Shown here: piece by piece, positions 1-52,840 of the stretch
Position numbering within the stretch: position 1 is the stretch's first letter
Layout of the letters: every line of letters begins with the position of its first letter
Source: Campylobacterota bacterium
GTDB lineage: Bacteria > Campylobacterota > Campylobacteria > Campylobacterales > Sulfurovaceae
Direction of reading: 5' to 3'
NCBI GenBank assembly: GCA_003252535.1
Contig: QKDN01000012.1
Location: 1 to 52,840, forward strand
DNA length: 52,840 nucleotides
Made by a program: the position numbers and the translations under genes
The notes under the pieces: generated by a model
Told to the model about the DNA's origin: nothing
Seen by the model: the letters and a program-made list of their open reading frames with translations, nothing else
Database searches by the model: none

Positions 1-429
1 AAGACTCTCCCTATGATCTCTCGTCAGGCCAATGGCAAAGAGATACATATCGAAACCGATATTGCCATCGAACATACGGTGTATGGATTCCAGAGTGAAT
101 TTCAACAGGTGCTTTTGGTTATAATCCAGAATTCCTATGAAGCGTTCATCTCATCCAATGTCCCTGAACCCTTTATCGAGATCAGGGGAGTGAGTGATGA
201 AGAGACTTTCGGACTGCTTATCTGTGACAATGCAGGGGGTATTGCCCATAAAATCGCCGAAAAAATGTTCGAGCCGAATGTCTCGACCAAGCCTAACGGT
301 ACAGGCAAGGGACTTTCGATAGCCAGAACGATCATAGAGAGAAATATGAATGCAACATTGACCTATAAAGCTGTTGACAATGGTTCATGCTTTATTATCA
401 CTTTTGCCAAGGAGAGAGAAAATGCCTGA
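1..429 (+). CDS. Sensor histidine kinase, C-terminal ATPase part (5' end outside window)
   Basis: The frame is already open at base 1 and ends at TGA 427-429, so only about 142 C-terminal residues are visible. They form a GHKL/HATPase_c domain: an N-box (IIQNSYEAF), a G1 box (DNAGGI), a phenylalanine motif (KMFEPNVSTK) and a G2 box (GTGKGLSIA). This is the ATP-binding lobe that phosphorylates the kinase's own histidine. The H-box and any sensor or membrane part lie to the left. The stop overlaps the start of the response regulator at 422 by 8 bases, so the two are a coupled two-component pair. The stimulus cannot be read from this fragment. Confidence 0.88.
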   Translation, partial: KTLPMISRQANGKEIHIETDIAIEHTVYGFQSEFQQVLLVIIQNSYEAFISSNVPEPFIEIRGVSDEETFGLLICDNAGGIAHKIAEKMFEPNVSTKPNGTGKGLSIARTIIERNMNATLTYKAVDNGSCFIITFAKERENA

Positions 430-1114
430 TCAACTGCTTCCCTATCGCATACTGCTGGTAGAAGATGAGGAGGGTATCAGAAAGAACTACGCTGCCTATC
501 TCTCAAGACAGTTCGAATATGTCTATACAGCGGCAGACGGTGCCGAGGGGCTAGTCTCATATCGCAAGAACAAACCCGATATCATGATCATCGATATCGA
601 GCTGCCAAAGCTCGGCGGACTGCAACTCCTCTCGACGATCAGGGAGAGTGACCATACGACCCGTGCCATCATGCTCACTGCCTACACTGACAAGCAGATG
701 CTCATAGAAGCGGCTGAACTTATGCTCACCAGGTACCTTGTCAAACCTATAGCGAGGGACGCGCTCAGACAGGCGCTCCAGAAAGCGATAGATGAGATCA
801 ACCAGTACAAGGTGATCTCACAGAAATGTCTTGAGCTCTATGATGGATACAAATGGGTGTACGAGAACCAGAAACTCCTCCATCACCACAAGACCGTCAA
901 ACTGACATCACATCAGAAACTCATCATGCAGACTCTGTGCAATCATGGCGGGGAGACTGTAACGGTAGAGGAACTGATGCAGGCGATCTGGAACGACAGT
1001 GACGAGAAATATATCAACACGCTCAAAAGCTCCATAAGCCTCCTGCGCAAGAAACTCCCCAAAGATCTCATCGTCAGCGAATACGGGAGCGGCTACAGGC
1101 TCAACTTCGACTGA
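422..1114 (+). CDS. Response regulator, REC plus winged-helix DNA-binding domain
   Basis: About 230 residues. The N-terminal receiver has an acidic pocket (LLVEDEEG, D15-E16), phosphoacceptor D58 (IIDIELPKLGG), the switch threonine in MLTAYTDK and the lysine of LVKPIA. A linker (about 125-155) leads to a C-terminal OmpR/PhoB-like winged helix with IWNDSDEKYINTLKSSISLLRKKL and a final SEYGSGYRLNF wing. The start is ATG 422, which overlaps the kinase stop; an upstream in-frame ATG at 374 would lie deep inside the kinase domain. It probably acts as a transcription factor phosphorylated by the upstream kinase. Target genes are unknown. Confidence 0.9.
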   Translation: MPDQLLPYRILLVEDEEGIRKNYAAYLSRQFEYVYTAADGAEGLVSYRKNKPDIMIIDIELPKLGGLQLLSTIRESDHTTRAIMLTAYTDKQMLIEAAELMLTRYLVKPIARDALRQALQKAIDEINQYKVISQKCLELYDGYKWVYENQKLLHHHKTVKLTSHQKLIMQTLCNHGGETVTVEELMQAIWNDSDEKYINTLKSSISLLRKKLPKDLIVSEYGSGYRLNFD

Positions 1115-1167
1115 GGCTGTCTTAAAAATTTCATCTAATAATAATCATAATTTTTAACAAATCATCT

Positions 1168-1178
1168 TCTGCTATACT
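1168..1178 (+). promoter_or_regulatory. Extended -10 promoter for the DUF3817 gene
   Basis: TGCTATACT ends at 1178, about 25 bases before the TTG start at 1204. It matches the extended -10 (TGnTATAAT-like), with no good -35 at 17 bases. The same string occurs before three other genes in this window. Confidence 0.45.
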
Positions 1179-1203
1179 TTTCCAAAAATTCAGGAGAGAA
1201 GAT

Positions 1204-1509
1204 TTGGAAGAACTCAGACGTTTTCGATCGATCAACAAAATAGAAGGGTATTCGTACCTCGTACTGCTCTTTATCGCCATGCCGCTCAAATACGGCATGG
1301 GAATTGCTCTGGCTACCAAGATCGCAGGTATGCTGCACGGACTGCTCTTCATGGCGTTTGTCTACCAGCTGCTCCAGACCGGGCTTGGCAAAAAAGAGCA
1401 GATGATCTACTTCATCCTCTCGCTCGTCCCTTTCGGTAGTTTCATTATCGAAAAAGAGCTCAGAGACAAAGAAGAGGCATACGCTGCCGTACCGCTCACA
1501 GCGGAATAA
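1204..1509 (+). CDS. DUF3817 family small membrane protein
   Basis: 101 residues from a TTG codon, preceded by CAGGAGAGAAGA as ribosome site. It matches the DUF3817 pattern: an N-terminal basic/amphipathic stretch, a helix with MPLKYGMG, a second helix around AGMLHGLLFMAFVYQ, and a third ending LVPFGSFIIEKEL. Three membrane segments are likely (about 17-37, 41-60, 68-84). The molecular function of the family is unknown. The last 14 bases overlap the convergent LpxH-like gene. Confidence 0.75.
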   Translation: MEELRRFRSINKIEGYSYLVLLFIAMPLKYGMGIALATKIAGMLHGLLFMAFVYQLLQTGLGKKEQMIYFILSLVPFGSFIIEKELRDKEEAYAAVPLTAE

Positions 1510-2215
1510 CCTTCGCAGCGAAAGGGATGAAGACTATCTTCCCGTCCCTGGCCTCTGCCAGCTCTTTCTGGCAGGCAAGGGAAGGGAGAGAGCAGTAATT
1601 CCCCAGTATCTTCCCCTGGTGAAAGTGCCCCTCGATCACCATCTCTGCATCGTCATAATACTCCATGATCTTCGCAACCCTGGCCGCAAAACCTTCAAAG
1701 GGACGGCAGATATCTTTTTGCCTCAGCCTTTTTTGCATCATCTGTATGATCAGTGGATGCAATGGTGCGGTTCCTCTGAGGAAAAACGGGCTGCGAAGTA
1801 CCCCTGTATAGTATTCGTAGATCAATCCCATCCCGTATTTGTCACCGTGGGCAAGTGCGGCCTTTTTGCCGCCAAAGCTGAAGCAGACAGGCTGCTGCCC
1901 TCTTGAATAGACGGTAATGTTTTCAAGTAAACTGCCGAGAGTGAAATCGTGATTTCCTTCGAAATAATAGACCCGGACCTTCTTCGCGATACTCCTGAGC
2001 AGAGTGATCGCTTCATGATTGCTGGCCGCGGAGGCTGGACTGTATCCAAAGAGAAGGTCGAAGATATCCCCCATCAGAAAAAGCTGGGGCAGCGCGAGCT
2101 CGCCGCTTTCTATCTTTTGCAGGAGGATGAGCAGTTCATTGCCATGATTCGGGTAATGGGCATCTGCTATGAACAGCGCACCCTCTTCTATCTCCCCGAC
2201 AACTTCCTGAACCAT
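1496..2215 (-). CDS. Metallophosphoesterase, UDP-2,3-diacylglucosamine hydrolase-like (LpxH-like)
   Basis: 239 residues from ATG 2215, one base after the ccsBA stop; a longer start at 2254 would lie inside ccsBA. Calcineurin-like metal motifs appear in order: D18-x-H20 (DAHYPNHG), GDIFDL, GNHD, AHGDK and a late GHFHQG. This set with about 240 residues fits the LpxH/YbbF group, which removes UMP from UDP-2,3-diacylglucosamine in lipid A synthesis at the inner membrane face. The exact substrate is inferred. The placement directly behind ccsBA suggests co-transcription. Confidence 0.78.
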   Translation of the reverse strand: MVQEVVGEIEEGALFIADAHYPNHGNELLILLQKIESGELALPQLFLMGDIFDLLFGYSPASAASNHEAITLLRSIAKKVRVYYFEGNHDFTLGSLLENITVYSRGQQPVCFSFGGKKAALAHGDKYGMGLIYEYYTGVLRSPFFLRGTAPLHPLIIQMMQKRLRQKDICRPFEGFAARVAKIMEYYDDAEMVIEGHFHQGKILGNYCSLPSLACQKELAEARDGKIVFIPFAAKVIPL

Positions 2216-2216
2216 T

Positions 2217-5200
2217 CTACTTTTTTTGCAGATTTCGATTGAGTGATGCGGCAAAACTGACGATCAGCAGTACGGCGATACTGTACCAGGCCCATGCCGG
2301 GAATGGCACAGGGTCACCGGCAGCATAGGAGTGAAGCCCGGAAAGGTAGTAGTTGACACCGAAATAGGTCATCAGTACGCTGCTGTAGGCCCAGACTGAG
2401 GCGACATTGTAGATATAGGTCGTATTGAACATCGGTATGAATCTCAGATGGAGCACAGTGGCATAGATGAGGATTGTGACCCCGGCCCATGTCTCTTTTG
2501 GGTCCCATCCCCAGTATCTTCCCCAGCTCTCGTTGGCCCATACACCGCCGAGGAAGTTCCCAACAGTCATCAGGATGAGACCGATGATAAGACTCATCTC
2601 GGAGAGTGCAGTAAGCTCCCTGATCGAACGGTCGATAGATTCGCTGCTTTTTTTGCTTCTCCAGATGAAGAGCACAAGCACGATCAACGAGAGGACAGAA
2701 CCAAGACCGAGGAATCCGTCACCCGATATGATGGTGGCGACATGGATCATCAGCCAGTAGGATTTGAGCACCGGGACAAGGTTGGTGATCTCCGGGTTGA
2801 TGAAGTTCATGTGTGCCACGCCCATAGTGATCCCGGCAAGTATCGTAGCACCGGCAAGGGCAAGCGGCGATCTCCTGGCCAGCAGCAGACCTGCCAATAC
2901 TGTAGACGCTGCGATGAATATGATCGATTCGTAGGCATTGCTCCACGGTGCATGGTCGGCAATATACCATCGTATCCCCATCCCTGCTATATGGACGGCA
3001 AAACCGATCCAGAGCAAAACCCAGCCTATCTGCAGGATAAGTTCCTGACGTTTGAACGGCTTCACTACGTTGTATACTCCGAAGAGCAGCAGCAACAGAC
3101 CAAGAACGAGATAATAGGGAACAAGTTTCCCAAAGAGCCCAAGCTTGTTGTAATAGACCTCAAGCTCTATCGATTCGGCGCTCGGTATCACCTCGCCTCC
3201 GTAAAAGCTCTGGTAGTCTCCTATCACGTCGAGCGCATTGTTTGCCTTGCTCCAGTCACCGCTCTTGAGAGCCTCTTCGACACTGACGAAATAACTCTTC
3301 ATGATCAGCTGCACCATCTGCGCTTCTTTCTGAGGGAAGGACTTGAAAGCATCGACCGGGGATTTCCACCCGTTGTTTTTGTCTTTTGGCAAAGGGAAAA
3401 TCTGAAGCAGTGAACCGGTATAGACCATATAGGCTACATTGACCCGCTCGTCGATCTTGAGTAGCTCTTTGTCGTACTGACTCTGCTCGATCGGCCTTTT
3501 TCTGCTCGCTTCACTGATATCGTTATAGAGTTTGTAACTGTTGTTGGCACCGAAGAAATCGGAGAACTTTGCATATTTGCTTGCTGTATCAAGTCCGAGT
3601 TTCTTGGCGATCAGCGGATGTCCGATCTTGATCATCTCGATCTGCTGGTAGAGATCGGGGCGAAGCGTCATCCCCAGATATACCTCTTCCGGGCTCCTGG
3701 AGAGAAATGACGATCTGCCGGTAATCTTAGCTACAACCTCGTGTGAAAGGGTACTGACCGGTTTCATCCGTCCCTGCGAATCCTGTACGCTCAGGTGGCC
3801 GAAGTTCATCGCATGCCCCTGGTCGAGCGCCGGGAGCTGCGCCACTATACTCTGATCATCTGCCCTGAGCGGCGAAGCGCCCATCAGGATCAGGAGCACT
3901 ATCATGGCAGTCGTACTCCCCTGAAGCTTCCTGACATCTCCGAAGAGCTTCTTGAATCTTCCGTTATGCAGTACGAGTGACCAGAACATGCCGATCGTCA
4001 GAAGGATATAACCTATATATGTCGGGAGTGTACCGGGATCGTGGTTGACAGAGAGGATCGTACCCTTTTCATCCATATCATACGAGGACTGAAAGAATCT
4101 GTATCCTCGGTGGTCAAGAACATGGTTCATATATATCCTGTAGGGCTCATCGATATTGTTCTCCTTGTCGATCAGGACAACCTCACTGGCATAGGAGGAG
4201 GGGGTCATGGACCCGGGGTATCTTTCAAGCTCGAATTTCGTCAGTTTGAGTGCGAACGGTACATCGATGGCTTTGGCACCGTAGGAGAGTTTGATCTTGA
4301 GTCCATCGAGTTCTACATTCTCTGTATCCCCGGGGGTTCCCTTCGTGCCCATAAGCTCTACCTCTTTGGTCTTGTCTCCTACAGCGAGGCGGAGTCTGAT
4401 CATCTCAGGCATTCCTGAAACAGGTTTGAGACCCGACTGTGTATTGGAAACAATCGCCTTCTCATGCACCTCTTTGAGTACCAGCCCACTCGATGCGAAC
4501 TGGTAGAGATGTCTGGTCTTGAGCTCATTGAGACCAGAAGGGAGCTCACCCTGCTCCCGTGTATCCATATTGAAAGTAGAGAGGCTGTAACTGCTGTCTA
4601 CCCAGAGAGAACCGTTGCTGTCAGTGACTGCAAAATGCGGCTTCTCCCCTCCAGCTACAGCATTGTAGGAGAGGATGAAGTCACCTGCATCCACCACTTC
4701 ACCCGATGCCAGCGGTACGATCTTCCCCTGCATACTACCGCTGGCGATCTTGAACTCGAGTATCTTTTTACCCTTCGGGTCGTCTACGATGCTTTTGGTG
4801 ACATTGGGCATATAGCCAAGGAGATCAAAATCCAGTTTCTTCTCACCGGCCGTTACAGAACCACTGAGACTGTTGGATGTCATTGAAGAGAGATAGAGCA
4901 TTTTCTCATAGCTTGCGCTTTTCCCGCCAGACTCTACGTCGATCTTCAGGAATTGTGTATCAGTTACGATCACTGATGAGCTCTCCCCTTCGCGTATATG
5001 CATCAGCCCTTCATAACCGATGAATCGCGTCACAGCAGCGCCGATGGCAATGATAAGGAACGAGGTGTGGAAGAGGAATACTGGAAGTCGGTTCCGATAC
5101 GAGCGGAAACGGAACATCTGATAGGTGAGTACAAGAATGAAGTAGAAGAGGAATATCTCGAACCAGGCTGAATTATAGACCAAAGCCCTGGCGGTCTGAG

Positions 5201-5300
5201 TACCGTAATCATTTTCGATAAAAGTCGCTATACCAATCGTGATTGCAAACACGAACATCAATAAAACCGCCATTTTCATGGAAAGAAGAGCTTTTACCAT
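2217..5300 (-). CDS. ccsBA: Fused cytochrome c biogenesis protein ResB-CcsA (system II heme lyase)
   Basis: 1027 residues. The N-terminal half (about 1-460) is ResB-like: membrane helices at the start (ALLSMKMAVLLMFVFAI), a large periplasmic region, and a helix near TYIGYILLTIGMFW. A second periplasmic stretch follows. The C-terminal 270 residues are CcsA, with several helices and the tryptophan-rich heme-handling motif NESWGRYWGWDPKETW (WWD domain). The fused form is typical of Campylobacterota; it exports heme and attaches it to CxxCH apocytochromes outside the membrane. ATG 5300 is preferred over an adjacent TTG at 5303. Likely clients here include the two small cytochromes at 45.5-46.3 kb. 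Confidence 0.95.
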   Translation of the reverse strand: MVKALLSMKMAVLLMFVFAITIGIATFIENDYGTQTARALVYNSAWFEIFLFYFILVLTYQMFRFRSYRNRLPVFLFHTSFLIIAIGAAVTRFIGYEGLMHIREGESSSVIVTDTQFLKIDVESGGKSASYEKMLYLSSMTSNSLSGSVTAGEKKLDFDLLGYMPNVTKSIVDDPKGKKILEFKIASGSMQGKIVPLASGEVVDAGDFILSYNAVAGGEKPHFAVTDSNGSLWVDSSYSLSTFNMDTREQGELPSGLNELKTRHLYQFASSGLVLKEVHEKAIVSNTQSGLKPVSGMPEMIRLRLAVGDKTKEVELMGTKGTPGDTENVELDGLKIKLSYGAKAIDVPFALKLTKFELERYPGSMTPSSYASEVVLIDKENNIDEPYRIYMNHVLDHRGYRFFQSSYDMDEKGTILSVNHDPGTLPTYIGYILLTIGMFWSLVLHNGRFKKLFGDVRKLQGSTTAMIVLLILMGASPLRADDQSIVAQLPALDQGHAMNFGHLSVQDSQGRMKPVSTLSHEVVAKITGRSSFLSRSPEEVYLGMTLRPDLYQQIEMIKIGHPLIAKKLGLDTASKYAKFSDFFGANNSYKLYNDISEASRKRPIEQSQYDKELLKIDERVNVAYMVYTGSLLQIFPLPKDKNNGWKSPVDAFKSFPQKEAQMVQLIMKSYFVSVEEALKSGDWSKANNALDVIGDYQSFYGGEVIPSAESIELEVYYNKLGLFGKLVPYYLVLGLLLLLFGVYNVVKPFKRQELILQIGWVLLWIGFAVHIAGMGIRWYIADHAPWSNAYESIIFIAASTVLAGLLLARRSPLALAGATILAGITMGVAHMNFINPEITNLVPVLKSYWLMIHVATIISGDGFLGLGSVLSLIVLVLFIWRSKKSSESIDRSIRELTALSEMSLIIGLILMTVGNFLGGVWANESWGRYWGWDPKETWAGVTILIYATVLHLRFIPMFNTTYIYNVASVWAYSSVLMTYFGVNYYLSGLHSYAAGDPVPFPAWAWYSIAVLLIVSFAASLNRNLQKK

Positions 5301-5398
5301 CAATCTGCTTTCTGTTAGATTCTTGAGTCGCTTATTCTAATCACTTTTATCTTTGAAGATGATTGTGCAACAGCATAAGCATTTGGTTTAAAAGTATA

Positions 5399-6577
5399 TT
5401 AAGCTTGTTCGTTCAAGGTGCGCCTGAGCACCAGATAACCGACCGTTGCAGAGAGAACGGTAGCACTCAGGATAGCCACCCTGTCCATGTGATCGAAGAG
5501 CGTATCGTCAACGAACGCAAGTGAATCGATAAAGAGACTCATCGTAAATCCTATCCCCGTAAGCAGGCTCACTCCGTAGAGCATACCCCATGTCGCACCC
5601 TGCGGCATTTCAGAGAGTCCGAGCCTGATAGCGATCCAGCTGAAGCCGAATACCCCCAGCTGCTTGCCGATCAGCAGTCCGAAGAATATACCCAGCGGTA
5701 CCGAATGGAGCATAGAGTCTATCGAGATGCTCCGCAGATCCACCCCTGCATTGACGAATGCGAAGAGCGGGAGGATAAAGTAGATCACCCAGGGGTGGAG
5801 CGAATGTTCGAGCGCGATAAGCGGCGAACGTCTTTCCGTTGTTTTGTGACTGGCAAACCGATATGGGATCGTAAATGCGAGGGCCACACCGGCCAGTGTC
5901 GCATGGACTCCCGACTCGAGTACACTTACCCACAGGACCATACCTACGGCAAAGTAGAGTGAGATATGTCTGATATTGAGCCTGTTGAAAATAATAAGCA
6001 CACCCAGCGATATCCCGGCAACTACGAGCGAGGCCACGGAGAGATCGACCGTATAGAAAAGTGCGATGACCACGATCGCACCAAGGTCATCGATGATCGC
6101 AAGGGCCATCAGGAATATTTTCAGTGACAGTGGCACTCTGCTCCCGAGCAGGGAGAGTATCCCCAGTGCAAATGCAATATCGGTAGCGGTCGGGATCGCC
6201 CATCCCCTGACAAATACAGGATCGTGTATATTGAAATAGAGATATATCAGTGCCGGTACGGCCATCCCTCCGATAGCTGCGAACGCCGGCAGCGCAATAG
6301 CACGGATCGATGAGAGCGAACCGTCGATACTCTCTCTTTTGACCTCGAGCCCAACATGCAGGAAGAAAATGGCCATAAGGCCGTCATTGATCCAGTGATG
6401 TATGCTCTTGTCGAACGCATATTCCCCTACCCTTATCCCGAGATTGAGATGAAGCAACGAAGTGTGAAATCCCTGCAGGGATGTGTTGACGACTATAAGT
6501 GACAGTATCGTCATCATTACAAGCAGGATACCGCTTGTCGCTTCGCTGTGGAATATCCAGGAGAGTTTTTGTTTCAT
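5399..6577 (-). CDS. nhaA: Na+/H+ antiporter NhaA
   Basis: 392 residues from ATG 6577, with AAGGATATATTT as ribosome site; an earlier in-frame start at 6622 has no support. Many hydrophobic helices and conserved NhaA strings are visible: FFLHVGLEVKRE, PTATDIAFALGILSLLG with its aspartate, and AIIDDLGAIVVIALFYT with the ion-binding Asp pair. The N-terminal SEATSGILLV is also characteristic. It exchanges cytoplasmic Na+ for protons across the inner membrane and so sets pH and salt tolerance. It appears to be monocistronic. Confidence 0.96.
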   Translation of the reverse strand: MKQKLSWIFHSEATSGILLVMMTILSLIVVNTSLQGFHTSLLHLNLGIRVGEYAFDKSIHHWINDGLMAIFFLHVGLEVKRESIDGSLSSIRAIALPAFAAIGGMAVPALIYLYFNIHDPVFVRGWAIPTATDIAFALGILSLLGSRVPLSLKIFLMALAIIDDLGAIVVIALFYTVDLSVASLVVAGISLGVLIIFNRLNIRHISLYFAVGMVLWVSVLESGVHATLAGVALAFTIPYRFASHKTTERRSPLIALEHSLHPWVIYFILPLFAFVNAGVDLRSISIDSMLHSVPLGIFFGLLIGKQLGVFGFSWIAIRLGLSEMPQGATWGMLYGVSLLTGIGFTMSLFIDSLAFVDDTLFDHMDRVAILSATVLSATVGYLVLRRTLNEQA

Positions 6578-6640
6578 AAATATATCCTTAAGTTTCCTTT
6601 GGCCGCTATTATGGCAAATCAAATACTAAAATAGACTGAA

Positions 6641-6651
6641 TATGCTATACT
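6641..6651 (+). promoter_or_regulatory. Extended -10 promoter (TATGCTATACT)
   Basis: TATGCTATACT lies 21 bases before the ATG of the small gene at 6673. The last six bases are the -10 and TGC is the extended element. No convincing -35. Confidence 0.5.
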
Positions 6652-6672
6652 AAGAAAAAGAAAGGAGTGTTC

Positions 6673-6867
6673 ATGCAAGCAAAAATAGAGAAAACGATCA
6701 ATATGGTACAGGAAGCCAAACACATCGATGAGGAGAACAAAGCTGCCATCATGGAGAAGCTCAACGAGTGGAAAAAAGAAGAGACTGCCATCAGTGACTT
6801 CTCCAACCATTTTGAAAAATACTGGCTTGAGCTGGAACCTATCTTTGCTGAACTTGGATGGATATAG
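6673..6867 (+). CDS. Small helical protein of unknown function
   Basis: 64 residues from ATG 6673. AAAGGAG lies 6 bases upstream and an extended -10 promoter precedes it, so expression is well supported despite the size. The protein is charged and helical (AKIEKTINMVQEAKHIDEENKAA-like pattern) with aromatic residues near the end (FEKYWLELEPIFAELGWI). It has no signal peptide or metal motif. There is a faint resemblance to short DUF4404-like helical proteins, not enough for a call. The frame is followed by a perfect 22-base palindrome. Confidence 0.65.
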   Translation: MQAKIEKTINMVQEAKHIDEENKAAIMEKLNEWKKEETAISDFSNHFEKYWLELEPIFAELGWI

Positions 6868-6877
6868 AGAAAATCTT

Positions 6878-6899
6878 GCAGAGAGCAGCTGCTCTCTGC
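6878..6899. terminator. Perfect 22-base palindrome between convergent genes
   Basis: GCAGAGAGCAG is followed directly by its reverse complement. It sits between the convergent genes ending at 6867 and 6912, so it could end transcription from both sides. No long T-run follows on the plus strand, and only AAGATTT on the minus strand, so intrinsic termination is probable but not clear-cut. Confidence 0.45.
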
Positions 6900-6911
6900 G
6901 GCAGGTAGGTA

Positions 6912-7217
6912 TTACTTGTCATTGACCACTACACCGATATTCTTTTCGGCCATGACCTTCTGGTTCTGGTACCATCTTGTCGTTTCGATCTTCGGGAATA
7001 CATCTTTCATGATCTCAAGGGGTGTTTCATCCCACTCGTCACGATTTTTTGCGATATCCCATCCAAGGCTCTTGATCACGTATGAGAATATCTGGTTGAC
7101 GATCCTGTAATCGTAATGTTTCTCTTTTTCATCACTCAGCAGTTTTTTGACAACCTGTTTCCGCAGGTCACGATTATAGGTTGCTTTGATGCTTTCACTG
7201 ATCTCTTGAGGGGTCAT
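6912..7217 (-). CDS. Conserved-looking hypothetical protein
   Basis: 101 residues from ATG 7217, with AGGAG five bases upstream. It is soluble and charged, with no signal peptide. It begins MTPQEISESIKATYNRDLRK and has a central YDYRIVNQIFSYVIKSLGW stretch. I do not recognise a named family. The ribosome site and balanced composition support a real gene. It faces the small gene at 6673 and is followed upstream by the terminator of the lipoprotein gene. Confidence 0.6.
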   Translation of the reverse strand: MTPQEISESIKATYNRDLRKQVVKKLLSDEKEKHYDYRIVNQIFSYVIKSLGWDIAKNRDEWDETPLEIMKDVFPKIETTRWYQNQKVMAEKNIGVVVNDK

Positions 7218-7313
7218 ACCGGCTCCTGAAAGTTTTTGTCACTATACCAAGATATGTGGCGATAGTTTAGGGTGGGTGGCTTATTCCAAACTACTGAATC
7301 GAAGGGAATAATC

Positions 7314-7341
7314 AAAAACGACCCCGTTCAATAACGGGATC
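7314..7341 (-). terminator. Rho-independent terminator of the lipoprotein gene
   Basis: On the minus strand CCCGTT-ATTG-AACGGG forms a stem, extended by outer GA/TC pairs, and is followed by a run of five T (A at 7314-7318 on the plus strand). It lies directly after the stop at 7352. Confidence 0.7.
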
Positions 7342-7351
7342 AAAAAAGGGA

Positions 7352-7756
7352 TTACTTGGTGAGGATACTGTCTGCGATGAAGTTGAATTCATACTTGTTG
7401 GAAGGGTAGACCTCAAGACCTGACGCTACGAACTGTTTCTTGTTGATCTCACCATCCCACAATTGCAGAGTGAGCTCTTTGAACCAACCACGGTTGTCAA
7501 CAGGCTTGAGAAGGTCCATCTTGTTATATCTCGGATTAGCCTTCACATCCTGACCGACACTTTTCATAGCGAGAGTATACGCTTGCTCTTTCTCTTCAAC
7601 GCTCATATTGGCATGAAGTGCTGCTCTTTTTGAAACCGGAGCACCTGTCTCGGTTTTTGCTGCTCCCGGTTTGACAACCTTCACACAACCGCTGAAGTTC
7701 AACCCTACTGTCGCGACCAGGGCAATGCTCAAAATCTTTTTCGTAACTGAAGTCAT
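7352..7756 (-). CDS. Putative lipoprotein of unknown function
   Basis: 134 residues from ATG 7756, with AAAGGAAG upstream. The N-terminus is a lipoprotein signal: basic SVTKK, hydrophobic ILSIALVATVGL, then a NFSGC lipobox with Cys at about residue 24. A short Pro/Gly/Ala linker leads to a soluble domain with aromatic residues (RGWFKELTLQLWDGEI, VYPSNKYEFNFI). I recognise no named family. It has its own promoter (7824-7834) and terminator (7314-7341), so it is a single-gene unit, probably an envelope protein of the outer membrane or periplasm. Confidence 0.72.
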   Translation of the reverse strand: MTSVTKKILSIALVATVGLNFSGCVKVVKPGAAKTETGAPVSKRAALHANMSVEEKEQAYTLAMKSVGQDVKANPRYNKMDLLKPVDNRGWFKELTLQLWDGEINKKQFVASGLEVYPSNKYEFNFIADSILTK

Positions 7757-7823
7757 TATCTTCCTTTATTGTAATACTTTAATCAAAATCAAACTCACGC
7801 TGCCCGAGGCAACTACATCGCTA

Positions 7824-7834
7824 AGTATAGCATA
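7824..7834 (-). promoter_or_regulatory. Extended -10 promoter of the lipoprotein gene
   Basis: The minus strand reads TATGCTATACT here, identical to the elements at 6641 and 36110. It lies about 68 bases upstream of ATG 7756, which leaves a moderately long 5' leader. Confidence 0.5.
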
Positions 7835-7856
7835 CCCCTACTAAAATTGTGAAACT

Positions 7857-8873
7857 TTACGGTACATAAGCGATAACAGGCAACCCCTCGGATTCATCGA
7901 GCCCGCACATGAGGTTGGCTGCTGCAATCGCCTGTGAGCTGGCACCGCGGAGCAGATTGTCTATGGCCGAGGAGATGAACAGTCCGTTGCCGTGTACAGC
8001 TGCGAATATATCGCAAAAGTGCGTACCTGCCGTACTCTTGATATCCACGGGCTCCGTTCTGATACGGATGAAAGGATCGTTCTTATATCTCTCCTTCAGT
8101 ATGGCGATTGGATCGATACCGAGATGTTCGTCAGAAAGCTTCGCATAGACGCTCACAAGCTCACCCCTCGTCGCAGGGATGAGATGCGGTACGAAATTGA
8201 CCTGCGTATCGACACCGTGCACCTTCAGTATCTTCTCCCTGATCTCGGGTGCATGGCGGTGTTTGAGCGGGTTGTAGGCGAAGATATTGTCGTTGATCGT
8301 CACAAAGTGGGTCGTCTCCGAGAGCTTCTTCCCGGCACCGCTCACACCCGATTTGGCATCGACGAATACAGGAGAAGCAGGGTCTATATAGGGTACGAGC
8401 GGCAGGAATCCCAACAGCGTAGCCGTCGGGTAACACCCGGGACTTGCCACGAGCGAGCTCTTCCCGATCTCTTCACGATAATACTCGATCAATCCGTAGA
8501 CAGCCTGCGGCAGGTTCTCACGGTCCTCATGCTCACAATAGAACTTCTCATACGTCTCAAGCTCCAGGCGGTAGTCTGCCGAGAGGTCCACCACCTTGAC
8601 ACCTCTGGCGATAAGCTCTTTGGCAAATCCCATCGATGCCTTGTGCGGCAGAGCCAGAAATGCCAGATCGCACATCTGTGCCACACCATCAGCGGTAGCG
8701 ACTTTGACATTCATGGTGATCACCCCGCTCAATGATGGGTGGAGCCCTTCGATCATCGCATCGCCGCTTGTCGTGCCCAGGTATGTCAGCTCGAACTCTT
8801 TGTGACTGACAAGCATTTTGACCAGTTCGAGGCCGGTATAACCGCTGGCCCCTACGACACCTACCCGTATCAT
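7857..8873 (-). CDS. argC: N-acetyl-gamma-glutamyl-phosphate reductase
   Basis: 338 residues, the usual length. The N-terminal Rossmann motif GVVGASGYTGLEL binds NADP and the catalytic cysteine is C147 in SPGCYPTATLLG. The later SGAGK and PLKHRHAPEI segments are typical. It reduces N-acetyl-glutamyl phosphate to the semialdehyde, the third step of arginine synthesis in the cytoplasm. Its ATG overlaps the greA stop (ATGA, 4 bases), so it is translationally coupled to a transcription factor rather than to other arginine genes. Confidence 0.97.
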   Translation of the reverse strand: MIRVGVVGASGYTGLELVKMLVSHKEFELTYLGTTSGDAMIEGLHPSLSGVITMNVKVATADGVAQMCDLAFLALPHKASMGFAKELIARGVKVVDLSADYRLELETYEKFYCEHEDRENLPQAVYGLIEYYREEIGKSSLVASPGCYPTATLLGFLPLVPYIDPASPVFVDAKSGVSGAGKKLSETTHFVTINDNIFAYNPLKHRHAPEIREKILKVHGVDTQVNFVPHLIPATRGELVSVYAKLSDEHLGIDPIAILKERYKNDPFIRIRTEPVDIKSTAGTHFCDIFAAVHGNGLFISSAIDNLLRGASSQAIAAANLMCGLDESEGLPVIAYVP

Positions 8874-9355
8874 AGTACTATCTCTCTGTAGAATACCTCT
8901 TCGATATCGTAGACCCTTTTACCTGACGGAAGTTCGAGCGTGACTTCATCACCCTCCTCTTTCCCCAGCAATACCCTGGCAAGAGGCGACTGGATAGAGA
9001 TCAGACCTTTATCCGGGTTGGACTCCTGGCCCCCGACGATCGTGTAGGTGGTCTCTTCGTCCGTTTCGACGTCATTGAGGGTGACGGTCGAACCGAAACT
9101 GATCCTCTTGTGCGCAAGTGTCGAGGGGTCGACTACCTGTGCCCTCCCGATGAGATCGCCCACCTCGAGGATACGTGCCTCCATAAGTCCCTGCTTCTCT
9201 TTGGCAGCATGGTACTCTGCATTCTCCTTGAGATCACCCAGCGCCCTTGCCTCGTCTATCACTTTTGCGATATTGGCTCTCTCTGTAGTTTTGAGGAACT
9301 CAAGCTCTTTTGACAGACGATCGTAGGTGACTTTTAGCATCGGTTCTTTTTGCAC
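8870..9355 (-). CDS. greA: Transcription elongation factor GreA
   Basis: 161 residues starting at GTG 9355 (VQKEPMLKVTYDRL), preceded by AAAAGGAAGTTCC; starting at 9394 would add 13 residues not seen in the family. The N-terminal coiled coil has the catalytic acidic tip (ARALGDLKENAEYHAAKE). The C-terminal FKBP-like domain includes DEETTYTIVG and ISIQSPLARVLLGKEEGDEV. GreA stimulates cleavage of backtracked transcripts by RNA polymerase. It overlaps argC by 4 bases. Confidence 0.95.
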   Translation of the reverse strand: MQKEPMLKVTYDRLSKELEFLKTTERANIAKVIDEARALGDLKENAEYHAAKEKQGLMEARILEVGDLIGRAQVVDPSTLAHKRISFGSTVTLNDVETDEETTYTIVGGQESNPDKGLISIQSPLARVLLGKEEGDEVTLELPSGKRVYDIEEVFYREIVL

Positions 9356-9392
9356 GGAACTTCCTTTTGAACTGTTTTGAATTTGTTGAATC

Positions 9393-9398
9393 ATTATA
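9393..9398 (-). promoter_or_regulatory. Candidate -10 box for greA-argC
   Basis: The minus strand reads TATAAT about 37 bases before the greA GTG at 9355. No clear -35 accompanies it. Confidence 0.35.
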
Positions 9399-9472
9399 TC
9401 CTAAAGCTCATTATTTTTATACATGCAAAGGCGCTCTTTGGGGTATTCGCACCGATAAAAGATTTTTGTTCT

Positions 9473-9555
9473 GGTTCCCAAGTTGTACTTGGGAATCCAT
9501 ACGAGAACTACGCAGTACAGTCAATATGCATTCCGCAATTTAATTGCGGAACGAG
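9473..9555. repeat. Two REP-like palindromes
   Basis: Palindrome A is TTCCCAAG (9475-9482), a 5-base loop and CTTGGGAA (9488-9495). Palindrome B is TTCCGCAATT (9531-9540), one central base and AATTGCGGAA (9542-9551), followed by CGAG. TTCCCAAG...CTTGGGAA with neighbouring ACGAG resembles repetitive extragenic palindromes moved by RAYT-type transposases in many Gram-negatives. The block takes the place of the 3' part of the gene at 9540-9731. Copy number cannot be judged from one window. Confidence 0.6.
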
Positions 9556-9731
9556 GCAAATTGACTCTCTTCAACTGTATATTCATAATCATTTATTTTT
9601 GAATCTACTATAAAACTAGTCAGATTTGGAGTCTTTTCCATTGCGCTTTTATCTATAGCTCTATGTGTATTGATCTCCCAACCATTGACCAGTGTTGTCC
9701 AAACTATTATCGCTAAAACTATTTTTTTCAT
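9540..9731 (-). pseudogene. Truncated secreted protein cut off at REP-like repeat
   Basis: 63 residues with a clear signal peptide (MKKIVLAIIVWTTLVNG), then WEINTHRAIDKSAM and a short stretch before the stop. The stop and last few residues lie inside palindrome B, so the reading frame seems to run into the repeat and the natural C-terminus is lost. EINTHRAID at the mature N-terminus is like that of secreted zinc-dependent phospholipase C-like proteins (inference, weak). The start is 9 bases after the gene at 9741, so it was the last gene of a three-gene unit. Confidence 0.55.
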
Positions 9732-9740
9732 CTTCCCCTC

Positions 9741-10352
9741 CTAAGGTCTGAATGGTGTACAGATACCATCTGTTTTATTATCATATATATGTGGATTATC
9801 ATTGGGGGTTTTTGTCAGTTTAAATCCATTTTTGTCTTCAGTATATTGAAAACTATATGCTATCCATGTAGATGTTTCTGGACTATGCAACTTCAACTCT
9901 TGTTGGACAGGAGAAAAAAATATTTTGACTTCATATTTTTTATTATTTGTCATAAAACTGCATATCTCTTCAACTATCACACGATGTGCTATTCGTTTTA
10001 CAGCTAACTTATGATCTTCATCCAAATATTCATCTTTCTGTTCACATCTTTCCAAAGGATAAACCAAATCCGGTATCATAGCTAATGACTCAGGGATACT
10101 ATGCTTGAGTATATAGTCGGAGATGACTTTGGCTTGCGGTTTCATCACGGCTACATCTTGTACATTTGGAGTACACTCTCTCTCGTAGTTATTTTTATCT
10201 ATAATATACAGAATCGATATACCGACACCGTAGACCGTCAATAAAATATAAAATACCCTAAGCCGGTTCTTGGAAACGGCTACCATAAATAGTATAATGA
10301 TGACCAGCATAAATGCTGTCCAGATGATAAAATCAACTAAAAATTCCAACAT
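9741..10352 (-). CDS. Membrane-anchored protein of unknown function
   Basis: 203 residues from ATG 10352, with a strong GGTGGAAAG ribosome site. Two hydrophobic helices at the N-terminus (about 5-27 and 33-51) are followed by a soluble domain of about 150 residues that probably faces the periplasm. That domain has three cysteines and KYEVKIFFSPVQQELKLHS / TSTWIAYSFQYTEDKNGFKL strands. No family recognised. It is more AT-rich than its neighbours. It lies between two damaged genes (9540 and 10365), so it may be the last intact member of a decaying operon. Confidence 0.6.
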   Translation of the reverse strand: MLEFLVDFIIWTAFMLVIIILFMVAVSKNRLRVFYILLTVYGVGISILYIIDKNNYERECTPNVQDVAVMKPQAKVISDYILKHSIPESLAMIPDLVYPLERCEQKDEYLDEDHKLAVKRIAHRVIVEEICSFMTNNKKYEVKIFFSPVQQELKLHSPETSTWIAYSFQYTEDKNGFKLTKTPNDNPHIYDNKTDGICTPFRP

Positions 10353-10364
10353 TTAACTTTCCAC

Positions 10365-11009
10365 CTAATAGATAAAAGTAACAATCCACTCTCTGCCCCT
10401 ATAGAGCTGAGAGTTGATAAGCTTGAGCTCGAAGCCTCCTGCGTAGGTAGTACCGTTGACATCGAAGAAAAAGTGAATGCTCGCCATGCCGTCCATCTGG
10501 AGGTCTTTCTCTCCCCATTCATGGATAGAGCCTTATATGTCTTTGAGTAGCGGGATACTTTTTTCGTTACCGTATAGTAAAGCTGCTATATAGGGATTAC
10601 CCCCTGTCAGTCTCTCCACCATCTCCCTGTCATCACCGATGATAGCATTGACAAACTCCTTCGCCACATCCATAGGCTCAGCCCCCTTGGGGTCTTTTTG
10701 GTTGGCATCGGCTTTGACATCGAGACTGAGCGCATACGCTCCGCTGCTATAGAGCAGACCGTCGGTGGTCTCTATAGTGACCCGTGGTCTGTATCTTCCC
10801 TCACTGGAGAGTGTAACGGTGAAGTTGCCGTCACTGTTGCTCTGGTCATTGATCTCGTTTGTCCCTGCTATGAGAGGGATATTGTAGATGTAGAAGCTTT
10901 GGTTGTTGTCATATCCTTTGATACGAAGCGTTCTGTTTTGCTCATGGGCAAGTGTTTCATTGATTGCGTAGAGTTCGGCAGTATCCGTGGCATTGATCTC
11001 CAGTGTCAT
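10365..11009 (-). pseudogene. Hypothetical protein gene interrupted by an in-frame TAA
   Basis: ATG 11009 has an AGGAG site 8 bases upstream. The frame runs 158 codons to TAA at 10533-10535 and then stays open in the same frame for 55 more codons to TAG 10365-10367. The downstream part reads as ordinary protein (SIHEWGEKDLQMDGMASIHF, YAGGFELKLINSQLYRG, EWIVTFIY). The TAA therefore probably interrupts one protein of about 213 residues. The first part is beta-rich with an Ig-like feel (EGRYRPRVTIETTDGLLYSS). The second (VAKEFVNAIIGDDREMVERL onward) is NTF2/DUF4878-like in layout. Alternatives are a sequencing error or two separate peptides. No signal peptide is visible. Confidence 0.6.
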
Positions 11010-11149
11010 CCTGTCGCTCCTGTCAAAATATCAGGACCATACTATCGAAAAGATTTACACTTTGCAAAGGATTTTTTGAAAGTTTTTGAGTAAATTTCAC
11101 ATCACTCCCAAGTGTACCAAACGAGGGATAAAATATTGTAAAGCATTAC

Positions 11150-11178
11150 TTGACACTTTATAATTATTGCGTTACAAT
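11150..11178 (+). promoter_or_regulatory. Sigma70-type promoter of the amidohydrolase-pgm-pgi cluster
   Basis: TTGACA (11150-11155), exactly 17 bases, then TACAAT (11173-11178), followed 5 bases later by the ribosome site of the gene at 11197. It is the only promoter I found here with a consensus -35. The short leader (about 12 bases) is unusual. Confidence 0.6.
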
Positions 11179-11196
11179 TTCAGAAAAGGAACACCC

Positions 11197-12186
11197 ATGA
11201 AAACCGTCGATATGCACCTCCATCTGCTCAACCCCAATGTGAAGTTCGACAGGCTCTTTGACAGGGTCGCCATCGCCCTGTTTGGCAGGAAGTTCGGCCT
11301 GGACAGCGAGAAGATGAAAACCGACCCGTACGGCGCCTATATCGATGCACTGATCTCTTCAATCAGGGACTCGGAGTATATCGTGAAAGGTGCACTTCTC
11401 CCCGTCGACAGCAAGTTCGACCGCGACGGTACGGAGATACACAGGGATGCTACCGTCTGTTCGCACAGTGAGGATGTACTGGCGCTCTACCGGGAGTTCC
11501 CCGAATACATCATCCCCTTCATGTCTGTCAACCCCAACCGCAAAGATGCCCTGGAACTGATAGAAAGATACTACCGTGAGGGCGCAGTGGGGATGAAGTT
11601 CCTCCAGAACTACTGGGAGGTCGACCTCAGCGAGGAGAGGCTCATCCCCTACTACCAGAAGCTCGCCGAGCTGGGCATCCCCCTCATCATCCATATCGGC
11701 AGCGAATACACCATCAGTTCCAGCCCGCAATACGAGAGCGCACGGATGCTCACCCTGCCGCTCGAATGCGGCGTCAGGGTGATAGCCGCCCATGTAGGTG
11801 CAGGTGATATAGGTGAAAAGCTGCGATTCTGGAGGAACCTCTCCGGTGATCCAAAATACTTCAACCGCGAATATCTCGATCTGATGGAGATGATGGAGCG
11901 GTATGACAACCTCTATGCCGATATCTCCGCGCTTCTGACGGTATTCAAGGCGAGGGTGCTCCGCGACCTCTCGCAGAGGGGTCTTGAGGAGCGGCTCCTC
12001 TTCAGTACGGACTACCCCGTAGTATACTCCACCCTCTTCACCAGCTATGACCTCCCGTGGAGAAAGCGGTGGGAGCTCTCAAAGATAGCCAATCCTCTCG
12101 ACCGCTATACGCGGGCGATACTGGAATATTTTCCCAAAAGTTCACCTGTCTATACCAATTACCGCAAAGTGCTGCAGCTTGCATAA
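11197..12186 (+). CDS. Amidohydrolase-2 family metal-dependent hydrolase
   Basis: 329 residues from ATG 11197, with AAAAGGA 6 bases upstream; an earlier in-frame codon at 11167 overlaps the promoter. Metal-binding pattern of a TIM-barrel amidohydrolase: D5-x-H7-x-H9 at the start (VDMHLHLL), HIGSEY, AAHVGAG and a late FSTDYPVVYS aspartate. GAVGMKFLQNYWEVD aligns with the barrel lysine strand. The substrate is unknown; relatives include decarboxylases and lactonases. Pgm follows after 64 bases, so the two may be co-transcribed. Confidence 0.82.
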   Translation: MKTVDMHLHLLNPNVKFDRLFDRVAIALFGRKFGLDSEKMKTDPYGAYIDALISSIRDSEYIVKGALLPVDSKFDRDGTEIHRDATVCSHSEDVLALYREFPEYIIPFMSVNPNRKDALELIERYYREGAVGMKFLQNYWEVDLSEERLIPYYQKLAELGIPLIIHIGSEYTISSSPQYESARMLTLPLECGVRVIAAHVGAGDIGEKLRFWRNLSGDPKYFNREYLDLMEMMERYDNLYADISALLTVFKARVLRDLSQRGLEERLLFSTDYPVVYSTLFTSYDLPWRKRWELSKIANPLDRYTRAILEYFPKSSPVYTNYRKVLQLA

Positions 12187-12250
12187 AATCAACATGCTCT
12201 CAGAATATTTGTTGCATAATTTAATATACATTTTATTTTTGGAGCTACCC

Positions 12251-13885
12251 ATGTCAAACAGCATACCAGGGACCAGAGCCTCTCAAAGCGACCTAATCAA
12301 TATACCCCGGCTCATCTCGTCATTTTTCACCCTCAAACCCGACCTCTCAGTACCGACACAAAGAATATCGTTCGGTACATCCGGCCACAGGGGAAAGGCA
12401 TTGGCCAAAAGCTTCAACGAAGATCATATCCTGGCTGTCACCCAGGCTGTGTGCGACTACCGCAAGGATGCCGGGATCACAGGACCGCTCTTCCTCGCGC
12501 AGGATACCCATGCCCTCTCTACACCTGCACACATCACCGCCCTTCAGATACTCGTTGCCAACGAAGTCGAGACACTTGTCGCAGATGATAGCGGCTATGT
12601 GACAACCCCGCAGGTTTCGTTCGCCATCCTCGAGTACAACAAACACAATGTTGCCAAAGCTGACGGTATCATCATCACCCCATCGCACAATCCGCCGGAT
12701 GACGGGGGCTTCAAGTACAATCCCGTCCACGGCGGTCCTGCCGACGAGACGATCACCAAGTGGATCGAGAACCGTGCGAACGAGATACTCGCGAATGGAC
12801 TCAAAGGGATCAGAAGGGTAAGCCATGAAGAGACTTTCGACAGCAGCTTTGTAACCATGTACGATTACGCTACGCCTTACGCAAAAGCCCTTACCCAGAT
12901 CGTAGATATCGAACTGATCGAGAAGTCCGGTATCAAGATCGGTGTCGATCCGATGGGGGGAGCGAGCCTCGCACTCTATGAGAAGATCGGAGAGCTCTAC
13001 GACATGAACATGGAGATCGTCAATCCGGTCATCGACCCGGCATTTTCATTCATGACCCTCGACCACGACTGCAAGATCAGGATGGACTGCTCCAGCCCCT
13101 ACGCCATGGCCTCGCTGGTCTCCCTCAAGGACAGCTACGATATCGCCTTCGGCAACGATGCAGACTCCGACCGCCATGGCATCGTCACCCCGACCGGCGG
13201 GCTCATGAATCCCAACCACTACCTTTCGGTAGCTATCTGGTATCTCTTTACCCACAGACCGCAGTGGAGCAAGGGGCTTGGCATAGGCAAGACCCTCGTA
13301 TCGAGCGCAATGATCGACAGGGTCGCAGCCGACCTTGGTATCAAAGTGGTCGAAGTCCCGGTTGGATTCAAATGGTTCGTCCACGGACTGACCGAAGGGA
13401 CGCTTGGCTTCGGCGGCGAAGAGAGTGCAGGTGCCTCTTTCCTCCGTTTTGACGGCAGTGTCTGGAGCACGGACAAGGATGGTATCATCCTCAACCTCCT
13501 TGCGGCTGAGATGCTGGCGCGCCTCGGCAAGGACCCTTCACAGCTTTATGCCGAGCTGGAGGCCAAATACGGTAGATCGTACTACAAGCGCATCGATGCC
13601 GCGGCTTCTGCCGAACAGAAAGCAGCCATCAAGTCGGTCAATCCTGAAGCACTGGCACTTGATACTCTCGTGGGTGAAAAGGTGGAATCGATCCTCACAC
13701 ACGCCTCAGGCAACGGAGCGGCCATCGGAGGGCTCAAGGTGATCGCCGCCAACGGATGGTTCGCCCTGCGCCCTTCCGGTACGGAAGATATCTACAAGAT
13801 ATATGCCGAGAGCTTCATAGGCGAAGAGCACCTCTCGCAGATCATCGACGAGGCAAAAGAGCTCGTCAAAGGGCTTTTGGGATAA
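12251..13885 (+). CDS. pgm: Phosphoglucomutase (alpha-D-glucose-1,6-bisphosphate dependent)
   Basis: 544 residues from ATG 12251, with GGAG 6 bases upstream, close to the length of E. coli Pgm. Conserved sites: the N-terminal ISFGTSGHRG, phosphoserine S145 in TPSHNPPDDGG, the Mg2+ loop GNDADSDRHG, the sugar-binding GFGGEESAGASF and the phosphate-binding RPSGTEDIYKIYAES. It interconverts glucose-1-P and glucose-6-P, feeding glycogen and nucleotide-sugar synthesis. Pgi lies 49 bases downstream, which uses the same metabolite. Confidence 0.97.
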   Translation: MSNSIPGTRASQSDLINIPRLISSFFTLKPDLSVPTQRISFGTSGHRGKALAKSFNEDHILAVTQAVCDYRKDAGITGPLFLAQDTHALSTPAHITALQILVANEVETLVADDSGYVTTPQVSFAILEYNKHNVAKADGIIITPSHNPPDDGGFKYNPVHGGPADETITKWIENRANEILANGLKGIRRVSHEETFDSSFVTMYDYATPYAKALTQIVDIELIEKSGIKIGVDPMGGASLALYEKIGELYDMNMEIVNPVIDPAFSFMTLDHDCKIRMDCSSPYAMASLVSLKDSYDIAFGNDADSDRHGIVTPTGGLMNPNHYLSVAIWYLFTHRPQWSKGLGIGKTLVSSAMIDRVAADLGIKVVEVPVGFKWFVHGLTEGTLGFGGEESAGASFLRFDGSVWSTDKDGIILNLLAAEMLARLGKDPSQLYAELEAKYGRSYYKRIDAAASAEQKAAIKSVNPEALALDTLVGEKVESILTHASGNGAAIGGLKVIAANGWFALRPSGTEDIYKIYAESFIGEEHLSQIIDEAKELVKGLLG

Positions 13886-13934
13886 AATTGGGATAGAATA
13901 TAGGAACAAAATAATTCATATACAAAGGGGAATC

Positions 13935-15176
13935 ATGCTGACATTCACACACCACTATCAATCCACAGAGAATAACAAAGGTGAAGAGATCATCCAAAAT
14001 GCATTGAGCAGAGTAACGGAAGAGATGCAGAGCGATACGATCGGCTATTACAAGCTCCCCGAAGGTTCCAAAGGGCTGATCGATGCAGCAAAGAGTATCG
14101 ATACGACTGGTATCACGCAGATCGTCATCATGGGGATCGGCGGTTCGTCGCTCGGGATCAAGGCAGTCGATGCCCTCCTCCGTCCCTATACCCCAGGAGC
14201 GAAAGAGATACTCTACTTCGAGAACTCCGATCCTCTGACCATACTTGAAAACCTTTCTAAGGTTCGTGAAAATGAAGCGCTCTTTTTCATCATCTCCAAG
14301 TCTGGGTCTACGATCGAAACCACTTCTATCTTCAAAAAGATCATCGACTGCTTCAATCTCGATCTTGACGGCAAAGATCAGCAAAGGGTCTTCGCTATCA
14401 CCGACGAGGGGTCCGTCCTCAGCGACTTTGCAAAGTATCATACATTGAGAGAATTCAATATTCCGCACAATGTCGGCGGCAGGTTCTCCGTGCTCTCTGC
14501 TGTAGGGATCGTACCACTCACCCTCGCCGGTTTCGATACCGCTGAACTCCTTGGAGGTGCAGGCAAGATGATAGAGAACTTCTTCGAAGGGAAGGAGGAT
14601 CACCTCCTCTCCAAAGCTCTCCACCTCTACAGCCACAGCTCCAGGGAATCGATCAATGTCCTCTTCTCCTATGCAGACAGGCTCGAAAATCTCACCAAAT
14701 GGTATGTGCAGCTCTGGGGGGAATCGCTCGGCAAGATCGACAGGGAAGGGAACAATGTAGGGCTCACCCCGATCGGTCTCATCGGCGCGGTCGACCAGCA
14801 TTCGTTCCTCCAGCTCATTATCGAGGGACCGAGGGACAAGAATGTCACCTTCATCAAGATCGAGGACTTCCAGAGAGAGCTCCAGATACCTGCGGTGTCA
14901 CTTCATGCTATCGAAAAGACCGATTTCATCAACGGCAAGAACTTCGGCACCCTCATCAATGCCCAGGCAGATGCAACACTCCAGAGCCTCCTTGACAGCG
15001 GGGTCAACTGCGATACGATCACTATGAGTTGTGTAGATTCGGAGAACGTCGGTTCGCTCCTGGCCTATTATGAGCTTCTCACTTCGCTTGTCGGGGCAAT
15101 GTTCGGTGTCAACACCTACGACCAGCCGGGCGTAGAACTGGGCAAACAGATACTCTACAAAAACCTCTCGAAGTAA
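13935..15176 (+). CDS. pgi: Glucose-6-phosphate isomerase
   Basis: 413 residues, the short bacterial type, from ATG 13935 with AAAGGGG upstream. SIS-fold sites are visible: IMGIGGSSLGIKAV, FIISKSGSTIETTSIFK, the NVGGRFSVLSAVGI segment with its arginine, WGESLGK, and GLTPIGLIGAVDQHSFLQL with the catalytic histidine. It interconverts glucose-6-P and fructose-6-P. With pgm it links glycolysis or gluconeogenesis to sugar-phosphate supply; in an autotroph the direction would be towards polysaccharide. Confidence 0.97.
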   Translation: MLTFTHHYQSTENNKGEEIIQNALSRVTEEMQSDTIGYYKLPEGSKGLIDAAKSIDTTGITQIVIMGIGGSSLGIKAVDALLRPYTPGAKEILYFENSDPLTILENLSKVRENEALFFIISKSGSTIETTSIFKKIIDCFNLDLDGKDQQRVFAITDEGSVLSDFAKYHTLREFNIPHNVGGRFSVLSAVGIVPLTLAGFDTAELLGGAGKMIENFFEGKEDHLLSKALHLYSHSSRESINVLFSYADRLENLTKWYVQLWGESLGKIDREGNNVGLTPIGLIGAVDQHSFLQLIIEGPRDKNVTFIKIEDFQRELQIPAVSLHAIEKTDFINGKNFGTLINAQADATLQSLLDSGVNCDTITMSCVDSENVGSLLAYYELLTSLVGAMFGVNTYDQPGVELGKQILYKNLSK

Positions 15177-15190
15177 GCTGCTTCCTATCA

Positions 15191-15215
15191 CGACACACTC
15201 CGGCGGGTTGTGTCG
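15191..15215 (+). terminator. Hairpin after pgi, possible terminator
   Basis: CGACACA (15191-15197) pairs with TGTGTCG (15209-15215) around a GC-rich loop, 14 bases after the pgi stop. No T-run follows, so this may be a transcript-end stabiliser rather than an intrinsic terminator. A TATAAT at 15273-15278 may then start the next unit. Confidence 0.3.
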
Positions 15216-15302
15216 CGGCAGGCAGCGTGCAGGCACTTTTGATCCATTTCCGGGATGTTTGACAAATTTGGATATAATGCCTAAATTATTTCAAGGTCTC
15301 TT

Positions 15303-16244
15303 ATGTCGCAACACCCATCTTCCCACCCCTCGCTTCTGGCACAGTTCCGTTCTTTTTGCTATCAAAACAAAGCTACAGACTTTGAGAAGGCTGTAGAATA
15401 TTTCGCGGTATTTGGCGGGATGGGATGGGCCATAGACATGACTGTCCCCCTTGATGCCCTTATCGAACAGAAGGTGCTCGATAACTACCGGTATATCCAT
15501 GCCGATATTACCGAGATCACACACTCCAAGCCGGTACACCATGCGATGCTCACTGCCATAGCCACAGGTGACCGACGCGAGCACTCCGCATTCAAGAAGA
15601 TCAGGATAGAGCGGCAGAAAGGGGTAGAGATCGTTGACTTCCTGATCGACAAAGGCCTGCTGCTCCTGGATGCATCGGTCGAGAAGCCACTCGATGAAGA
15701 GGGTGACATCTCCGACAAACTGCTTTTCGCTACACCTTTTATGCGTTTCTGGTTCGCTATGGTCTCACCTACCTACAAGAGTATCCGAGAGGGTGACTAC
15801 AGCGAGTTCAGGGAGCGCTGGCTTGGGGTCAAAAACGAGTTTGCAACGCTCATCTATACACAGCTGGTATGGGAACTCGTCAGCCTCAGCTTCAAAGAGG
15901 CATTCGGGGATGACCCGATCGTAAAGATAGGTTCATACTATGACAGATATGTCTCCATCGATATACTTGCCAAACGCAAATCCGGCGCCTATCTTGCCGG
16001 TACATGCAGATACGGCAAGTCCAAAGTCAACAGATCGGAACTTGCGAAACTCAAAGAATCTTGCCGGATAGCAAAGCTCGACAATGTAGAGAACTATGTG
16101 ATCTTTTCAAAGAACAAATTTTCATCCGAGTTGAAGAACGAGATCGAGGCCGACACCAGGCTCTTCTCCATGAGACACTTGAGCAAACTGATGGACAATC
16201 TCAGCGGGCAGGATCTCATCGTAAGTACCAACAAAAAATACTAA
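15303..16244 (+). CDS. DUF234-like protein, copy 1 (winged helix plus degenerate PD-(D/E)xK)
   Basis: 313 residues. The layout matches DUF234 proteins, related to the C-terminal part of archaeal-type STAND ATPases. A helical N-terminus (QFRSFCYQNKATDFEKAVEYFAVFGGMG) is followed by a winged-helix-like middle (KGVEIVDFLIDKGLLL), the conserved TPFMRFWFAMVSP, and a C-terminal nuclease-like fold (IVKIGSYYDRYVSIDILAKR...YLAGTCRYGKSKV). The family usually shows G-E-C-K; here it reads G-T-C-R, so the catalytic glutamate is missing. No ATPase domain is present. It is followed after 9 bases by a paralogue. Function unknown; I infer binding rather than cutting of nucleic acid. Confidence 0.65.
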   Translation: MSQHPSSHPSLLAQFRSFCYQNKATDFEKAVEYFAVFGGMGWAIDMTVPLDALIEQKVLDNYRYIHADITEITHSKPVHHAMLTAIATGDRREHSAFKKIRIERQKGVEIVDFLIDKGLLLLDASVEKPLDEEGDISDKLLFATPFMRFWFAMVSPTYKSIREGDYSEFRERWLGVKNEFATLIYTQLVWELVSLSFKEAFGDDPIVKIGSYYDRYVSIDILAKRKSGAYLAGTCRYGKSKVNRSELAKLKESCRIAKLDNVENYVIFSKNKFSSELKNEIEADTRLFSMRHLSKLMDNLSGQDLIVSTNKKY

Positions 16245-16253
16245 AGGCGACCC

Positions 16254-17180
16254 ATGGCAAAACACCCGACACTCCTGCAACATTTTCGCTCTTTTGCATT
16301 TCAGAACAATATCTCCGATTTCGACAAAGCCTTGGAGTATTTCGCGGTATTCGGGGGTACGGGCTGGGATGTCGACACATCTGTAAGCCTCGAGGCGCTC
16401 ATCGAAACAAAGATACTCCGTCACTACGAACCACTCCACAAAAGCATCACCAGGTACACCCACAACAATCCCGTCTATCATAAGCTGCTCACCCTCATAG
16501 CGCTTGGTACGGAGCATGAGCATGATGCCTTCAGCAAGGCACGGATAGGGAAAGACAGGGGCGAAGAGGCAGTAGACTACCTGGTGAAGAAAAGTTTGCT
16601 GCGATTTGACCTCTCGACGGAAAAACCTTTGGGTGAAAGCGACTGGAAGTCGGACAGGCTCCTCTTCTCCCTCCCCTTTATGCGTTTCTGGTTTGCGACC
16701 GTCTCTCCCCACTACAGGAGTATAGCAGAGGGGAACTTCGATGAATGGCGGCAGAAATGGGCGCAGCAAAAAGAGAATTTTGCCATACTGCTCAGCAACC
16801 TGCTGGTGCGGGATCTTGTGAAGCAAAGCTTCGGCGCAAGGGTGACAAATGATCCCATCGCCGCCATAGGGTCATACTATGACAAGCACACGCACATCGA
16901 GATACTCGCCGTCACGAAATCCGGCAGGATGCTCGCAGGCGCGTGCAAATACTCCAGGGAGCCGGCAAAGGCTAATATGCTCACCACCCTCAGACAGAAG
17001 TGCCAAACATCCCAACTCGATATCGACGAATATATCCTCTTCTCCAAAAACGGCTTCACTACGGAAGCGGCAGAGGAGAAAGATACGACCGTGACGCTCC
17101 TCTCGGGGGAACACCTGGCATCGCTGCTGGATGATCTGGGCGAAAACGACCTGTTGATCTATACCAACAAAAAGTACTAG
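16254..17180 (+). CDS. DUF234-like protein, copy 2 (tandem paralogue)
   Basis: 308 residues, clearly homologous end to end with the preceding gene: both share YFAVFGG, PFMRFWFA, GSYYD and the C-terminal TNKKY. The nuclease-like motif reads IEILAVTKSGRMLAGACKYS, so the family's usual G-E-C-K is G-A-C-K: the lysine is kept but the glutamate is lost. The copies have diverged well beyond a recent duplication, which suggests two subunits kept together. The 9-base gap indicates one transcript. It converges on the broken vanW gene. Confidence 0.65.
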   Translation: MAKHPTLLQHFRSFAFQNNISDFDKALEYFAVFGGTGWDVDTSVSLEALIETKILRHYEPLHKSITRYTHNNPVYHKLLTLIALGTEHEHDAFSKARIGKDRGEEAVDYLVKKSLLRFDLSTEKPLGESDWKSDRLLFSLPFMRFWFATVSPHYRSIAEGNFDEWRQKWAQQKENFAILLSNLLVRDLVKQSFGARVTNDPIAAIGSYYDKHTHIEILAVTKSGRMLAGACKYSREPAKANMLTTLRQKCQTSQLDIDEYILFSKNGFTTEAAEEKDTTVTLLSGEHLASLLDDLGENDLLIYTNKKY

Positions 17181-17195
17181 TCGGAATCTCCCGGA

Positions 17196-18047
17196 TCACT
17201 CTTCCCCGACCTCCACTACCGCCCCTGCATCGGGCAGGTACTTCACCTCTGCATAGTTGGCGACGATGAACTCGTCCTCTACCAGCCTTTTTTCGTGATC
17301 CTTGGTGCGTATCTCCCTGTGGAGCTCGTTGGCGCGGTAGTATTCCCCCTTTTTCTCGAACCTGTGGTTGCGCTCATAGACATGGTACGAAAGTGGTGAG
17401 GGGTGCGTCGAACGCAGATCGCCGTTGAGACACTTCTCGTCGAGCCATAGCCGCAGCTGGTAGCTGTGGGGTGTATTGTTGGTGAAACGAAGGTCACGGT
17501 AGTTGTACATCACCGTAGCGCCGCTGGCGAAAGGAAGCACCCTCCCCTCGTCGGGGAACGGATCGAAGCTGTGGTGGTGCCTCTCGATCACTTCGAGCGG
17601 CGAATGGAGTACCAGCCAGTAGATGAGGTTGGAGCCCTGGCAGATGCCGCCGCCGATCCCTCCCCTCGCTTCACCCCGCACGAGCTCCATCCCCTCCAGG
17701 AATCCTCTCTGTCGGGTCGGCTTCCCTACGAGACGGCAAAACGAAAATGTCTCCCCTGGAGCTATCACGATCCCGTCGAGCATCCGTATGACGATCCTGA
17801 GGTTCTCCACCTTGTTGTATTGGAGCTACATGTCGTGCCTGCCGGAGTACTTTCGGATCAGGACGCTCTGGTGCTTCTTGATACGGTACGGGAAGCTCTC
17901 ACGCTGTATCGTTCCGGCATATCTGTGGTCATCAAGCCGCCACTCTATCGATCGTTCTGTTCTTTTGAGAAATACGGCGAGATGATAGAGGAGCGGATGA
18001 TAGGTGGAGATGGGTTTGGGAAACCATTTAGGACGTATGAAAATCAC
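17196..18047 (-). pseudogene. VanW family protein interrupted by an in-frame TAG
   Basis: The frame opens at GTG 18047 with the VanW N-terminus (HPLLYHLAVFLKRTERSIEW, then FPYRIKKHQSVLIRK). It meets TAG at 17826-17828 in RHDM-stop-LQYNKVENLR and continues in the same frame to 17196 with the conserved core: IAPGETFSFCRLVGKPT, RGFLEGMELVRGEARGG, GGGICQGSNLIYW and SFDPFPDEGRVLPFASGA. Both halves are needed for a normal VanW of about 283 residues. A TGG to TAG change would explain the stop, since family members often have W or A there (from memory). A C-terminal fragment could restart at GTG 17810. VanW proteins are linked to envelope and glycopeptide resistance loci but have no settled activity. 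Confidence 0.75.
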
Positions 18048-18119
18048 TCCTCACGATCTCCCGTATACATAGATCATACTCTTGCACCTTCTACTGCGGT
18101 ACGCCCTGCGTGTCAGACG

Positions 18120-19184
18120 TTACCATGTGATAATAACGCTTCTTCTACCCCAGCTGAGCGCCCGTCGGCGGTCGATACCCATATAGATATCGATCTTTCT
18201 TCTGAACCTGCTGTTCATCTTGTCCCTGACTGTGTAGTAGCCCGGGAGTCCCGATATCTTGACCTTCATACCGTTGGTGAGTCCGTACTCGCGGATCAGG
18301 TCTCTTGAGACCGCGATCACTTTCATACCCGGTCGCAGACGGTTGTTCCATGCCGCGAGGAACGGAGAACCGTCGGTCTGTCTGACATGCGAACTGTATG
18401 CCGTAGAGGTGACACGCAGCGAACGCCCACGGAGTTTGGGAGCGATCTTGTAGCGATCCTGCACATCCTTCCCGGGGTAGAGCTGTTTGGCAAGCCTTTT
18501 TTTCTTTTCGGCCTCTTTTTTCTCTTTGGCGATCCGTTCTTTCTCTTCCCTCTCAAGCCGCTCTTTGAGCAGCTTGTATGCACTCATCTTTCTGGAGAAC
18601 TTTGCCTTTGCTATCGGGATGATGAGCGTGTCACCGATCATGATATTGGCGCTGTCCCCTATATCGTTCCACTCCGCTATATCCGAGACCTTGAGACCGA
18701 ATCGCTTGGCTATACCGATAAGCGAATCTCCGGAAACCACCTCGTATACCGGGAACTTTTCGGCCATGAGCGCTTTCTCTTCAAGCTCGTTCGCCTTTTC
18801 GATCTCCTCTGCCTTCTCCTCTTCGACGATCGTCAGGTTCTCCTCTTTGGTAGGTACCTGGACGAACTTCTCGCTCTTCGTCACGCTTCCCTGATAGCGG
18901 AGCGGCTCATAGAGCTCGGTGTATTGATCGAACATATCGGCGACAGTAACGACCTTGAGTCTCTTCTTACGAGGAAGCGGGAGTGTTTTGGTGATGATGG
19001 GGGCATTCTTGTCGCTGGTGAGGCTTGCAACGCTTTTGGTATAGATAAACTTGCCCGAATACGGCATACATTCGGTCGTCTTGGAAGTAACGAGGCGGCA
19101 GTCGATCACAGTATTGCCCATCCCCATGAGTGGGCTGGCTGCTGTGACGAGACCGGCGATCAGTAGGGTACTTTTCATTGACAT
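18120..19184 (-). CDS. Secreted LysM and 3D-domain cell-wall protein
   Basis: 354 residues. It has a signal-peptide-like start (MKSTLLIAGLVTAASPLMGMG), a low-complexity acidic coiled region (EEEKAEEIEKANELEEKA), a LysM domain at about 146-192 (YEVVSGDSLIGIAKRFGLKV ... IMIGDTLIIPI), a Lys/Glu-rich coiled coil (about 205-240) and a C-terminal 3D domain (SSHVRQTDGSPFLAAW ... GYYTVRDKMNSR ... KIDIYMG) with the conserved aspartates. 3D domains resemble lytic transglycosylase barrels, so it may cut peptidoglycan glycan strands, with LysM as anchor. A second in-frame ATG lies 6 bases further in. It is 11 bases downstream of thrC. Confidence 0.82.
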   Translation of the reverse strand: MSMKSTLLIAGLVTAASPLMGMGNTVIDCRLVTSKTTECMPYSGKFIYTKSVASLTSDKNAPIITKTLPLPRKKRLKVVTVADMFDQYTELYEPLRYQGSVTKSEKFVQVPTKEENLTIVEEEKAEEIEKANELEEKALMAEKFPVYEVVSGDSLIGIAKRFGLKVSDIAEWNDIGDSANIMIGDTLIIPIAKAKFSRKMSAYKLLKERLEREEKERIAKEKKEAEKKKRLAKQLYPGKDVQDRYKIAPKLRGRSLRVTSTAYSSHVRQTDGSPFLAAWNNRLRPGMKVIAVSRDLIREYGLTNGMKVKISGLPGYYTVRDKMNSRFRRKIDIYMGIDRRRALSWGRRSVIITW

Positions 19185-19195
19185 TCATACTGAAG

Positions 19196-20662
19196 TTACA
19201 GGAACTTCAGCATCTCCTCCTTGATAGCGTCTTTCTCTACTACCGTCGTATGTTTGATCTCTTTTGAGAAGAGATCGCTGACAACTTTTGGGATCGTTAC
19301 GGTTGCATTTTGGCTCACCCATTCGAGCGCTTCGAGATCGTCTTTGCACTCATGCCCGAGTGCTCTTGCCACAGTAGTGCTGAACTTCGTCCACTCCGCA
19401 GTCGAATAGATCACCGTAGGGAGTTTCTCCTCCCTGAGCTCCTCGTATGCGCGCAGACAGGTCGCAGTATGCGGGTCCATGATATACCCGGCCTTCGCAT
19501 ACGCCGCTATGACGCTCTCACACTCGCTGTCGTTGCTGAACGATGCATCGAAGTCCTCCCTGAGGGCTGCGAGCTCTGCATCGGTGAGCGAGTAGGATTT
19601 CTGTGTTGCCAGCTGCTCCATCAGTTCCCTGGTACGCGCTGCGCCGAACTTGTCGAAGAGGACACGCTCGACATTGGAGCTGATGAGGATATCCATCGCA
19701 GGAGATTCAGTGAGGATGAGCTCCCTGTGGCTGATATCGTACTCCCCTTTGGTGATAAGGTCGGTGAGGATATTGTTGATGTTAGAGGCGATAAGGATCT
19801 TTTTGATCGGTAAGCCCGCTTTTTTGGCATAGTAACCGCCGAGTGCATTGCCGAAATTGCCGCTTGGGACAACGAGGTAGATCGGATCGCCCATCGCGAT
19901 CTTTTCCTGTCTTACGAGCTCTATGTAGCTGTGGATGTGATAGATGATCTGGAAGATGATCCGCCCGAAGTTGACCGAGTTGGCCGCCGAGAGCTTGATA
20001 TCCCTGCTTGCGAGCTCATCCTTGAACTCCTGTGATGCGAGGAGAGCCTTGAGAGCACTCTGGGTATCGTCGAAGTTCCCTTTGACGCCGATCACTTTGA
20101 GGTTCGACGCCGCTTCGGTGACCATCTGGAGCCTCTGGACATCGCTCGTACCGCCGTCTGGGTAGAGGCATGCCACTTTGATATTGTCCTGATCTTTGAA
20201 GGTCTCGAGGGTCGCAGGCCCCGTATCGCCGCTGGTAGCCGCCATGATGAGGTAGTTCTCCCCTCTTTGCTGCGCCAGACGGCTGAGGATATAGCCGAAA
20301 GGCTGGAGTGCCATATCCTTGAAAGCTCTCGTCTGCCCGTGGTAGAGCTCGCTGACAAAACAATCCTCTTCGACAGCCACGACCGGCACCGGGTCGGCAG
20401 GGTCGTCGAAACCGTTGTATCGCTCCAGGGCAGCCGCTATGATATCGGCATCGATATCGATACCGAAACTCTCCAGGAAGTCGGCAGCGAGCTCTTTGTA
20501 GTGGCTCTTGAGGTGTTTTTGCAAAAAGTCGCGATCGAGCGCGGGCAGTGATTTGGGCACATACAGACCCCCGAAGCTTGCGCTTGGGCTGAGTATAGCA
20601 TCCGAGAAATTGATCTCAGCAGCTCTTTGTCCGTCGTTACCTCGTGTTTCTATAAATTGCAT
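19196..20662 (-). CDS. thrC: Threonine synthase
   Basis: 488 residues, the long bacterial form. The N-terminus MQFIETRGNDGQRA is characteristic, and the PLP lysine is K115 in YHGQTRAFKDMALQPFG. Phosphate and cofactor contacts are seen in AATSGDTGPATL, NSVNFGRIIFQIIYHIHSY and VPSGNFGNALGGYYAKKAGLP. It converts O-phosphohomoserine to threonine. It begins 22 bases after the CBS protein stop, so it probably shares a transcript with the DUF1538 set although the functions differ. Confidence 0.97.
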   Translation of the reverse strand: MQFIETRGNDGQRAAEINFSDAILSPSASFGGLYVPKSLPALDRDFLQKHLKSHYKELAADFLESFGIDIDADIIAAALERYNGFDDPADPVPVVAVEEDCFVSELYHGQTRAFKDMALQPFGYILSRLAQQRGENYLIMAATSGDTGPATLETFKDQDNIKVACLYPDGGTSDVQRLQMVTEAASNLKVIGVKGNFDDTQSALKALLASQEFKDELASRDIKLSAANSVNFGRIIFQIIYHIHSYIELVRQEKIAMGDPIYLVVPSGNFGNALGGYYAKKAGLPIKKILIASNINNILTDLITKGEYDISHRELILTESPAMDILISSNVERVLFDKFGAARTRELMEQLATQKSYSLTDAELAALREDFDASFSNDSECESVIAAYAKAGYIMDPHTATCLRAYEELREEKLPTVIYSTAEWTKFSTTVARALGHECKDDLEALEWVSQNATVTIPKVVSDLFSKEIKHTTVVEKDAIKEEMLKFL

Positions 20663-20684
20663 TCTTTCTCTTTCTGTTAGGATT

Positions 20685-21083
20685 TTATATCTCTTCTACA
20701 CTCTGCATCAGTACAGAGATGATATCGGTCATCGTGAGGATACCGGCTATTTCGTTATTGTCGATGACCAGAAGTCTTTTGATGGAGCTGTTGACCATCA
20801 TTTTGGCAGCATACTTTACTTTCATATGGGCAGAGACCGATACGGCAGGGGTACTGGCGATATCGTAGACATTGAGCAGGTCTATGTCACCGTCTTCGGC
20901 TACGATGGTCTCAAGGATATTTTTGAAAGTGAGAAGTCCATAGGCACCTGAATCCTCCGTCTTGCTTACGACGACAGAACGGACGTTCTTCTCTTTCATC
21001 TTCAAAAGTGCATCGCGTACCGAAGCCATCGGCGACATCATCAAAAGTTTATCTGCCGGTGTCATAATATCTTTTACTAGCAT
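20685..21083 (-). CDS. CBS domain pair protein
   Basis: 132 residues, essentially two CBS motifs back to back. It begins VKDIMTPADKLLMMSPMASV, with NVRSVVVSKTEDSGAYGLLT in the first, and VSAHMKVKYAAKMMVNSSI then RLLVIDNNEIAGILTMTDI in the second. CBS pairs bind adenine nucleotides or S-adenosyl ligands and regulate a partner. The partner is probably the DUF1538 protein two genes upstream, with the PII-like gene between them (gaps of 11 and 13 bases). No attached catalytic domain. Confidence 0.85.
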   Translation of the reverse strand: MLVKDIMTPADKLLMMSPMASVRDALLKMKEKNVRSVVVSKTEDSGAYGLLTFKNILETIVAEDGDIDLLNVYDIASTPAVSVSAHMKVKYAAKMMVNSSIKRLLVIDNNEIAGILTMTDIISVLMQSVEEI

Positions 21084-21094
21084 CGTCTACTCCT

Positions 21095-21448
21095 TTATAG
21101 TAAATGTTGTATATCGTCTCTGAACTTGTCCACTTCTTCGAGATCGAGCCCTGCTACATGGGTCAACGGGACGGTGAACGCCAGTGAGCTCTGATTCTCG
21201 GGCGCATCAAAATCAAATTTGCTCTTGACAGCACGAAGGACCCTGAGCGAGACGCGCATAGGGAGTACGAAAAGCAGCACCGAAACATTCTCTTCGAGGG
21301 TAAGTCCGAAAAATATCTTTTTCTCTTTGAGACCGAGCGATCTGCCATGAAGGATCGTCACGCTCCCGGCACCCACCTCTTTGGCGGTAGCTATCACCTC
21401 TTCTTCTTTCGTCTCTTCGATCACTACGACCAGTGCGGTAAACTTCAT
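21095..21448 (-). CDS. PII-like (GlnB-fold) signalling protein
   Basis: 117 residues. The N-terminal strand FTALVVVIEETKEEEVIATAKEVGAGSVTILHGRS and the following GLKEKKIFFG resemble the ferredoxin-like PII fold, including the glycine-rich turn after the first helix and a T-loop-like region. The uridylylated tyrosine of classic GlnB is absent. PII-like proteins of this type sit beside membrane transporters and gate them on binding small ligands. Here it is sandwiched between DUF1538 and CBS genes. It may sense nucleotides; that is inference. Confidence 0.65.
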   Translation of the reverse strand: MKFTALVVVIEETKEEEVIATAKEVGAGSVTILHGRSLGLKEKKIFFGLTLEENVSVLLFVLPMRVSLRVLRAVKSKFDFDAPENQSSLAFTVPLTHVAGLDLEEVDKFRDDIQHLL

Positions 21449-21461
21449 ATCTTCTCCTACC

Positions 21462-22970
21462 TTATGATTGACTGGATGCTTTGGTTTTCATAATAGTAGC
21501 ATAAATCCCATATCCCATGACTGTGATCATAGGAAAGAGCGATGCAAATGCTATCAGACCAAAGCCGTCGATGAGAGGATTCCTCCCCTCGATATTCTCT
21601 GCCAGACCCAGACCCAGCGCCGCTACGAGCGGTACGGTCACCGTCGATGTGGTCACCCCGCCGCTGTCGTAAGCGATAGGGATGATATACTGCGGGGCAA
21701 AATAGGTCATGATGATGACGATAATGTACCCGGCGATGATATAGTAGTGTATCGGATCACCCACGACGATCCGGTATGCCCCGAGAGCGATGCCGATAGC
21801 GACACCCAGCGCCACGATGGCACGAAGGATGGTCTGGTTGATATTCCCGGAAGATATCTCCTCGGCTTTGATGGCTATCGCCAGGAGCGCAGGCTCAGCC
21901 ATCGTCGTAGAGAATCCTATCAGGAACGCAAAAAGATAGATGAGGAGATCGTTCTTCATCCCGGTGAGCTGGAAGGCTATCGTCTCCCCTATCGGGAAAA
22001 GCCCCATCTCAAGCCCGATGATGAAGGCATAGAGCCCCAGGATCACCATCATGATACCTACACCTATCTTGTGCAGATGCATCACCGGCTTGCGGATGAT
22101 CACATACTGAAAGAAGAATATCACCATTAGGATCGGCGCTACATCCTTGATCACCCCGACCAGCTCCATGAAGATATGGCCGATACTCGCATCAAAGACC
22201 GCTTCGTGTCCCTTATCCACTGCCTCACTGACTGCCGCTACAGCTCCCGCAGCGGCATCGACACCCGAATAGACGACGATACCGTATGCCTGTACGAAGA
22301 TCATCGGCAGCAGCGAGGCAAAGGCGATCAGACCGAAACCGTCGATGACGGGGTTACGCCCCTTGATGCTCGATGCCAGACCGATCCCCAGCGCCGCTAC
22401 CAGAGGTACCGTCACCGTCGATGTAGTAACTCCGCCACTGTCGTAAGCCAGTCCTACGATCTGAACCGGTGCGAAATAGGTCATGGTGACGACGAGGACA
22501 TATCCTGCGATGATATAGTACTGTATGGGGTGTCCGAGGAGGATACGGAATGTCCCGAGTGCGATGGCAAATCCTACCGAAAAGGCCACGGTCATACGGA
22601 GGAAATAGGCATCGATACGCCCGTCACTGATCAGCGCTGCCTTGTTGGCGATGGCGATGAGGGCAGGTTCGGCGACGGTCGTGGAGAAGCCTATAGTGAA
22701 GGCGAAGGCGATGAGCCAGAAGAGCGAGCCTTTTTTGGCGAAATCGGTCGCAAGCTTCTCCCCGATAGGGAAGATACCCAGCTCCAGACCGCGTATAAAG
22801 AGGGCCAGACCTATCGCTACGATCGTGAGTCCGAGTACGATAGAGCCCAGATCGTCTGGAACCGTACGGACGATAGCGATCTGGAAAAACGCGACCACTA
22901 CGATAATAGGGAGAAGATCCATGAAAGAACTTCTCAGATCATGATAAAATATTTTCAGGCTCTCTTTCAT
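21462..22970 (-). CDS. DUF1538 membrane protein, internally duplicated (probable transporter)
   Basis: 502 residues made of two similar halves of about 250. Each half carries GLxxGxFPIGE, GFSTTxAEPALxAIAxKA, a GxPIxYYIIAGY(V/I)xVxxMTYFAP string and YDSGGVTTSTVTVPLVAALG. Each half has about six hydrophobic helices. The inverted or tandem repeat plan is that of secondary transporters and channels. The substrate is unknown. It is the first gene of a set with a PII-like and a CBS protein, both ligand-sensing types, so allosteric control of transport is a reasonable model. Confidence 0.8.
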   Translation of the reverse strand: MKESLKIFYHDLRSSFMDLLPIIVVVAFFQIAIVRTVPDDLGSIVLGLTIVAIGLALFIRGLELGIFPIGEKLATDFAKKGSLFWLIAFAFTIGFSTTVAEPALIAIANKAALISDGRIDAYFLRMTVAFSVGFAIALGTFRILLGHPIQYYIIAGYVLVVTMTYFAPVQIVGLAYDSGGVTTSTVTVPLVAALGIGLASSIKGRNPVIDGFGLIAFASLLPMIFVQAYGIVVYSGVDAAAGAVAAVSEAVDKGHEAVFDASIGHIFMELVGVIKDVAPILMVIFFFQYVIIRKPVMHLHKIGVGIMMVILGLYAFIIGLEMGLFPIGETIAFQLTGMKNDLLIYLFAFLIGFSTTMAEPALLAIAIKAEEISSGNINQTILRAIVALGVAIGIALGAYRIVVGDPIHYYIIAGYIIVIIMTYFAPQYIIPIAYDSGGVTTSTVTVPLVAALGLGLAENIEGRNPLIDGFGLIAFASLFPMITVMGYGIYATIMKTKASSQS

Positions 22971-23060
22971 GCGCGGATTATAGCCAATTAACCTCTTATT
23001 TTTGCTTTAATGTTATTTTTAGATTTATTTTAATGATAGTGTCCATCAGTTAGACTGAAC

Positions 23061-24089
23061 TCATTGCCACACGCCGTTGATTGTGTAGCCGCAGTAGGGG
23101 CAATGCCCCTCTTCGTCGAGCTTGTTGACCGTCGAGTCCCGCATGATCCCGTCCCGTACGATCACCCTGTTCTCGCATTTGGGGCAGTAGGTGGAGTGGT
23201 AGTCCTCATGCCCTATATTGCCGATGTAAACATACTCGAGCCCCTCCTCCTGCGCGATCATATAGGCGCGGATAAGCGTCGACTCCGGTGTGCCCAGGAT
23301 ATCCTGCATCCTGTACATCGGACGGAAGGCGCTCAGATGCCACGGTATCGACCTATCGATCCCCGCGATGAATCTCGCGATCTCCCTGATCTCCTCGTCA
23401 CTGTCGTTCTGCCCGAGGATGAGCAGCGTGGTGATCTCTATATGTATCCCCTTGCTATACGCATAGCGGACACATTCGAGCACTGGTTTGAGCTTCGCGC
23501 CGCAGACATTCTCGTAGAACTCCTCGCTGAAGCTCTTGATATCGATATTCATCGCATCGAGGTAGGGGGCTATGGTATCGATCGCCTTGCGGGTCTCGTA
23601 GCCGCTGGTGACATAGATGTTCTTGAGCCCCTTCTCGTGTGCCAGCTTCGCGCAGTCATAGGTGTATTCGAAGAAGATCACCGGCTCGTTGTAGGTGTAG
23701 GAGACCGACCCGCAGCCGTTCTTGAGCGCCAGTCTCACGACCTCTTCGGGCGGGAGCTCGCGCCCTACTACCTCGCCGTTGTTCTCCCTGGGATACTGGG
23801 ATATCTCGTGGTTCTGGCAAAAGCCGCACGAGAAGTTGCACCCCACCGTCCCGATGGAGAATGTCGTGGTGCGCGGGAGGAAATGGTAGAGTGGTTTTTT
23901 CTCCACCGGGTCGATATTGGCAGCTGCGACACGCCCGTAGACGAGGAGCTGCAGCTCCCCATCCTCCACCATTCGCACGCCGCACTCACCGTACTCACCC
24001 TCACCGAGCCTGCATGCGTGGGCGCACGCCTGGCACAGTACCTTCGCCCCCTCGATGGGTTTGCTCAGCCATGCTTTGATAGACGACAT
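23061..24089 (-). CDS. amrS: AmmeMemoRadiSam system radical SAM enzyme
   Basis: 342 residues. N-terminal cysteines in LCQACAHACRLGEGEYGECGV, then the radical SAM cluster site C84-x3-C88-x2-C91 (GCNFSCGFCQNH) and the family strings SYTYNEPVIFFEYTYD and HLSAFRPMYRM. The C-terminus carries another cysteine set (YCPKCEN, CPYCGY), a likely extra metal site. AmrS-type proteins resemble pyruvate-formate-lyase activases and usually occur with MEMO and AMMECR1 partners; neither partner is in this window. The start has AAGGAG upstream, lying in the last codons of the WYL gene. Confidence 0.9.
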   Translation of the reverse strand: MSSIKAWLSKPIEGAKVLCQACAHACRLGEGEYGECGVRMVEDGELQLLVYGRVAAANIDPVEKKPLYHFLPRTTTFSIGTVGCNFSCGFCQNHEISQYPRENNGEVVGRELPPEEVVRLALKNGCGSVSYTYNEPVIFFEYTYDCAKLAHEKGLKNIYVTSGYETRKAIDTIAPYLDAMNIDIKSFSEEFYENVCGAKLKPVLECVRYAYSKGIHIEITTLLILGQNDSDEEIREIARFIAGIDRSIPWHLSAFRPMYRMQDILGTPESTLIRAYMIAQEEGLEYVYIGNIGHEDYHSTYCPKCENRVIVRDGIMRDSTVNKLDEEGHCPYCGYTINGVWQ

Positions 24090-24091
24090 CG

Positions 24092-25045
24092 TTACTCCTT
24101 TTCTCTCTTTTTCTCATCTCTGCCGGGAGGGTAGCTGAGTGAGCGCAGCTTCTCCTGCAATCTTTTTTTGAGCATCCTCTTGAGCCCTGACGGCGCCAAT
24201 ACCTGGATATTGGGGAGCCATTTGATGAGGAGCTCCTCGACCTCCCGCAGGTTGCTGACCCGGTAATGAACCTCGATATCTCCGTTCTCGAACTCCCCTA
24301 CCACTTCCTGGCTGGGCAGATAGCGTTTGAATCTGAAGAATCTCCTCGAGGCTTTGTTCACTCTCAATTTTACCGTAATTTCTTCTTTTCCGAAAGTGGA
24401 AAACGGAGATTGGATGCGGCTGATGAACTGCAAAAACTCACGATGGGGGAAAAATACCCGGCTGGTCTGCACCACATCCATCACCATCGAGATACGCAGG
24501 AACTCAAATCGGTTGATCGAGACATTCTCCCCGACGAGGTAGAAGTTTTCATTGACAAAGAGTATCTTGTAGGGGTGGAACGATCTCTGGCTCGTTCCGT
24601 TCTCGCTTCTGTAGGTGATCTTGACGAGCTTGTTGAACTTGATGGCGTGTTCGAGTCTCTTAAGCATCTCGCCGTTGCGCATATCCTCGAGCGGTCTGGA
24701 CTTGAAGTCGTAGACCTCCATCGAGGTCTTGATGAGCGCTTCGGTCCTGTCGCTGATGGCGCTCTGCATCGAGGTCATCCCGAAGATATTGACGATATTG
24801 GCGAGCGTCATGAGGTCACGGGCTCCGAGTACCTCCTCGAGTAGCACCTTGCGATACGCCCGGTAGCACTCCCCTTCCTTGGAGGTAAACTCCCCGAAGA
24901 GCTCCCGGATCAGCTCAAAGTCCCGCCGGATCGTCCGGTCGCTCACTTCATACTCGACCGCCAGAGCGCTCACACAGAGCTTCTTCCCCTCATCGAGCCG
25001 CTTGAGTATCTCTATGGTACGGTATAGACTGGATTTTTGGCTCAT
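24092..25045 (-). CDS. WYL-domain transcriptional regulator
   Basis: 317 residues from ATG 25045, which overlaps the previous stop (ATGA). The N-terminal helix-turn-helix is YRTIEILKRLDEGKKLCVSA then YEVSDRTIRRDFELIREL. The WYL domain follows (KLVKITYRSENG ... FHPYKILFVNENFYLVGEN) with a C-terminal extension (PSQEVVGEFENGDIEVHYRV). WYL proteins bind nucleic-acid-like ligands and often regulate stress or defence genes. The AmrS gene follows after 2 bases. Confidence 0.85.
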   Translation of the reverse strand: MSQKSSLYRTIEILKRLDEGKKLCVSALAVEYEVSDRTIRRDFELIRELFGEFTSKEGECYRAYRKVLLEEVLGARDLMTLANIVNIFGMTSMQSAISDRTEALIKTSMEVYDFKSRPLEDMRNGEMLKRLEHAIKFNKLVKITYRSENGTSQRSFHPYKILFVNENFYLVGENVSINRFEFLRISMVMDVVQTSRVFFPHREFLQFISRIQSPFSTFGKEEITVKLRVNKASRRFFRFKRYLPSQEVVGEFENGDIEVHYRVSNLREVEELLIKWLPNIQVLAPSGLKRMLKKRLQEKLRSLSYPPGRDEKKREKE

Positions 25046-25812
25046 CTCTTCTCCCATCCTATATTCGAGAGCAGACCACACTTTTTGCACTCGAAGTCAA
25101 ACTGATCATGTAACGGCTCATCCAGTAACCATTCTCCGTGACATTGTGGACACTTACGCCCAAGTTCTTTTTTTCTGCTTCTAGCTGTATATTTATAGAG
25201 ATAGTAATAGGTTTTGATACCTGTCACCTCTTCGATCTTTTTACAAACATCCAAACCATCTTTTGTGAGTTGGCTATCGATCGATACAAGCTGATGATGT
25301 GCAAATCTCTCGCCAACACTGCTATTGATATGCAATGAATCACATGCTTCGTAATTGTCTTGCCAAAACTTGAATGAAATATACTCATCCTCGGTAAAAT
25401 TTGACAATTTATAATAGGGGATACTATTAAAGCATTTTTTGCATTTGAGTGGTAATGCTAAATCCAAATAGTTTGTATAGAGAATAAACTCAGAGAAGTC
25501 GTTACATTGACACACATTTTGTGATAGCGGTTCTCCCGATAAAATCGTCACAACTGGTTGCCCCAAATAAATGCCTTGAAATTGTTCAAAAATATTGCTT
25601 AGTAGTTCATCATTATATTTTTGAGATAATGAATCCTGTTCAGGAGTAGATACATAGATTTCAATGTTACTGTTTCTCATAGCAAGAGGATAATTTGAAC
25701 CTAGTACATGACCTCTTCTCTGCCATGTGCTATACAAATACGAGATCAATTCTATTTGTTCATCTTTTTTTTGTGCGTCATGAATATGAAATATAACTTG
25801 TGCGGTGTACAT
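25042..25812 (-). CDS. Zn-ribbon protein, DUF2310-like
   Basis: 256 residues. Several zinc-ribbon-like pairs are visible: CQCN, CKKC, and at the C-terminus CPQCHGEW and CKKCGL, which together can hold one or two zinc ions. The N-terminus (MYTAQVIFHIHDAQKKDEQI) fits DUF2310 proteins, predicted to bind nucleic acid. Function is unknown. The gene is AT-rich compared with its neighbours, a hint of transfer. It is coupled by overlap on both sides (TAATG with the gene before, ATGA with the WYL gene after). Confidence 0.6.
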   Translation of the reverse strand: MYTAQVIFHIHDAQKKDEQIELISYLYSTWQRRGHVLGSNYPLAMRNSNIEIYVSTPEQDSLSQKYNDELLSNIFEQFQGIYLGQPVVTILSGEPLSQNVCQCNDFSEFILYTNYLDLALPLKCKKCFNSIPYYKLSNFTEDEYISFKFWQDNYEACDSLHINSSVGERFAHHQLVSIDSQLTKDGLDVCKKIEEVTGIKTYYYLYKYTARSRKKELGRKCPQCHGEWLLDEPLHDQFDFECKKCGLLSNIGWEKR

Positions 25813-26132
25813 TACAAATACCCCTCTACCGAATTTCTGATCATCTCCACCAACACCTCATCCATATACTGATACTCATCGGGGATGTCAAGCACCACGA
25901 CTTTCTTGTGTTGTATCGCTCTGCCAAATGAGGCTTTGAGCCTGTCGCGATGTTTGGTCTCCATCACGAACACCACATCCGCCCACTCGATATCCTTTAC
26001 ACTCACCGTCCTCCTCGCCCGTGGACTCGTCCCCGCCGAACGGACACTGAACCGCTCATCCCTACTGTATATCTTCTCGGCAGTAGGACTGCGCCACTGG
26101 TTACGACTGCATATAAAGAGGAGGTTTTGCAT
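25812..26132 (-). CDS. Low-molecular-weight PTPase-like protein
   Basis: 106 residues. The phosphate-binding loop C8-x5-R14 (CSRNQWRSPTAE) is at the N-terminus, followed by SAGTSPRARRTVSVKDIEWAD and VFVMETKHRDRLK, as in stand-alone PTPase-like proteins. The typical C-terminal DP motif reads DIPDEYQYMD. It may dephosphorylate protein tyrosine or a small phosphorylated compound. It is the first gene of an overlapping series ending with amrS. Confidence 0.82.
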   Translation of the reverse strand: MQNLLFICSRNQWRSPTAEKIYSRDERFSVRSAGTSPRARRTVSVKDIEWADVVFVMETKHRDRLKASFGRAIQHKKVVVLDIPDEYQYMDEVLVEMIRNSVEGYL

Positions 26133-26186
26133 GGGTTTGTCCTTTCTTCGATCAAGCTATGTTAAAATTTTTCGATTTTTTTAACA

Positions 26187-27233
26187 TCATATTTCTTCAT
26201 CCACTCTGCCCAATTTCAATTCAAGGATGTCTTTTTCCACTTCCCGTTTGAGCTCTTCTTCTGTAGGCAGATAGAGTTGGTATTTGGATGCGAAGAGGTT
26301 TTGGTTGTCACTCAGTACCGAGTATTTGACTACGGTGTCGTCTTTGTCGCTACAGAGTATGAGTCCGATGGTCGGGTTGTCGTTTTGCGACTTTTCGAGA
26401 TCGTCGTACATCCGTACATACATATCCATCTGTCCTACATCCTGATGCGTCAACTGTCCTATCTTGAGATCGATGAGGACGAAACATTTGAGGATGTAGT
26501 TGTAAAAGACCAGATCGATGTAGAAGTTGCTGTTGTCTGTCTGGATACGCTTTTGACGGGCGACGAAGGCAAATCCCCGCCCCAGCTCGAGCAAGAACTC
26601 CTGTATCCTGGCAATAAGCCCCGATTCGAGGTCGCTCTCGTAGAAGCTGTCGTTTTGTCTGAGATCCAAAAACTCCAGCACATAGGGGTCCTTGATGATG
26701 TCTTTGGGTGTGAGCTGCATATTTCGGGTATTGGCTGTCGCTTCTTCTCTGACGGGCAACTGCTCTTTGCTCGATAGCAGTCTCTCGTAATAGTGCGTAT
26801 GTATCTGCCTCTCCAGTGCCCGCACGCTCCACCCAGACGCCACGGACTCACTGATATACCACTCTCTGGCTTTCGGGTTCTCAAGTCGCATGATCAGTCT
26901 ATAATGGCTCCAGCTCAATTCTCTACACAGTGTGGAGAGAATTGGAAAGGCTTTATAGAACTGTCTTATATTCCATAAGCTTTGTGTCGAATAACCTTTC
27001 CCGAACTCTACCGTAAGCTGTCTCGATAACTCTTTGATGAGTTCGGCTCCGTACTTCGCCCGATCCTCGCCATGCTGTTCCTCTTCGACTATCTGCTTGC
27101 CGATATTCCAGTAAGCTTCGACCATGATGAAGTTGACCTGTTTATAGGCTTGATCCCTTGCGGTCTTGAGGATGGTTTTTATGGTTTGGTAGAAGTTGGT
27201 CGGCTGCATGACTTTGTCCTTTATCCCGCTCAT
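26187..27233 (-). CDS. DUF1016 / YhcG-type PD-(D/E)xK nuclease
   Basis: 348 residues, the family length. An N-terminal DUF1016 domain (about 10-160) contains YWNIGKQIVEEEQ, AKYGAELIKELSRQLT and FGKGYSTQSLWNIRQFY. The C-terminal nuclease domain has FYIDLVFYNYILKCFVLIDLKIGQL: the first Asp, then D-L-K instead of the common E-L-K, a conservative change. These proteins are found in defence or mobile regions and are thought to be nucleases; targets are not settled. It is followed upstream by an AT-rich orphan gene. Confidence 0.85.
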   Translation of the reverse strand: MSGIKDKVMQPTNFYQTIKTILKTARDQAYKQVNFIMVEAYWNIGKQIVEEEQHGEDRAKYGAELIKELSRQLTVEFGKGYSTQSLWNIRQFYKAFPILSTLCRELSWSHYRLIMRLENPKAREWYISESVASGWSVRALERQIHTHYYERLLSSKEQLPVREEATANTRNMQLTPKDIIKDPYVLEFLDLRQNDSFYESDLESGLIARIQEFLLELGRGFAFVARQKRIQTDNSNFYIDLVFYNYILKCFVLIDLKIGQLTHQDVGQMDMYVRMYDDLEKSQNDNPTIGLILCSDKDDTVVKYSVLSDNQNLFASKYQLYLPTEEELKREVEKDILELKLGRVDEEI

Positions 27234-27242
27234 CTCGAATGT

Positions 27243-27815
27243 TTAAATATCTCTTTTAAAAATTCTCCAAAAATATTTTTCCTCTTGATAGTATCGGACT
27301 ACAGGCTTTTGATTATAAATATTGTAAATATCATTATTCAATGTTTCTATAAATTTTTCAATATTTTGTTCAAACTCACTTAACCCATTATCATTTTTTA
27401 GTCTGTTTAATTCGAAAAGTGCAACTTGTTTGTATATATCTTCTTTTGTATTCAATTTAAAAAATTTTGAATAATTTCGAAATTCAAGTTGATGATTGTG
27501 TTCGAGATGATGAAATGATGTTCTCAATTGGAGTGATGCATAAACTTCATTAGTCAAATATATACGACGCAATTCTAAGAAAAAATTATAATATTCAACT
27601 GCAAACTTTTCAAATGCTTCACTATTTAATTTCAAAAAAGTCAAATATTTTTTCTTATCTGCAATCAATGCATTCAACGGATTATAGAGTTTCTCTAGTT
27701 GTTGTTTCGACCTGTCATATTTGATATTTCTTTTATGTAAAAGAATATTTACATAAGTCACAATGGATGAACCAATTATTGCACCAATTCCTATAGAATT
27801 TAAATCAATATTCAT
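27243..27815 (-). CDS. AT-rich hypothetical protein with one N-terminal membrane helix
   Basis: 190 residues. A hydrophobic helix (GIGAIIGSSIVTYVNILL, about 9-26) is followed by a soluble helical region rich in Lys, Asn, Phe and Tyr (KQQLEKLYNPLNALIADKKK). No family recognised. It is far more AT-rich than the flanking genes, which suggests acquired DNA. It lies 9 bases from the DUF1016 gene and is divergent from the rtcB2 operon. It might be a membrane partner of the nuclease (inference). Confidence 0.55.
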   Translation of the reverse strand: MNIDLNSIGIGAIIGSSIVTYVNILLHKRNIKYDRSKQQLEKLYNPLNALIADKKKYLTFLKLNSEAFEKFAVEYYNFFLELRRIYLTNEVYASLQLRTSFHHLEHNHQLEFRNYSKFFKLNTKEDIYKQVALFELNRLKNDNGLSEFEQNIEKFIETLNNDIYNIYNQKPVVRYYQEEKYFWRIFKRDI

Positions 27816-27919
27816 TCAGTCACCTTTTTTATTGTTCAGTATATATTGCAAACTGTTTGTATAAGAGACTCTATTATATCACAAAAAAATCCATTTCAAA
27901 AAACCGCCCAAATTCCCCG

Positions 27920-27953
27920 TCGGACAAAATACGACACACATTTCCGCTACCAT
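27920..27953 (+). promoter_or_regulatory. Shared rtcB element and -10-like box upstream of rtcB2-prfH
   Basis: TCGGACAAAATACGAC (27920-27935), then 12 bases, then TACCAT (27948-27953). The 16-mer matches the one before the other rtcB gene (33694-33709) at 14 of 16 positions, and the spacing to the -10-like box is identical. Here the inverted half-sites are weaker (GTCG-N9-CGAC). It is a candidate operator or activator site that replaces the -35. Confidence 0.5.
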
Positions 27954-27982
27954 AGCAGCAATACAACCAAAGGAGAAAAACC

Positions 27983-28117
27983 ATGCAAAACATAGCAACA
28001 TTAACGGACACAAAACAAAGCACTACAAACATATATGAAAAAAGAAAACGGAGAAAATATGAACAATCCAACGATCATCGCTTCGGAGCGCAACTGGATC
28101 GACAGCCGGAGCGTTGA
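27983..28117 (+). CDS. Short leader-like ORF overlapping the rtcB2 start
   Basis: 44 codons from ATG 27983, with AAAGGAG exactly 7 bases upstream, the strongest ribosome site in this part of the window. It begins MQNIATLTDTKQST and becomes basic (YEKRKRRKYEQ). It runs through the rtcB2 start in another frame and stops at TGA 28115-28117, about 57 bases inside rtcB2. It could be a translated leader that controls rtcB2 by coupling, or a remnant N-terminus of an antitoxin-like gene. No homologue recognised. Confidence 0.35.
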   Translation: MQNIATLTDTKQSTTNIYEKRKRRKYEQSNDHRFGAQLDRQPER

Positions 28118-29123
28118 GACACTGAGACAGATAGCACACTTCCAGGGTGTGCAGAGGGTCGTGGGGCTGCCCGACCTGAGCGTGGGGCATGTCCCCAACG
28201 GCATGGCAGTCGCGACCACAGAGAGGATATACCCGCACCTCATAGGCGGGGATATCGGGTGCGGGATGGCGCTCTACGAGACCGCAGTCAGGGGGAAGAA
28301 GATCAGGGCGGAGCGGTTTGCCAGACACCTCACGAAGCTCGATTCGCTCTATGACATAGAGGACGGGGAAGAGCCGGGATGCCACCTCGGCACGATCGGC
28401 AGGGGCAACCACTTCGCCGAGCTCCATGTGGTGGAGAGTGTAGCCGACAGGGAGCTCTTCGATGCTCTCGGGATCGATGCAGGGTCGCTCTACATCCTCG
28501 TCCACAGTGGATCGAGAGCCTACGGACAGATCGTATTCGACCGGGTGAGCGGCAGCTACGAGCCGGGCAGCGGTATCGACGCTGCCGACGAAGAAGCCGC
28601 ACGCTACCTCGCATCGCACGACACCGCCATAGGGTACGCCAGAGAGAGCCGCCGTATCATAGCGGGGAGACTCGCCGCAGCGATCAGGATCGAGAGAGAC
28701 CTGCGCACCGTCAGCGACACGGCGCACAACTCCATCACACGCCGCGATGGACAATGGCTCCACCGCAAGGGGGCGACACCTACCGATCAGGGAGCAGTGA
28801 TGATAGCGGGGAGCCGTGGGAGCCTGAGCTACCTCGTACAGCCAGCTGCCGATACCGCGCACTCCCTCCATTCCCTCGCCCACGGAGCCGGGAGGAAATG
28901 GGAACGCAACAGTGCGCGGGGCAAGCTCAGCCACAAGTACACCAGGAGCGACCTCGAGCGCACCGCCATCGGCTCGCGCGTCCTCTGCCGAGACAAAGCG
29001 CTCCTCTACGAGGAAGCGCCGCAGGCGTACAAAGATATCGAAGTGGTAATCGGCGATCTCGTCGATGCGGGGCTGGCGACGGTGATAGCGTCGTTCCGCC
29101 CTATCCTCACCTACAAGGATTAG
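28059..29123 (+). CDS. rtcB2: RtcB2-type RNA ligase (partner of PrfH)
   Basis: 354 residues from ATG 28059 (GGAGA 5 bases upstream); an ATG at 28035 would add 8 residues. It is shorter than housekeeping RtcB but keeps the active-site strings: GGDIGCGM with the Mn-binding cysteine, GRGNHFAEL, VHSGSRAYG, LHRKGATPTDQGA, and AHGAGRKWER with the histidine that takes GMP. RtcB joins 2',3'-cyclic phosphate or 3'-phosphate ends to 5'-OH ends. The prfH gene follows after 3 bases. Known RtcB2-PrfH pairs release ribosomes cut in the 16S decoding centre and reseal the rRNA. Confidence 0.88.
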   Translation: MNNPTIIASERNWIDSRSVETLRQIAHFQGVQRVVGLPDLSVGHVPNGMAVATTERIYPHLIGGDIGCGMALYETAVRGKKIRAERFARHLTKLDSLYDIEDGEEPGCHLGTIGRGNHFAELHVVESVADRELFDALGIDAGSLYILVHSGSRAYGQIVFDRVSGSYEPGSGIDAADEEAARYLASHDTAIGYARESRRIIAGRLAAAIRIERDLRTVSDTAHNSITRRDGQWLHRKGATPTDQGAVMIAGSRGSLSYLVQPAADTAHSLHSLAHGAGRKWERNSARGKLSHKYTRSDLERTAIGSRVLCRDKALLYEEAPQAYKDIEVVIGDLVDAGLATVIASFRPILTYKD

Positions 29124-29126
29124 CCG

Positions 29127-29726
29127 ATGCTGGTCATGATAAGCAGCGGCAGCGGTGTCGATGAGGTGATGCGTGCGCTGTGGCACTTCGAGCGGTGGCT
29201 CGGCGAACGATACGACTACGAGGTGGTCGAGAGGGAGAGCGGCGAATGTCCGATGTGCACCCGCTCACTCCTGATCCGCAGCATGGATGAGAGACTGCGG
29301 GCACTGGAGGGGACACACCTCTGGAGAGCGCGGAGCCCCTTTCGCACGAGACACAAAAGGAGGAACTGGTACTTCTCGCTACGATGCTACGACGAACCCA
29401 CAGAGAGCGATACAGACCCCCGGGAGATAGAGTACCAGAGCATGAGAAGTCCCAAAAACGGCGGGCAGCACGCCAACACAACATCAAGCGGTGTGAGAGC
29501 CGTCCACAGGGGGCTGGGACTGAGCGCCGTGAGCTACGACGAGCGGAGCCAGCACCGCAACAGGAAGATCGCCCACGAGAGGCTCATCGCCAAAATAGCC
29601 CTCCACGGGCAGAGCATCGCCACCGATGCCAGAGAGACAAGATGGAGAGAGGGGAAGGAGATCGAGCGGGGCGATGCGCTGCTTGTATTCAGAGGAGAGT
29701 CATTCGCCCTCCTCAGACACCCATGA
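29127..29726 (+). CDS. prfH: Peptide chain release factor homologue PrfH
   Basis: 199 residues from ATG 29127, 3 bases after rtcB2. The N-terminal half replaces the normal codon-recognition domain (DYEVVERESGECPMCTRSLL, with a CPMC pair). The catalytic domain contains the GGQ loop at about 112-114 (SPKNGGQHANTTSSGVRAV), followed by basic residues (QHRNRKIAHERL). In the known system PrfH hydrolyses peptidyl-tRNA on ribosomes whose 16S rRNA is nicked near A1493, letting RtcB2 repair them. The last 14 bases overlap convergent yjbQ. Confidence 0.9.
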   Translation: MLVMISSGSGVDEVMRALWHFERWLGERYDYEVVERESGECPMCTRSLLIRSMDERLRALEGTHLWRARSPFRTRHKRRNWYFSLRCYDEPTESDTDPREIEYQSMRSPKNGGQHANTTSSGVRAVHRGLGLSAVSYDERSQHRNRKIAHERLIAKIALHGQSIATDARETRWREGKEIERGDALLVFRGESFALLRHP

Positions 29727-30135
29727 TCGTCGCCACGATACTGCGCCCGCCGGGTCTGTCGCGGTGCTCACCCAGGTAGATACCCTGCCATGTCCCCAGG
29801 GCGAGCCTGCCGTCAGTGACGGGGATCGTGAGACTCGCACCCAGCAGTGAGCTCTTGATATGGGCAGGCATATCGTCATCCCCCTCGTAGGTGTGGATGA
29901 AGGTGGAGTTATGGCTGTCCACCGTATCGGTAAAGTACCGCTCCATGTCACCGCGTACGGAGCTGTCACAGTTCTCGTTGATAGTGAGGCTCGCGCTGGT
30001 GTGTCTGATGAAGAGATGGAGCGTCCCCATCGATATCCCGGAGAGCTCCGGGAGCTCCCGTACGACCGCATCGGTGACGAGATGAAAGCCCCGCTTCGGA
30101 GCTCTGAGGGTAAATTCCCTTTGGTATATCTGCAT
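29713..30135 (-). CDS. yjbQ: YjbQ family protein (UPF0047)
   Basis: 140 residues, family length. Conserved strings: FIRHTSASLTINENCD, SVRGDMERYF, the histidine pair in HNSTFIHTYEGDDDMPAHIKS, LTIPVTDGRLALGTWQGIYL and a final EHRDRPGGRSIVATIMG. The family fold is well known and some members show thiamine phosphate synthase side activity; the physiological role is unclear. It converges on prfH with a 14-base overlap. Confidence 0.93.
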   Translation of the reverse strand: MQIYQREFTLRAPKRGFHLVTDAVVRELPELSGISMGTLHLFIRHTSASLTINENCDSSVRGDMERYFTDTVDSHNSTFIHTYEGDDDMPAHIKSSLLGASLTIPVTDGRLALGTWQGIYLGEHRDRPGGRSIVATIMGV

Positions 30136-30251
30136 AGCTGCCTCCTCTGATAGACGGGATTATAGCAGAAGATAGGGCAATGCCTGCGGGAAGAGAGTAA
30201 AAATATCGAACGACACAAGCGAAAAGAGATAGTAATATGAGAAAATTTATG

Positions 30252-30257
30252 TATAAT
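30252..30257 (+). promoter_or_regulatory. -10 box (TATAAT) for the transglutaminase gene
   Basis: TATAAT, preceded by TTTATG, lies 50 bases upstream of ATG 30308 in the divergent gap after yjbQ. No clear -35. Confidence 0.4.
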
Positions 30258-30307
30258 CAAGGCAATTTTGAGAAGATAAGACATTTTCAGTGATCAAGGA
30301 AACAGTA

Positions 30308-32998
30308 ATGGAACAACACGAAAACTTCATCGATCCAAAACTCCCCGACTGGGTCGTAGCTACAGACATTGACAAACTCTTCGGGGAATATACCAGGAGC
30401 GGCTCGTATGTCCACCAGATACTCAATGCGGTGCAGTTCCGCTATATCGGATGCGACGCTGCCACCTACAGAGCCATAGCCAGAAGCCTGCCGGAGATCG
30501 AGGATGTGGAGTACTACTCCAACCTCACATTCACCTTCGATCCTGCATATGAGAAGATGACCCTCCATACGGTCAAGGTCTTGCGCAACGGTACCTGGAT
30601 CGACAAACTCGAAGGTGCCAAGATCGACACCCTCAGGAGAGAAGAGGAGCTCAACCGTCTTGTTTTCGACGGGCGCAATACCCTCTCGCTGATCCTCTAC
30701 GATATCCGTGTAGGCGACCTACTCTACTATGACTACAGCAGGGATGGGGTCGATCCCACCCTCAAACCGTACTATTCCAGGCTCGAATACATCAACAACA
30801 GGGCGGATATCTACCGCTCCTCGATCCGGGCGCTTTTCGACCCGGTCAGCCACGAAGGGCTGGATATCCGCTACTACAACCAGTCGACGCCGATGAGCAG
30901 GAGCGAGAGCGGGGATATGGTCTGCTACGAGCTCATCAGCAATTATCTCGAACCCCTTACGATCCCGGATGATGCTCCGGCATGGTACGACCCCTGGAGC
31001 AGGATACATTTCACCAATGTCAAAAGCTGGAGCGATGTCAACGAATGGGCGAGAGGTATCTACCATGAAGGCATCTACCGCGCCGACAGTGAGCTGAGCA
31101 GGCTCACCGAAGAGTGCCGGCAGTACAGCGACGACCAGGGGGAACAGATCGTCTATGCCCTCTTCTATGTCCAGGAGCAGATACGATACTTCGCAGACGG
31201 CACCAATCTCGGCGGACTGGTACCGATCGATCCCAACAAATCGCTCGAGATGCGTTTCGCCGACTGCAAAAACAAGGTCGTGATCCTCAAAAGCATCCTC
31301 GACCAGCTCGGCGTCGAATCGTATCCCGTCCTCGTCCATACCAAGGACGGCGCATCACTCCCTCAGAACGGCCCCGATGTCACAGCCTTCAACCACATGA
31401 TCATACAGGTAGTGCACAATGGAAAAAAATACTGGTTCGATGCCACTTTCACAGGGCAGGCGGGCGACATCGACCATGTCTCCCAGCCCGACTACAGATA
31501 CGCGCTGGTGCTGCGCGAGGGGGAAGATGCGCTCACCTGTATGACACATGAGAGCCACAGGGCGACCGTGAGGACGAAACAGACCTTCGACCTGCGTACC
31601 GAGGAGAACACCCTCACCACCGTGACCACCTATACCGATGCAAGAGCCGATACCACCCGCAGCCGCTCCCGGGGACGCAAGATCAAAGATATGGAAAAGA
31701 ACTATATCGAGTATATGCAGAAGCTCTATCCCCAACTCCGCCTGAGAGAACCCCTCGCCATCAGGGACGACAAAAAGAGCAATACCATCACCGTCACCGA
31801 AAGCTACTACCTGGGGAATATCTGGGAGGAGGAGAGGGATCAGTCTGATCTTATGGCGTTCTTCGAGTGCTATGAGCTCCGCTCCGCAATCCATACACCA
31901 GACAAAGGAGATCGGAAAGCCCCTCTGGACATCCCCGATGCCGATGTGACAGAGACGAGACTCGTGATCCTCCCCTATCCGTTCGAAGAGGCGATCACCA
32001 CCAGGCAGGAAGAGAACCCGTTCTTCTCGTATCAAAAAGAGGAGAGTTACGACGCCGCCTCGGGTATCCTCACCCAAATCTACAGCTACAAGGTCAAAAA
32101 GAGATTTCTTGCCGCAGAAGAGATCGCGGCTTACCGTACGGGACTCGACAATATCTATACCACCTACAAGCTCTGGCACTGGGACCCCTACGACAAATCT
32201 CGGCAGAGAGCGGCCCGTGCCCTCCCGGCCGAGAAGCAGACCATCTATATCCATTCAAAGCAGTTTTTCGATCTGCGTCAGAAGGATGTGTCGTTGAGGG
32301 TCGTGACGCGGTATTTTGCCCATGAAGCCTATATGCTCCGCAGAAAGATACAAAACAGTGGGGTCGAAGCGCTCGAGAAAGAATACACGGAGTATTACCT
32401 GCACAACTATCCCAATATGCGCCTCCTCAAACCTTTCGAGATCGAAGATGACGACCAGGACAATATCCTGATGATCACCGAGGAGTACGATCTGGGGCAT
32501 ATCTGGCGGTACAACGAAGAGTTCAAAGGATATATCGCGCTCTTTGTCAACGATCTGCTCAGCGGCATCCTCAAGACGCCGGAGAACAAGAACTCGAAAG
32601 AGCCCTTCGAGCTCAAGTACCCTTCATATACTGTCGATGAGCGGGAGATACTGCTCCCGTTTGCCTATAACGACACATTGACCAATATCTTCAGGGAGAA
32701 CGATTTCTTCTCCTACGAGGCAGCCGAGATATTTGACAGAAGCGAAAATCTCCTGATACAGAAGTTCGTCTACCAGACCAAAGTCCCCTCGATACCTCCC
32801 GAACATTTCGCGGAATACACCCGCAAAGCCGAAGAGGTGAGTACATTCTTTGCTCTCAGCAGCCCAGACGATCCCTATGATGACAGCTACAGGAGCATAG
32901 CGAAGAAATTCGTAAAACAGGCGTCCTATTTCATCGTATACTATTTTGCACTGTATCTGGGGATCAAGCTCATTATGGCGGTCATGTCACAGTTTTGA
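30308..32998 (+). CDS. DUF3857 / transglutaminase-like protein with duplicated C-terminal half
   Basis: 896 residues from ATG 30308, with AGGA 8 bases upstream; a GTG at 30290 is the alternative. Residues about 30-225 are a DUF3857 domain. The transglutaminase-like core (about 230-400) has the triad C320 (RFADCKNKV), H363 (FNHMII) and D378 (YWFDAT). After this come two homologous blocks at about 424-645 and 651-870: each starts KQ(T/F)FDLR, then a ...YPx(L/M)RLxxP and EYx(L)G(N/H)IW-type strings, and a (N/E)xFFSY(Q/E)xxE. A hydrophobic helix (about 872-893) ends the protein, so it is probably an inner-membrane-anchored domain. The substrate is unknown. Confidence 0.75.
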   Translation: MEQHENFIDPKLPDWVVATDIDKLFGEYTRSGSYVHQILNAVQFRYIGCDAATYRAIARSLPEIEDVEYYSNLTFTFDPAYEKMTLHTVKVLRNGTWIDKLEGAKIDTLRREEELNRLVFDGRNTLSLILYDIRVGDLLYYDYSRDGVDPTLKPYYSRLEYINNRADIYRSSIRALFDPVSHEGLDIRYYNQSTPMSRSESGDMVCYELISNYLEPLTIPDDAPAWYDPWSRIHFTNVKSWSDVNEWARGIYHEGIYRADSELSRLTEECRQYSDDQGEQIVYALFYVQEQIRYFADGTNLGGLVPIDPNKSLEMRFADCKNKVVILKSILDQLGVESYPVLVHTKDGASLPQNGPDVTAFNHMIIQVVHNGKKYWFDATFTGQAGDIDHVSQPDYRYALVLREGEDALTCMTHESHRATVRTKQTFDLRTEENTLTTVTTYTDARADTTRSRSRGRKIKDMEKNYIEYMQKLYPQLRLREPLAIRDDKKSNTITVTESYYLGNIWEEERDQSDLMAFFECYELRSAIHTPDKGDRKAPLDIPDADVTETRLVILPYPFEEAITTRQEENPFFSYQKEESYDAASGILTQIYSYKVKKRFLAAEEIAAYRTGLDNIYTTYKLWHWDPYDKSRQRAARALPAEKQTIYIHSKQFFDLRQKDVSLRVVTRYFAHEAYMLRRKIQNSGVEALEKEYTEYYLHNYPNMRLLKPFEIEDDDQDNILMITEEYDLGHIWRYNEEFKGYIALFVNDLLSGILKTPENKNSKEPFELKYPSYTVDEREILLPFAYNDTLTNIFRENDFFSYEAAEIFDRSENLLIQKFVYQTKVPSIPPEHFAEYTRKAEEVSTFFALSSPDDPYDDSYRSIAKKFVKQASYFIVYYFALYLGIKLIMAVMSQF

Positions 32999-33045
32999 CC
33001 GCCTCCCCTCCCCGTGGAGAGGGAAACTCAGAAATAAGTACGTAC

Positions 33046-33555
33046 CTACATCTGCGACTGGATCGTAATGGTCGTATCGGCAGGCGAAGAGCCGGTGACA
33101 TAGCCGCTGCTCTGGATATCGATATTCGACACTTCTGTACTGATGACAAGCTGCTCTATATCCTGCGTACCGTCATTGAAGGTCTCAAGACACACTGACT
33201 TCACATCGTATATCGTACCGTCGTAGGTTAGTGTACCGTCTGCTCCGAAATTCATCACGGCAGTACCAGTCTGGACGAACTCATAGCTATCGTTATAGTA
33301 CCCCTCGTCGAGATCGTACTCGTTCGCATACGATTCGAGCTGCACCGCCGTCGGGGTAACCACATTCGCCCCTGCCTGGAAAAGTGTCGTATCGCATGTG
33401 ACCATCTGCGTATCCGTCGTCTGGTTGATATCGGCAGTATCGTTCGTATCCGTCGTACTGTTCGTATCACCGCTACTACTGCTGCTTCCGCCGCAACCTG
33501 AAAGCAATGCACCCAAAAATAGCCCAACACCGATCAAGCGAAGAAAAGTCTTCAT
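33046..33555 (-). CDS. Putative Ser/Thr-rich lipoprotein
   Basis: 169 residues. Lipoprotein signal MKTFLRLIGVGLFLGALLSGC with the Cys at 21, followed by a serine run and a linker of repeated T/N/D (about 30-50) as a flexible tether. A small beta-rich domain follows with AVMNFGADGTLTYDGTIYDV and a cysteine pair (VTCDTT, SVCLETF) that could form a disulphide. No family recognised. It probably sits in the outer membrane or periplasm. It is convergent with the transglutaminase gene (47-base gap). Confidence 0.7.
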   Translation of the reverse strand: MKTFLRLIGVGLFLGALLSGCGGSSSSSGDTNSTTDTNDTADINQTTDTQMVTCDTTLFQAGANVVTPTAVQLESYANEYDLDEGYYNDSYEFVQTGTAVMNFGADGTLTYDGTIYDVKSVCLETFNDGTQDIEQLVISTEVSNIDIQSSGYVTGSSPADTTITIQSQM

Positions 33556-33693
33556 TTGTGTTGCCTTTGATTATGAAATAATATCACGGATCGTTATCGA
33601 TCCAAACGGAATAGTATGCCTCTTTTGCTTATCGGACGATGAAAATCGGGCGATTTTTTCGATACAATTTTGTCATCGAACATAAATAAATCT

Positions 33694-33727
33694 TCGGTCA
33701 TAATACGACCGATACTTCCTTTATAAT
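33694..33727 (+). promoter_or_regulatory. Shared rtcB element and TATAAT upstream of the second rtcB
   Basis: TCGGTCATAATACGAC (33694-33709), 12 bases, then TATAAT (33722-33727). The element is palindromic: TCGGTC-N7-GACCGA (33694-33712), as expected for a dimeric regulator. It covers the place of the -35. The 16-mer is 14 of 16 identical to the one before rtcB2 (27920-27935), with the same spacing to the -10. Confidence 0.55.
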
Positions 33728-33756
33728 TCACTCAAGAAAACAAAAAAGGAGAGACA

Positions 33757-35094
33757 ATGAATCTCAAAGATTTCGGCTTCTTCGATATCGATCACGATCG
33801 TCTCGGGAAGCTTCAAAAACCGTACAAGATCTATGCCGAGCTGCTTGACGAAACCTCGATGGAACAGTTCCACGATGTCCTCTCGCAGCCCTTCGTCACC
33901 TACGGGGCGCTGATGCCCGACGCCCATGCAGGTTATACCATGCCCATCGGCGGGGTATGCGCCACCAGGGATGTCATCGTACCGCAGTTCGTGGGCTTCG
34001 ATATCGGGTGCGGCATGTGCGCCTACAAGACCGAATATACCAAAGTGGAGATCGAGGCAAATGCCGAGATCATCTACAACCATATCGTCGAGCGTATCCC
34101 GCTGGGGTTCAGCACACACAAGAACCATCAGCCCATGACTATCGACCTCCCGCTGAGCGATCTCGCATCCCACATCCTGGAGACCTCGGGGCGCAAGCAG
34201 CTGGGGACGCTGGGAGGTGGCAACCACTTCATCGAAGTGGGATACGGGAGCGACGAGAAGGCGTGGATCGTGATCCACTCGGGGAGCCGCGGGTTCGGTC
34301 ACAAGATCGCATCACACTATATGCTCCAGGCGTACCTCGAGAAGAACCCTATCGAGGGGCGGCTCGAGAAAATCCTGGAGGATTTCGCCGCGAGGAACAG
34401 GAACCTCGCCGAGCACAACCCTGAAGTGTATGAGAAAGCGCTCCATAAATTCACCCTCAAGACCCAGGTAGAGCTGAACAAAAAGATCAAGCTGGACAAT
34501 ATCAAGGGTATCTACGGTCTCCATGTAGAGAGCGAACTGGGCAAGGAGTATATCAAAGACCAGAAATTCGCCCTCGCCTTCGCGCTGGAGAACCGCAAGA
34601 AGATGATCGAGACGATCCACACGATCCTCAATGATGTGCTCGGCGGCAGTCACGAATTCGACCATACGGACGGAGAGAAGTTCATCAACCGCAACCATAA
34701 CCATGCGGAGTACTGCGAAGTGCGTGGGGAGTGGATCCACCGCAAGGGTGCGACCCATGCCGAAGAGGGGATGAGCGGCGTGATCCCTGGCAATATGCGC
34801 GACGGCTCCTTCATCGTCCGGGGCAAAGGGCACGCCGACTCGCTCGCCTCATCCTCACACGGCGCGGGGCGCGTCATGAGCCGCAACAGGGCAAAGGCGA
34901 GCGTATCGCTCGAAGAGTTCGAAGCGGCAATGCAGGGGATCACCGGGACGGTCGACGAGAAGACCCTCGACGAGTCCCCCTTCGCCTACAAGGATATCTT
35001 CGAGGTAATGGAGCTCCAGAAAGAGCTCGTCGAAGTGGTCGAACACATCAAGGTGCTCATCAATGTCAAGGACAACGCGAAGAGCAGGTACTGA
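33757..35094 (+). CDS. rtcB: RtcB family RNA-splicing ligase
   Basis: 445 residues from ATG 33757, with AAAGGAG 4 bases upstream. All RtcB active-site strings are present: MPDAHAGYTMPIGG, GFDIGCGM, GTLGGGNHFIE, IHSGSRGFGHKIA, HRKGATHAEEGMSGVIPGNM and SSSHGAGRVMSR, whose histidine is guanylylated. It ligates 3'-phosphate to 5'-OH RNA ends using GTP and Mn2+. It is distinct from and longer than the rtcB2 copy. No archease is adjacent. The stop codon abuts the convergent nucleotidase stop (TGATCA). Confidence 0.94.
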   Translation: MNLKDFGFFDIDHDRLGKLQKPYKIYAELLDETSMEQFHDVLSQPFVTYGALMPDAHAGYTMPIGGVCATRDVIVPQFVGFDIGCGMCAYKTEYTKVEIEANAEIIYNHIVERIPLGFSTHKNHQPMTIDLPLSDLASHILETSGRKQLGTLGGGNHFIEVGYGSDEKAWIVIHSGSRGFGHKIASHYMLQAYLEKNPIEGRLEKILEDFAARNRNLAEHNPEVYEKALHKFTLKTQVELNKKIKLDNIKGIYGLHVESELGKEYIKDQKFALAFALENRKKMIETIHTILNDVLGGSHEFDHTDGEKFINRNHNHAEYCEVRGEWIHRKGATHAEEGMSGVIPGNMRDGSFIVRGKGHADSLASSSHGAGRVMSRNRAKASVSLEEFEAAMQGITGTVDEKTLDESPFAYKDIFEVMELQKELVEVVEHIKVLINVKDNAKSRY

Positions 35095-36021
35095 TCACCC
35101 CTGCTTCTTCTCATACTCCATGATGCTCTTGCTCAGTACCTTGGCGCTCGGGACGACACTCGAGGAGAGGTCGAGGTGGACATCCTGATCATCGAAGAAT
35201 ATATCGGCGCCGAAGGCTTCGAGTATCTCGTACTTGTCGCTGCCCCCGAGGAAGAACGCTTCGTCGATCCGCACGCCCCATACATTGAGGGTCTTGATGA
35301 CCCGCTCGTGGGCAGGGGCAGAGCGGGCGGTGACGAGAGCGGTGCGGATGGGGGAGCGCTCGGTGGGGAACTTCGCCTGCACCTTGGCGACGGTGAGGAG
35401 GAACTTGGCGAAGGGACCCATGGCGAGCGGATTGTCCTTGTTGCGTATCTCGTGCTCGAGGAATGCCTCAAGGCCGTGTTCCTTGTAGATGAGCTCCGAC
35501 TCCTCGCCGAAAAGCACCGCGTCGCCGTCGAAGGCGATCTTCACCTGCTCTCCCCCTTTGGCGCTGATATCTTTGCCCGATGGGAGTATCTTGGCGGCTG
35601 CGATACCGCTCTCTATCGCCTTGAGGACATCCTTCTCATCCGCGCTCAGGAAGAGATCGACCTTGAATGCATGGAGGTAGTTGGAGATATCGGTACCGCT
35701 CGTCCATGCCGAACGGACGATGTCGAGCTCCGCTTCGTTGATAGCGTTGATGATGCGCAGGCTCGTGGCGGCGTTGTTCTTGGAGAGGATCATCACCTCC
35801 ACCTGCCTCTTGTCGGGGTCGAAGCAGCTGTTGATCCGCAGCAGGTTCTCCACAAGCCTGTATCCCGTCCCGCGGTGCAGCGGCTTGCTCTCGCTCTCGA
35901 GCTGGTAGCGGTAGTAGGCGTCTATCCCTTTCTCTTCAAAGACCCTGTTCTCCTCCTCGAGATCGAACAGTGCCCTCGAGCTCACCGCAACTACAAGTTT
36001 GTCATTCAGGTCGTATCCCAT
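35095..36021 (-). CDS. Cytosolic 5'-nucleotidase-like protein (PF06189 type)
   Basis: 308 residues from ATG 36021, with AAAGGAG upstream; an earlier start at 36054 is unlikely. HAD-like motifs in eukaryotic-NT5C1-like order: KLVVAVSSRALFDLEEENRVF at the N-terminus, VMILSKNNAATSLRI, KIAFDGDAVLFGEESELI with its paired Asp, and GADIFFDDQDVHL late on. This fits the 5'-nucleotidase family that removes phosphate from AMP or IMP. Next to rtcB it might supply or clear nucleotides, but the genes are convergent, so the link is weak. Confidence 0.78.
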   Translation of the reverse strand: MGYDLNDKLVVAVSSRALFDLEEENRVFEEKGIDAYYRYQLESESKPLHRGTGYRLVENLLRINSCFDPDKRQVEVMILSKNNAATSLRIINAINEAELDIVRSAWTSGTDISNYLHAFKVDLFLSADEKDVLKAIESGIAAAKILPSGKDISAKGGEQVKIAFDGDAVLFGEESELIYKEHGLEAFLEHEIRNKDNPLAMGPFAKFLLTVAKVQAKFPTERSPIRTALVTARSAPAHERVIKTLNVWGVRIDEAFFLGGSDKYEILEAFGADIFFDDQDVHLDLSSSVVPSAKVLSKSIMEYEKKQG

Positions 36022-36109
36022 CACTGCTCCTTTGTTTTGTAACGTATGATACACTCAGGGATTTTAATATCTCGCAAGATTTTGGATTTTGCTCATGGTT
36101 TACCGCTTT

Positions 36110-36120
36110 TATGCTATACT
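36110..36120 (+). promoter_or_regulatory. Extended -10 promoter (TATGCTATACT)
   Basis: TATGCTATACT, identical to those at 6641 and 7824 (minus), about 41 bases upstream of ATG 36162. It probably drives the GAF-REC / Roadblock-like pair. Confidence 0.5.
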
Positions 36121-36161
36121 TTATTTAAATAATGTCAAAAAAATGTTAAAGGTGGTGTGTG

Positions 36162-37253
36162 ATGTCAGAAGTACCTCTCATGGAGATCAAGACCAGGCTC
36201 TCGGAAGCGGTCGAAGATCTCCAGAAAACATACTCTTTACTGCGTACCTATACCGAGGCGGACAGTCTGGAGATCCTTTTTTTCAACCCGGAAGAAGGGA
36301 TATTCTATGACAAGATCAAAGGTACGAAGATCGAAACGAAATACCTCGGAGATGACAGCCTCATCGGCAACAGCTATGTCAATCAAAAAGCATACCTCAC
36401 TCAGAACATTCAGACCAACACGAGGTACAACCTGGCACTGGACAACCCTTTCAAGATCGAGATAATGGCGCAGATCATCATCCCGGTGATCCTGGAGGAG
36501 AGGGTTGAGGGGATCATCCGCCTCTCCAAAGAGAGCGAACCCTTCAGCAAAGACGCGCTCAATACCATCAAGCATCTCATGAACTCTTTCAAGGATATAT
36601 TCCTGCAGGAACACTACCAGCATGATATGGAGATGCAAAAGCATCCTTTTGACATCGAGACCATCGAGGTCTATACCTCGCTCAAAAGTGTCAAGAGTAC
36701 TTTCGACAATCTTCTCAGACATACACACAACCCGGAAATCGAGAAACTGCTGCGTGAAGGACAGCATAATGTCGATTCTATCTTCGCCTACCTCAATCCG
36801 AATATGGATAACGTATCCAAGATCAAAAAGCAGCTCAAAGAGTTCAACAGGGACAAAAACGACAAAAAAGGTCTCAGGGTACTGATCGCCGATGATGTGC
36901 AGATGAACGTGAAGATACTCAACTCCCTCATCAATAACGAAGAGGGGGTCGAAGATGTCCTTTTCGCATACGGCGGCAACGAAACCCTCGAGACAGTACA
37001 GAAAGCGCTCAGTGAACAGACTCCGATCGATGTCATCTTCCTCGACCATCATATGCCAGGGAAGCTCGGTCTGGAGATCGCCCAGGAGCTCAAAGGCGAT
37101 CCGAAATACAACAGTATCATCATATCGATCACCAATGACCCCGAAGCTCTTGAGGGGCATAAGGATCTCTACGACTATCAGCTCTCCAAACCATTTGCAA
37201 GAAGACTGGTACAGGAAATTATGGAAGATATAAGACAACACAAACAGGTTTGA
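36162..37253 (+). CDS. GAF-like plus C-terminal receiver regulator
   Basis: 363 residues from ATG 36162 (AAAGGTGG upstream). Residues about 20-150 look like a GAF sensor (LEILFFNPEEGIFYD ... AQIIIPVILEERVEGIIRLS). A helical linker (about 160-235) leads to a receiver domain: VLIADDVQMNVKILNSL, phosphoacceptor D295 in IFLDHHMPGKLG, IISITNDPEA and the lysine in LSKPFARRL. The receiver is C-terminal with no output domain, so the protein may work by protein-protein contact. The Roadblock-like gene follows after 48 bases, a plausible partner. Confidence 0.82.
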   Translation: MSEVPLMEIKTRLSEAVEDLQKTYSLLRTYTEADSLEILFFNPEEGIFYDKIKGTKIETKYLGDDSLIGNSYVNQKAYLTQNIQTNTRYNLALDNPFKIEIMAQIIIPVILEERVEGIIRLSKESEPFSKDALNTIKHLMNSFKDIFLQEHYQHDMEMQKHPFDIETIEVYTSLKSVKSTFDNLLRHTHNPEIEKLLREGQHNVDSIFAYLNPNMDNVSKIKKQLKEFNRDKNDKKGLRVLIADDVQMNVKILNSLINNEEGVEDVLFAYGGNETLETVQKALSEQTPIDVIFLDHHMPGKLGLEIAQELKGDPKYNSIIISITNDPEALEGHKDLYDYQLSKPFARRLVQEIMEDIRQHKQV

Positions 37254-37301
37254 AATATTCATGTGTTACAATAATTCCGAAATCATACAAAGGAATAAAA
37301 G

Positions 37302-37658
37302 ATGGATATCAACAATATCGACAATATACTTGGCGATCTGATGAAAGTAAAGGGTGCTATCGCGGTAGCGCTTATAGACTGGGAGAGCGGTATGGCACTT
37401 GGGATGAAATCGAACGGTGCTTTCAATATCGAATTGGCCTGTGCCGGCAACTCCGAAGTGATCAAGGCAAAGATGGCGACAATGAAAAGCCTGGGTCTTG
37501 ATGGGAATATCAAAGATATCCTCATTACACTGTCAGATCAACTCCATATCATCGGCATGGTACCGGGCAAACCGGAGCTGGCGTTCTACATGGCGCTGGA
37601 TGCAGATGGTGCGAACCTGGCACTTGCCAGAAATGCGGTACAAAACGCTGCCAAATAG
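37302..37658 (+). CDS. Roadblock/LC7-like protein
   Basis: 118 residues. The pattern IDNILGDLMKVKGAIAVALIDWESGMALGM, followed by ACAGNSEVIKAKMATMKSLGL and LHIIGMVPGKPELAFYMALD, matches small Roadblock/LC7 fold proteins (MglB-like), which dimerise and regulate small GTPases or serve as scaffolds. No MglA-type GTPase is in this window. It is probably in one unit with the GAF-REC gene, followed by a candidate terminator. Confidence 0.65.
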   Translation: MDINNIDNILGDLMKVKGAIAVALIDWESGMALGMKSNGAFNIELACAGNSEVIKAKMATMKSLGLDGNIKDILITLSDQLHIIGMVPGKPELAFYMALDADGANLALARNAVQNAAK

Positions 37659-37663
37659 TCCGT

Positions 37664-37680
37664 CCGGGATAACCTCCCGG
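37664..37680 (+). terminator. Candidate terminator after the Roadblock-like gene
   Basis: CCGGGA - TAACC - TCCCGG stem-loop, 6 bases after the stop, followed by a T-rich stretch (TCTTTATTATT) after a short spacer. It lies between convergent genes. Confidence 0.5.
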
Positions 37681-37693
37681 TACTGAATCTTTA

Positions 37694-38284
37694 TTATTCG
37701 ACTGTTTGTTTATAATCTTTCAAAAAAACATTTTTCTCATTTTGATTACCCCGATATACATCTTCGAGCAAGACTGCAATATCGTTCAATTTACTTGCTC
37801 CGGTGATCTTTGCCTCTTCCCTGATAGACTCTGCCAGTTTCAATAACTCATCATCATTATAACTATATAATTTATTTATTGTATCGCAGTAGTTGTCACA
37901 AAACGATATAAGGTGATTTCGATACTCTTTGATATCACCGTTGAACTTTGCGATCCCTTCCAATGCATCGAGCGTCTCTATGATATACTTTTTTTCTTCT
38001 TTTTTATTTTCTTTGAGCGCACGGATCGCATCGAAGATTTTTTGGGATTCAGTTTCAAACTGAAGATAGAACTTATTGAGCCGTTCCTGCCTGGATATCG
38101 TAAAATCGATAATACGCTGTTCAAACACATCGAACGTGAATATACCCACACCCTGAGCCTCTTTGATCATTTTCCTGATAAGTTCAATTATCTCCTGTGT
38201 CTTACCGTCAGCATAGAGCATCTCAAATCTTCGGATAGACGCTTCGAACTTTATCCTGAACAGTGCCATTGCCTGATCTGACAT
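37694..38284 (-). CDS. Helical hypothetical protein
   Basis: 196 residues from ATG 38284, with AAGGAG 7 bases upstream. It is strongly helical and charged throughout (RRFEMLYADGKTQEIIELIR, RALKENKKEEKKYIIETLDA), with four to six predicted helices and no membrane segment. A cysteine pair lies in SFCDNYCDTINK. It could be a coiled-coil or four-helix-bundle protein. No family recognised. It is convergent with the GAF-REC / Roadblock-like unit. Confidence 0.6.
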   Translation of the reverse strand: MSDQAMALFRIKFEASIRRFEMLYADGKTQEIIELIRKMIKEAQGVGIFTFDVFEQRIIDFTISRQERLNKFYLQFETESQKIFDAIRALKENKKEEKKYIIETLDALEGIAKFNGDIKEYRNHLISFCDNYCDTINKLYSYNDDELLKLAESIREEAKITGASKLNDIAVLLEDVYRGNQNEKNVFLKDYKQTVE

Positions 38285-38433
38285 TGCAACTCCTTGAAGA
38301 TGAGTAATTAAATATCCCAAAATGAAAGGGATTCTATCCAAAAAATCTGAAATATACTGCCCCTCCGGGTTATAATCCGGACACTTAACGGCCGAAAACT
38401 GTCGATATCCAAAGTATGATTCATCGATGAATC

Positions 38434-39258
38434 CTAAACTACTTTGAAGACGATAAGGCTGCCGCCCATGATCGCCATCCCCATAGTAAGCCCCAGGATA
38501 CTTGTGTGTGCGTTGCCATAGACCCTGGCAGAGGGGAGCAGCTCGTCGAATGATACATAGATCATGATCCCCGCTACGAGGGCGTACGTGATCCCCAGAC
38601 TCGCCTCCCCCATCAGCGGAAGGAGCAGGAAATATCCCGCCACCGCACCGACGGGCTCGGCTATACCGGAGAGGGTTGCATACCAGAACGCCTCTTTGCG
38701 GCTCCCTGTCGCTTTGTACATAGGCAGGGCCACGGCCATCCCCTCGGGGATATTGTGAATAGCGATCGCTACGGCGATCATCACACCGAGCGTAGGATTT
38801 TCTATCGATGAGACGAAGGTCGCAAAACCTTCGGGGAAATTATGGACTGCGATCGCTATAGCTGTGAAGATTCCGACCCGTTTGAGAGATGCAGGATGGC
38901 GTGAGGGGTGTTCAAGCGCTCTGAGCTCATTTTGCGATCTGAGCTCGTGCGGGTTGATCTCATCGGGGATGAACCTGTCTATCAGTGCGCTCAATCCTAT
39001 ACCTGCGAAGAATATTCCGAGCCCCCATGCCTCCCCGGCGGGGACACTGCCGCTGAGTGTTGCAAAAGCCTTCTGCGACTCCGGGAGTATCTCGACGAAA
39101 GAGATGTAGATCATCACACCTGCCGAAAACCCGAGCCCCAGCGAAAGAAAGCGATCGCTTCGTGCACTGGGTATAAAAGCGATCAGGGCACCGATACTCG
39201 TAGAGAGTCCTGCAAGCAGTGTCAGGGTAAAAGCGGCAAGATATTGATCGGGGAACAT
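38434..39258 (-). CDS. zupT: ZIP family metal transporter
   Basis: 274 residues with about eight membrane helices. The two metal-site helices are visible: HNFPEGFATFVSSI and IAIHNIPEGMAVALPMY, with a shorter histidine-containing loop before the first (EHPSRHPASLKRV). This is the ZupT/ZIP pattern for Zn2+ and other divalent cation uptake at the inner membrane. It is 3 bases downstream of the bioV stop, so it is probably the last gene of the aroB-to-bioV unit. Confidence 0.92.
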   Translation of the reverse strand: MFPDQYLAAFTLTLLAGLSTSIGALIAFIPSARSDRFLSLGLGFSAGVMIYISFVEILPESQKAFATLSGSVPAGEAWGLGIFFAGIGLSALIDRFIPDEINPHELRSQNELRALEHPSRHPASLKRVGIFTAIAIAVHNFPEGFATFVSSIENPTLGVMIAVAIAIHNIPEGMAVALPMYKATGSRKEAFWYATLSGIAEPVGAVAGYFLLLPLMGEASLGITYALVAGIMIYVSFDELLPSARVYGNAHTSILGLTMGMAIMGGSLIVFKVV

Positions 39259-39261
39259 GGA

Positions 39262-39771
39262 TCACCGCAACAGATGCCCGACATCCTTGATAAGATAGCT
39301 GAGGGCAAGCTCTGAAAAAAATCCGAACGCAGCCTGGGCATCGACTATCCTGTCCTTTCCGCCGAGATATACCTCTATCTTGACCCCTCGCTCTTTAAGT
39401 TCTTCGAACCTTTCGACGGACCATTCATACTCCAGGAGCGCCGCGAGCTCTTCGTATGTCCCAATATGCAGGTATTTATCCAAAGCGGTATCGGATGGAT
39501 AGGCAACGTTGGCAAGGAACTGGGTGGTATAGCTCTCAGGGTCTGCCTGGAAATATCGCAGCTGCGCACGCCTGAAAGCGGGTTTCTGGAGCTGGAAAAA
39601 TGCCGGTGAAAGAAGGATAAGCCGCTCTACCCTCTCACTGCTTGCATATGCGTATTCGAATGCCTGCTGCGCCCCATAACTGAAACCAGCTACTGTAAAG
39701 TCGCTGTTGTCAAGAAACTCTCCGAACAGCTCCTCTTCCCCATGGAGGGAAAACCCGCTAAAATATCTCAC
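39262..39771 (-). CDS. bioV: Pimeloyl-ACP methyl ester esterase BioV
   Basis: 169 residues starting at GTG 39771, with AGGGAG 7 bases upstream; a longer frame from 39915 reads ftsH-like sequence in another phase. The start overlaps the end of the ftsH-like gene by 14 bases. Alpha/beta-hydrolase triad: S31 in GFSYGAQQ, the aspartate in GGKDRIVDA and the histidine in DVGHLL at the C-terminus. BioV is the Campylobacterota enzyme that ends pimeloyl-ACP synthesis for biotin. Length fits H. pylori BioV. It follows the ftsH-like gene as in that organism. Confidence 0.85.
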   Translation of the reverse strand: MRYFSGFSLHGEEELFGEFLDNSDFTVAGFSYGAQQAFEYAYASSERVERLILLSPAFFQLQKPAFRRAQLRYFQADPESYTTQFLANVAYPSDTALDKYLHIGTYEELAALLEYEWSVERFEELKERGVKIEVYLGGKDRIVDAQAAFGFFSELALSYLIKDVGHLLR

Positions 39772-41419
39772 GAAGTATCTCCCTCGCCCGGTCCTGGGTA
39801 ATGGTCTCGTTCTCGAGCAGATAGCCTGATATCTTCTCATGTATCTCATGGAGCTTGCCGAGTATGCTGCCGACATCCTCATACGCCTGGGCGAGAATAG
39901 TCTCCGCCTCGTCACTCATCGGTATGAAACTCTCCCCCATCCCGTAATAGTCCACAAGCTTCCGTGCCAGCGCCCTGGCTTCGGAAAGGTCCTCACCGGC
40001 ATTCGTGAATTTCTCATGATACGCCCTCGAAGTCGCTGCCGAACCTGCGAGCAGCACTTTGATACGGTTGATGAATTCGCTCCTGGAGACGATCTCATGC
40101 TCACGCGCACGCATCTGTGTCGTGAGGATACCGATCTTGTCGAACTCGATATCGAACCATGTGGCGATGAGCGCTTTGGCACCCTGGTAGACCGACTGTA
40201 TCTCCCGCTCCTGTTCACTGTAGCTGATGATCCTGTGCTTGCCAAGAAGTACCTTGTCCTTGACGCTCTCGAAGTCCTCGGTCTCGATCACCTCCCGCCC
40301 TTCGCGCATCGCATGGATCGCCGCTTCGTTGGTGAGGGTATCGAGTCCTGCGCTGCTGAATCCAACGGTCATCCTGGCTACCTCTTCGATATCGACGCTG
40401 TGAGGCTTCCTGGCCAGATAGTGCTCCAGGGTCTTGACACGGTCATCTATCGCAGGGAGACCGATATGGATACGCCGGTCAAAACGTCCGGCACGCAGAA
40501 GGGCATCATCGAGGAGGTCGATCTTGTTGGTAGCACCGATGACGATCACACCCGAGCTCTCCTCGAAGCCGTCCATTTCTGTCAGCAGCTGGTTGAGCGT
40601 CGCTTCTCTCTCGTCGTTGCGGTACTCTCCCCTGCTCCGTCCCACTGCGTCGATCTCGTCGATGAAGACGATGCTTGGCGCCATCTTCTTGGCCTTGGCA
40701 AAGAGCTCGCTGACCCTTTTGGCCCCCATCCCGACATAGATATGGACGAAAGAAGCGCCGCTCTGGTAGAAGAAAGGGACATCCGCCTCACCGGCGATAG
40801 CCTTGGATATCAGGGTCTTACCCACCCCAGGAGGTCCGACCAGCAGTACCCCCTTGGGGAGCCTGATATCCATCTCCCTGTACTTGTGGGGCCTGCGGAG
40901 GAAATCGATGATCTCTTCAAGCTCCACCTTGACCTCTTCGATCCCGGCGACATCCCTGAAGCGTACATTGGAGCGGATCGCCGTCACCTCTGCCGGTTTT
41001 GCCATCTCTTCTGCACGGTCGAGCTCACTGTGGAGCTCAAGGAGCTGACGGTTCCTGTGCTCCTGCATCATCCTGAAAATATAGATAAATGTCCCGACGA
41101 TCACAAAGAGGTAGACAAACTCCCAGAAGTAGCTTTTCGTATCCTTGACTTCGACCGGATACTTCTGGTAGAGCGCCTGGGCGTTGATCGAACCTTTGTA
41201 GATGCGGTAGCGCCCCTCATCGGTGACGACAAGGAGGTATTCACCATCGATCACGACTTTCCTGATGAGTTTCTCCTTATGGAGCTGGCTGATCTGCTGC
41301 GCCGTCGCCTCCTCAGTGTTGCTTCTGAATACCGAAAAGACGATGATGATCAGAAGCACAGTGACAAGACCGGCAATGATCTTGATATTCTTCTCTTTAA
41401 AGGATAGCTTTATTGCCAT
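39758..41419 (-). CDS. FtsH-like AAA+ protein lacking the HEXXH protease motif
   Basis: 553 residues. Two N-terminal membrane helices (about 14-32 and 100-116) flank a small periplasmic domain. The AAA+ module is intact: Walker A GPPGVGKT (195-202), Walker B SIVFIDEIDAVG (about 249-260), the second region of homology with the arginine finger LLRAGRFDRRIH. In the peptidase region FtsH has a zinc motif HEAGH; here the site reads YQGAKALIA (about 411-419), without His or Glu. The later metal Asp region (AGEDLSEARALARKLVDYYGMGE) is kept. The protein is therefore probably an unfoldase or chaperone, not a protease. It overlaps mtaB by 23 bases. Confidence 0.9.
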   Translation of the reverse strand: MAIKLSFKEKNIKIIAGLVTVLLIIIVFSVFRSNTEEATAQQISQLHKEKLIRKVVIDGEYLLVVTDEGRYRIYKGSINAQALYQKYPVEVKDTKSYFWEFVYLFVIVGTFIYIFRMMQEHRNRQLLELHSELDRAEEMAKPAEVTAIRSNVRFRDVAGIEEVKVELEEIIDFLRRPHKYREMDIRLPKGVLLVGPPGVGKTLISKAIAGEADVPFFYQSGASFVHIYVGMGAKRVSELFAKAKKMAPSIVFIDEIDAVGRSRGEYRNDEREATLNQLLTEMDGFEESSGVIVIGATNKIDLLDDALLRAGRFDRRIHIGLPAIDDRVKTLEHYLARKPHSVDIEEVARMTVGFSSAGLDTLTNEAAIHAMREGREVIETEDFESVKDKVLLGKHRIISYSEQEREIQSVYQGAKALIATWFDIEFDKIGILTTQMRAREHEIVSRSEFINRIKVLLAGSAATSRAYHEKFTNAGEDLSEARALARKLVDYYGMGESFIPMSDEAETILAQAYEDVGSILGKLHEIHEKISGYLLENETITQDRAREILREIF

Positions 41420-42644
41420 CTTTCTCTACCTCCACTTGGTCGATCTGAACCCAGTTGTGGATCAGGTCCTCGTTCGAACTGACCGATATCCGGTTGAAGT
41501 ACTGATCGTAGCCCTGATAGATCCCCCCTTTGCCGCTTTCAAGGAGTACTTCCAGCCCTTTGTTATTGCTGCGGCGGAACTCGAGATTCTTCTCGGCAAT
41601 GATCTGCGTGATCTCAGCATGCCTCTGCTGGGCGATATCCCCCCTGATCTGCTCACCCATCAGTGCAGAAGGGGTATTGTCACGTTTGGAATAACTGAAA
41701 GCATGGATATGGGTCAGCGGGAAACGGCGGAAGTTCTCCAGTGCCTCTTTCCATACTGTTTCACTCTCCCCCGGATGCCCTACGATATAGTCCGTACCGA
41801 GCGCATACCCCTTCGCAGCGAGTTCTTCGAAGAGCGGCAGGTCGTTCCCGACACGATTGCGGCGGTTCATGATCTCGAGCATACGGTCACTGCTGTGCTG
41901 GAGCGCGATATGGAGATGCTTCGCCATCCACGGTTCAGTTAGAAGCTCTTTGAACTCGTCGTCGATCTGTATCGGTTCGAGACTGCCGATACGGATACGG
42001 CGGACTCCCCTGACCAGTGATATCTTCTTGAGGAGCTTCGCGATGGAGGTATCTTTCTCCCTCCCGTAGCTGCCGACATTGGTACCGGTGAGGATGAACT
42101 CGCCGAAACCGTTGGCCGCAAGCTTCTGTATCTGGCTAAGGATAGTCTCCTCGGAATGGCTTCGTGCATCCCCCCTCACCGATGGGATGATACAGTAGGA
42201 GCAGCGGAAGTCGCACCCCTCCTGTATCTTGATGAATGCCCTGCTCTTGCCCACGAACTCCCTGACCACGGTCGAGTCGATATGACTGAGATCGCCTATC
42301 TCGTAAAAACGGTTCGTCTGGTGCAACAGGTCGTTGACCTTCTCTTTTTCCGAGTGCCCCATCACCCCGAACACCTTCTCCTCTCCAAAGAGCGATTCCC
42401 CCTTGGAGTGTGAACCGCAGCCTGCGAGGATCACCTTGGTATCGGGGTATTTGCGTCCGATGGCATTGATGTAGTTGCGTACGGACGAATCGGCGCCGTT
42501 GGTGACGGTGCAGGAGTTGACGACAATGATATCGCTTTGTGCTTCGTCATCGGTATATTCGAAATCTTTCAGGCGCGAGATCATGATCTGTGTATCGAAC
42601 TGGTTGGTCCGGCAGCCGAATGTCTTGAAATAAACCTTTTTCAT
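41397..42644 (-). CDS. mtaB: tRNA threonylcarbamoyladenosine methylthiotransferase-type protein (MtaB)
   Basis: 415 residues from ATG 42644, overlapping the mscS stop (ATGA). It starts [18 protein letters not shown], which fits the MiaB/MtaB family with the UPF0004 domain (SCTVTNGADSSVRNYI, VILAGCGSH). The radical SAM site is C-x3-C-x2-C in GCDFRCSYCIIPSVRG, and HIALQHSSDRML follows. The C-terminal TRAM-like part ends the protein. It adds a methylthio group to t6A37 of tRNA. The N-terminal GCRTNQ pattern favours MtaB over MiaB. Confidence 0.88.
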   Translation of the reverse strand: MKKVYFKTFGCRTNQFDTQIMISRLKDFEYTDDEAQSDIIVVNSCTVTNGADSSVRNYINAIGRKYPDTKVILAGCGSHSKGESLFGEEKVFGVMGHSEKEKVNDLLHQTNRFYEIGDLSHIDSTVVREFVGKSRAFIKIQEGCDFRCSYCIIPSVRGDARSHSEETILSQIQKLAANGFGEFILTGTNVGSYGREKDTSIAKLLKKISLVRGVRRIRIGSLEPIQIDDEFKELLTEPWMAKHLHIALQHSSDRMLEIMNRRNRVGNDLPLFEELAAKGYALGTDYIVGHPGESETVWKEALENFRRFPLTHIHAFSYSKRDNTPSALMGEQIRGDIAQQRHAEITQIIAEKNLEFRRSNNKGLEVLLESGKGGIYQGYDQYFNRISVSSNEDLIHNWVQIDQVEVEKDGNKAIL

Positions 42645-44353
42645 GATACCTCTTTCGCACCGAGTGTAATGTTTTCTCCACTGTTGGAACCGGGTTTCGG
42701 GACATCCCGGTCGTGATAGATGGACTGCGTCGGGAATGCCATTTTGACATTCTCCTCGAGCTGTATCTTTTCGAGGATCTCCATCGATATCGTACTCCTG
42801 AGTGTCAGTGTCGCGTAGGAGTTGGTCAGGTACCATGCACTGATCTTGACCCCGTAAGGCTCTATGAAGGCCAGTATCCTGGGCTCTACGTTGGTATTGC
42901 GGATGGAGTAGCTGCTTCGGAGCTTGTTGAGCTGCTTCCTCGTGATGTCAGTATACCCCTTCGAATATTTCTTGGTCACTTCCTTCGCTATCGCTGTAGC
43001 CTTCTGGATATCCGAATCAAAGGTTACTACGAAATCGATCCCGTCCCATACTGTCTTGAGCCCCGCATGGGAGTAGTTGGCGATCATATCGGTGAAGATA
43101 TAGTTGTTGGGGACGAAGATCATCCTCCCGCCGCGGCGGTTGTGCATATAGGTCGTGAGGGTGACATCTTCGTGGATCGTCATACGCAGCATCGATATAT
43201 CGACGATATCACCGATGTATTCTATCCCGCCCCTGGTGAACTTGACGCGGTCTCCGACATGGATACTCCCTCCGATCACGATGACGAACCATCCGAGCAC
43301 CGACATGAACCAGTCCTTCATAGCGATCGCGATACCAGCCGAGGCAAACCCCAGAACCGTCACGATATAGCTGACATTCTCGATATACCCGAAAAGCAGG
43401 GTAAGAACAAAGAACGTGATGAAGGTGATGTTGAGTATCTTGTTGATCGTATAGAAACGGTCGTTCTCCGCCATATAGCGTCTCGCAAGGTATTTGCCGA
43501 GGAGGAAGAGCAGGAGGAAGAAAAGGAGGATACCGCCTATCGTCGCACTCTTTTCGATCTCCTTCTTGATATCCTGCTTGAGCTTGAGCTTGATCTCGTC
43601 TATCTTTTTGCTATAGACGTTCTGTGTCGTCTCGAATATCTCGAGGATGGGCGCATAGGTCTTGAGCTTCCTGTCTATCTCTTCGAGCTCACTGATATAG
43701 CTGGAATTGTTCACGTCTTTTTTGAGAAGCTCGTTGAGAATCCGGTTCTCCTCCTGTACCTTGCTCACGACCTCCTTGAGCGACTGGTAACGCTCGTTGT
43801 ACTCATCCTGGTGCCCGGTAAGTATCTTCTGGTAAGAGAGTGCAGCGATGATCGAGAGGGGATTTTCCACAGCGGGAGCCTCTTCGATAGTCGTCGGTTT
43901 GACCAGTTCGCTGAATGGATCTTTCTTGTATTCGGAGAGGAGTTCGAGCTTTCCGTCGATGGTGGCGATATTCTCCCTGTTCGCTTCGAGCTCTTTCTGC
44001 TGTTCGTCCGAGAGTCTCTTCTTTTTCTCAAGAACGGTTATGTTCGCACTGATCATCTCTTTTTGCTTCTGGAGATAGAGATAGGTATGGTAGTTGCTGT
44101 ATATCTTCGCCCAGACGTTGTTGTTCTTCAGTTCGTCATCGAGCTTTGCCTTGCGTGCGAGGAGCATCTCGATCGCTTTGTCGGCTTCGGAGAACTGGTT
44201 CTTGAGCGGTATGACATTGCTCACCTGTTTGGCGATCTCGCTGAGATTGTTCTGGATGATATCGGCAGTGCTGTTGGTACTGTTCGACTCCCCTGCCTCC
44301 AGGATGCAGAGAGTCGATACCAGAAGTACTAACGTGGTGAAGATTCTTTTCAC
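42641..44353 (-). CDS. Large MscS-family mechanosensitive channel
   Basis: 570 residues. GTG start overlapping the aroB stop (GTGA). A signal sequence ([19 protein letters not shown]) is followed by a long periplasmic coiled-coil region (about 30-290: [20 protein letters not shown]), then membrane helices. The MscS pore follows: [20 protein letters not shown] and [16 protein letters not shown], then the beta domain and a C-terminal soluble part. It would open under membrane tension to release osmolytes. A related large MscS lies in the same place in H. pylori, as I recall. Confidence 0.87.
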
Positions 44354-45402
44354 GAATCGACTCCAAACTGCATCAGTACGCTCTTGACGATCGAGGCATC
44401 GATGTCTGAGCGCATCTGGTGTCCTCCGATCCCATGCGGCAGGATGAACTTGATCTTGCTGGCAGCGCTTTTTTTGTCAAGGAAGAAATGCTGGTAGAAA
44501 TCTTCGACATCACTGATCCCGTAACCGGTCGGCAGATCGAACTTCTCAAGCAGCGTTCTGACCCTCGCAGCTTCTTCTGCGCTCATCAGTCCGAGTCTGA
44601 CTGCAAGCTCGTTGGCCATCACCATCCCGATAGCGACCGCTTCGCCGTGGAGGTAGGTGCGGTACTGTGTCTCGTTCTCTATGACATGGGCGAAAGTGTG
44701 GCCGTAGTTGAGCACTGCCCTGATCCCCGCCTCCTTCTCGTCCTGGTTGACCACTTCGGCCTTGAGCTCGACGCTCCTTCTGATGATCTGTTTGAGGACG
44801 GTCTCATCGGTGAGATCGGCAGCTTCGATCTGTTCGAAATACTCTTTGTCGAACATCACTGCCATCTTGACGATCTCGGCCACGCCTGCGGCGAACTCCC
44901 GAGGGGGAAGTGTTTTGAGGAATGCAGGATCGATATAGACGGCTTTGGGCTGGTAGAAAGCTCCGATGAGATTCTTGCCGTATTTGTTGTTGACGCCTGT
45001 CTTGCCCCCTACGCTCGCATCGACCTGGCTGAGCAGCGTTGTCGGTATCTGGATAAAATCGATCCCTCTTTGATAGAGCGATGCGGCAAAGCCCGTCATA
45101 TCGCCGATCACACCGCCGCCGAAGGCTATCAGAAGTGATTTGCGGTCAAGCTTGTGCTCAAAGCACTCACCAAGGATATTCTCCACGGTTGCAAGCGTTT
45201 TGTACTCTTCGCCGTCGGGGATCGTGACAACATGGAGCTCTTTTGCCACTATCTTTGAAAGGAGCGTATCGAGATGGAATCCGGCGACAGTAGGGTTGGT
45301 GACGACCACCACTTTGGTGTCGAACGAGAGTTTTGGCAATGAGTCGATGGTTATTTTATATGAAATGTTATCAGTGTTTATGAGTTCAATATCTACTATC
45401 AT
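44350..45402 (-). CDS. aroB: 3-dehydroquinate synthase
   Basis: 350 residues from ATG 45402. NAD site [20 protein letters not shown]; substrate and metal sites [26 protein letters not shown]-type region (positions about 125-150), [17 protein letters not shown] and [10 protein letters not shown] with the zinc histidines. It converts DAHP to 3-dehydroquinate, step two of the shikimate pathway. It is the first gene of a tightly overlapping five- or six-gene unit (aroB, mscS, mtaB, ftsH-like, bioV, probably zupT). Confidence 0.97.
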
Positions 45403-45545
45403 GTATGACCTTTGGGAAAGTGGGGAATAGTATAATATTTTAACCTATTTTGCTTAAGAGGAGCACAATAGAGTGCCGATAAAACCGTTGTTGCGAGTGA
45501 AATTGACTATAGTACCGGAAGCTGGAGATAACAGGTTGGGTTCAA

Positions 45546-45559
45546 ACGCCCGAAGGCGT
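45546..45559 (-). terminator. Hairpin after the cytochrome c553 gene
   Basis: On the minus strand ACGCC-TTCG-GGCGT forms a stem with the stable UUCG loop, 5 bases after the cytochrome stop. Only a TTTG follows, so the T-run is weak; it may stabilise the abundant cytochrome mRNA. Confidence 0.45.
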
Positions 45560-45564
45560 ATGAA

Positions 45565-45864
45565 TTACTTCTTGAGTGACGCGATGTAATCAGCAAGTTC
45601 TTTGATAGCTGCATCGTCAAGAGTAGCTACCTGACCTTTCATTACGCCGCCCATACCGTACTGGTTGAGTGTACCTGCTTTGTAACCGTTAAGCTTTTCA
45701 ACAGTTACAGCTGCATCCTCACCTGTGATGATTGCAGACTTGCCAAGAGCAGCTTTTTCACCGTTAGCACCGTGGCAACCTGCACATTTAGCGAATGCAG
45801 CAGCACCGTCTGCCATAAGTAGAGTAGAACCTGCAAACAACATTGCGATAGCGATTTTTTTCAT
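45565..45864 (-). CDS. Cytochrome c553-type monohaem cytochrome
   Basis: 99 residues with a signal peptide (MKKIAIAMLFAGSTLLMADG) and a mature domain of about 79. Haem site C27-x2-C30-H31 (CAGCHGANGEK), with the axial methionine in YGMGGVMKGQVA (M71 or M75). The C-terminal helix is AIKELADYIASL. It is a class I periplasmic electron carrier, likely donating to a cbb3-type oxidase as in other Campylobacterota (inference). AAGGAG precedes the start. It has its own transcript-end hairpin. Confidence 0.93.
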   Translation of the reverse strand: MKKIAIAMLFAGSTLLMADGAAAFAKCAGCHGANGEKAALGKSAIITGEDAAVTVEKLNGYKAGTLNQYGMGGVMKGQVATLDDAAIKELADYIASLKK

Positions 45865-45965
45865 TATTTCTCCTTATAATTATGTTTGTTTTTACAAACG
45901 AATCGATTCATTTACAAAAGTAAACGCAACACAATAGTGTAAAATTGTGAAGATTTTGTGAATAT

Positions 45966-46310
45966 TTACCGCAGTCTTCCGATCACACGGTACTTTTTCC
46001 AGTAGACATCGATCGCATCCCGGAGCTCTTCATCACTGATACGAAGCGGTGCTTTGACCGGATAGCTCTGCAGGAACATCTCCGACATCACCGAAGTATC
46101 CTGGTGCGGATAACGCATGAAATGGAACAATGCAGCCTTGGTGTTCTTCTCCCCGCTGTATACCTGGATATAGTTCATCAGCATCTCCTGGAGCGAAGCG
46201 GGGAGTTCCTGATGACACTTCACACAATTTCTCTCAAAGGAGTTCTCTCCGAGCGTGATCCCTGTCAGCAGTGCGAGAACCGCTATGATCCGTATCAGTC
46301 TTTTTTCCAT
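45966..46310 (-). CDS. Small c-type cytochrome-like protein in the two-component unit
   Basis: 114 residues with a signal sequence (RLIRIIAVLALLTGITLG) and one haem site C29-x2-C32-H33 (NCVKCHQE). The rest is helical (LQEMLMNYIQVYSGEKNTKA), with SYPVKAPLRISDEELRDAI as a possible domain end. A candidate sixth ligand is a His or Met in the middle (HFMRYPHQ). The start overlaps the histidine kinase stop by 16 bases, so it is translated from the same mRNA as the two-component genes. It may sense or relay redox state to the kinase; that is inference. Confidence 0.8.
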   Translation of the reverse strand: MEKRLIRIIAVLALLTGITLGENSFERNCVKCHQELPASLQEMLMNYIQVYSGEKNTKAALFHFMRYPHQDTSVMSEMFLQSYPVKAPLRISDEELRDAIDVYWKKYRVIGRLR

Positions 46311-47491
46311 TGCAGTGTTATCCTTGTCCCTTGCATCAGTGTCGATTCAACCTTGATATCGACCTTGTACTCGTCTATGATCTTCTTGACGATACTCAAT
46401 CCCACGCCAAATCCCCCTTCGGAGTTGTTGAAGCGCATATAGCGGTCAAAAATATAGGGGATATTCTCCTCGCTTATCCCGATACCACTGTCCTTGACAG
46501 AGAGTATCCCTTCTCTGAGATAGAGCGCGACCGTACCGCCGCGTTTGTTATACTTGATGGCATTGGAGATGAGATTGTCGATCACCCGTGTACACTTTTT
46601 CCTGTCCATTACGAAGATCACGCTCTGAAGGTCATGTACTATTTTGATCTTTTTCGACTTTGCCATCGTATCGAAATACTCTATCCTCTCCTCTATCACC
46701 GTTTTAAGGTCGATCGGCTCGTTCTGACTGAGACGCTCGCTCTCGAGAGTCAGGTATTTGAGGTCTTCATAGAGGATTGAAACGGTCTTTGCTGCGATAT
46801 TGATCCTCTCGAGCTTTTTCTTGTTGCTCTCTATCATGACGCTTGTATCCATCCGCTCTACATTTGCCAGGATCGTACTGAGCGGCGTATTGAGCTCATG
46901 GGTCGTATCCTTGATGAACCTGTCGAGCAGGATGATCGAGTCTCTCATTGGCCCCAGGAAGAGCTTAGCCAGGTAGAGCCCGAAGAGCTCAAGGAGCACG
47001 AAGGCTATGAATCCGTAAAACCCTATCGTCTCGAATGATTCTCTTTGCCACTTCGTATCGGCATCGATCTCTATGATGAGATATTTTGCCCCAAGGTAAT
47101 AGTTGTCGAGTATCTTGACATAGTGTATCTTGTCGCCAGTCTGGTATATCTCACTGTCGAGCCGTACCCTGCCGTCACGCAGCAGCGAGAATATCTTCAC
47201 CTCTTCGAGATCGTAGATCGCACTTCGGAACCGGCTGTCACGTGGATAGACCCTCCGCTCGTCGAAGTAATGATGGAGCGTTTTGATCCGCTTGATATGC
47301 TCGTTGGCGTAGTTCGAGAGGATCGTCCGATTGTTGGAGAACATCAGTTTCTCCTGACTCTGATAGAAGAAGAGCGAAGAGACCGCTATCAGCAGGAATA
47401 CCAGAAGCGTATAGAATGCCAGGAACCTGCCGAGAGATTTCTTCTCACTGATTAATAATGAATTTGTATCCCTGTTTTTTGATACTAACAA
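46295..47491 (-). CDS. Membrane sensor histidine kinase
   Basis: 398 residues. Two membrane helices (about 22-43 and 158-178) flank a periplasmic sensor region of about 110 residues. The H-box is DTTHELNTPLSTI with H198. N, G1 and G2 boxes: DNLISNAIKYNKRGG, VKDSGIGIS, GGFGVGLSIVKKI. The start is uncertain: TTG 47491 overlaps the regulator by 47 bases, and other non-ATG starts nearer 47450 are possible. It forms a system with the regulator upstream and a c-type cytochrome downstream. The sensed signal may be redox-related. Confidence 0.85.
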   Translation of the reverse strand: MLVSKNRDTNSLLISEKKSLGRFLAFYTLLVFLLIAVSSLFFYQSQEKLMFSNNRTILSNYANEHIKRIKTLHHYFDERRVYPRDSRFRSAIYDLEEVKIFSLLRDGRVRLDSEIYQTGDKIHYVKILDNYYLGAKYLIIEIDADTKWQRESFETIGFYGFIAFVLLELFGLYLAKLFLGPMRDSIILLDRFIKDTTHELNTPLSTILANVERMDTSVMIESNKKKLERINIAAKTVSILYEDLKYLTLESERLSQNEPIDLKTVIEERIEYFDTMAKSKKIKIVHDLQSVIFVMDRKKCTRVIDNLISNAIKYNKRGGTVALYLREGILSVKDSGIGISEENIPYIFDRYMRFNNSEGGFGVGLSIVKKIIDEYKVDIKVESTLMQGTRITLQWKKD

Positions 47492-48122
47492 TCCTGTCCT
47501 TGCCTATGATCTTGCGAAGATTCTTGATGTAGGTTCGCAGCGCCGTATCGCTCGGTTCATCATTGAAATCCCAGAGATGACTGTATATCCGTTCATGAGA
47601 GATGATCTCGTTGGGGGATTTGATGAAGAGCTTGATCAGCTGCGATTCCTTGTTGCCCAGGTAGACCGGGGTATTGTCGATGATGAGGGTCCCCGAGTCG
47701 ATATCGTACTTGATGTGCTGATCGATATCGACATACGATTTGTCCTGGTGGTAAAAGCCCCTTTTGAGGAGTGTCTCGACACGGATAAGAAGCTCTTTGA
47801 GCTCGAAGGGCTTGCGGATATAGTCATCGCACCCGCTGGCAAATCCTTTTTCGAGATCATCGACGCTGCTCAGCGAAGAGATATAGATGGCGGGAGACTG
47901 CTGCCCGTTCTTCCGGAGATTGGAGAGGAGATCGAACCCGTTGATCCCGGGGGTGTTGACATCGAGGAGGAGGAGGTCGTAACGGCTTTCGTAGAGCATA
48001 TCCTCCGCCTCTATCCCGTCATAGGCTGAGTGTACCTCGTACCCCTCCTCTTCAAGGAACTCTGCGATGGTCTCGTTGAGCGTAGCGTCATCTTCGAGCA
48101 GGAACAGTTTGGCCTTGGTCAT
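47445..48122 (-). CDS. OmpR/PhoB-type response regulator
   Basis: 225 residues from ATG 48122. Receiver: KLFLLEDDATLNETIAEFL, phosphoacceptor D54 (LLLDVNTPGINGFDLL), the threonine/serine position in AIYISSLSS and the lysine in YIRKPFELKELL. The C-terminal winged helix is YLGNKESQLIKLFIKSPNEI and DEPSDTALRTYIKNLRKII, ending in VSIKKQGYKF. It is partnered with the overlapping histidine kinase gene. The trxC stop lies 8 bases upstream. Confidence 0.93.
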   Translation of the reverse strand: MTKAKLFLLEDDATLNETIAEFLEEEGYEVHSAYDGIEAEDMLYESRYDLLLLDVNTPGINGFDLLSNLRKNGQQSPAIYISSLSSVDDLEKGFASGCDDYIRKPFELKELLIRVETLLKRGFYHQDKSYVDIDQHIKYDIDSGTLIIDNTPVYLGNKESQLIKLFIKSPNEIISHERIYSHLWDFNDEPSDTALRTYIKNLRKIIGKDRIVSIKKQGYKFIINQ

Positions 48123-48130
48123 CGGCAAAC

Positions 48131-48562
48131 CTACGAACCGTGTCTCATGACCCAGCTCTGTATCTGCTGGGCGCTCATCGCACCGCTGACCCGATCTACC
48201 TCTTTGTTCCCTTTGAAGAGCACCATCGTGGGGATACTGCGGATACCGTACATCCCACCGAGCTGCTGGTTGGCCTCGGTATCGACCTTGACGAACTGTG
48301 CTTTGAGCGAGAGGGCTTTGCCCGCTTCCTCGAACGCCGGCGCCATCATACGGCACGGCCCACACCACGGAGCCCAGAAGTCCACCACGACCGGAAGATC
48401 GCTGTTGGCAAGGATATGGGAGAAACTGCCACCGTCGGCAGCGATGGGCTTAGCACCCAACATCGACTGTTTGCAGTGGCCGCAGTTGGCCTTGGCATAG
48501 CTCTCTTTTTTGGGGATACGGTTGACCTTCATACAGTGAGGACAGACGACATTCAGATTCAC
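48131..48562 (-). CDS. trxC: Thioredoxin 2-like protein with N-terminal zinc site
   Basis: 143 residues. The N-terminal zinc ribbon has C7-x2-C10 (CPHC) and C27-x2-C30 (CGHC), as in E. coli Trx2. The thioredoxin domain has the active site C67-G-P-C70 (FWAPWCGPCRMM), the cis-proline in RSIPTMVLF and the family end QIQSWV. It reduces protein disulphides in the cytoplasm, and the zinc site is linked to oxidative stress. It heads the unit with the response regulator, kinase and cytochrome. Confidence 0.93.
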   Translation of the reverse strand: MNLNVVCPHCMKVNRIPKKESYAKANCGHCKQSMLGAKPIAADGGSFSHILANSDLPVVVDFWAPWCGPCRMMAPAFEEAGKALSLKAQFVKVDTEANQQLGGMYGIRSIPTMVLFKGNKEVDRVSGAMSAQQIQSWVMRHGS

Positions 48563-48645
48563 TTCTTTCTCCTTTTGCGTGTCGGTAAAGTTTGCATTAT
48601 TATATCAAAAAAATGGGATAAACAATTCATGCTGTCAAATTGATC

Positions 48646-48930
48646 CTATTTCAAAGTTCTCTGATACTTTGTAATACCGATTATTACGATCTTATCATTT
48701 TCTTTATCGATCTGATACGGAACAGAGTAGCCTTTGTAGATAAGATCACGAATATTGTCATCATCAAAATAAAGTGATTTTCTATAGAGATACGGGAAAT
48801 CTTTCAAGGTTTTAATTTTTGTGTTCAGTTCACGATAAAAGTTGACTGCTGCACTCTTCTTATCTACTGCTATGTATTCAAGTATCTCTTTGAGAGTATC
48901 GAGATAGTCCTGAGACTTGACTAGTGTCAT
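48646..48930 (-). CDS. RelE/ParE-type toxin
   Basis: 94 residues. Typical ParE/RelE pattern: KSQDYLDTLKEILEYIAVDKKSAAVNFYREL, KTLKDFPYLYRKSLYFDDDNIRDLIYKGYSVPY and the end IVIIGITKYQRTL. Proteins of this fold cut ribosome-bound mRNA or poison gyrase; which applies here is not determined. Its ATG overlaps the antitoxin stop (ATGA), the classical order antitoxin first. Confidence 0.82.
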   Translation of the reverse strand: MTLVKSQDYLDTLKEILEYIAVDKKSAAVNFYRELNTKIKTLKDFPYLYRKSLYFDDDNIRDLIYKGYSVPYQIDKENDKIVIIGITKYQRTLK

Positions 48931-49181
48931 AGTCTATCCAAAAATGCCTCTATCTCTCTGTCAGCCTCTTCTTCTTCCAGAAGCTCAATCATACCGGCAT
49001 CGATATTTCTTTTGGTCTCTTCGAATCTGCGTTTATCTTCCTGAAAAAGGGTGTTATCATTATGCGGCAGATACATCAGGAGGAATTCATTGATATATTG
49101 TGTGATACGCTTCTCATTATTGCCGAATTTTTCGTGCAGGAATAGCTCCAGACTTTTATTTTCAATAACCATATGTATCAT
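48927..49181 (-). CDS. Antitoxin of the RelE/ParE-type pair
   Basis: 84 residues from ATG 49181, with GGAG 6 bases upstream. The N-terminus IENKSLELFLHEKFGNNEKR could form a ribbon-helix-helix-like DNA-binding part and the C-terminus is acidic and helical (IELLEEEEADREIEAFLDRL), as antitoxins often are. Not a named family. Identification rests on the overlap with the toxin. Confidence 0.65.
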   Translation of the reverse strand: MIHMVIENKSLELFLHEKFGNNEKRITQYINEFLLMYLPHNDNTLFQEDKRRFEETKRNIDAGMIELLEEEEADREIEAFLDRL

Positions 49182-49227
49182 ATCAACTCCAATTTCGAAA
49201 GTGTCTAATGAGTTAATTATATCATAA

Positions 49228-50376
49228 TCATTGACTCAAAACCGCCAATACCTTCCCCACCATCAATCCTCCGAATGTCCCGATGATATACCCCAGCATC
49301 GACATCAGTATCGCTACGGGTACGAGTGTCCGGGAGTAGGCGGAGGCGAGGATTGGGGCGGAGGCTATACCGCCGATATTCGCCAATGAAGCAATGCCAA
49401 GAGTATAGAGGTCGAGACGGAAGATCCTGGCAAAGAGTGCCATGAGCGCTGCGTGGATAGCGATGATGAGCGCCCCCGCACCGATATAGAGAGGCGCCTC
49501 GGTGAGCTCGCCGAAATCTGCCCTCGATGCGATCAGCGCGACGATGATATAGAGATGGATATTGCCCAGTTCCGATGCGCCGCCGAGTCTCGAGACGGGG
49601 GTCATCGCCCCTATGATCCCCAGCAGCGTCGCGATGATCACCGTCCATGTCGATGCGGTCATGAACTCGCCCGAGGGGAGGAGCGAAGCCCCCCATCCGC
49701 TGAGGGCAGATACCCCCAGCCCGAGGGCGAGGAGGAGGAAGAGCGACTCGAAACCGGGCTGCGTGCCGATATCCTCGCTATGGGCAACGGTACTCTCCGT
49801 CTCTTCCGCCCCGCTCCACCTGTTGAACCTGGCAGCGAAGGGTACGAGGGAGAGGAGCAGCATGAACCACAGCGCATAATCGATAGAGTCTATCAGCAGC
49901 ACATACCCCATCTGGCTGTCCCCTACCCCGAGGGCTCCCTGGATAGCGACCATATTGCCCGTACCGCCCATCCAGCTGCCGCACAGCGCGGCAAATGGCT
50001 TCCACCCATCCGGGCCGAACAGACCTCCAAGGAGCGCATACATCCCCACGAACCCTGCTGCGATGCTGAACGAAGCGAGGAAAAATCCCAGGAGCATCTT
50101 CCTGCCGAGATGGGCGATCTTGCGCAGATCGGCGCCCAGGAGCATCAGGAAGATCATCGAGGGGAGGAGATGGGTCTTGAGCGTCTTGTAGAGGTTAGTG
50201 ATCTCTTCATTGCGGCTCCAGAGACCGAACGAGGAGAGGAGCATCACCCCGAAATAGATCGCCACGATGGCAGGCAGGTACTCCCAGAGCTTCCACCCGC
50301 TCCGCTTCTCGGCATAGACCGTCGCAGCGGCCAGCCCCACAAGCAGCGCCAGATATCCAAATCCGCTCTCGATCAT
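49228..50376 (-). CDS. DUF819 family membrane protein
   Basis: 382 residues from ATG 50376 (AAAGGGG upstream); an ATG at 50391 would lack a site. About ten membrane helices, with the DUF819 strings FLMLLGADLRKIAHLGRK, FAALCGSWMGGTGNMVAIQ, DSIDYALWFMLLL and the final SLANIGGIASAPILASAY. Function is unproven; the fold is like secondary transporters. A short cytoplasmic loop separates two halves near residue 200 (FNRWSGAEETESTVAHSE). It stands alone. Confidence 0.82.
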   Translation of the reverse strand: MIESGFGYLALLVGLAAATVYAEKRSGWKLWEYLPAIVAIYFGVMLLSSFGLWSRNEEITNLYKTLKTHLLPSMIFLMLLGADLRKIAHLGRKMLLGFFLASFSIAAGFVGMYALLGGLFGPDGWKPFAALCGSWMGGTGNMVAIQGALGVGDSQMGYVLLIDSIDYALWFMLLLSLVPFAARFNRWSGAEETESTVAHSEDIGTQPGFESLFLLLALGLGVSALSGWGASLLPSGEFMTASTWTVIIATLLGIIGAMTPVSRLGGASELGNIHLYIIVALIASRADFGELTEAPLYIGAGALIIAIHAALMALFARIFRLDLYTLGIASLANIGGIASAPILASAYSRTLVPVAILMSMLGYIIGTFGGLMVGKVLAVLSQ

Positions 50377-50485
50377 CCAAACCCCTTTCAACTGTGCTGA
50401 TGGGGATATTGTAGCAGAGTTTATTTATAGATGATTAATCCCTCTTCGATATCATTATATAAATCAACCATTATGGAAATAGAAA

Positions 50486-51808
50486 ATGAAAAAAACGATA
50501 CTGATCTCACTGCTGATACCGTTCACCCTGCTCGCCGACTACACGCTCGTCGCTGCCAAACGCCCCCACAGCGCCATCGACACCCTCCCCAAGAACAAAG
50601 TGGCCGATATGAATACCATTCCGCAGGACCCGGCATTCTACGCTTCACAGCTCCAGCCGATGTCAAAAAGCGAACAGCTCCAGCTCGAACGAGAGTTCAA
50701 TGAAAAGTATTTCAAGCCATGGAGCATCTCGAAGATCGACGAGACCAGGAACGATATCGAGTGGCCTTTGCGCAGCGTCACCCAGAAGCCTATCTATGAC
50801 AAGAACCACCGCCAGATCGACGCATCTACCTACAACCAATGGATCGCCAACTCCAATTATGACGCACTCGACACCGTCCAGCAGAGAGCCATCACCATCC
50901 GCCACTGCGATGTCAAGGCGTTTCCTAGCACGACGGCATACTACTACAACCCGCAGAAGGTCGGCGAGGGCTTCCCATTCGACTACAACCAGAACAGCTC
51001 TTTTCATATCAACACACCGCTCTATATATCGCACTATTCTCTTGACAAACAATGGGCATTCGTACAGGACTCGACCGCGTTCGGATGGGTACACACCTCC
51101 AATATCGCACTCGTAGACGGGAAGTTCATCAAGGAGTTCCGCACAGGCTCCTACGCCGTAGCCATCAGGGACAACAACAAGCTCACGAACGGTGCCAAAA
51201 CCGTCTCCCTCATCAAGCTCGGCTCACTCTTCCCCGTCTCCAAAGGCGCCTATCTCTTCGCATCCAAAGATGCCAAAGGGAAAGCCCATATAGAGCGGAT
51301 CAAAGCGGCGACCAAAGGGGTGATCGCCCACCAGCCTGTCCCCTTCACTCCCCAGAATGTCGCCATGATCGCCAAAGAGTTCTACGGCGAGCCCTACGGC
51401 TGGGGCGGACTCCTCCAGACCCGTGACTGCTCGGCGTTCACCAAGGATTTCTTCACCCCGTTCGGGATATTCCTCAGACGCAACTCGAGCAAACAGGCGG
51501 CTGACGGTGCCTACTGTAGTATCAAAGGGCTGGAGAAGTCCAAAAAGAAAGCCGCCATCATCTCCAAGGCCAAGCCGTTCCGCTCGATGCTCTATGTCCC
51601 CGGCCACATCGTCCTCTACCTGGGCGAGTACAAGGGTGAACCGGTGATCATGCACAGCTACTGGGGTACGAGGCTCGAGAACGGCTCCAAGTATGTCCTC
51701 GCCCGCAATATCATCACCACCACCGAACCGGGCAAAGAGCTCTCGACGATCAAGGAAAAAAGCAAGCTCGCCAATACTCTCAAGGCGATCATCACTCCGG
51801 GGGACTGA
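50486..51808 (+). CDS. SH3-domain NlpC/P60 peptidase
   Basis: 440 residues with a signal peptide (KKTILISLLIPFTLLADY). Two SH3b-like regions (about 130-215 and 217-260, e.g. FGWVHTSNIAL) precede an NlpC/P60 domain from about 290. Catalytic C315 (QTRDCSAFTKDFF), H374 (VPGHIVLYLGE) and H390 (IMHSYWG) form the usual triad. It probably cuts stem peptides of peptidoglycan in the periplasm, like Campylobacterota homologues. The J-domain gene starts 4 bases after its stop. Confidence 0.88.
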   Translation: MKKTILISLLIPFTLLADYTLVAAKRPHSAIDTLPKNKVADMNTIPQDPAFYASQLQPMSKSEQLQLEREFNEKYFKPWSISKIDETRNDIEWPLRSVTQKPIYDKNHRQIDASTYNQWIANSNYDALDTVQQRAITIRHCDVKAFPSTTAYYYNPQKVGEGFPFDYNQNSSFHINTPLYISHYSLDKQWAFVQDSTAFGWVHTSNIALVDGKFIKEFRTGSYAVAIRDNNKLTNGAKTVSLIKLGSLFPVSKGAYLFASKDAKGKAHIERIKAATKGVIAHQPVPFTPQNVAMIAKEFYGEPYGWGGLLQTRDCSAFTKDFFTPFGIFLRRNSSKQAADGAYCSIKGLEKSKKKAAIISKAKPFRSMLYVPGHIVLYLGEYKGEPVIMHSYWGTRLENGSKYVLARNIITTTEPGKELSTIKEKSKLANTLKAIITPGD

Positions 51809-51812
51809 GAAG

Positions 51813-52094
51813 ATGTTCTTCGAGGTCACATACGATGAGTTCACCGAAGCGGTGGAGACCCTGGGTCTCATCGGGCTGGAGACGCGTGAAATGGTGAGAG
51901 AGCGCTACCTCACCCTCTCCAAGAAGCTCCACCCCGACAAAGAGGGCGGCGATATAGAGAAGTTCCAGAAGCTCAACTACTCCTACGAACTGGTCACACT
52001 CTATATGGATCAGTTCCGCTTCCGCTTCACCCGCGATGAGTTCCGGGATCAGTATCCGTTTAGTTTCAATACTGGGAGGGATTGGCTGAAGTAG
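51813..52094 (+). CDS. Short J-domain protein
   Basis: 93 residues from ATG 51813, 4 bases after the peptidase stop. J-domain pattern: helix VRERYLTLSKKL, the H40-P41-D42-K loop (LHPDKEGGD) and FQKLNYSYELVTLY. J-domains stimulate the ATPase of DnaK, so this is a co-chaperone without the usual substrate domains. The link with an envelope peptidase suggests a shared transcript rather than a shared task. Confidence 0.8.
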   Translation: MFFEVTYDEFTEAVETLGLIGLETREMVRERYLTLSKKLHPDKEGGDIEKFQKLNYSYELVTLYMDQFRFRFTRDEFRDQYPFSFNTGRDWLK

Positions 52095-52165
52095 GAAATC
52101 ATTACATTTCAACATATTCTTCAGAACTCTACACATATCCTGCTATCATATATTTTGCAATATCC

Positions 52166-52259
52166 GTAGGTCGGAGTGCCCTCACTCCGACATTTATTCC
52201 GCATATTATAGTGTTACGATATGTGTAGTTTGTGTCGGAGTGAGGGCACTCCGACCTAC
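52166..52259. repeat. Perfect inverted pair of REP-like palindromes (BIME-like)
   Basis: The 27 bases at 52166-52192 are the exact reverse complement of 52233-52259. Each contains its own stem GTCGGAGTG - 4-base loop - CACTCCGAC, and GTAG / CTAC sit at the outer ends. The 40-base spacer is AT-rich. The pair lies 22 bases before the RAYT gene, the usual place for elements moved by that transposase. Confidence 0.75.
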
Positions 52260-52281
52260 AGGTCATTTCCGAGGAATAAGT

Positions 52282-52731
52282 ATGAACTACAAGCGTGTAT
52301 TTGCTGACGGACATAGCTATTTTATCACTATGGTAACATACCATCGCAACCCGTTACTGATAGAACATATTGATCTTCTACGACAAGCGTTTGTGATGAG
52401 CAAAACCAGATACGATTACTGTTTAGATGCTATCGTGATCCTGCCTGATCATCTCCATATGATCATAACTCCACAAAACCCACAGGAATATCCCAAGATC
52501 ATCACCTATATCAAAAGAAATTTTGTCTACGGGCTGAATGATGAAGTAAAAGATTTCGCCAAAACGAATATCTCTTCATCAAACTACAGACGGCAACACT
52601 CGGGTATATGGCAGGATAGATACTATGAACATACTATCCGCAATAAGAAAGACTGGGATGAAAAGATTGAATATTTGCGAACCAACCCTATTAAACATAG
52701 GGGCTTGACTAGTTTAGAGGTTCATTCCTGA
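52282..52731 (+). CDS. RAYT transposase (REP-associated, Y1 type), C-terminus apparently replaced
   Basis: 149 residues from ATG 52282 (GAGGAA upstream). HUH motif H57-x-H59 in LPDHLHMIITP and a single-strand transposase tyrosine in WQDRYYEHTIR (Y114 or Y115). Typical continuation NPIK is reached at 52684-52695, then the frame runs into sequence that is also the minus-strand transposase gene and stops at 52731. Family members usually continue for a few dozen more residues after NPxK. The natural C-terminus is thus probably lost to the IS1595-like element. Confidence 0.8.
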   Translation: MNYKRVFADGHSYFITMVTYHRNPLLIEHIDLLRQAFVMSKTRYDYCLDAIVILPDHLHMIITPQNPQEYPKIITYIKRNFVYGLNDEVKDFAKTNISSSNYRRQHSGIWQDRYYEHTIRNKKDWDEKIEYLRTNPIKHRGLTSLEVHS

Positions 52732-52840
52732 AGATTCTGAGTAGCAGTTTATACAAATCTTCACCTCTATTATTGAACCTGAACTCGCACTCTTTAAGAT
52801 GTAAATTGAAGTTCTCTTTATCCATTCCGTGAAATTTCAC
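52709..52840 (-). CDS. IS1595-like transposase, C-terminal end (continues past window)
   Basis: The minus-strand frame open at 52840 gives 43 residues ending KLLLRIFRNEPLN before TAG 52709-52711. The LHLKECEFRFNNR string is characteristic of the ISXO2-type (IS1595 family) DDE transposase C-terminus. The element end may be GGGGCTTGACTAG at 52700-52712; this is a guess from sequence position. It overlaps the RAYT frame by 23 bases. Confidence 0.65.
   Translation of the reverse strand: MKFHGMDKENFNLHLKECEFRFNNRGEDLYKLLLRIFRNEPLN

Follow-up and report, generated by a model that had tools for sequence, protein, structure and literature searches.

Among the closest described relatives of the operon reported here is the RtcB2-PrfH pair of Escherichia coli ATCC 25922, in which the gene for an RNA ligase is followed in near contact by the gene for a GGQ release factor devoid of domain 1 (PMC9223846; PMC1586002). 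The rescue and repair steps have been published for this pair (PMC9223846). In the rsr-yrlBA-rtcBA operon, RtcB and Y RNAs containing a tRNA-like domain are placed under one damage-responsive regulator, RtcR, a CARF-type enhancer-binding activator that controls a single operon (PMC7790460). During translational stress in Anabaena, rtcB is controlled together with a slipin gene and a tRNA operon by a single regulator, TrcR (PMC10272220). This protein acts as a repressor; neither WYL nor HTH is mentioned in the main text of that article, and a link to PrfH was not found in the accessible part of it. The WYL proteins DriD and PafBC are activators of DNA damage responses (PMC12340889, PMC11804915). 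DriD, which binds single-stranded DNA, acts as an activator at promoters whose -35 elements are poor; the DriD sites overlap the -35 region at a constant distance from the -10 hexamer (PMC12340889). In the open-licence PMC literature, as far as its texts are accessible, we found neither a tie of WYL proteins to RtcB or PrfH nor a description of how RtcB2-PrfH expression is induced.

The DNA analyzed (the window) is a stretch of 52,840 nucleotides from a Campylobacterota bacterium of the Sulfurovaceae (contig QKDN01000012.1, assembly GCA_003252535.1, positions 1 to 52,840). Its rtcB2-prfH operon has the gene order, the near contact between genes, and the RtcB2 clade of the E. coli ATCC 25922 operon, and its release factor likewise lacks domain 1. 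It differs from the latter operon by a divergent PrfH, a WYL-linked promoter, and an overlapping leader ORF. The combination of RtcB with tRNA-like RNAs is reminiscent of the RtcR-controlled operon, but the window lineage has a WYL protein and dispersed promoters, including that of RtcB2-PrfH. A CARF sigma-54 activator beside rtcB, the hallmark of the RtcR regulon, was not found, the linked regulator displaying an HTH-WYL-WCX organization. In contrast to DriD and PafBC, the candidate targets of this regulator are RNA-repair genes. Our preferred interpretation, which we consider probable, is that the window harbors an operon for ribosome rescue and repair of the RtcB2-PrfH type, embedded in a dispersed RNA-repair regulon controlled by a WYL factor. 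The operon itself belongs to an already known type; judging from searches of the open-licence PMC literature, the regulon around the operator and the WYL protein and the leader overlapping rtcB2 look new.

The rtcB2 gene (positions 28059..29123, + strand) encodes a protein of 354 residues and ends with a TAG codon. Its start was assigned to the ATG at position 28059 according to homologues (an 11-row alignment including the window), and the longer ORF start at 28035 was not used. RtcB2 scored 430.9 bits with NF007153 (cut-off 407) and 369.4 bits with TIGR03073 (cut-off 271.8), thus passing both cut-offs, and the NCBIfam E-values of the rtcB2 and prfH pair were 4e-129 and 1.7e-42. An earlier note, made from the letters of the window alone, had recognized a short RtcB with the active-site strings. 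All catalytic strings were indeed found (GGDIGCGM at residue 63, GNHF at 116, HSGSR at 149, TAHNS at 221, and AHGAGRKW at 274), and residues C68, N117, H118, H149, H223, and H275 were invariant in the 11 rows. The same note had proposed phylogeny as a check of the link to PrfH. In a 28-row tree, the window protein was located within the 15-row clade of PrfH-linked RtcB2 (support 100/99), and not outside it. Within this clade, the window belonged to a Campylobacterota branch (100/100), the nearest other row being Pelosinus (99/95). RtcB2 from E. whittamii (Escherichia) was 46% identical to that of the window. Eighty named loci were found with the RtcB2 alignment, and PrfH followed RtcB2 in 75 of them. 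Two of the remaining five (L144 and L180) stop 335 and 62 nt past rtcB2, respectively, and no PrfH match was detected after RtcB2 in the other three (L153, L181, and L201).

The prfH gene (29127..29726, + strand) begins 3 bases past the rtcB2 stop codon and encodes a GGQ protein of 199 residues, as the earlier note had reported. The GGQ motif is located at positions 112-114 and was present in 11 of 11 aligned rows. Alignment with TIGR03072 was end to end (positions 1-200) with a score of 145.2 bits, which does not reach the cut-off of 166.65. This cut-off was exceeded in none of 175 genomes of the family: PrfH was accepted in 13 of these based on open-frame length and profile span, with scores ranging from 133.2 to 155.7. 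A PrfH was found later in an additional genome (G020), so that the resulting total of 14 PrfH genomes is a lower bound. The RtcB2 gene directly preceded prfH in 12 of the 13 family loci, the thirteenth being located at a contig end. The best PDB matches of PrfH were 9mor (1.9e-24) and 7sa4 (1.1e-20) by sequence, and the same two entries were the best matches of the predicted fold (model pLDDT of 78; TM of 0.78 and 0.76). Both entries are titled 'Damaged 70S ribosome with PrfH bound'. Together with the RtcB2 clade, these matches in sequence and fold uphold the RtcB2-PrfH identity proposed in the earlier note. In one respect that note has to be corrected, since it described a GGQ protein lacking the codon-reading parts. 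The PrfH model was aligned with PrfH, RF2, and RF1 over approximately 200 columns, and S70-P71-F72-R73 was invariant in the 11 rows (SLFR was found in G130, outside those rows). These observations indicate that the codon-recognition part is present and that only the N-terminal domain 1 is absent. In comparison to the signature reported in 2006 (SXY anticodon and GP), the window protein has SPF rather than SXY, followed by an Arg residue, and a counterpart of the GP position was not located. Judged from its sequence, the window protein is a divergent branch of PrfH. By analogy with what has been published for the E. coli pair (PMC9223846), the window pair would handle ribosomes nicked in the 16S rRNA.

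A second RtcB gene (33757..35094, + strand; PF01139) encodes a protein of 445 residues and is located 4.6 kb past the first. No third copy was detected, these two genes being the only RtcB matches in the whole genome at E ≤ 0.001. The earlier note had announced a housekeeping-like RtcB at 5 kb; the gene is there, but its housekeeping character was not retained. In the 28-row tree, the second RtcB joined E. coli RtcB (96/93), although this is a long-branch join that we regard as unsure (L223 and E. coli RtcB form the long branches). It did not group with the canonical RtcB of the family, which comprises 478 residues and has an archease gene directly upstream in L231, the one genome tested by Pfam. 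At E ≤ 1e-20, 34 of the 175 family genomes contained any RtcB and 141 contained none. The canonical type was found in 7 of the 34, and the window genome is not one of these. The housekeeping role was ruled out because of this patchy distribution and of the lack of an archease link. The second RtcB also has a promoter element of its own.

Alignment of upstream regions and pattern scans revealed that these genes have in common a 15-bp imperfect palindrome, [GT]G[AT]CA-N2-AT-[AGT]-[CT]G[AT]C, which we designate the candidate operator. Upstream from rtcB2-prfH, the element is GGACAAAATACGACA (27922..27936, + strand) and is followed by the -10 hexamer TACCAT (27948..27953, + strand). Upstream from the second RtcB, it is GGTCATAATACGACC (33696..33710, + strand), followed by TATAAT (33722..33727, + strand). 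The hexamer is located 11 nt past the operator in both cases. The candidate operator is centered near -31, at the place of a -35 element, and spans approximately -38 to -24. For 33 aligned sites (13 rtcB2, 18 second-type RtcB, and 2 RING genes), a TANNNT hexamer was present exactly 11 nt past the operator in every case, and the inverted repeat was perfect in three (G023 and both RING promoters). All 18 aligned genes for the second-type RtcB were preceded by the operator. The alignments omit L135, of which the upstream region is masked, and G158 (L038), which is close to G162; the upstream region of G051 is cut by a contig end.

Scanning 525 kb of DNA identified 54 operators, including that of G158 (L038), and 52 of them had a -10 hexamer at the same offset, against 2.0 and 0.05, respectively, in block shuffles. 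Since the pattern was drawn from the same sites and much of this DNA was fetched for these genes, more weight should be given to the genome-wide tests. The operator and the -10 hexamer were found in 24 of the 28 genomes harboring the regulator described below (58 sites; backwards control, 2) and in 6 of 36 regulator-negative genomes, hand-picked and mostly from the same genera (7 sites, including 4 before RtcB genes; control, 5). Four regulator-positive genomes had no operator site (G112, G155, G165, and G171), and the draft assemblies G026 and G174 retained the operator with no close regulator homologue. A scan of 398 genomes taken from the order yielded 19 sites in 13 of them, and the backwards control gave 0 among the matches listed. 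Eleven of these 19 sites preceded RtcB2-PrfH, second RtcB, RING, SPFH, or 250-residue protein genes, two additional sites (G363 and G380) were located at the expected rtcB2 start according to coordinates, and six preceded unrelated or unidentified genes. Of the sites outside RtcB loci that were inspected in the regulator-positive and regulator-negative genomes, those of L259, L271, and L274 were located before unrelated genes and that of L241 before an unidentified stretch. No operator was present within 180 nt of any of the seven canonical RtcB genes, which are a weak control because they lie behind another gene and their promoter may be located further upstream. Two of the genomes with a canonical RtcB (G068 and G097) were devoid of any operator site over their entire length.

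Three promoters of this kind were found in the window genome: that of rtcB2-prfH, that of the second RtcB, and another located on contig 67. The latter promoter is followed by a tRNA-like cloverleaf (fold z of -2.8; Rfam tRNA-Sec, 25.3 bits, E 0.28, below gathering) and by a gene for a 748-residue relative of the MXAN_6230/SCO0854 RING family, scoring 140 bits against a cut-off of 600. Homologues of this RING gene were present in 3 of the 175 genomes, including that of the window. The regulator-positive genome G020 combines the operator with a T-arm-like RNA. A T-arm-like RNA was also found in G154, with no operator and no close regulator, and G164 has the operator and the start of a similar protein at a contig end. 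None of the tRNA-like RNAs was recognized as a tRNA gene by ARAGORN. Y-RNA-like RNAs and SPFH genes (Pfam checked in two) lie downstream from the operator in other relatives. The Y-RNA-like RNAs of L035, L114, L116, and L140 matched YrlA (RF02553) with scores of 26.0-42.6 bits (gathering 69), and no match to this family was obtained in L216. The operator was detected once before a helicase gene. It also precedes the gene for an orphan family of 250 residues (phrog_4243, no assigned function), which directly follows prfH in some genomes.

The candidate regulator (24092..25090, - strand) is a WYL-domain protein with HTH, WYL, and WCX modules, identified by domain search, co-occurrence, and PDB relatives. 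Comparison with relatives places its true start perhaps close to position 25045. In the window, the gene is located 3 kb upstream from rtcB2, behind genes for a DUF2310 Zn-ribbon protein (25042..25812, - strand; PF10071), which overlaps the regulator gene, and a small phosphatase-like protein (LMWPc; 25812..26132, - strand), detected by domain search. The DUF2310 gene is also present between rtcB2 and the regulator in G023, and the LMWPc gene adjoins the regulator in G053 and is one gene off in G105 and G110. The regulator was found in the fetched flank of 8 of the 12 Campylobacterota loci among the 80, and of 1 of the 68 others, where the match was distant. It is divergent from rtcB2, at a distance of approximately 0.1 to 2.3 kb, in G018, G022, G130, G158, G162, and G168, and divergent from the second-type RtcB in G054, G145, and G172.

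Close homologues of the regulator (E ≤ 1e-60) were present in 27 of the 175 genomes, and G023, where a contig end truncates the copy, brings this number to 28. Counting the latter, the regulator was found in 22 of the 27 genomes with a short-type RtcB versus 6 of the 148 others (Fisher, 5e-18), and in 12 of the 14 genomes with PrfH versus 16 of 161 (Fisher, 2e-9). Related genomes were treated as independent in both tests, and these probabilities are therefore too small. The regulator was present in none of the seven genomes with a canonical RtcB. Two draft assemblies (G084 and G108) contained prfH and no close regulator homologue. The regulator had five PDB matches (E from 4e-7 to 2e-6), of which 9cu3 was the first, and DriD chains were among them (9pfq with 9pfv/9pga, 8tp8, and 7tzv, according to the published work on DriD). 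The regulator follows the DriD-like pattern of HTH and WYL modules, a candidate site over the -35 region, and a fixed distance to the -10 hexamer.

Between the operator and rtcB2, a leader ORF of 44 codons (27983..28117, + strand) has its own Shine-Dalgarno sequence and overlaps the rtcB2 start in the +1 frame. An initial frame test relied on an ATG picked among frames open to rtcB2, and the test was repeated with the first ATG after the operator. In 11 of 12 loci, this ATG opened a frame that extends past the rtcB2 start, and the other two leader frames were closed in all 12. The distance from the leader ATG to the rtcB2 ATG in the 11 loci was 58, 70, 73, 76, or 79 nt, always 1 modulo 3. The twelfth locus (L139) has a Shine-Dalgarno-led overlapping ORF at 71, and the distance in G020 is 61. 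The same arrangement was found for the 250-residue protein gene in three loci (73, 76, and 76). The second-type RtcB genes have no leader ORF: the operator is located 59-63 nt before the start in 17 of 18, and in the remaining one (G172) the start is misplaced 30 nt downstream (91 versus approximately 61 nt). In other phyla, a Shine-Dalgarno-led overlapping frame was found in 8 of 67 loci, seven of which represent one different arrangement at 149 nt. The changes of leader length in multiples of three suggest selection on translation. The rtcB2 ribosome site showed no consistent sequestration (mean unpaired probability of 0.40-0.91 in 13 loci), and leader folding was dropped as a switch for rtcB2. 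This result favors competition or coupling between the two starts, and the leader ORF probably adds translational coupling to the control of rtcB2 and of the 250-residue orphan. No slippery site common to the loci was seen by eye for a +1 frameshift from the leader into RtcB2.

These data are consistent with the following scheme. Upon cleavage of the 16S decoding centre by a ribonuclease, the ribosome would stall, and PrfH would enter its A site and hydrolyse the peptidyl-tRNA. After separation of the subunits, RtcB2 would reseal the break between the 2',3'-cyclic phosphate and the 5'-OH, by homology with the E. coli enzyme. In the Sulfurovaceae and some other Campylobacterales, the operon would be part of a dispersed RNA-repair regulon, in which the WYL factor is predicted to bind the 15-bp imperfect palindrome at an invariant distance from the -10 hexamer. 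Following the DriD analogy, we infer that the WYL protein most likely activates transcription after binding a nucleic-acid fragment generated by the damage. The same promoter type would serve the second RtcB, the Y-RNA-like and tRNA-like RNAs with SPFH or RING proteins, and the 250-residue orphan. A lesion other than the 16S decoding centre, in tRNA or 23S rRNA, appears improbable as the target of the operon. The divergence of PrfH, the sharing of the operator with tRNA-like RNAs, and the lack of a detectable E3-type nuclease domain in the window genome would fit this alternative, but the E. coli pair gave no protection from the tRNA-cutting colicins E5 and D in the accessible text of the report (PMC9223846), and the titles of the solved PrfH structures place the factor on damaged 70S ribosomes. 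The colicin-E3-type nuclease domain PF09000 had two matches below the cut-off in the 175 family genomes, and none in the 14 control genomes of the search, which leaves its sensitivity unproven. A local E3-type toxin was rejected as the trigger, since the domain was not detected in the window genome and exceeded the cut-off in none of the 175.

The mode of action of the WYL protein was considered in the same manner. Repression, with the WYL protein blocking the -35 region until damage releases it, has been reported for WYL regulators of some phage defence systems and is rather unlikely here. An operator overlapping the -35 region is what such a repressor would use, and WYL proteins have been described, in the accessible text of PMC11888443, as repressors of several defence pathways. 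However, rigid spacing to the -10 hexamer combined with overlap of the -35 region is the pattern of DriD-type activation, and DriD is among the nearest solved relatives of the regulator; the position of the operator and the likeness to DriD favor activation on damage over repression. It is very improbable that the element is the -35-like site of an alternative sigma factor, with the WYL gene as a mere neighbor. The invariant 11-nt spacing would be equally expected of such a site, and G026, G174, and G084 possess the element with no close WYL homologue detected. Against this, the element is built of inverted half-sites, which match perfectly in three of the 33 sites aligned, the WYL gene co-occurs with the element and is divergently adjacent, and 385 of the 398 genomes of the order have no site. 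The leader ORF could in turn be a functionless by-product of an A-rich untranslated leader. This region is 50-64% A, and mononucleotide shuffling gave a 6-24% chance of an open frame per sequence. We give this explanation little credence, as the overlapping frame was opened by the first ATG in 11 of 12 loci with the other frames closed in 12 of 12, and the distances to the gene were always 1 modulo 3, a regularity that extends to G020 (61) and the 250-residue protein gene (73, 76, and 76).

Control of RtcB2-PrfH by an activating WYL factor may be extended, tentatively, to a dedicated RNA-damage response of the Campylobacterota operating in parallel to SOS. A DriD-like WYL activator would jointly induce RtcB2-PrfH, the second RtcB, the tRNA-mimic RNAs, and the partner proteins. 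The leader ORF could act as a built-in sensor, poor decoding reducing leader translation and thereby freeing the rtcB2 start. Ribosome repair, tRNA-mimic RNAs, and ligases would be linked in a single response, and WYL proteins may sense RNA damage besides DNA damage. The operator, the candidate regulator, and the list of putatively co-regulated genes make the switching of RtcB2-PrfH directly testable.

The earlier note was silent on the operator common to these promoters, on the WYL regulator, and on the leader ORF. A defence-system label was considered for the regulator and rejected, since PADLOC, which searches for defence systems, returned only WYL models for this protein. The models returned for a YhcG-like gene were that of PDC-S02, a candidate system, and a general one for PD-DExK.

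The regulator operon of the window is separated from rtcB2 by the gene for a YhcG-type PDDEXK nuclease, which is PADLOC candidate PDC-S02, and by a 190-aa ORF without a family (26187–27815, minus strand). In some relatives, unlike in the window, rtcB2 adjoins the regulator gene. DUF2310 Zn-ribbon and small phosphatase-like genes (25042–26132, minus strand) lead into the gene for the WYL-domain regulator, and their products are possible additional partners of the response.

On contig C67 of the same genome (locus L216), a tRNA-like RNA (L216:9634–9703, minus strand), possibly a relative of Y RNAs, lies downstream of a perfect operator and is followed by the gene for a 748-aa RING-family protein (L216:7278–9524, minus strand). 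Matches to Y-RNA-like and tRNA-like RNAs were flanked by an operator on one side and an SPFH-type gene on the other at loci L114 (3175–3304), L116 (4198–4361), L035 (7780–7876), and L140 (5363–5416), all on the minus strand.

The conserved orphan family phrog_4243 (about 240–250 aa) has copies on the plus strand in L113 (12854–13603) and L114 (4895–5644) and on the minus strand in L111 (2407–3156), L005 (571–1305), L276 (1546–2274), and L279 (1556–2266). These genes occur either immediately 3' of prfH or with their own operator and leader upstream. The L113 copy had no Pfam or NCBIfam match.

Two promoter sites are apparent remnants. At L273 (G158:C62, around position 2231, minus strand), the rtcB2-type promoter and leader are present with no rtcB2 ORF seen downstream. 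At L112 (G106:C20, position 11420, plus strand), a promoter of the second-type RtcB is followed by just the final residues of the gene. Besides its intact PrfH frame, genome G053 contains an incomplete one about 3.5 kb away (residues 75–193; L042:932–1288, plus strand). Upstream of rtcB2 in Sphingomonadales and a Caulobacter (L169, L184, L185, L188, L192, L195, and L202), a frame of roughly 50 aa that is preceded by an SD terminates just within rtcB2; in the L169 and L184 copies, it may be the tail of an upstream gene.
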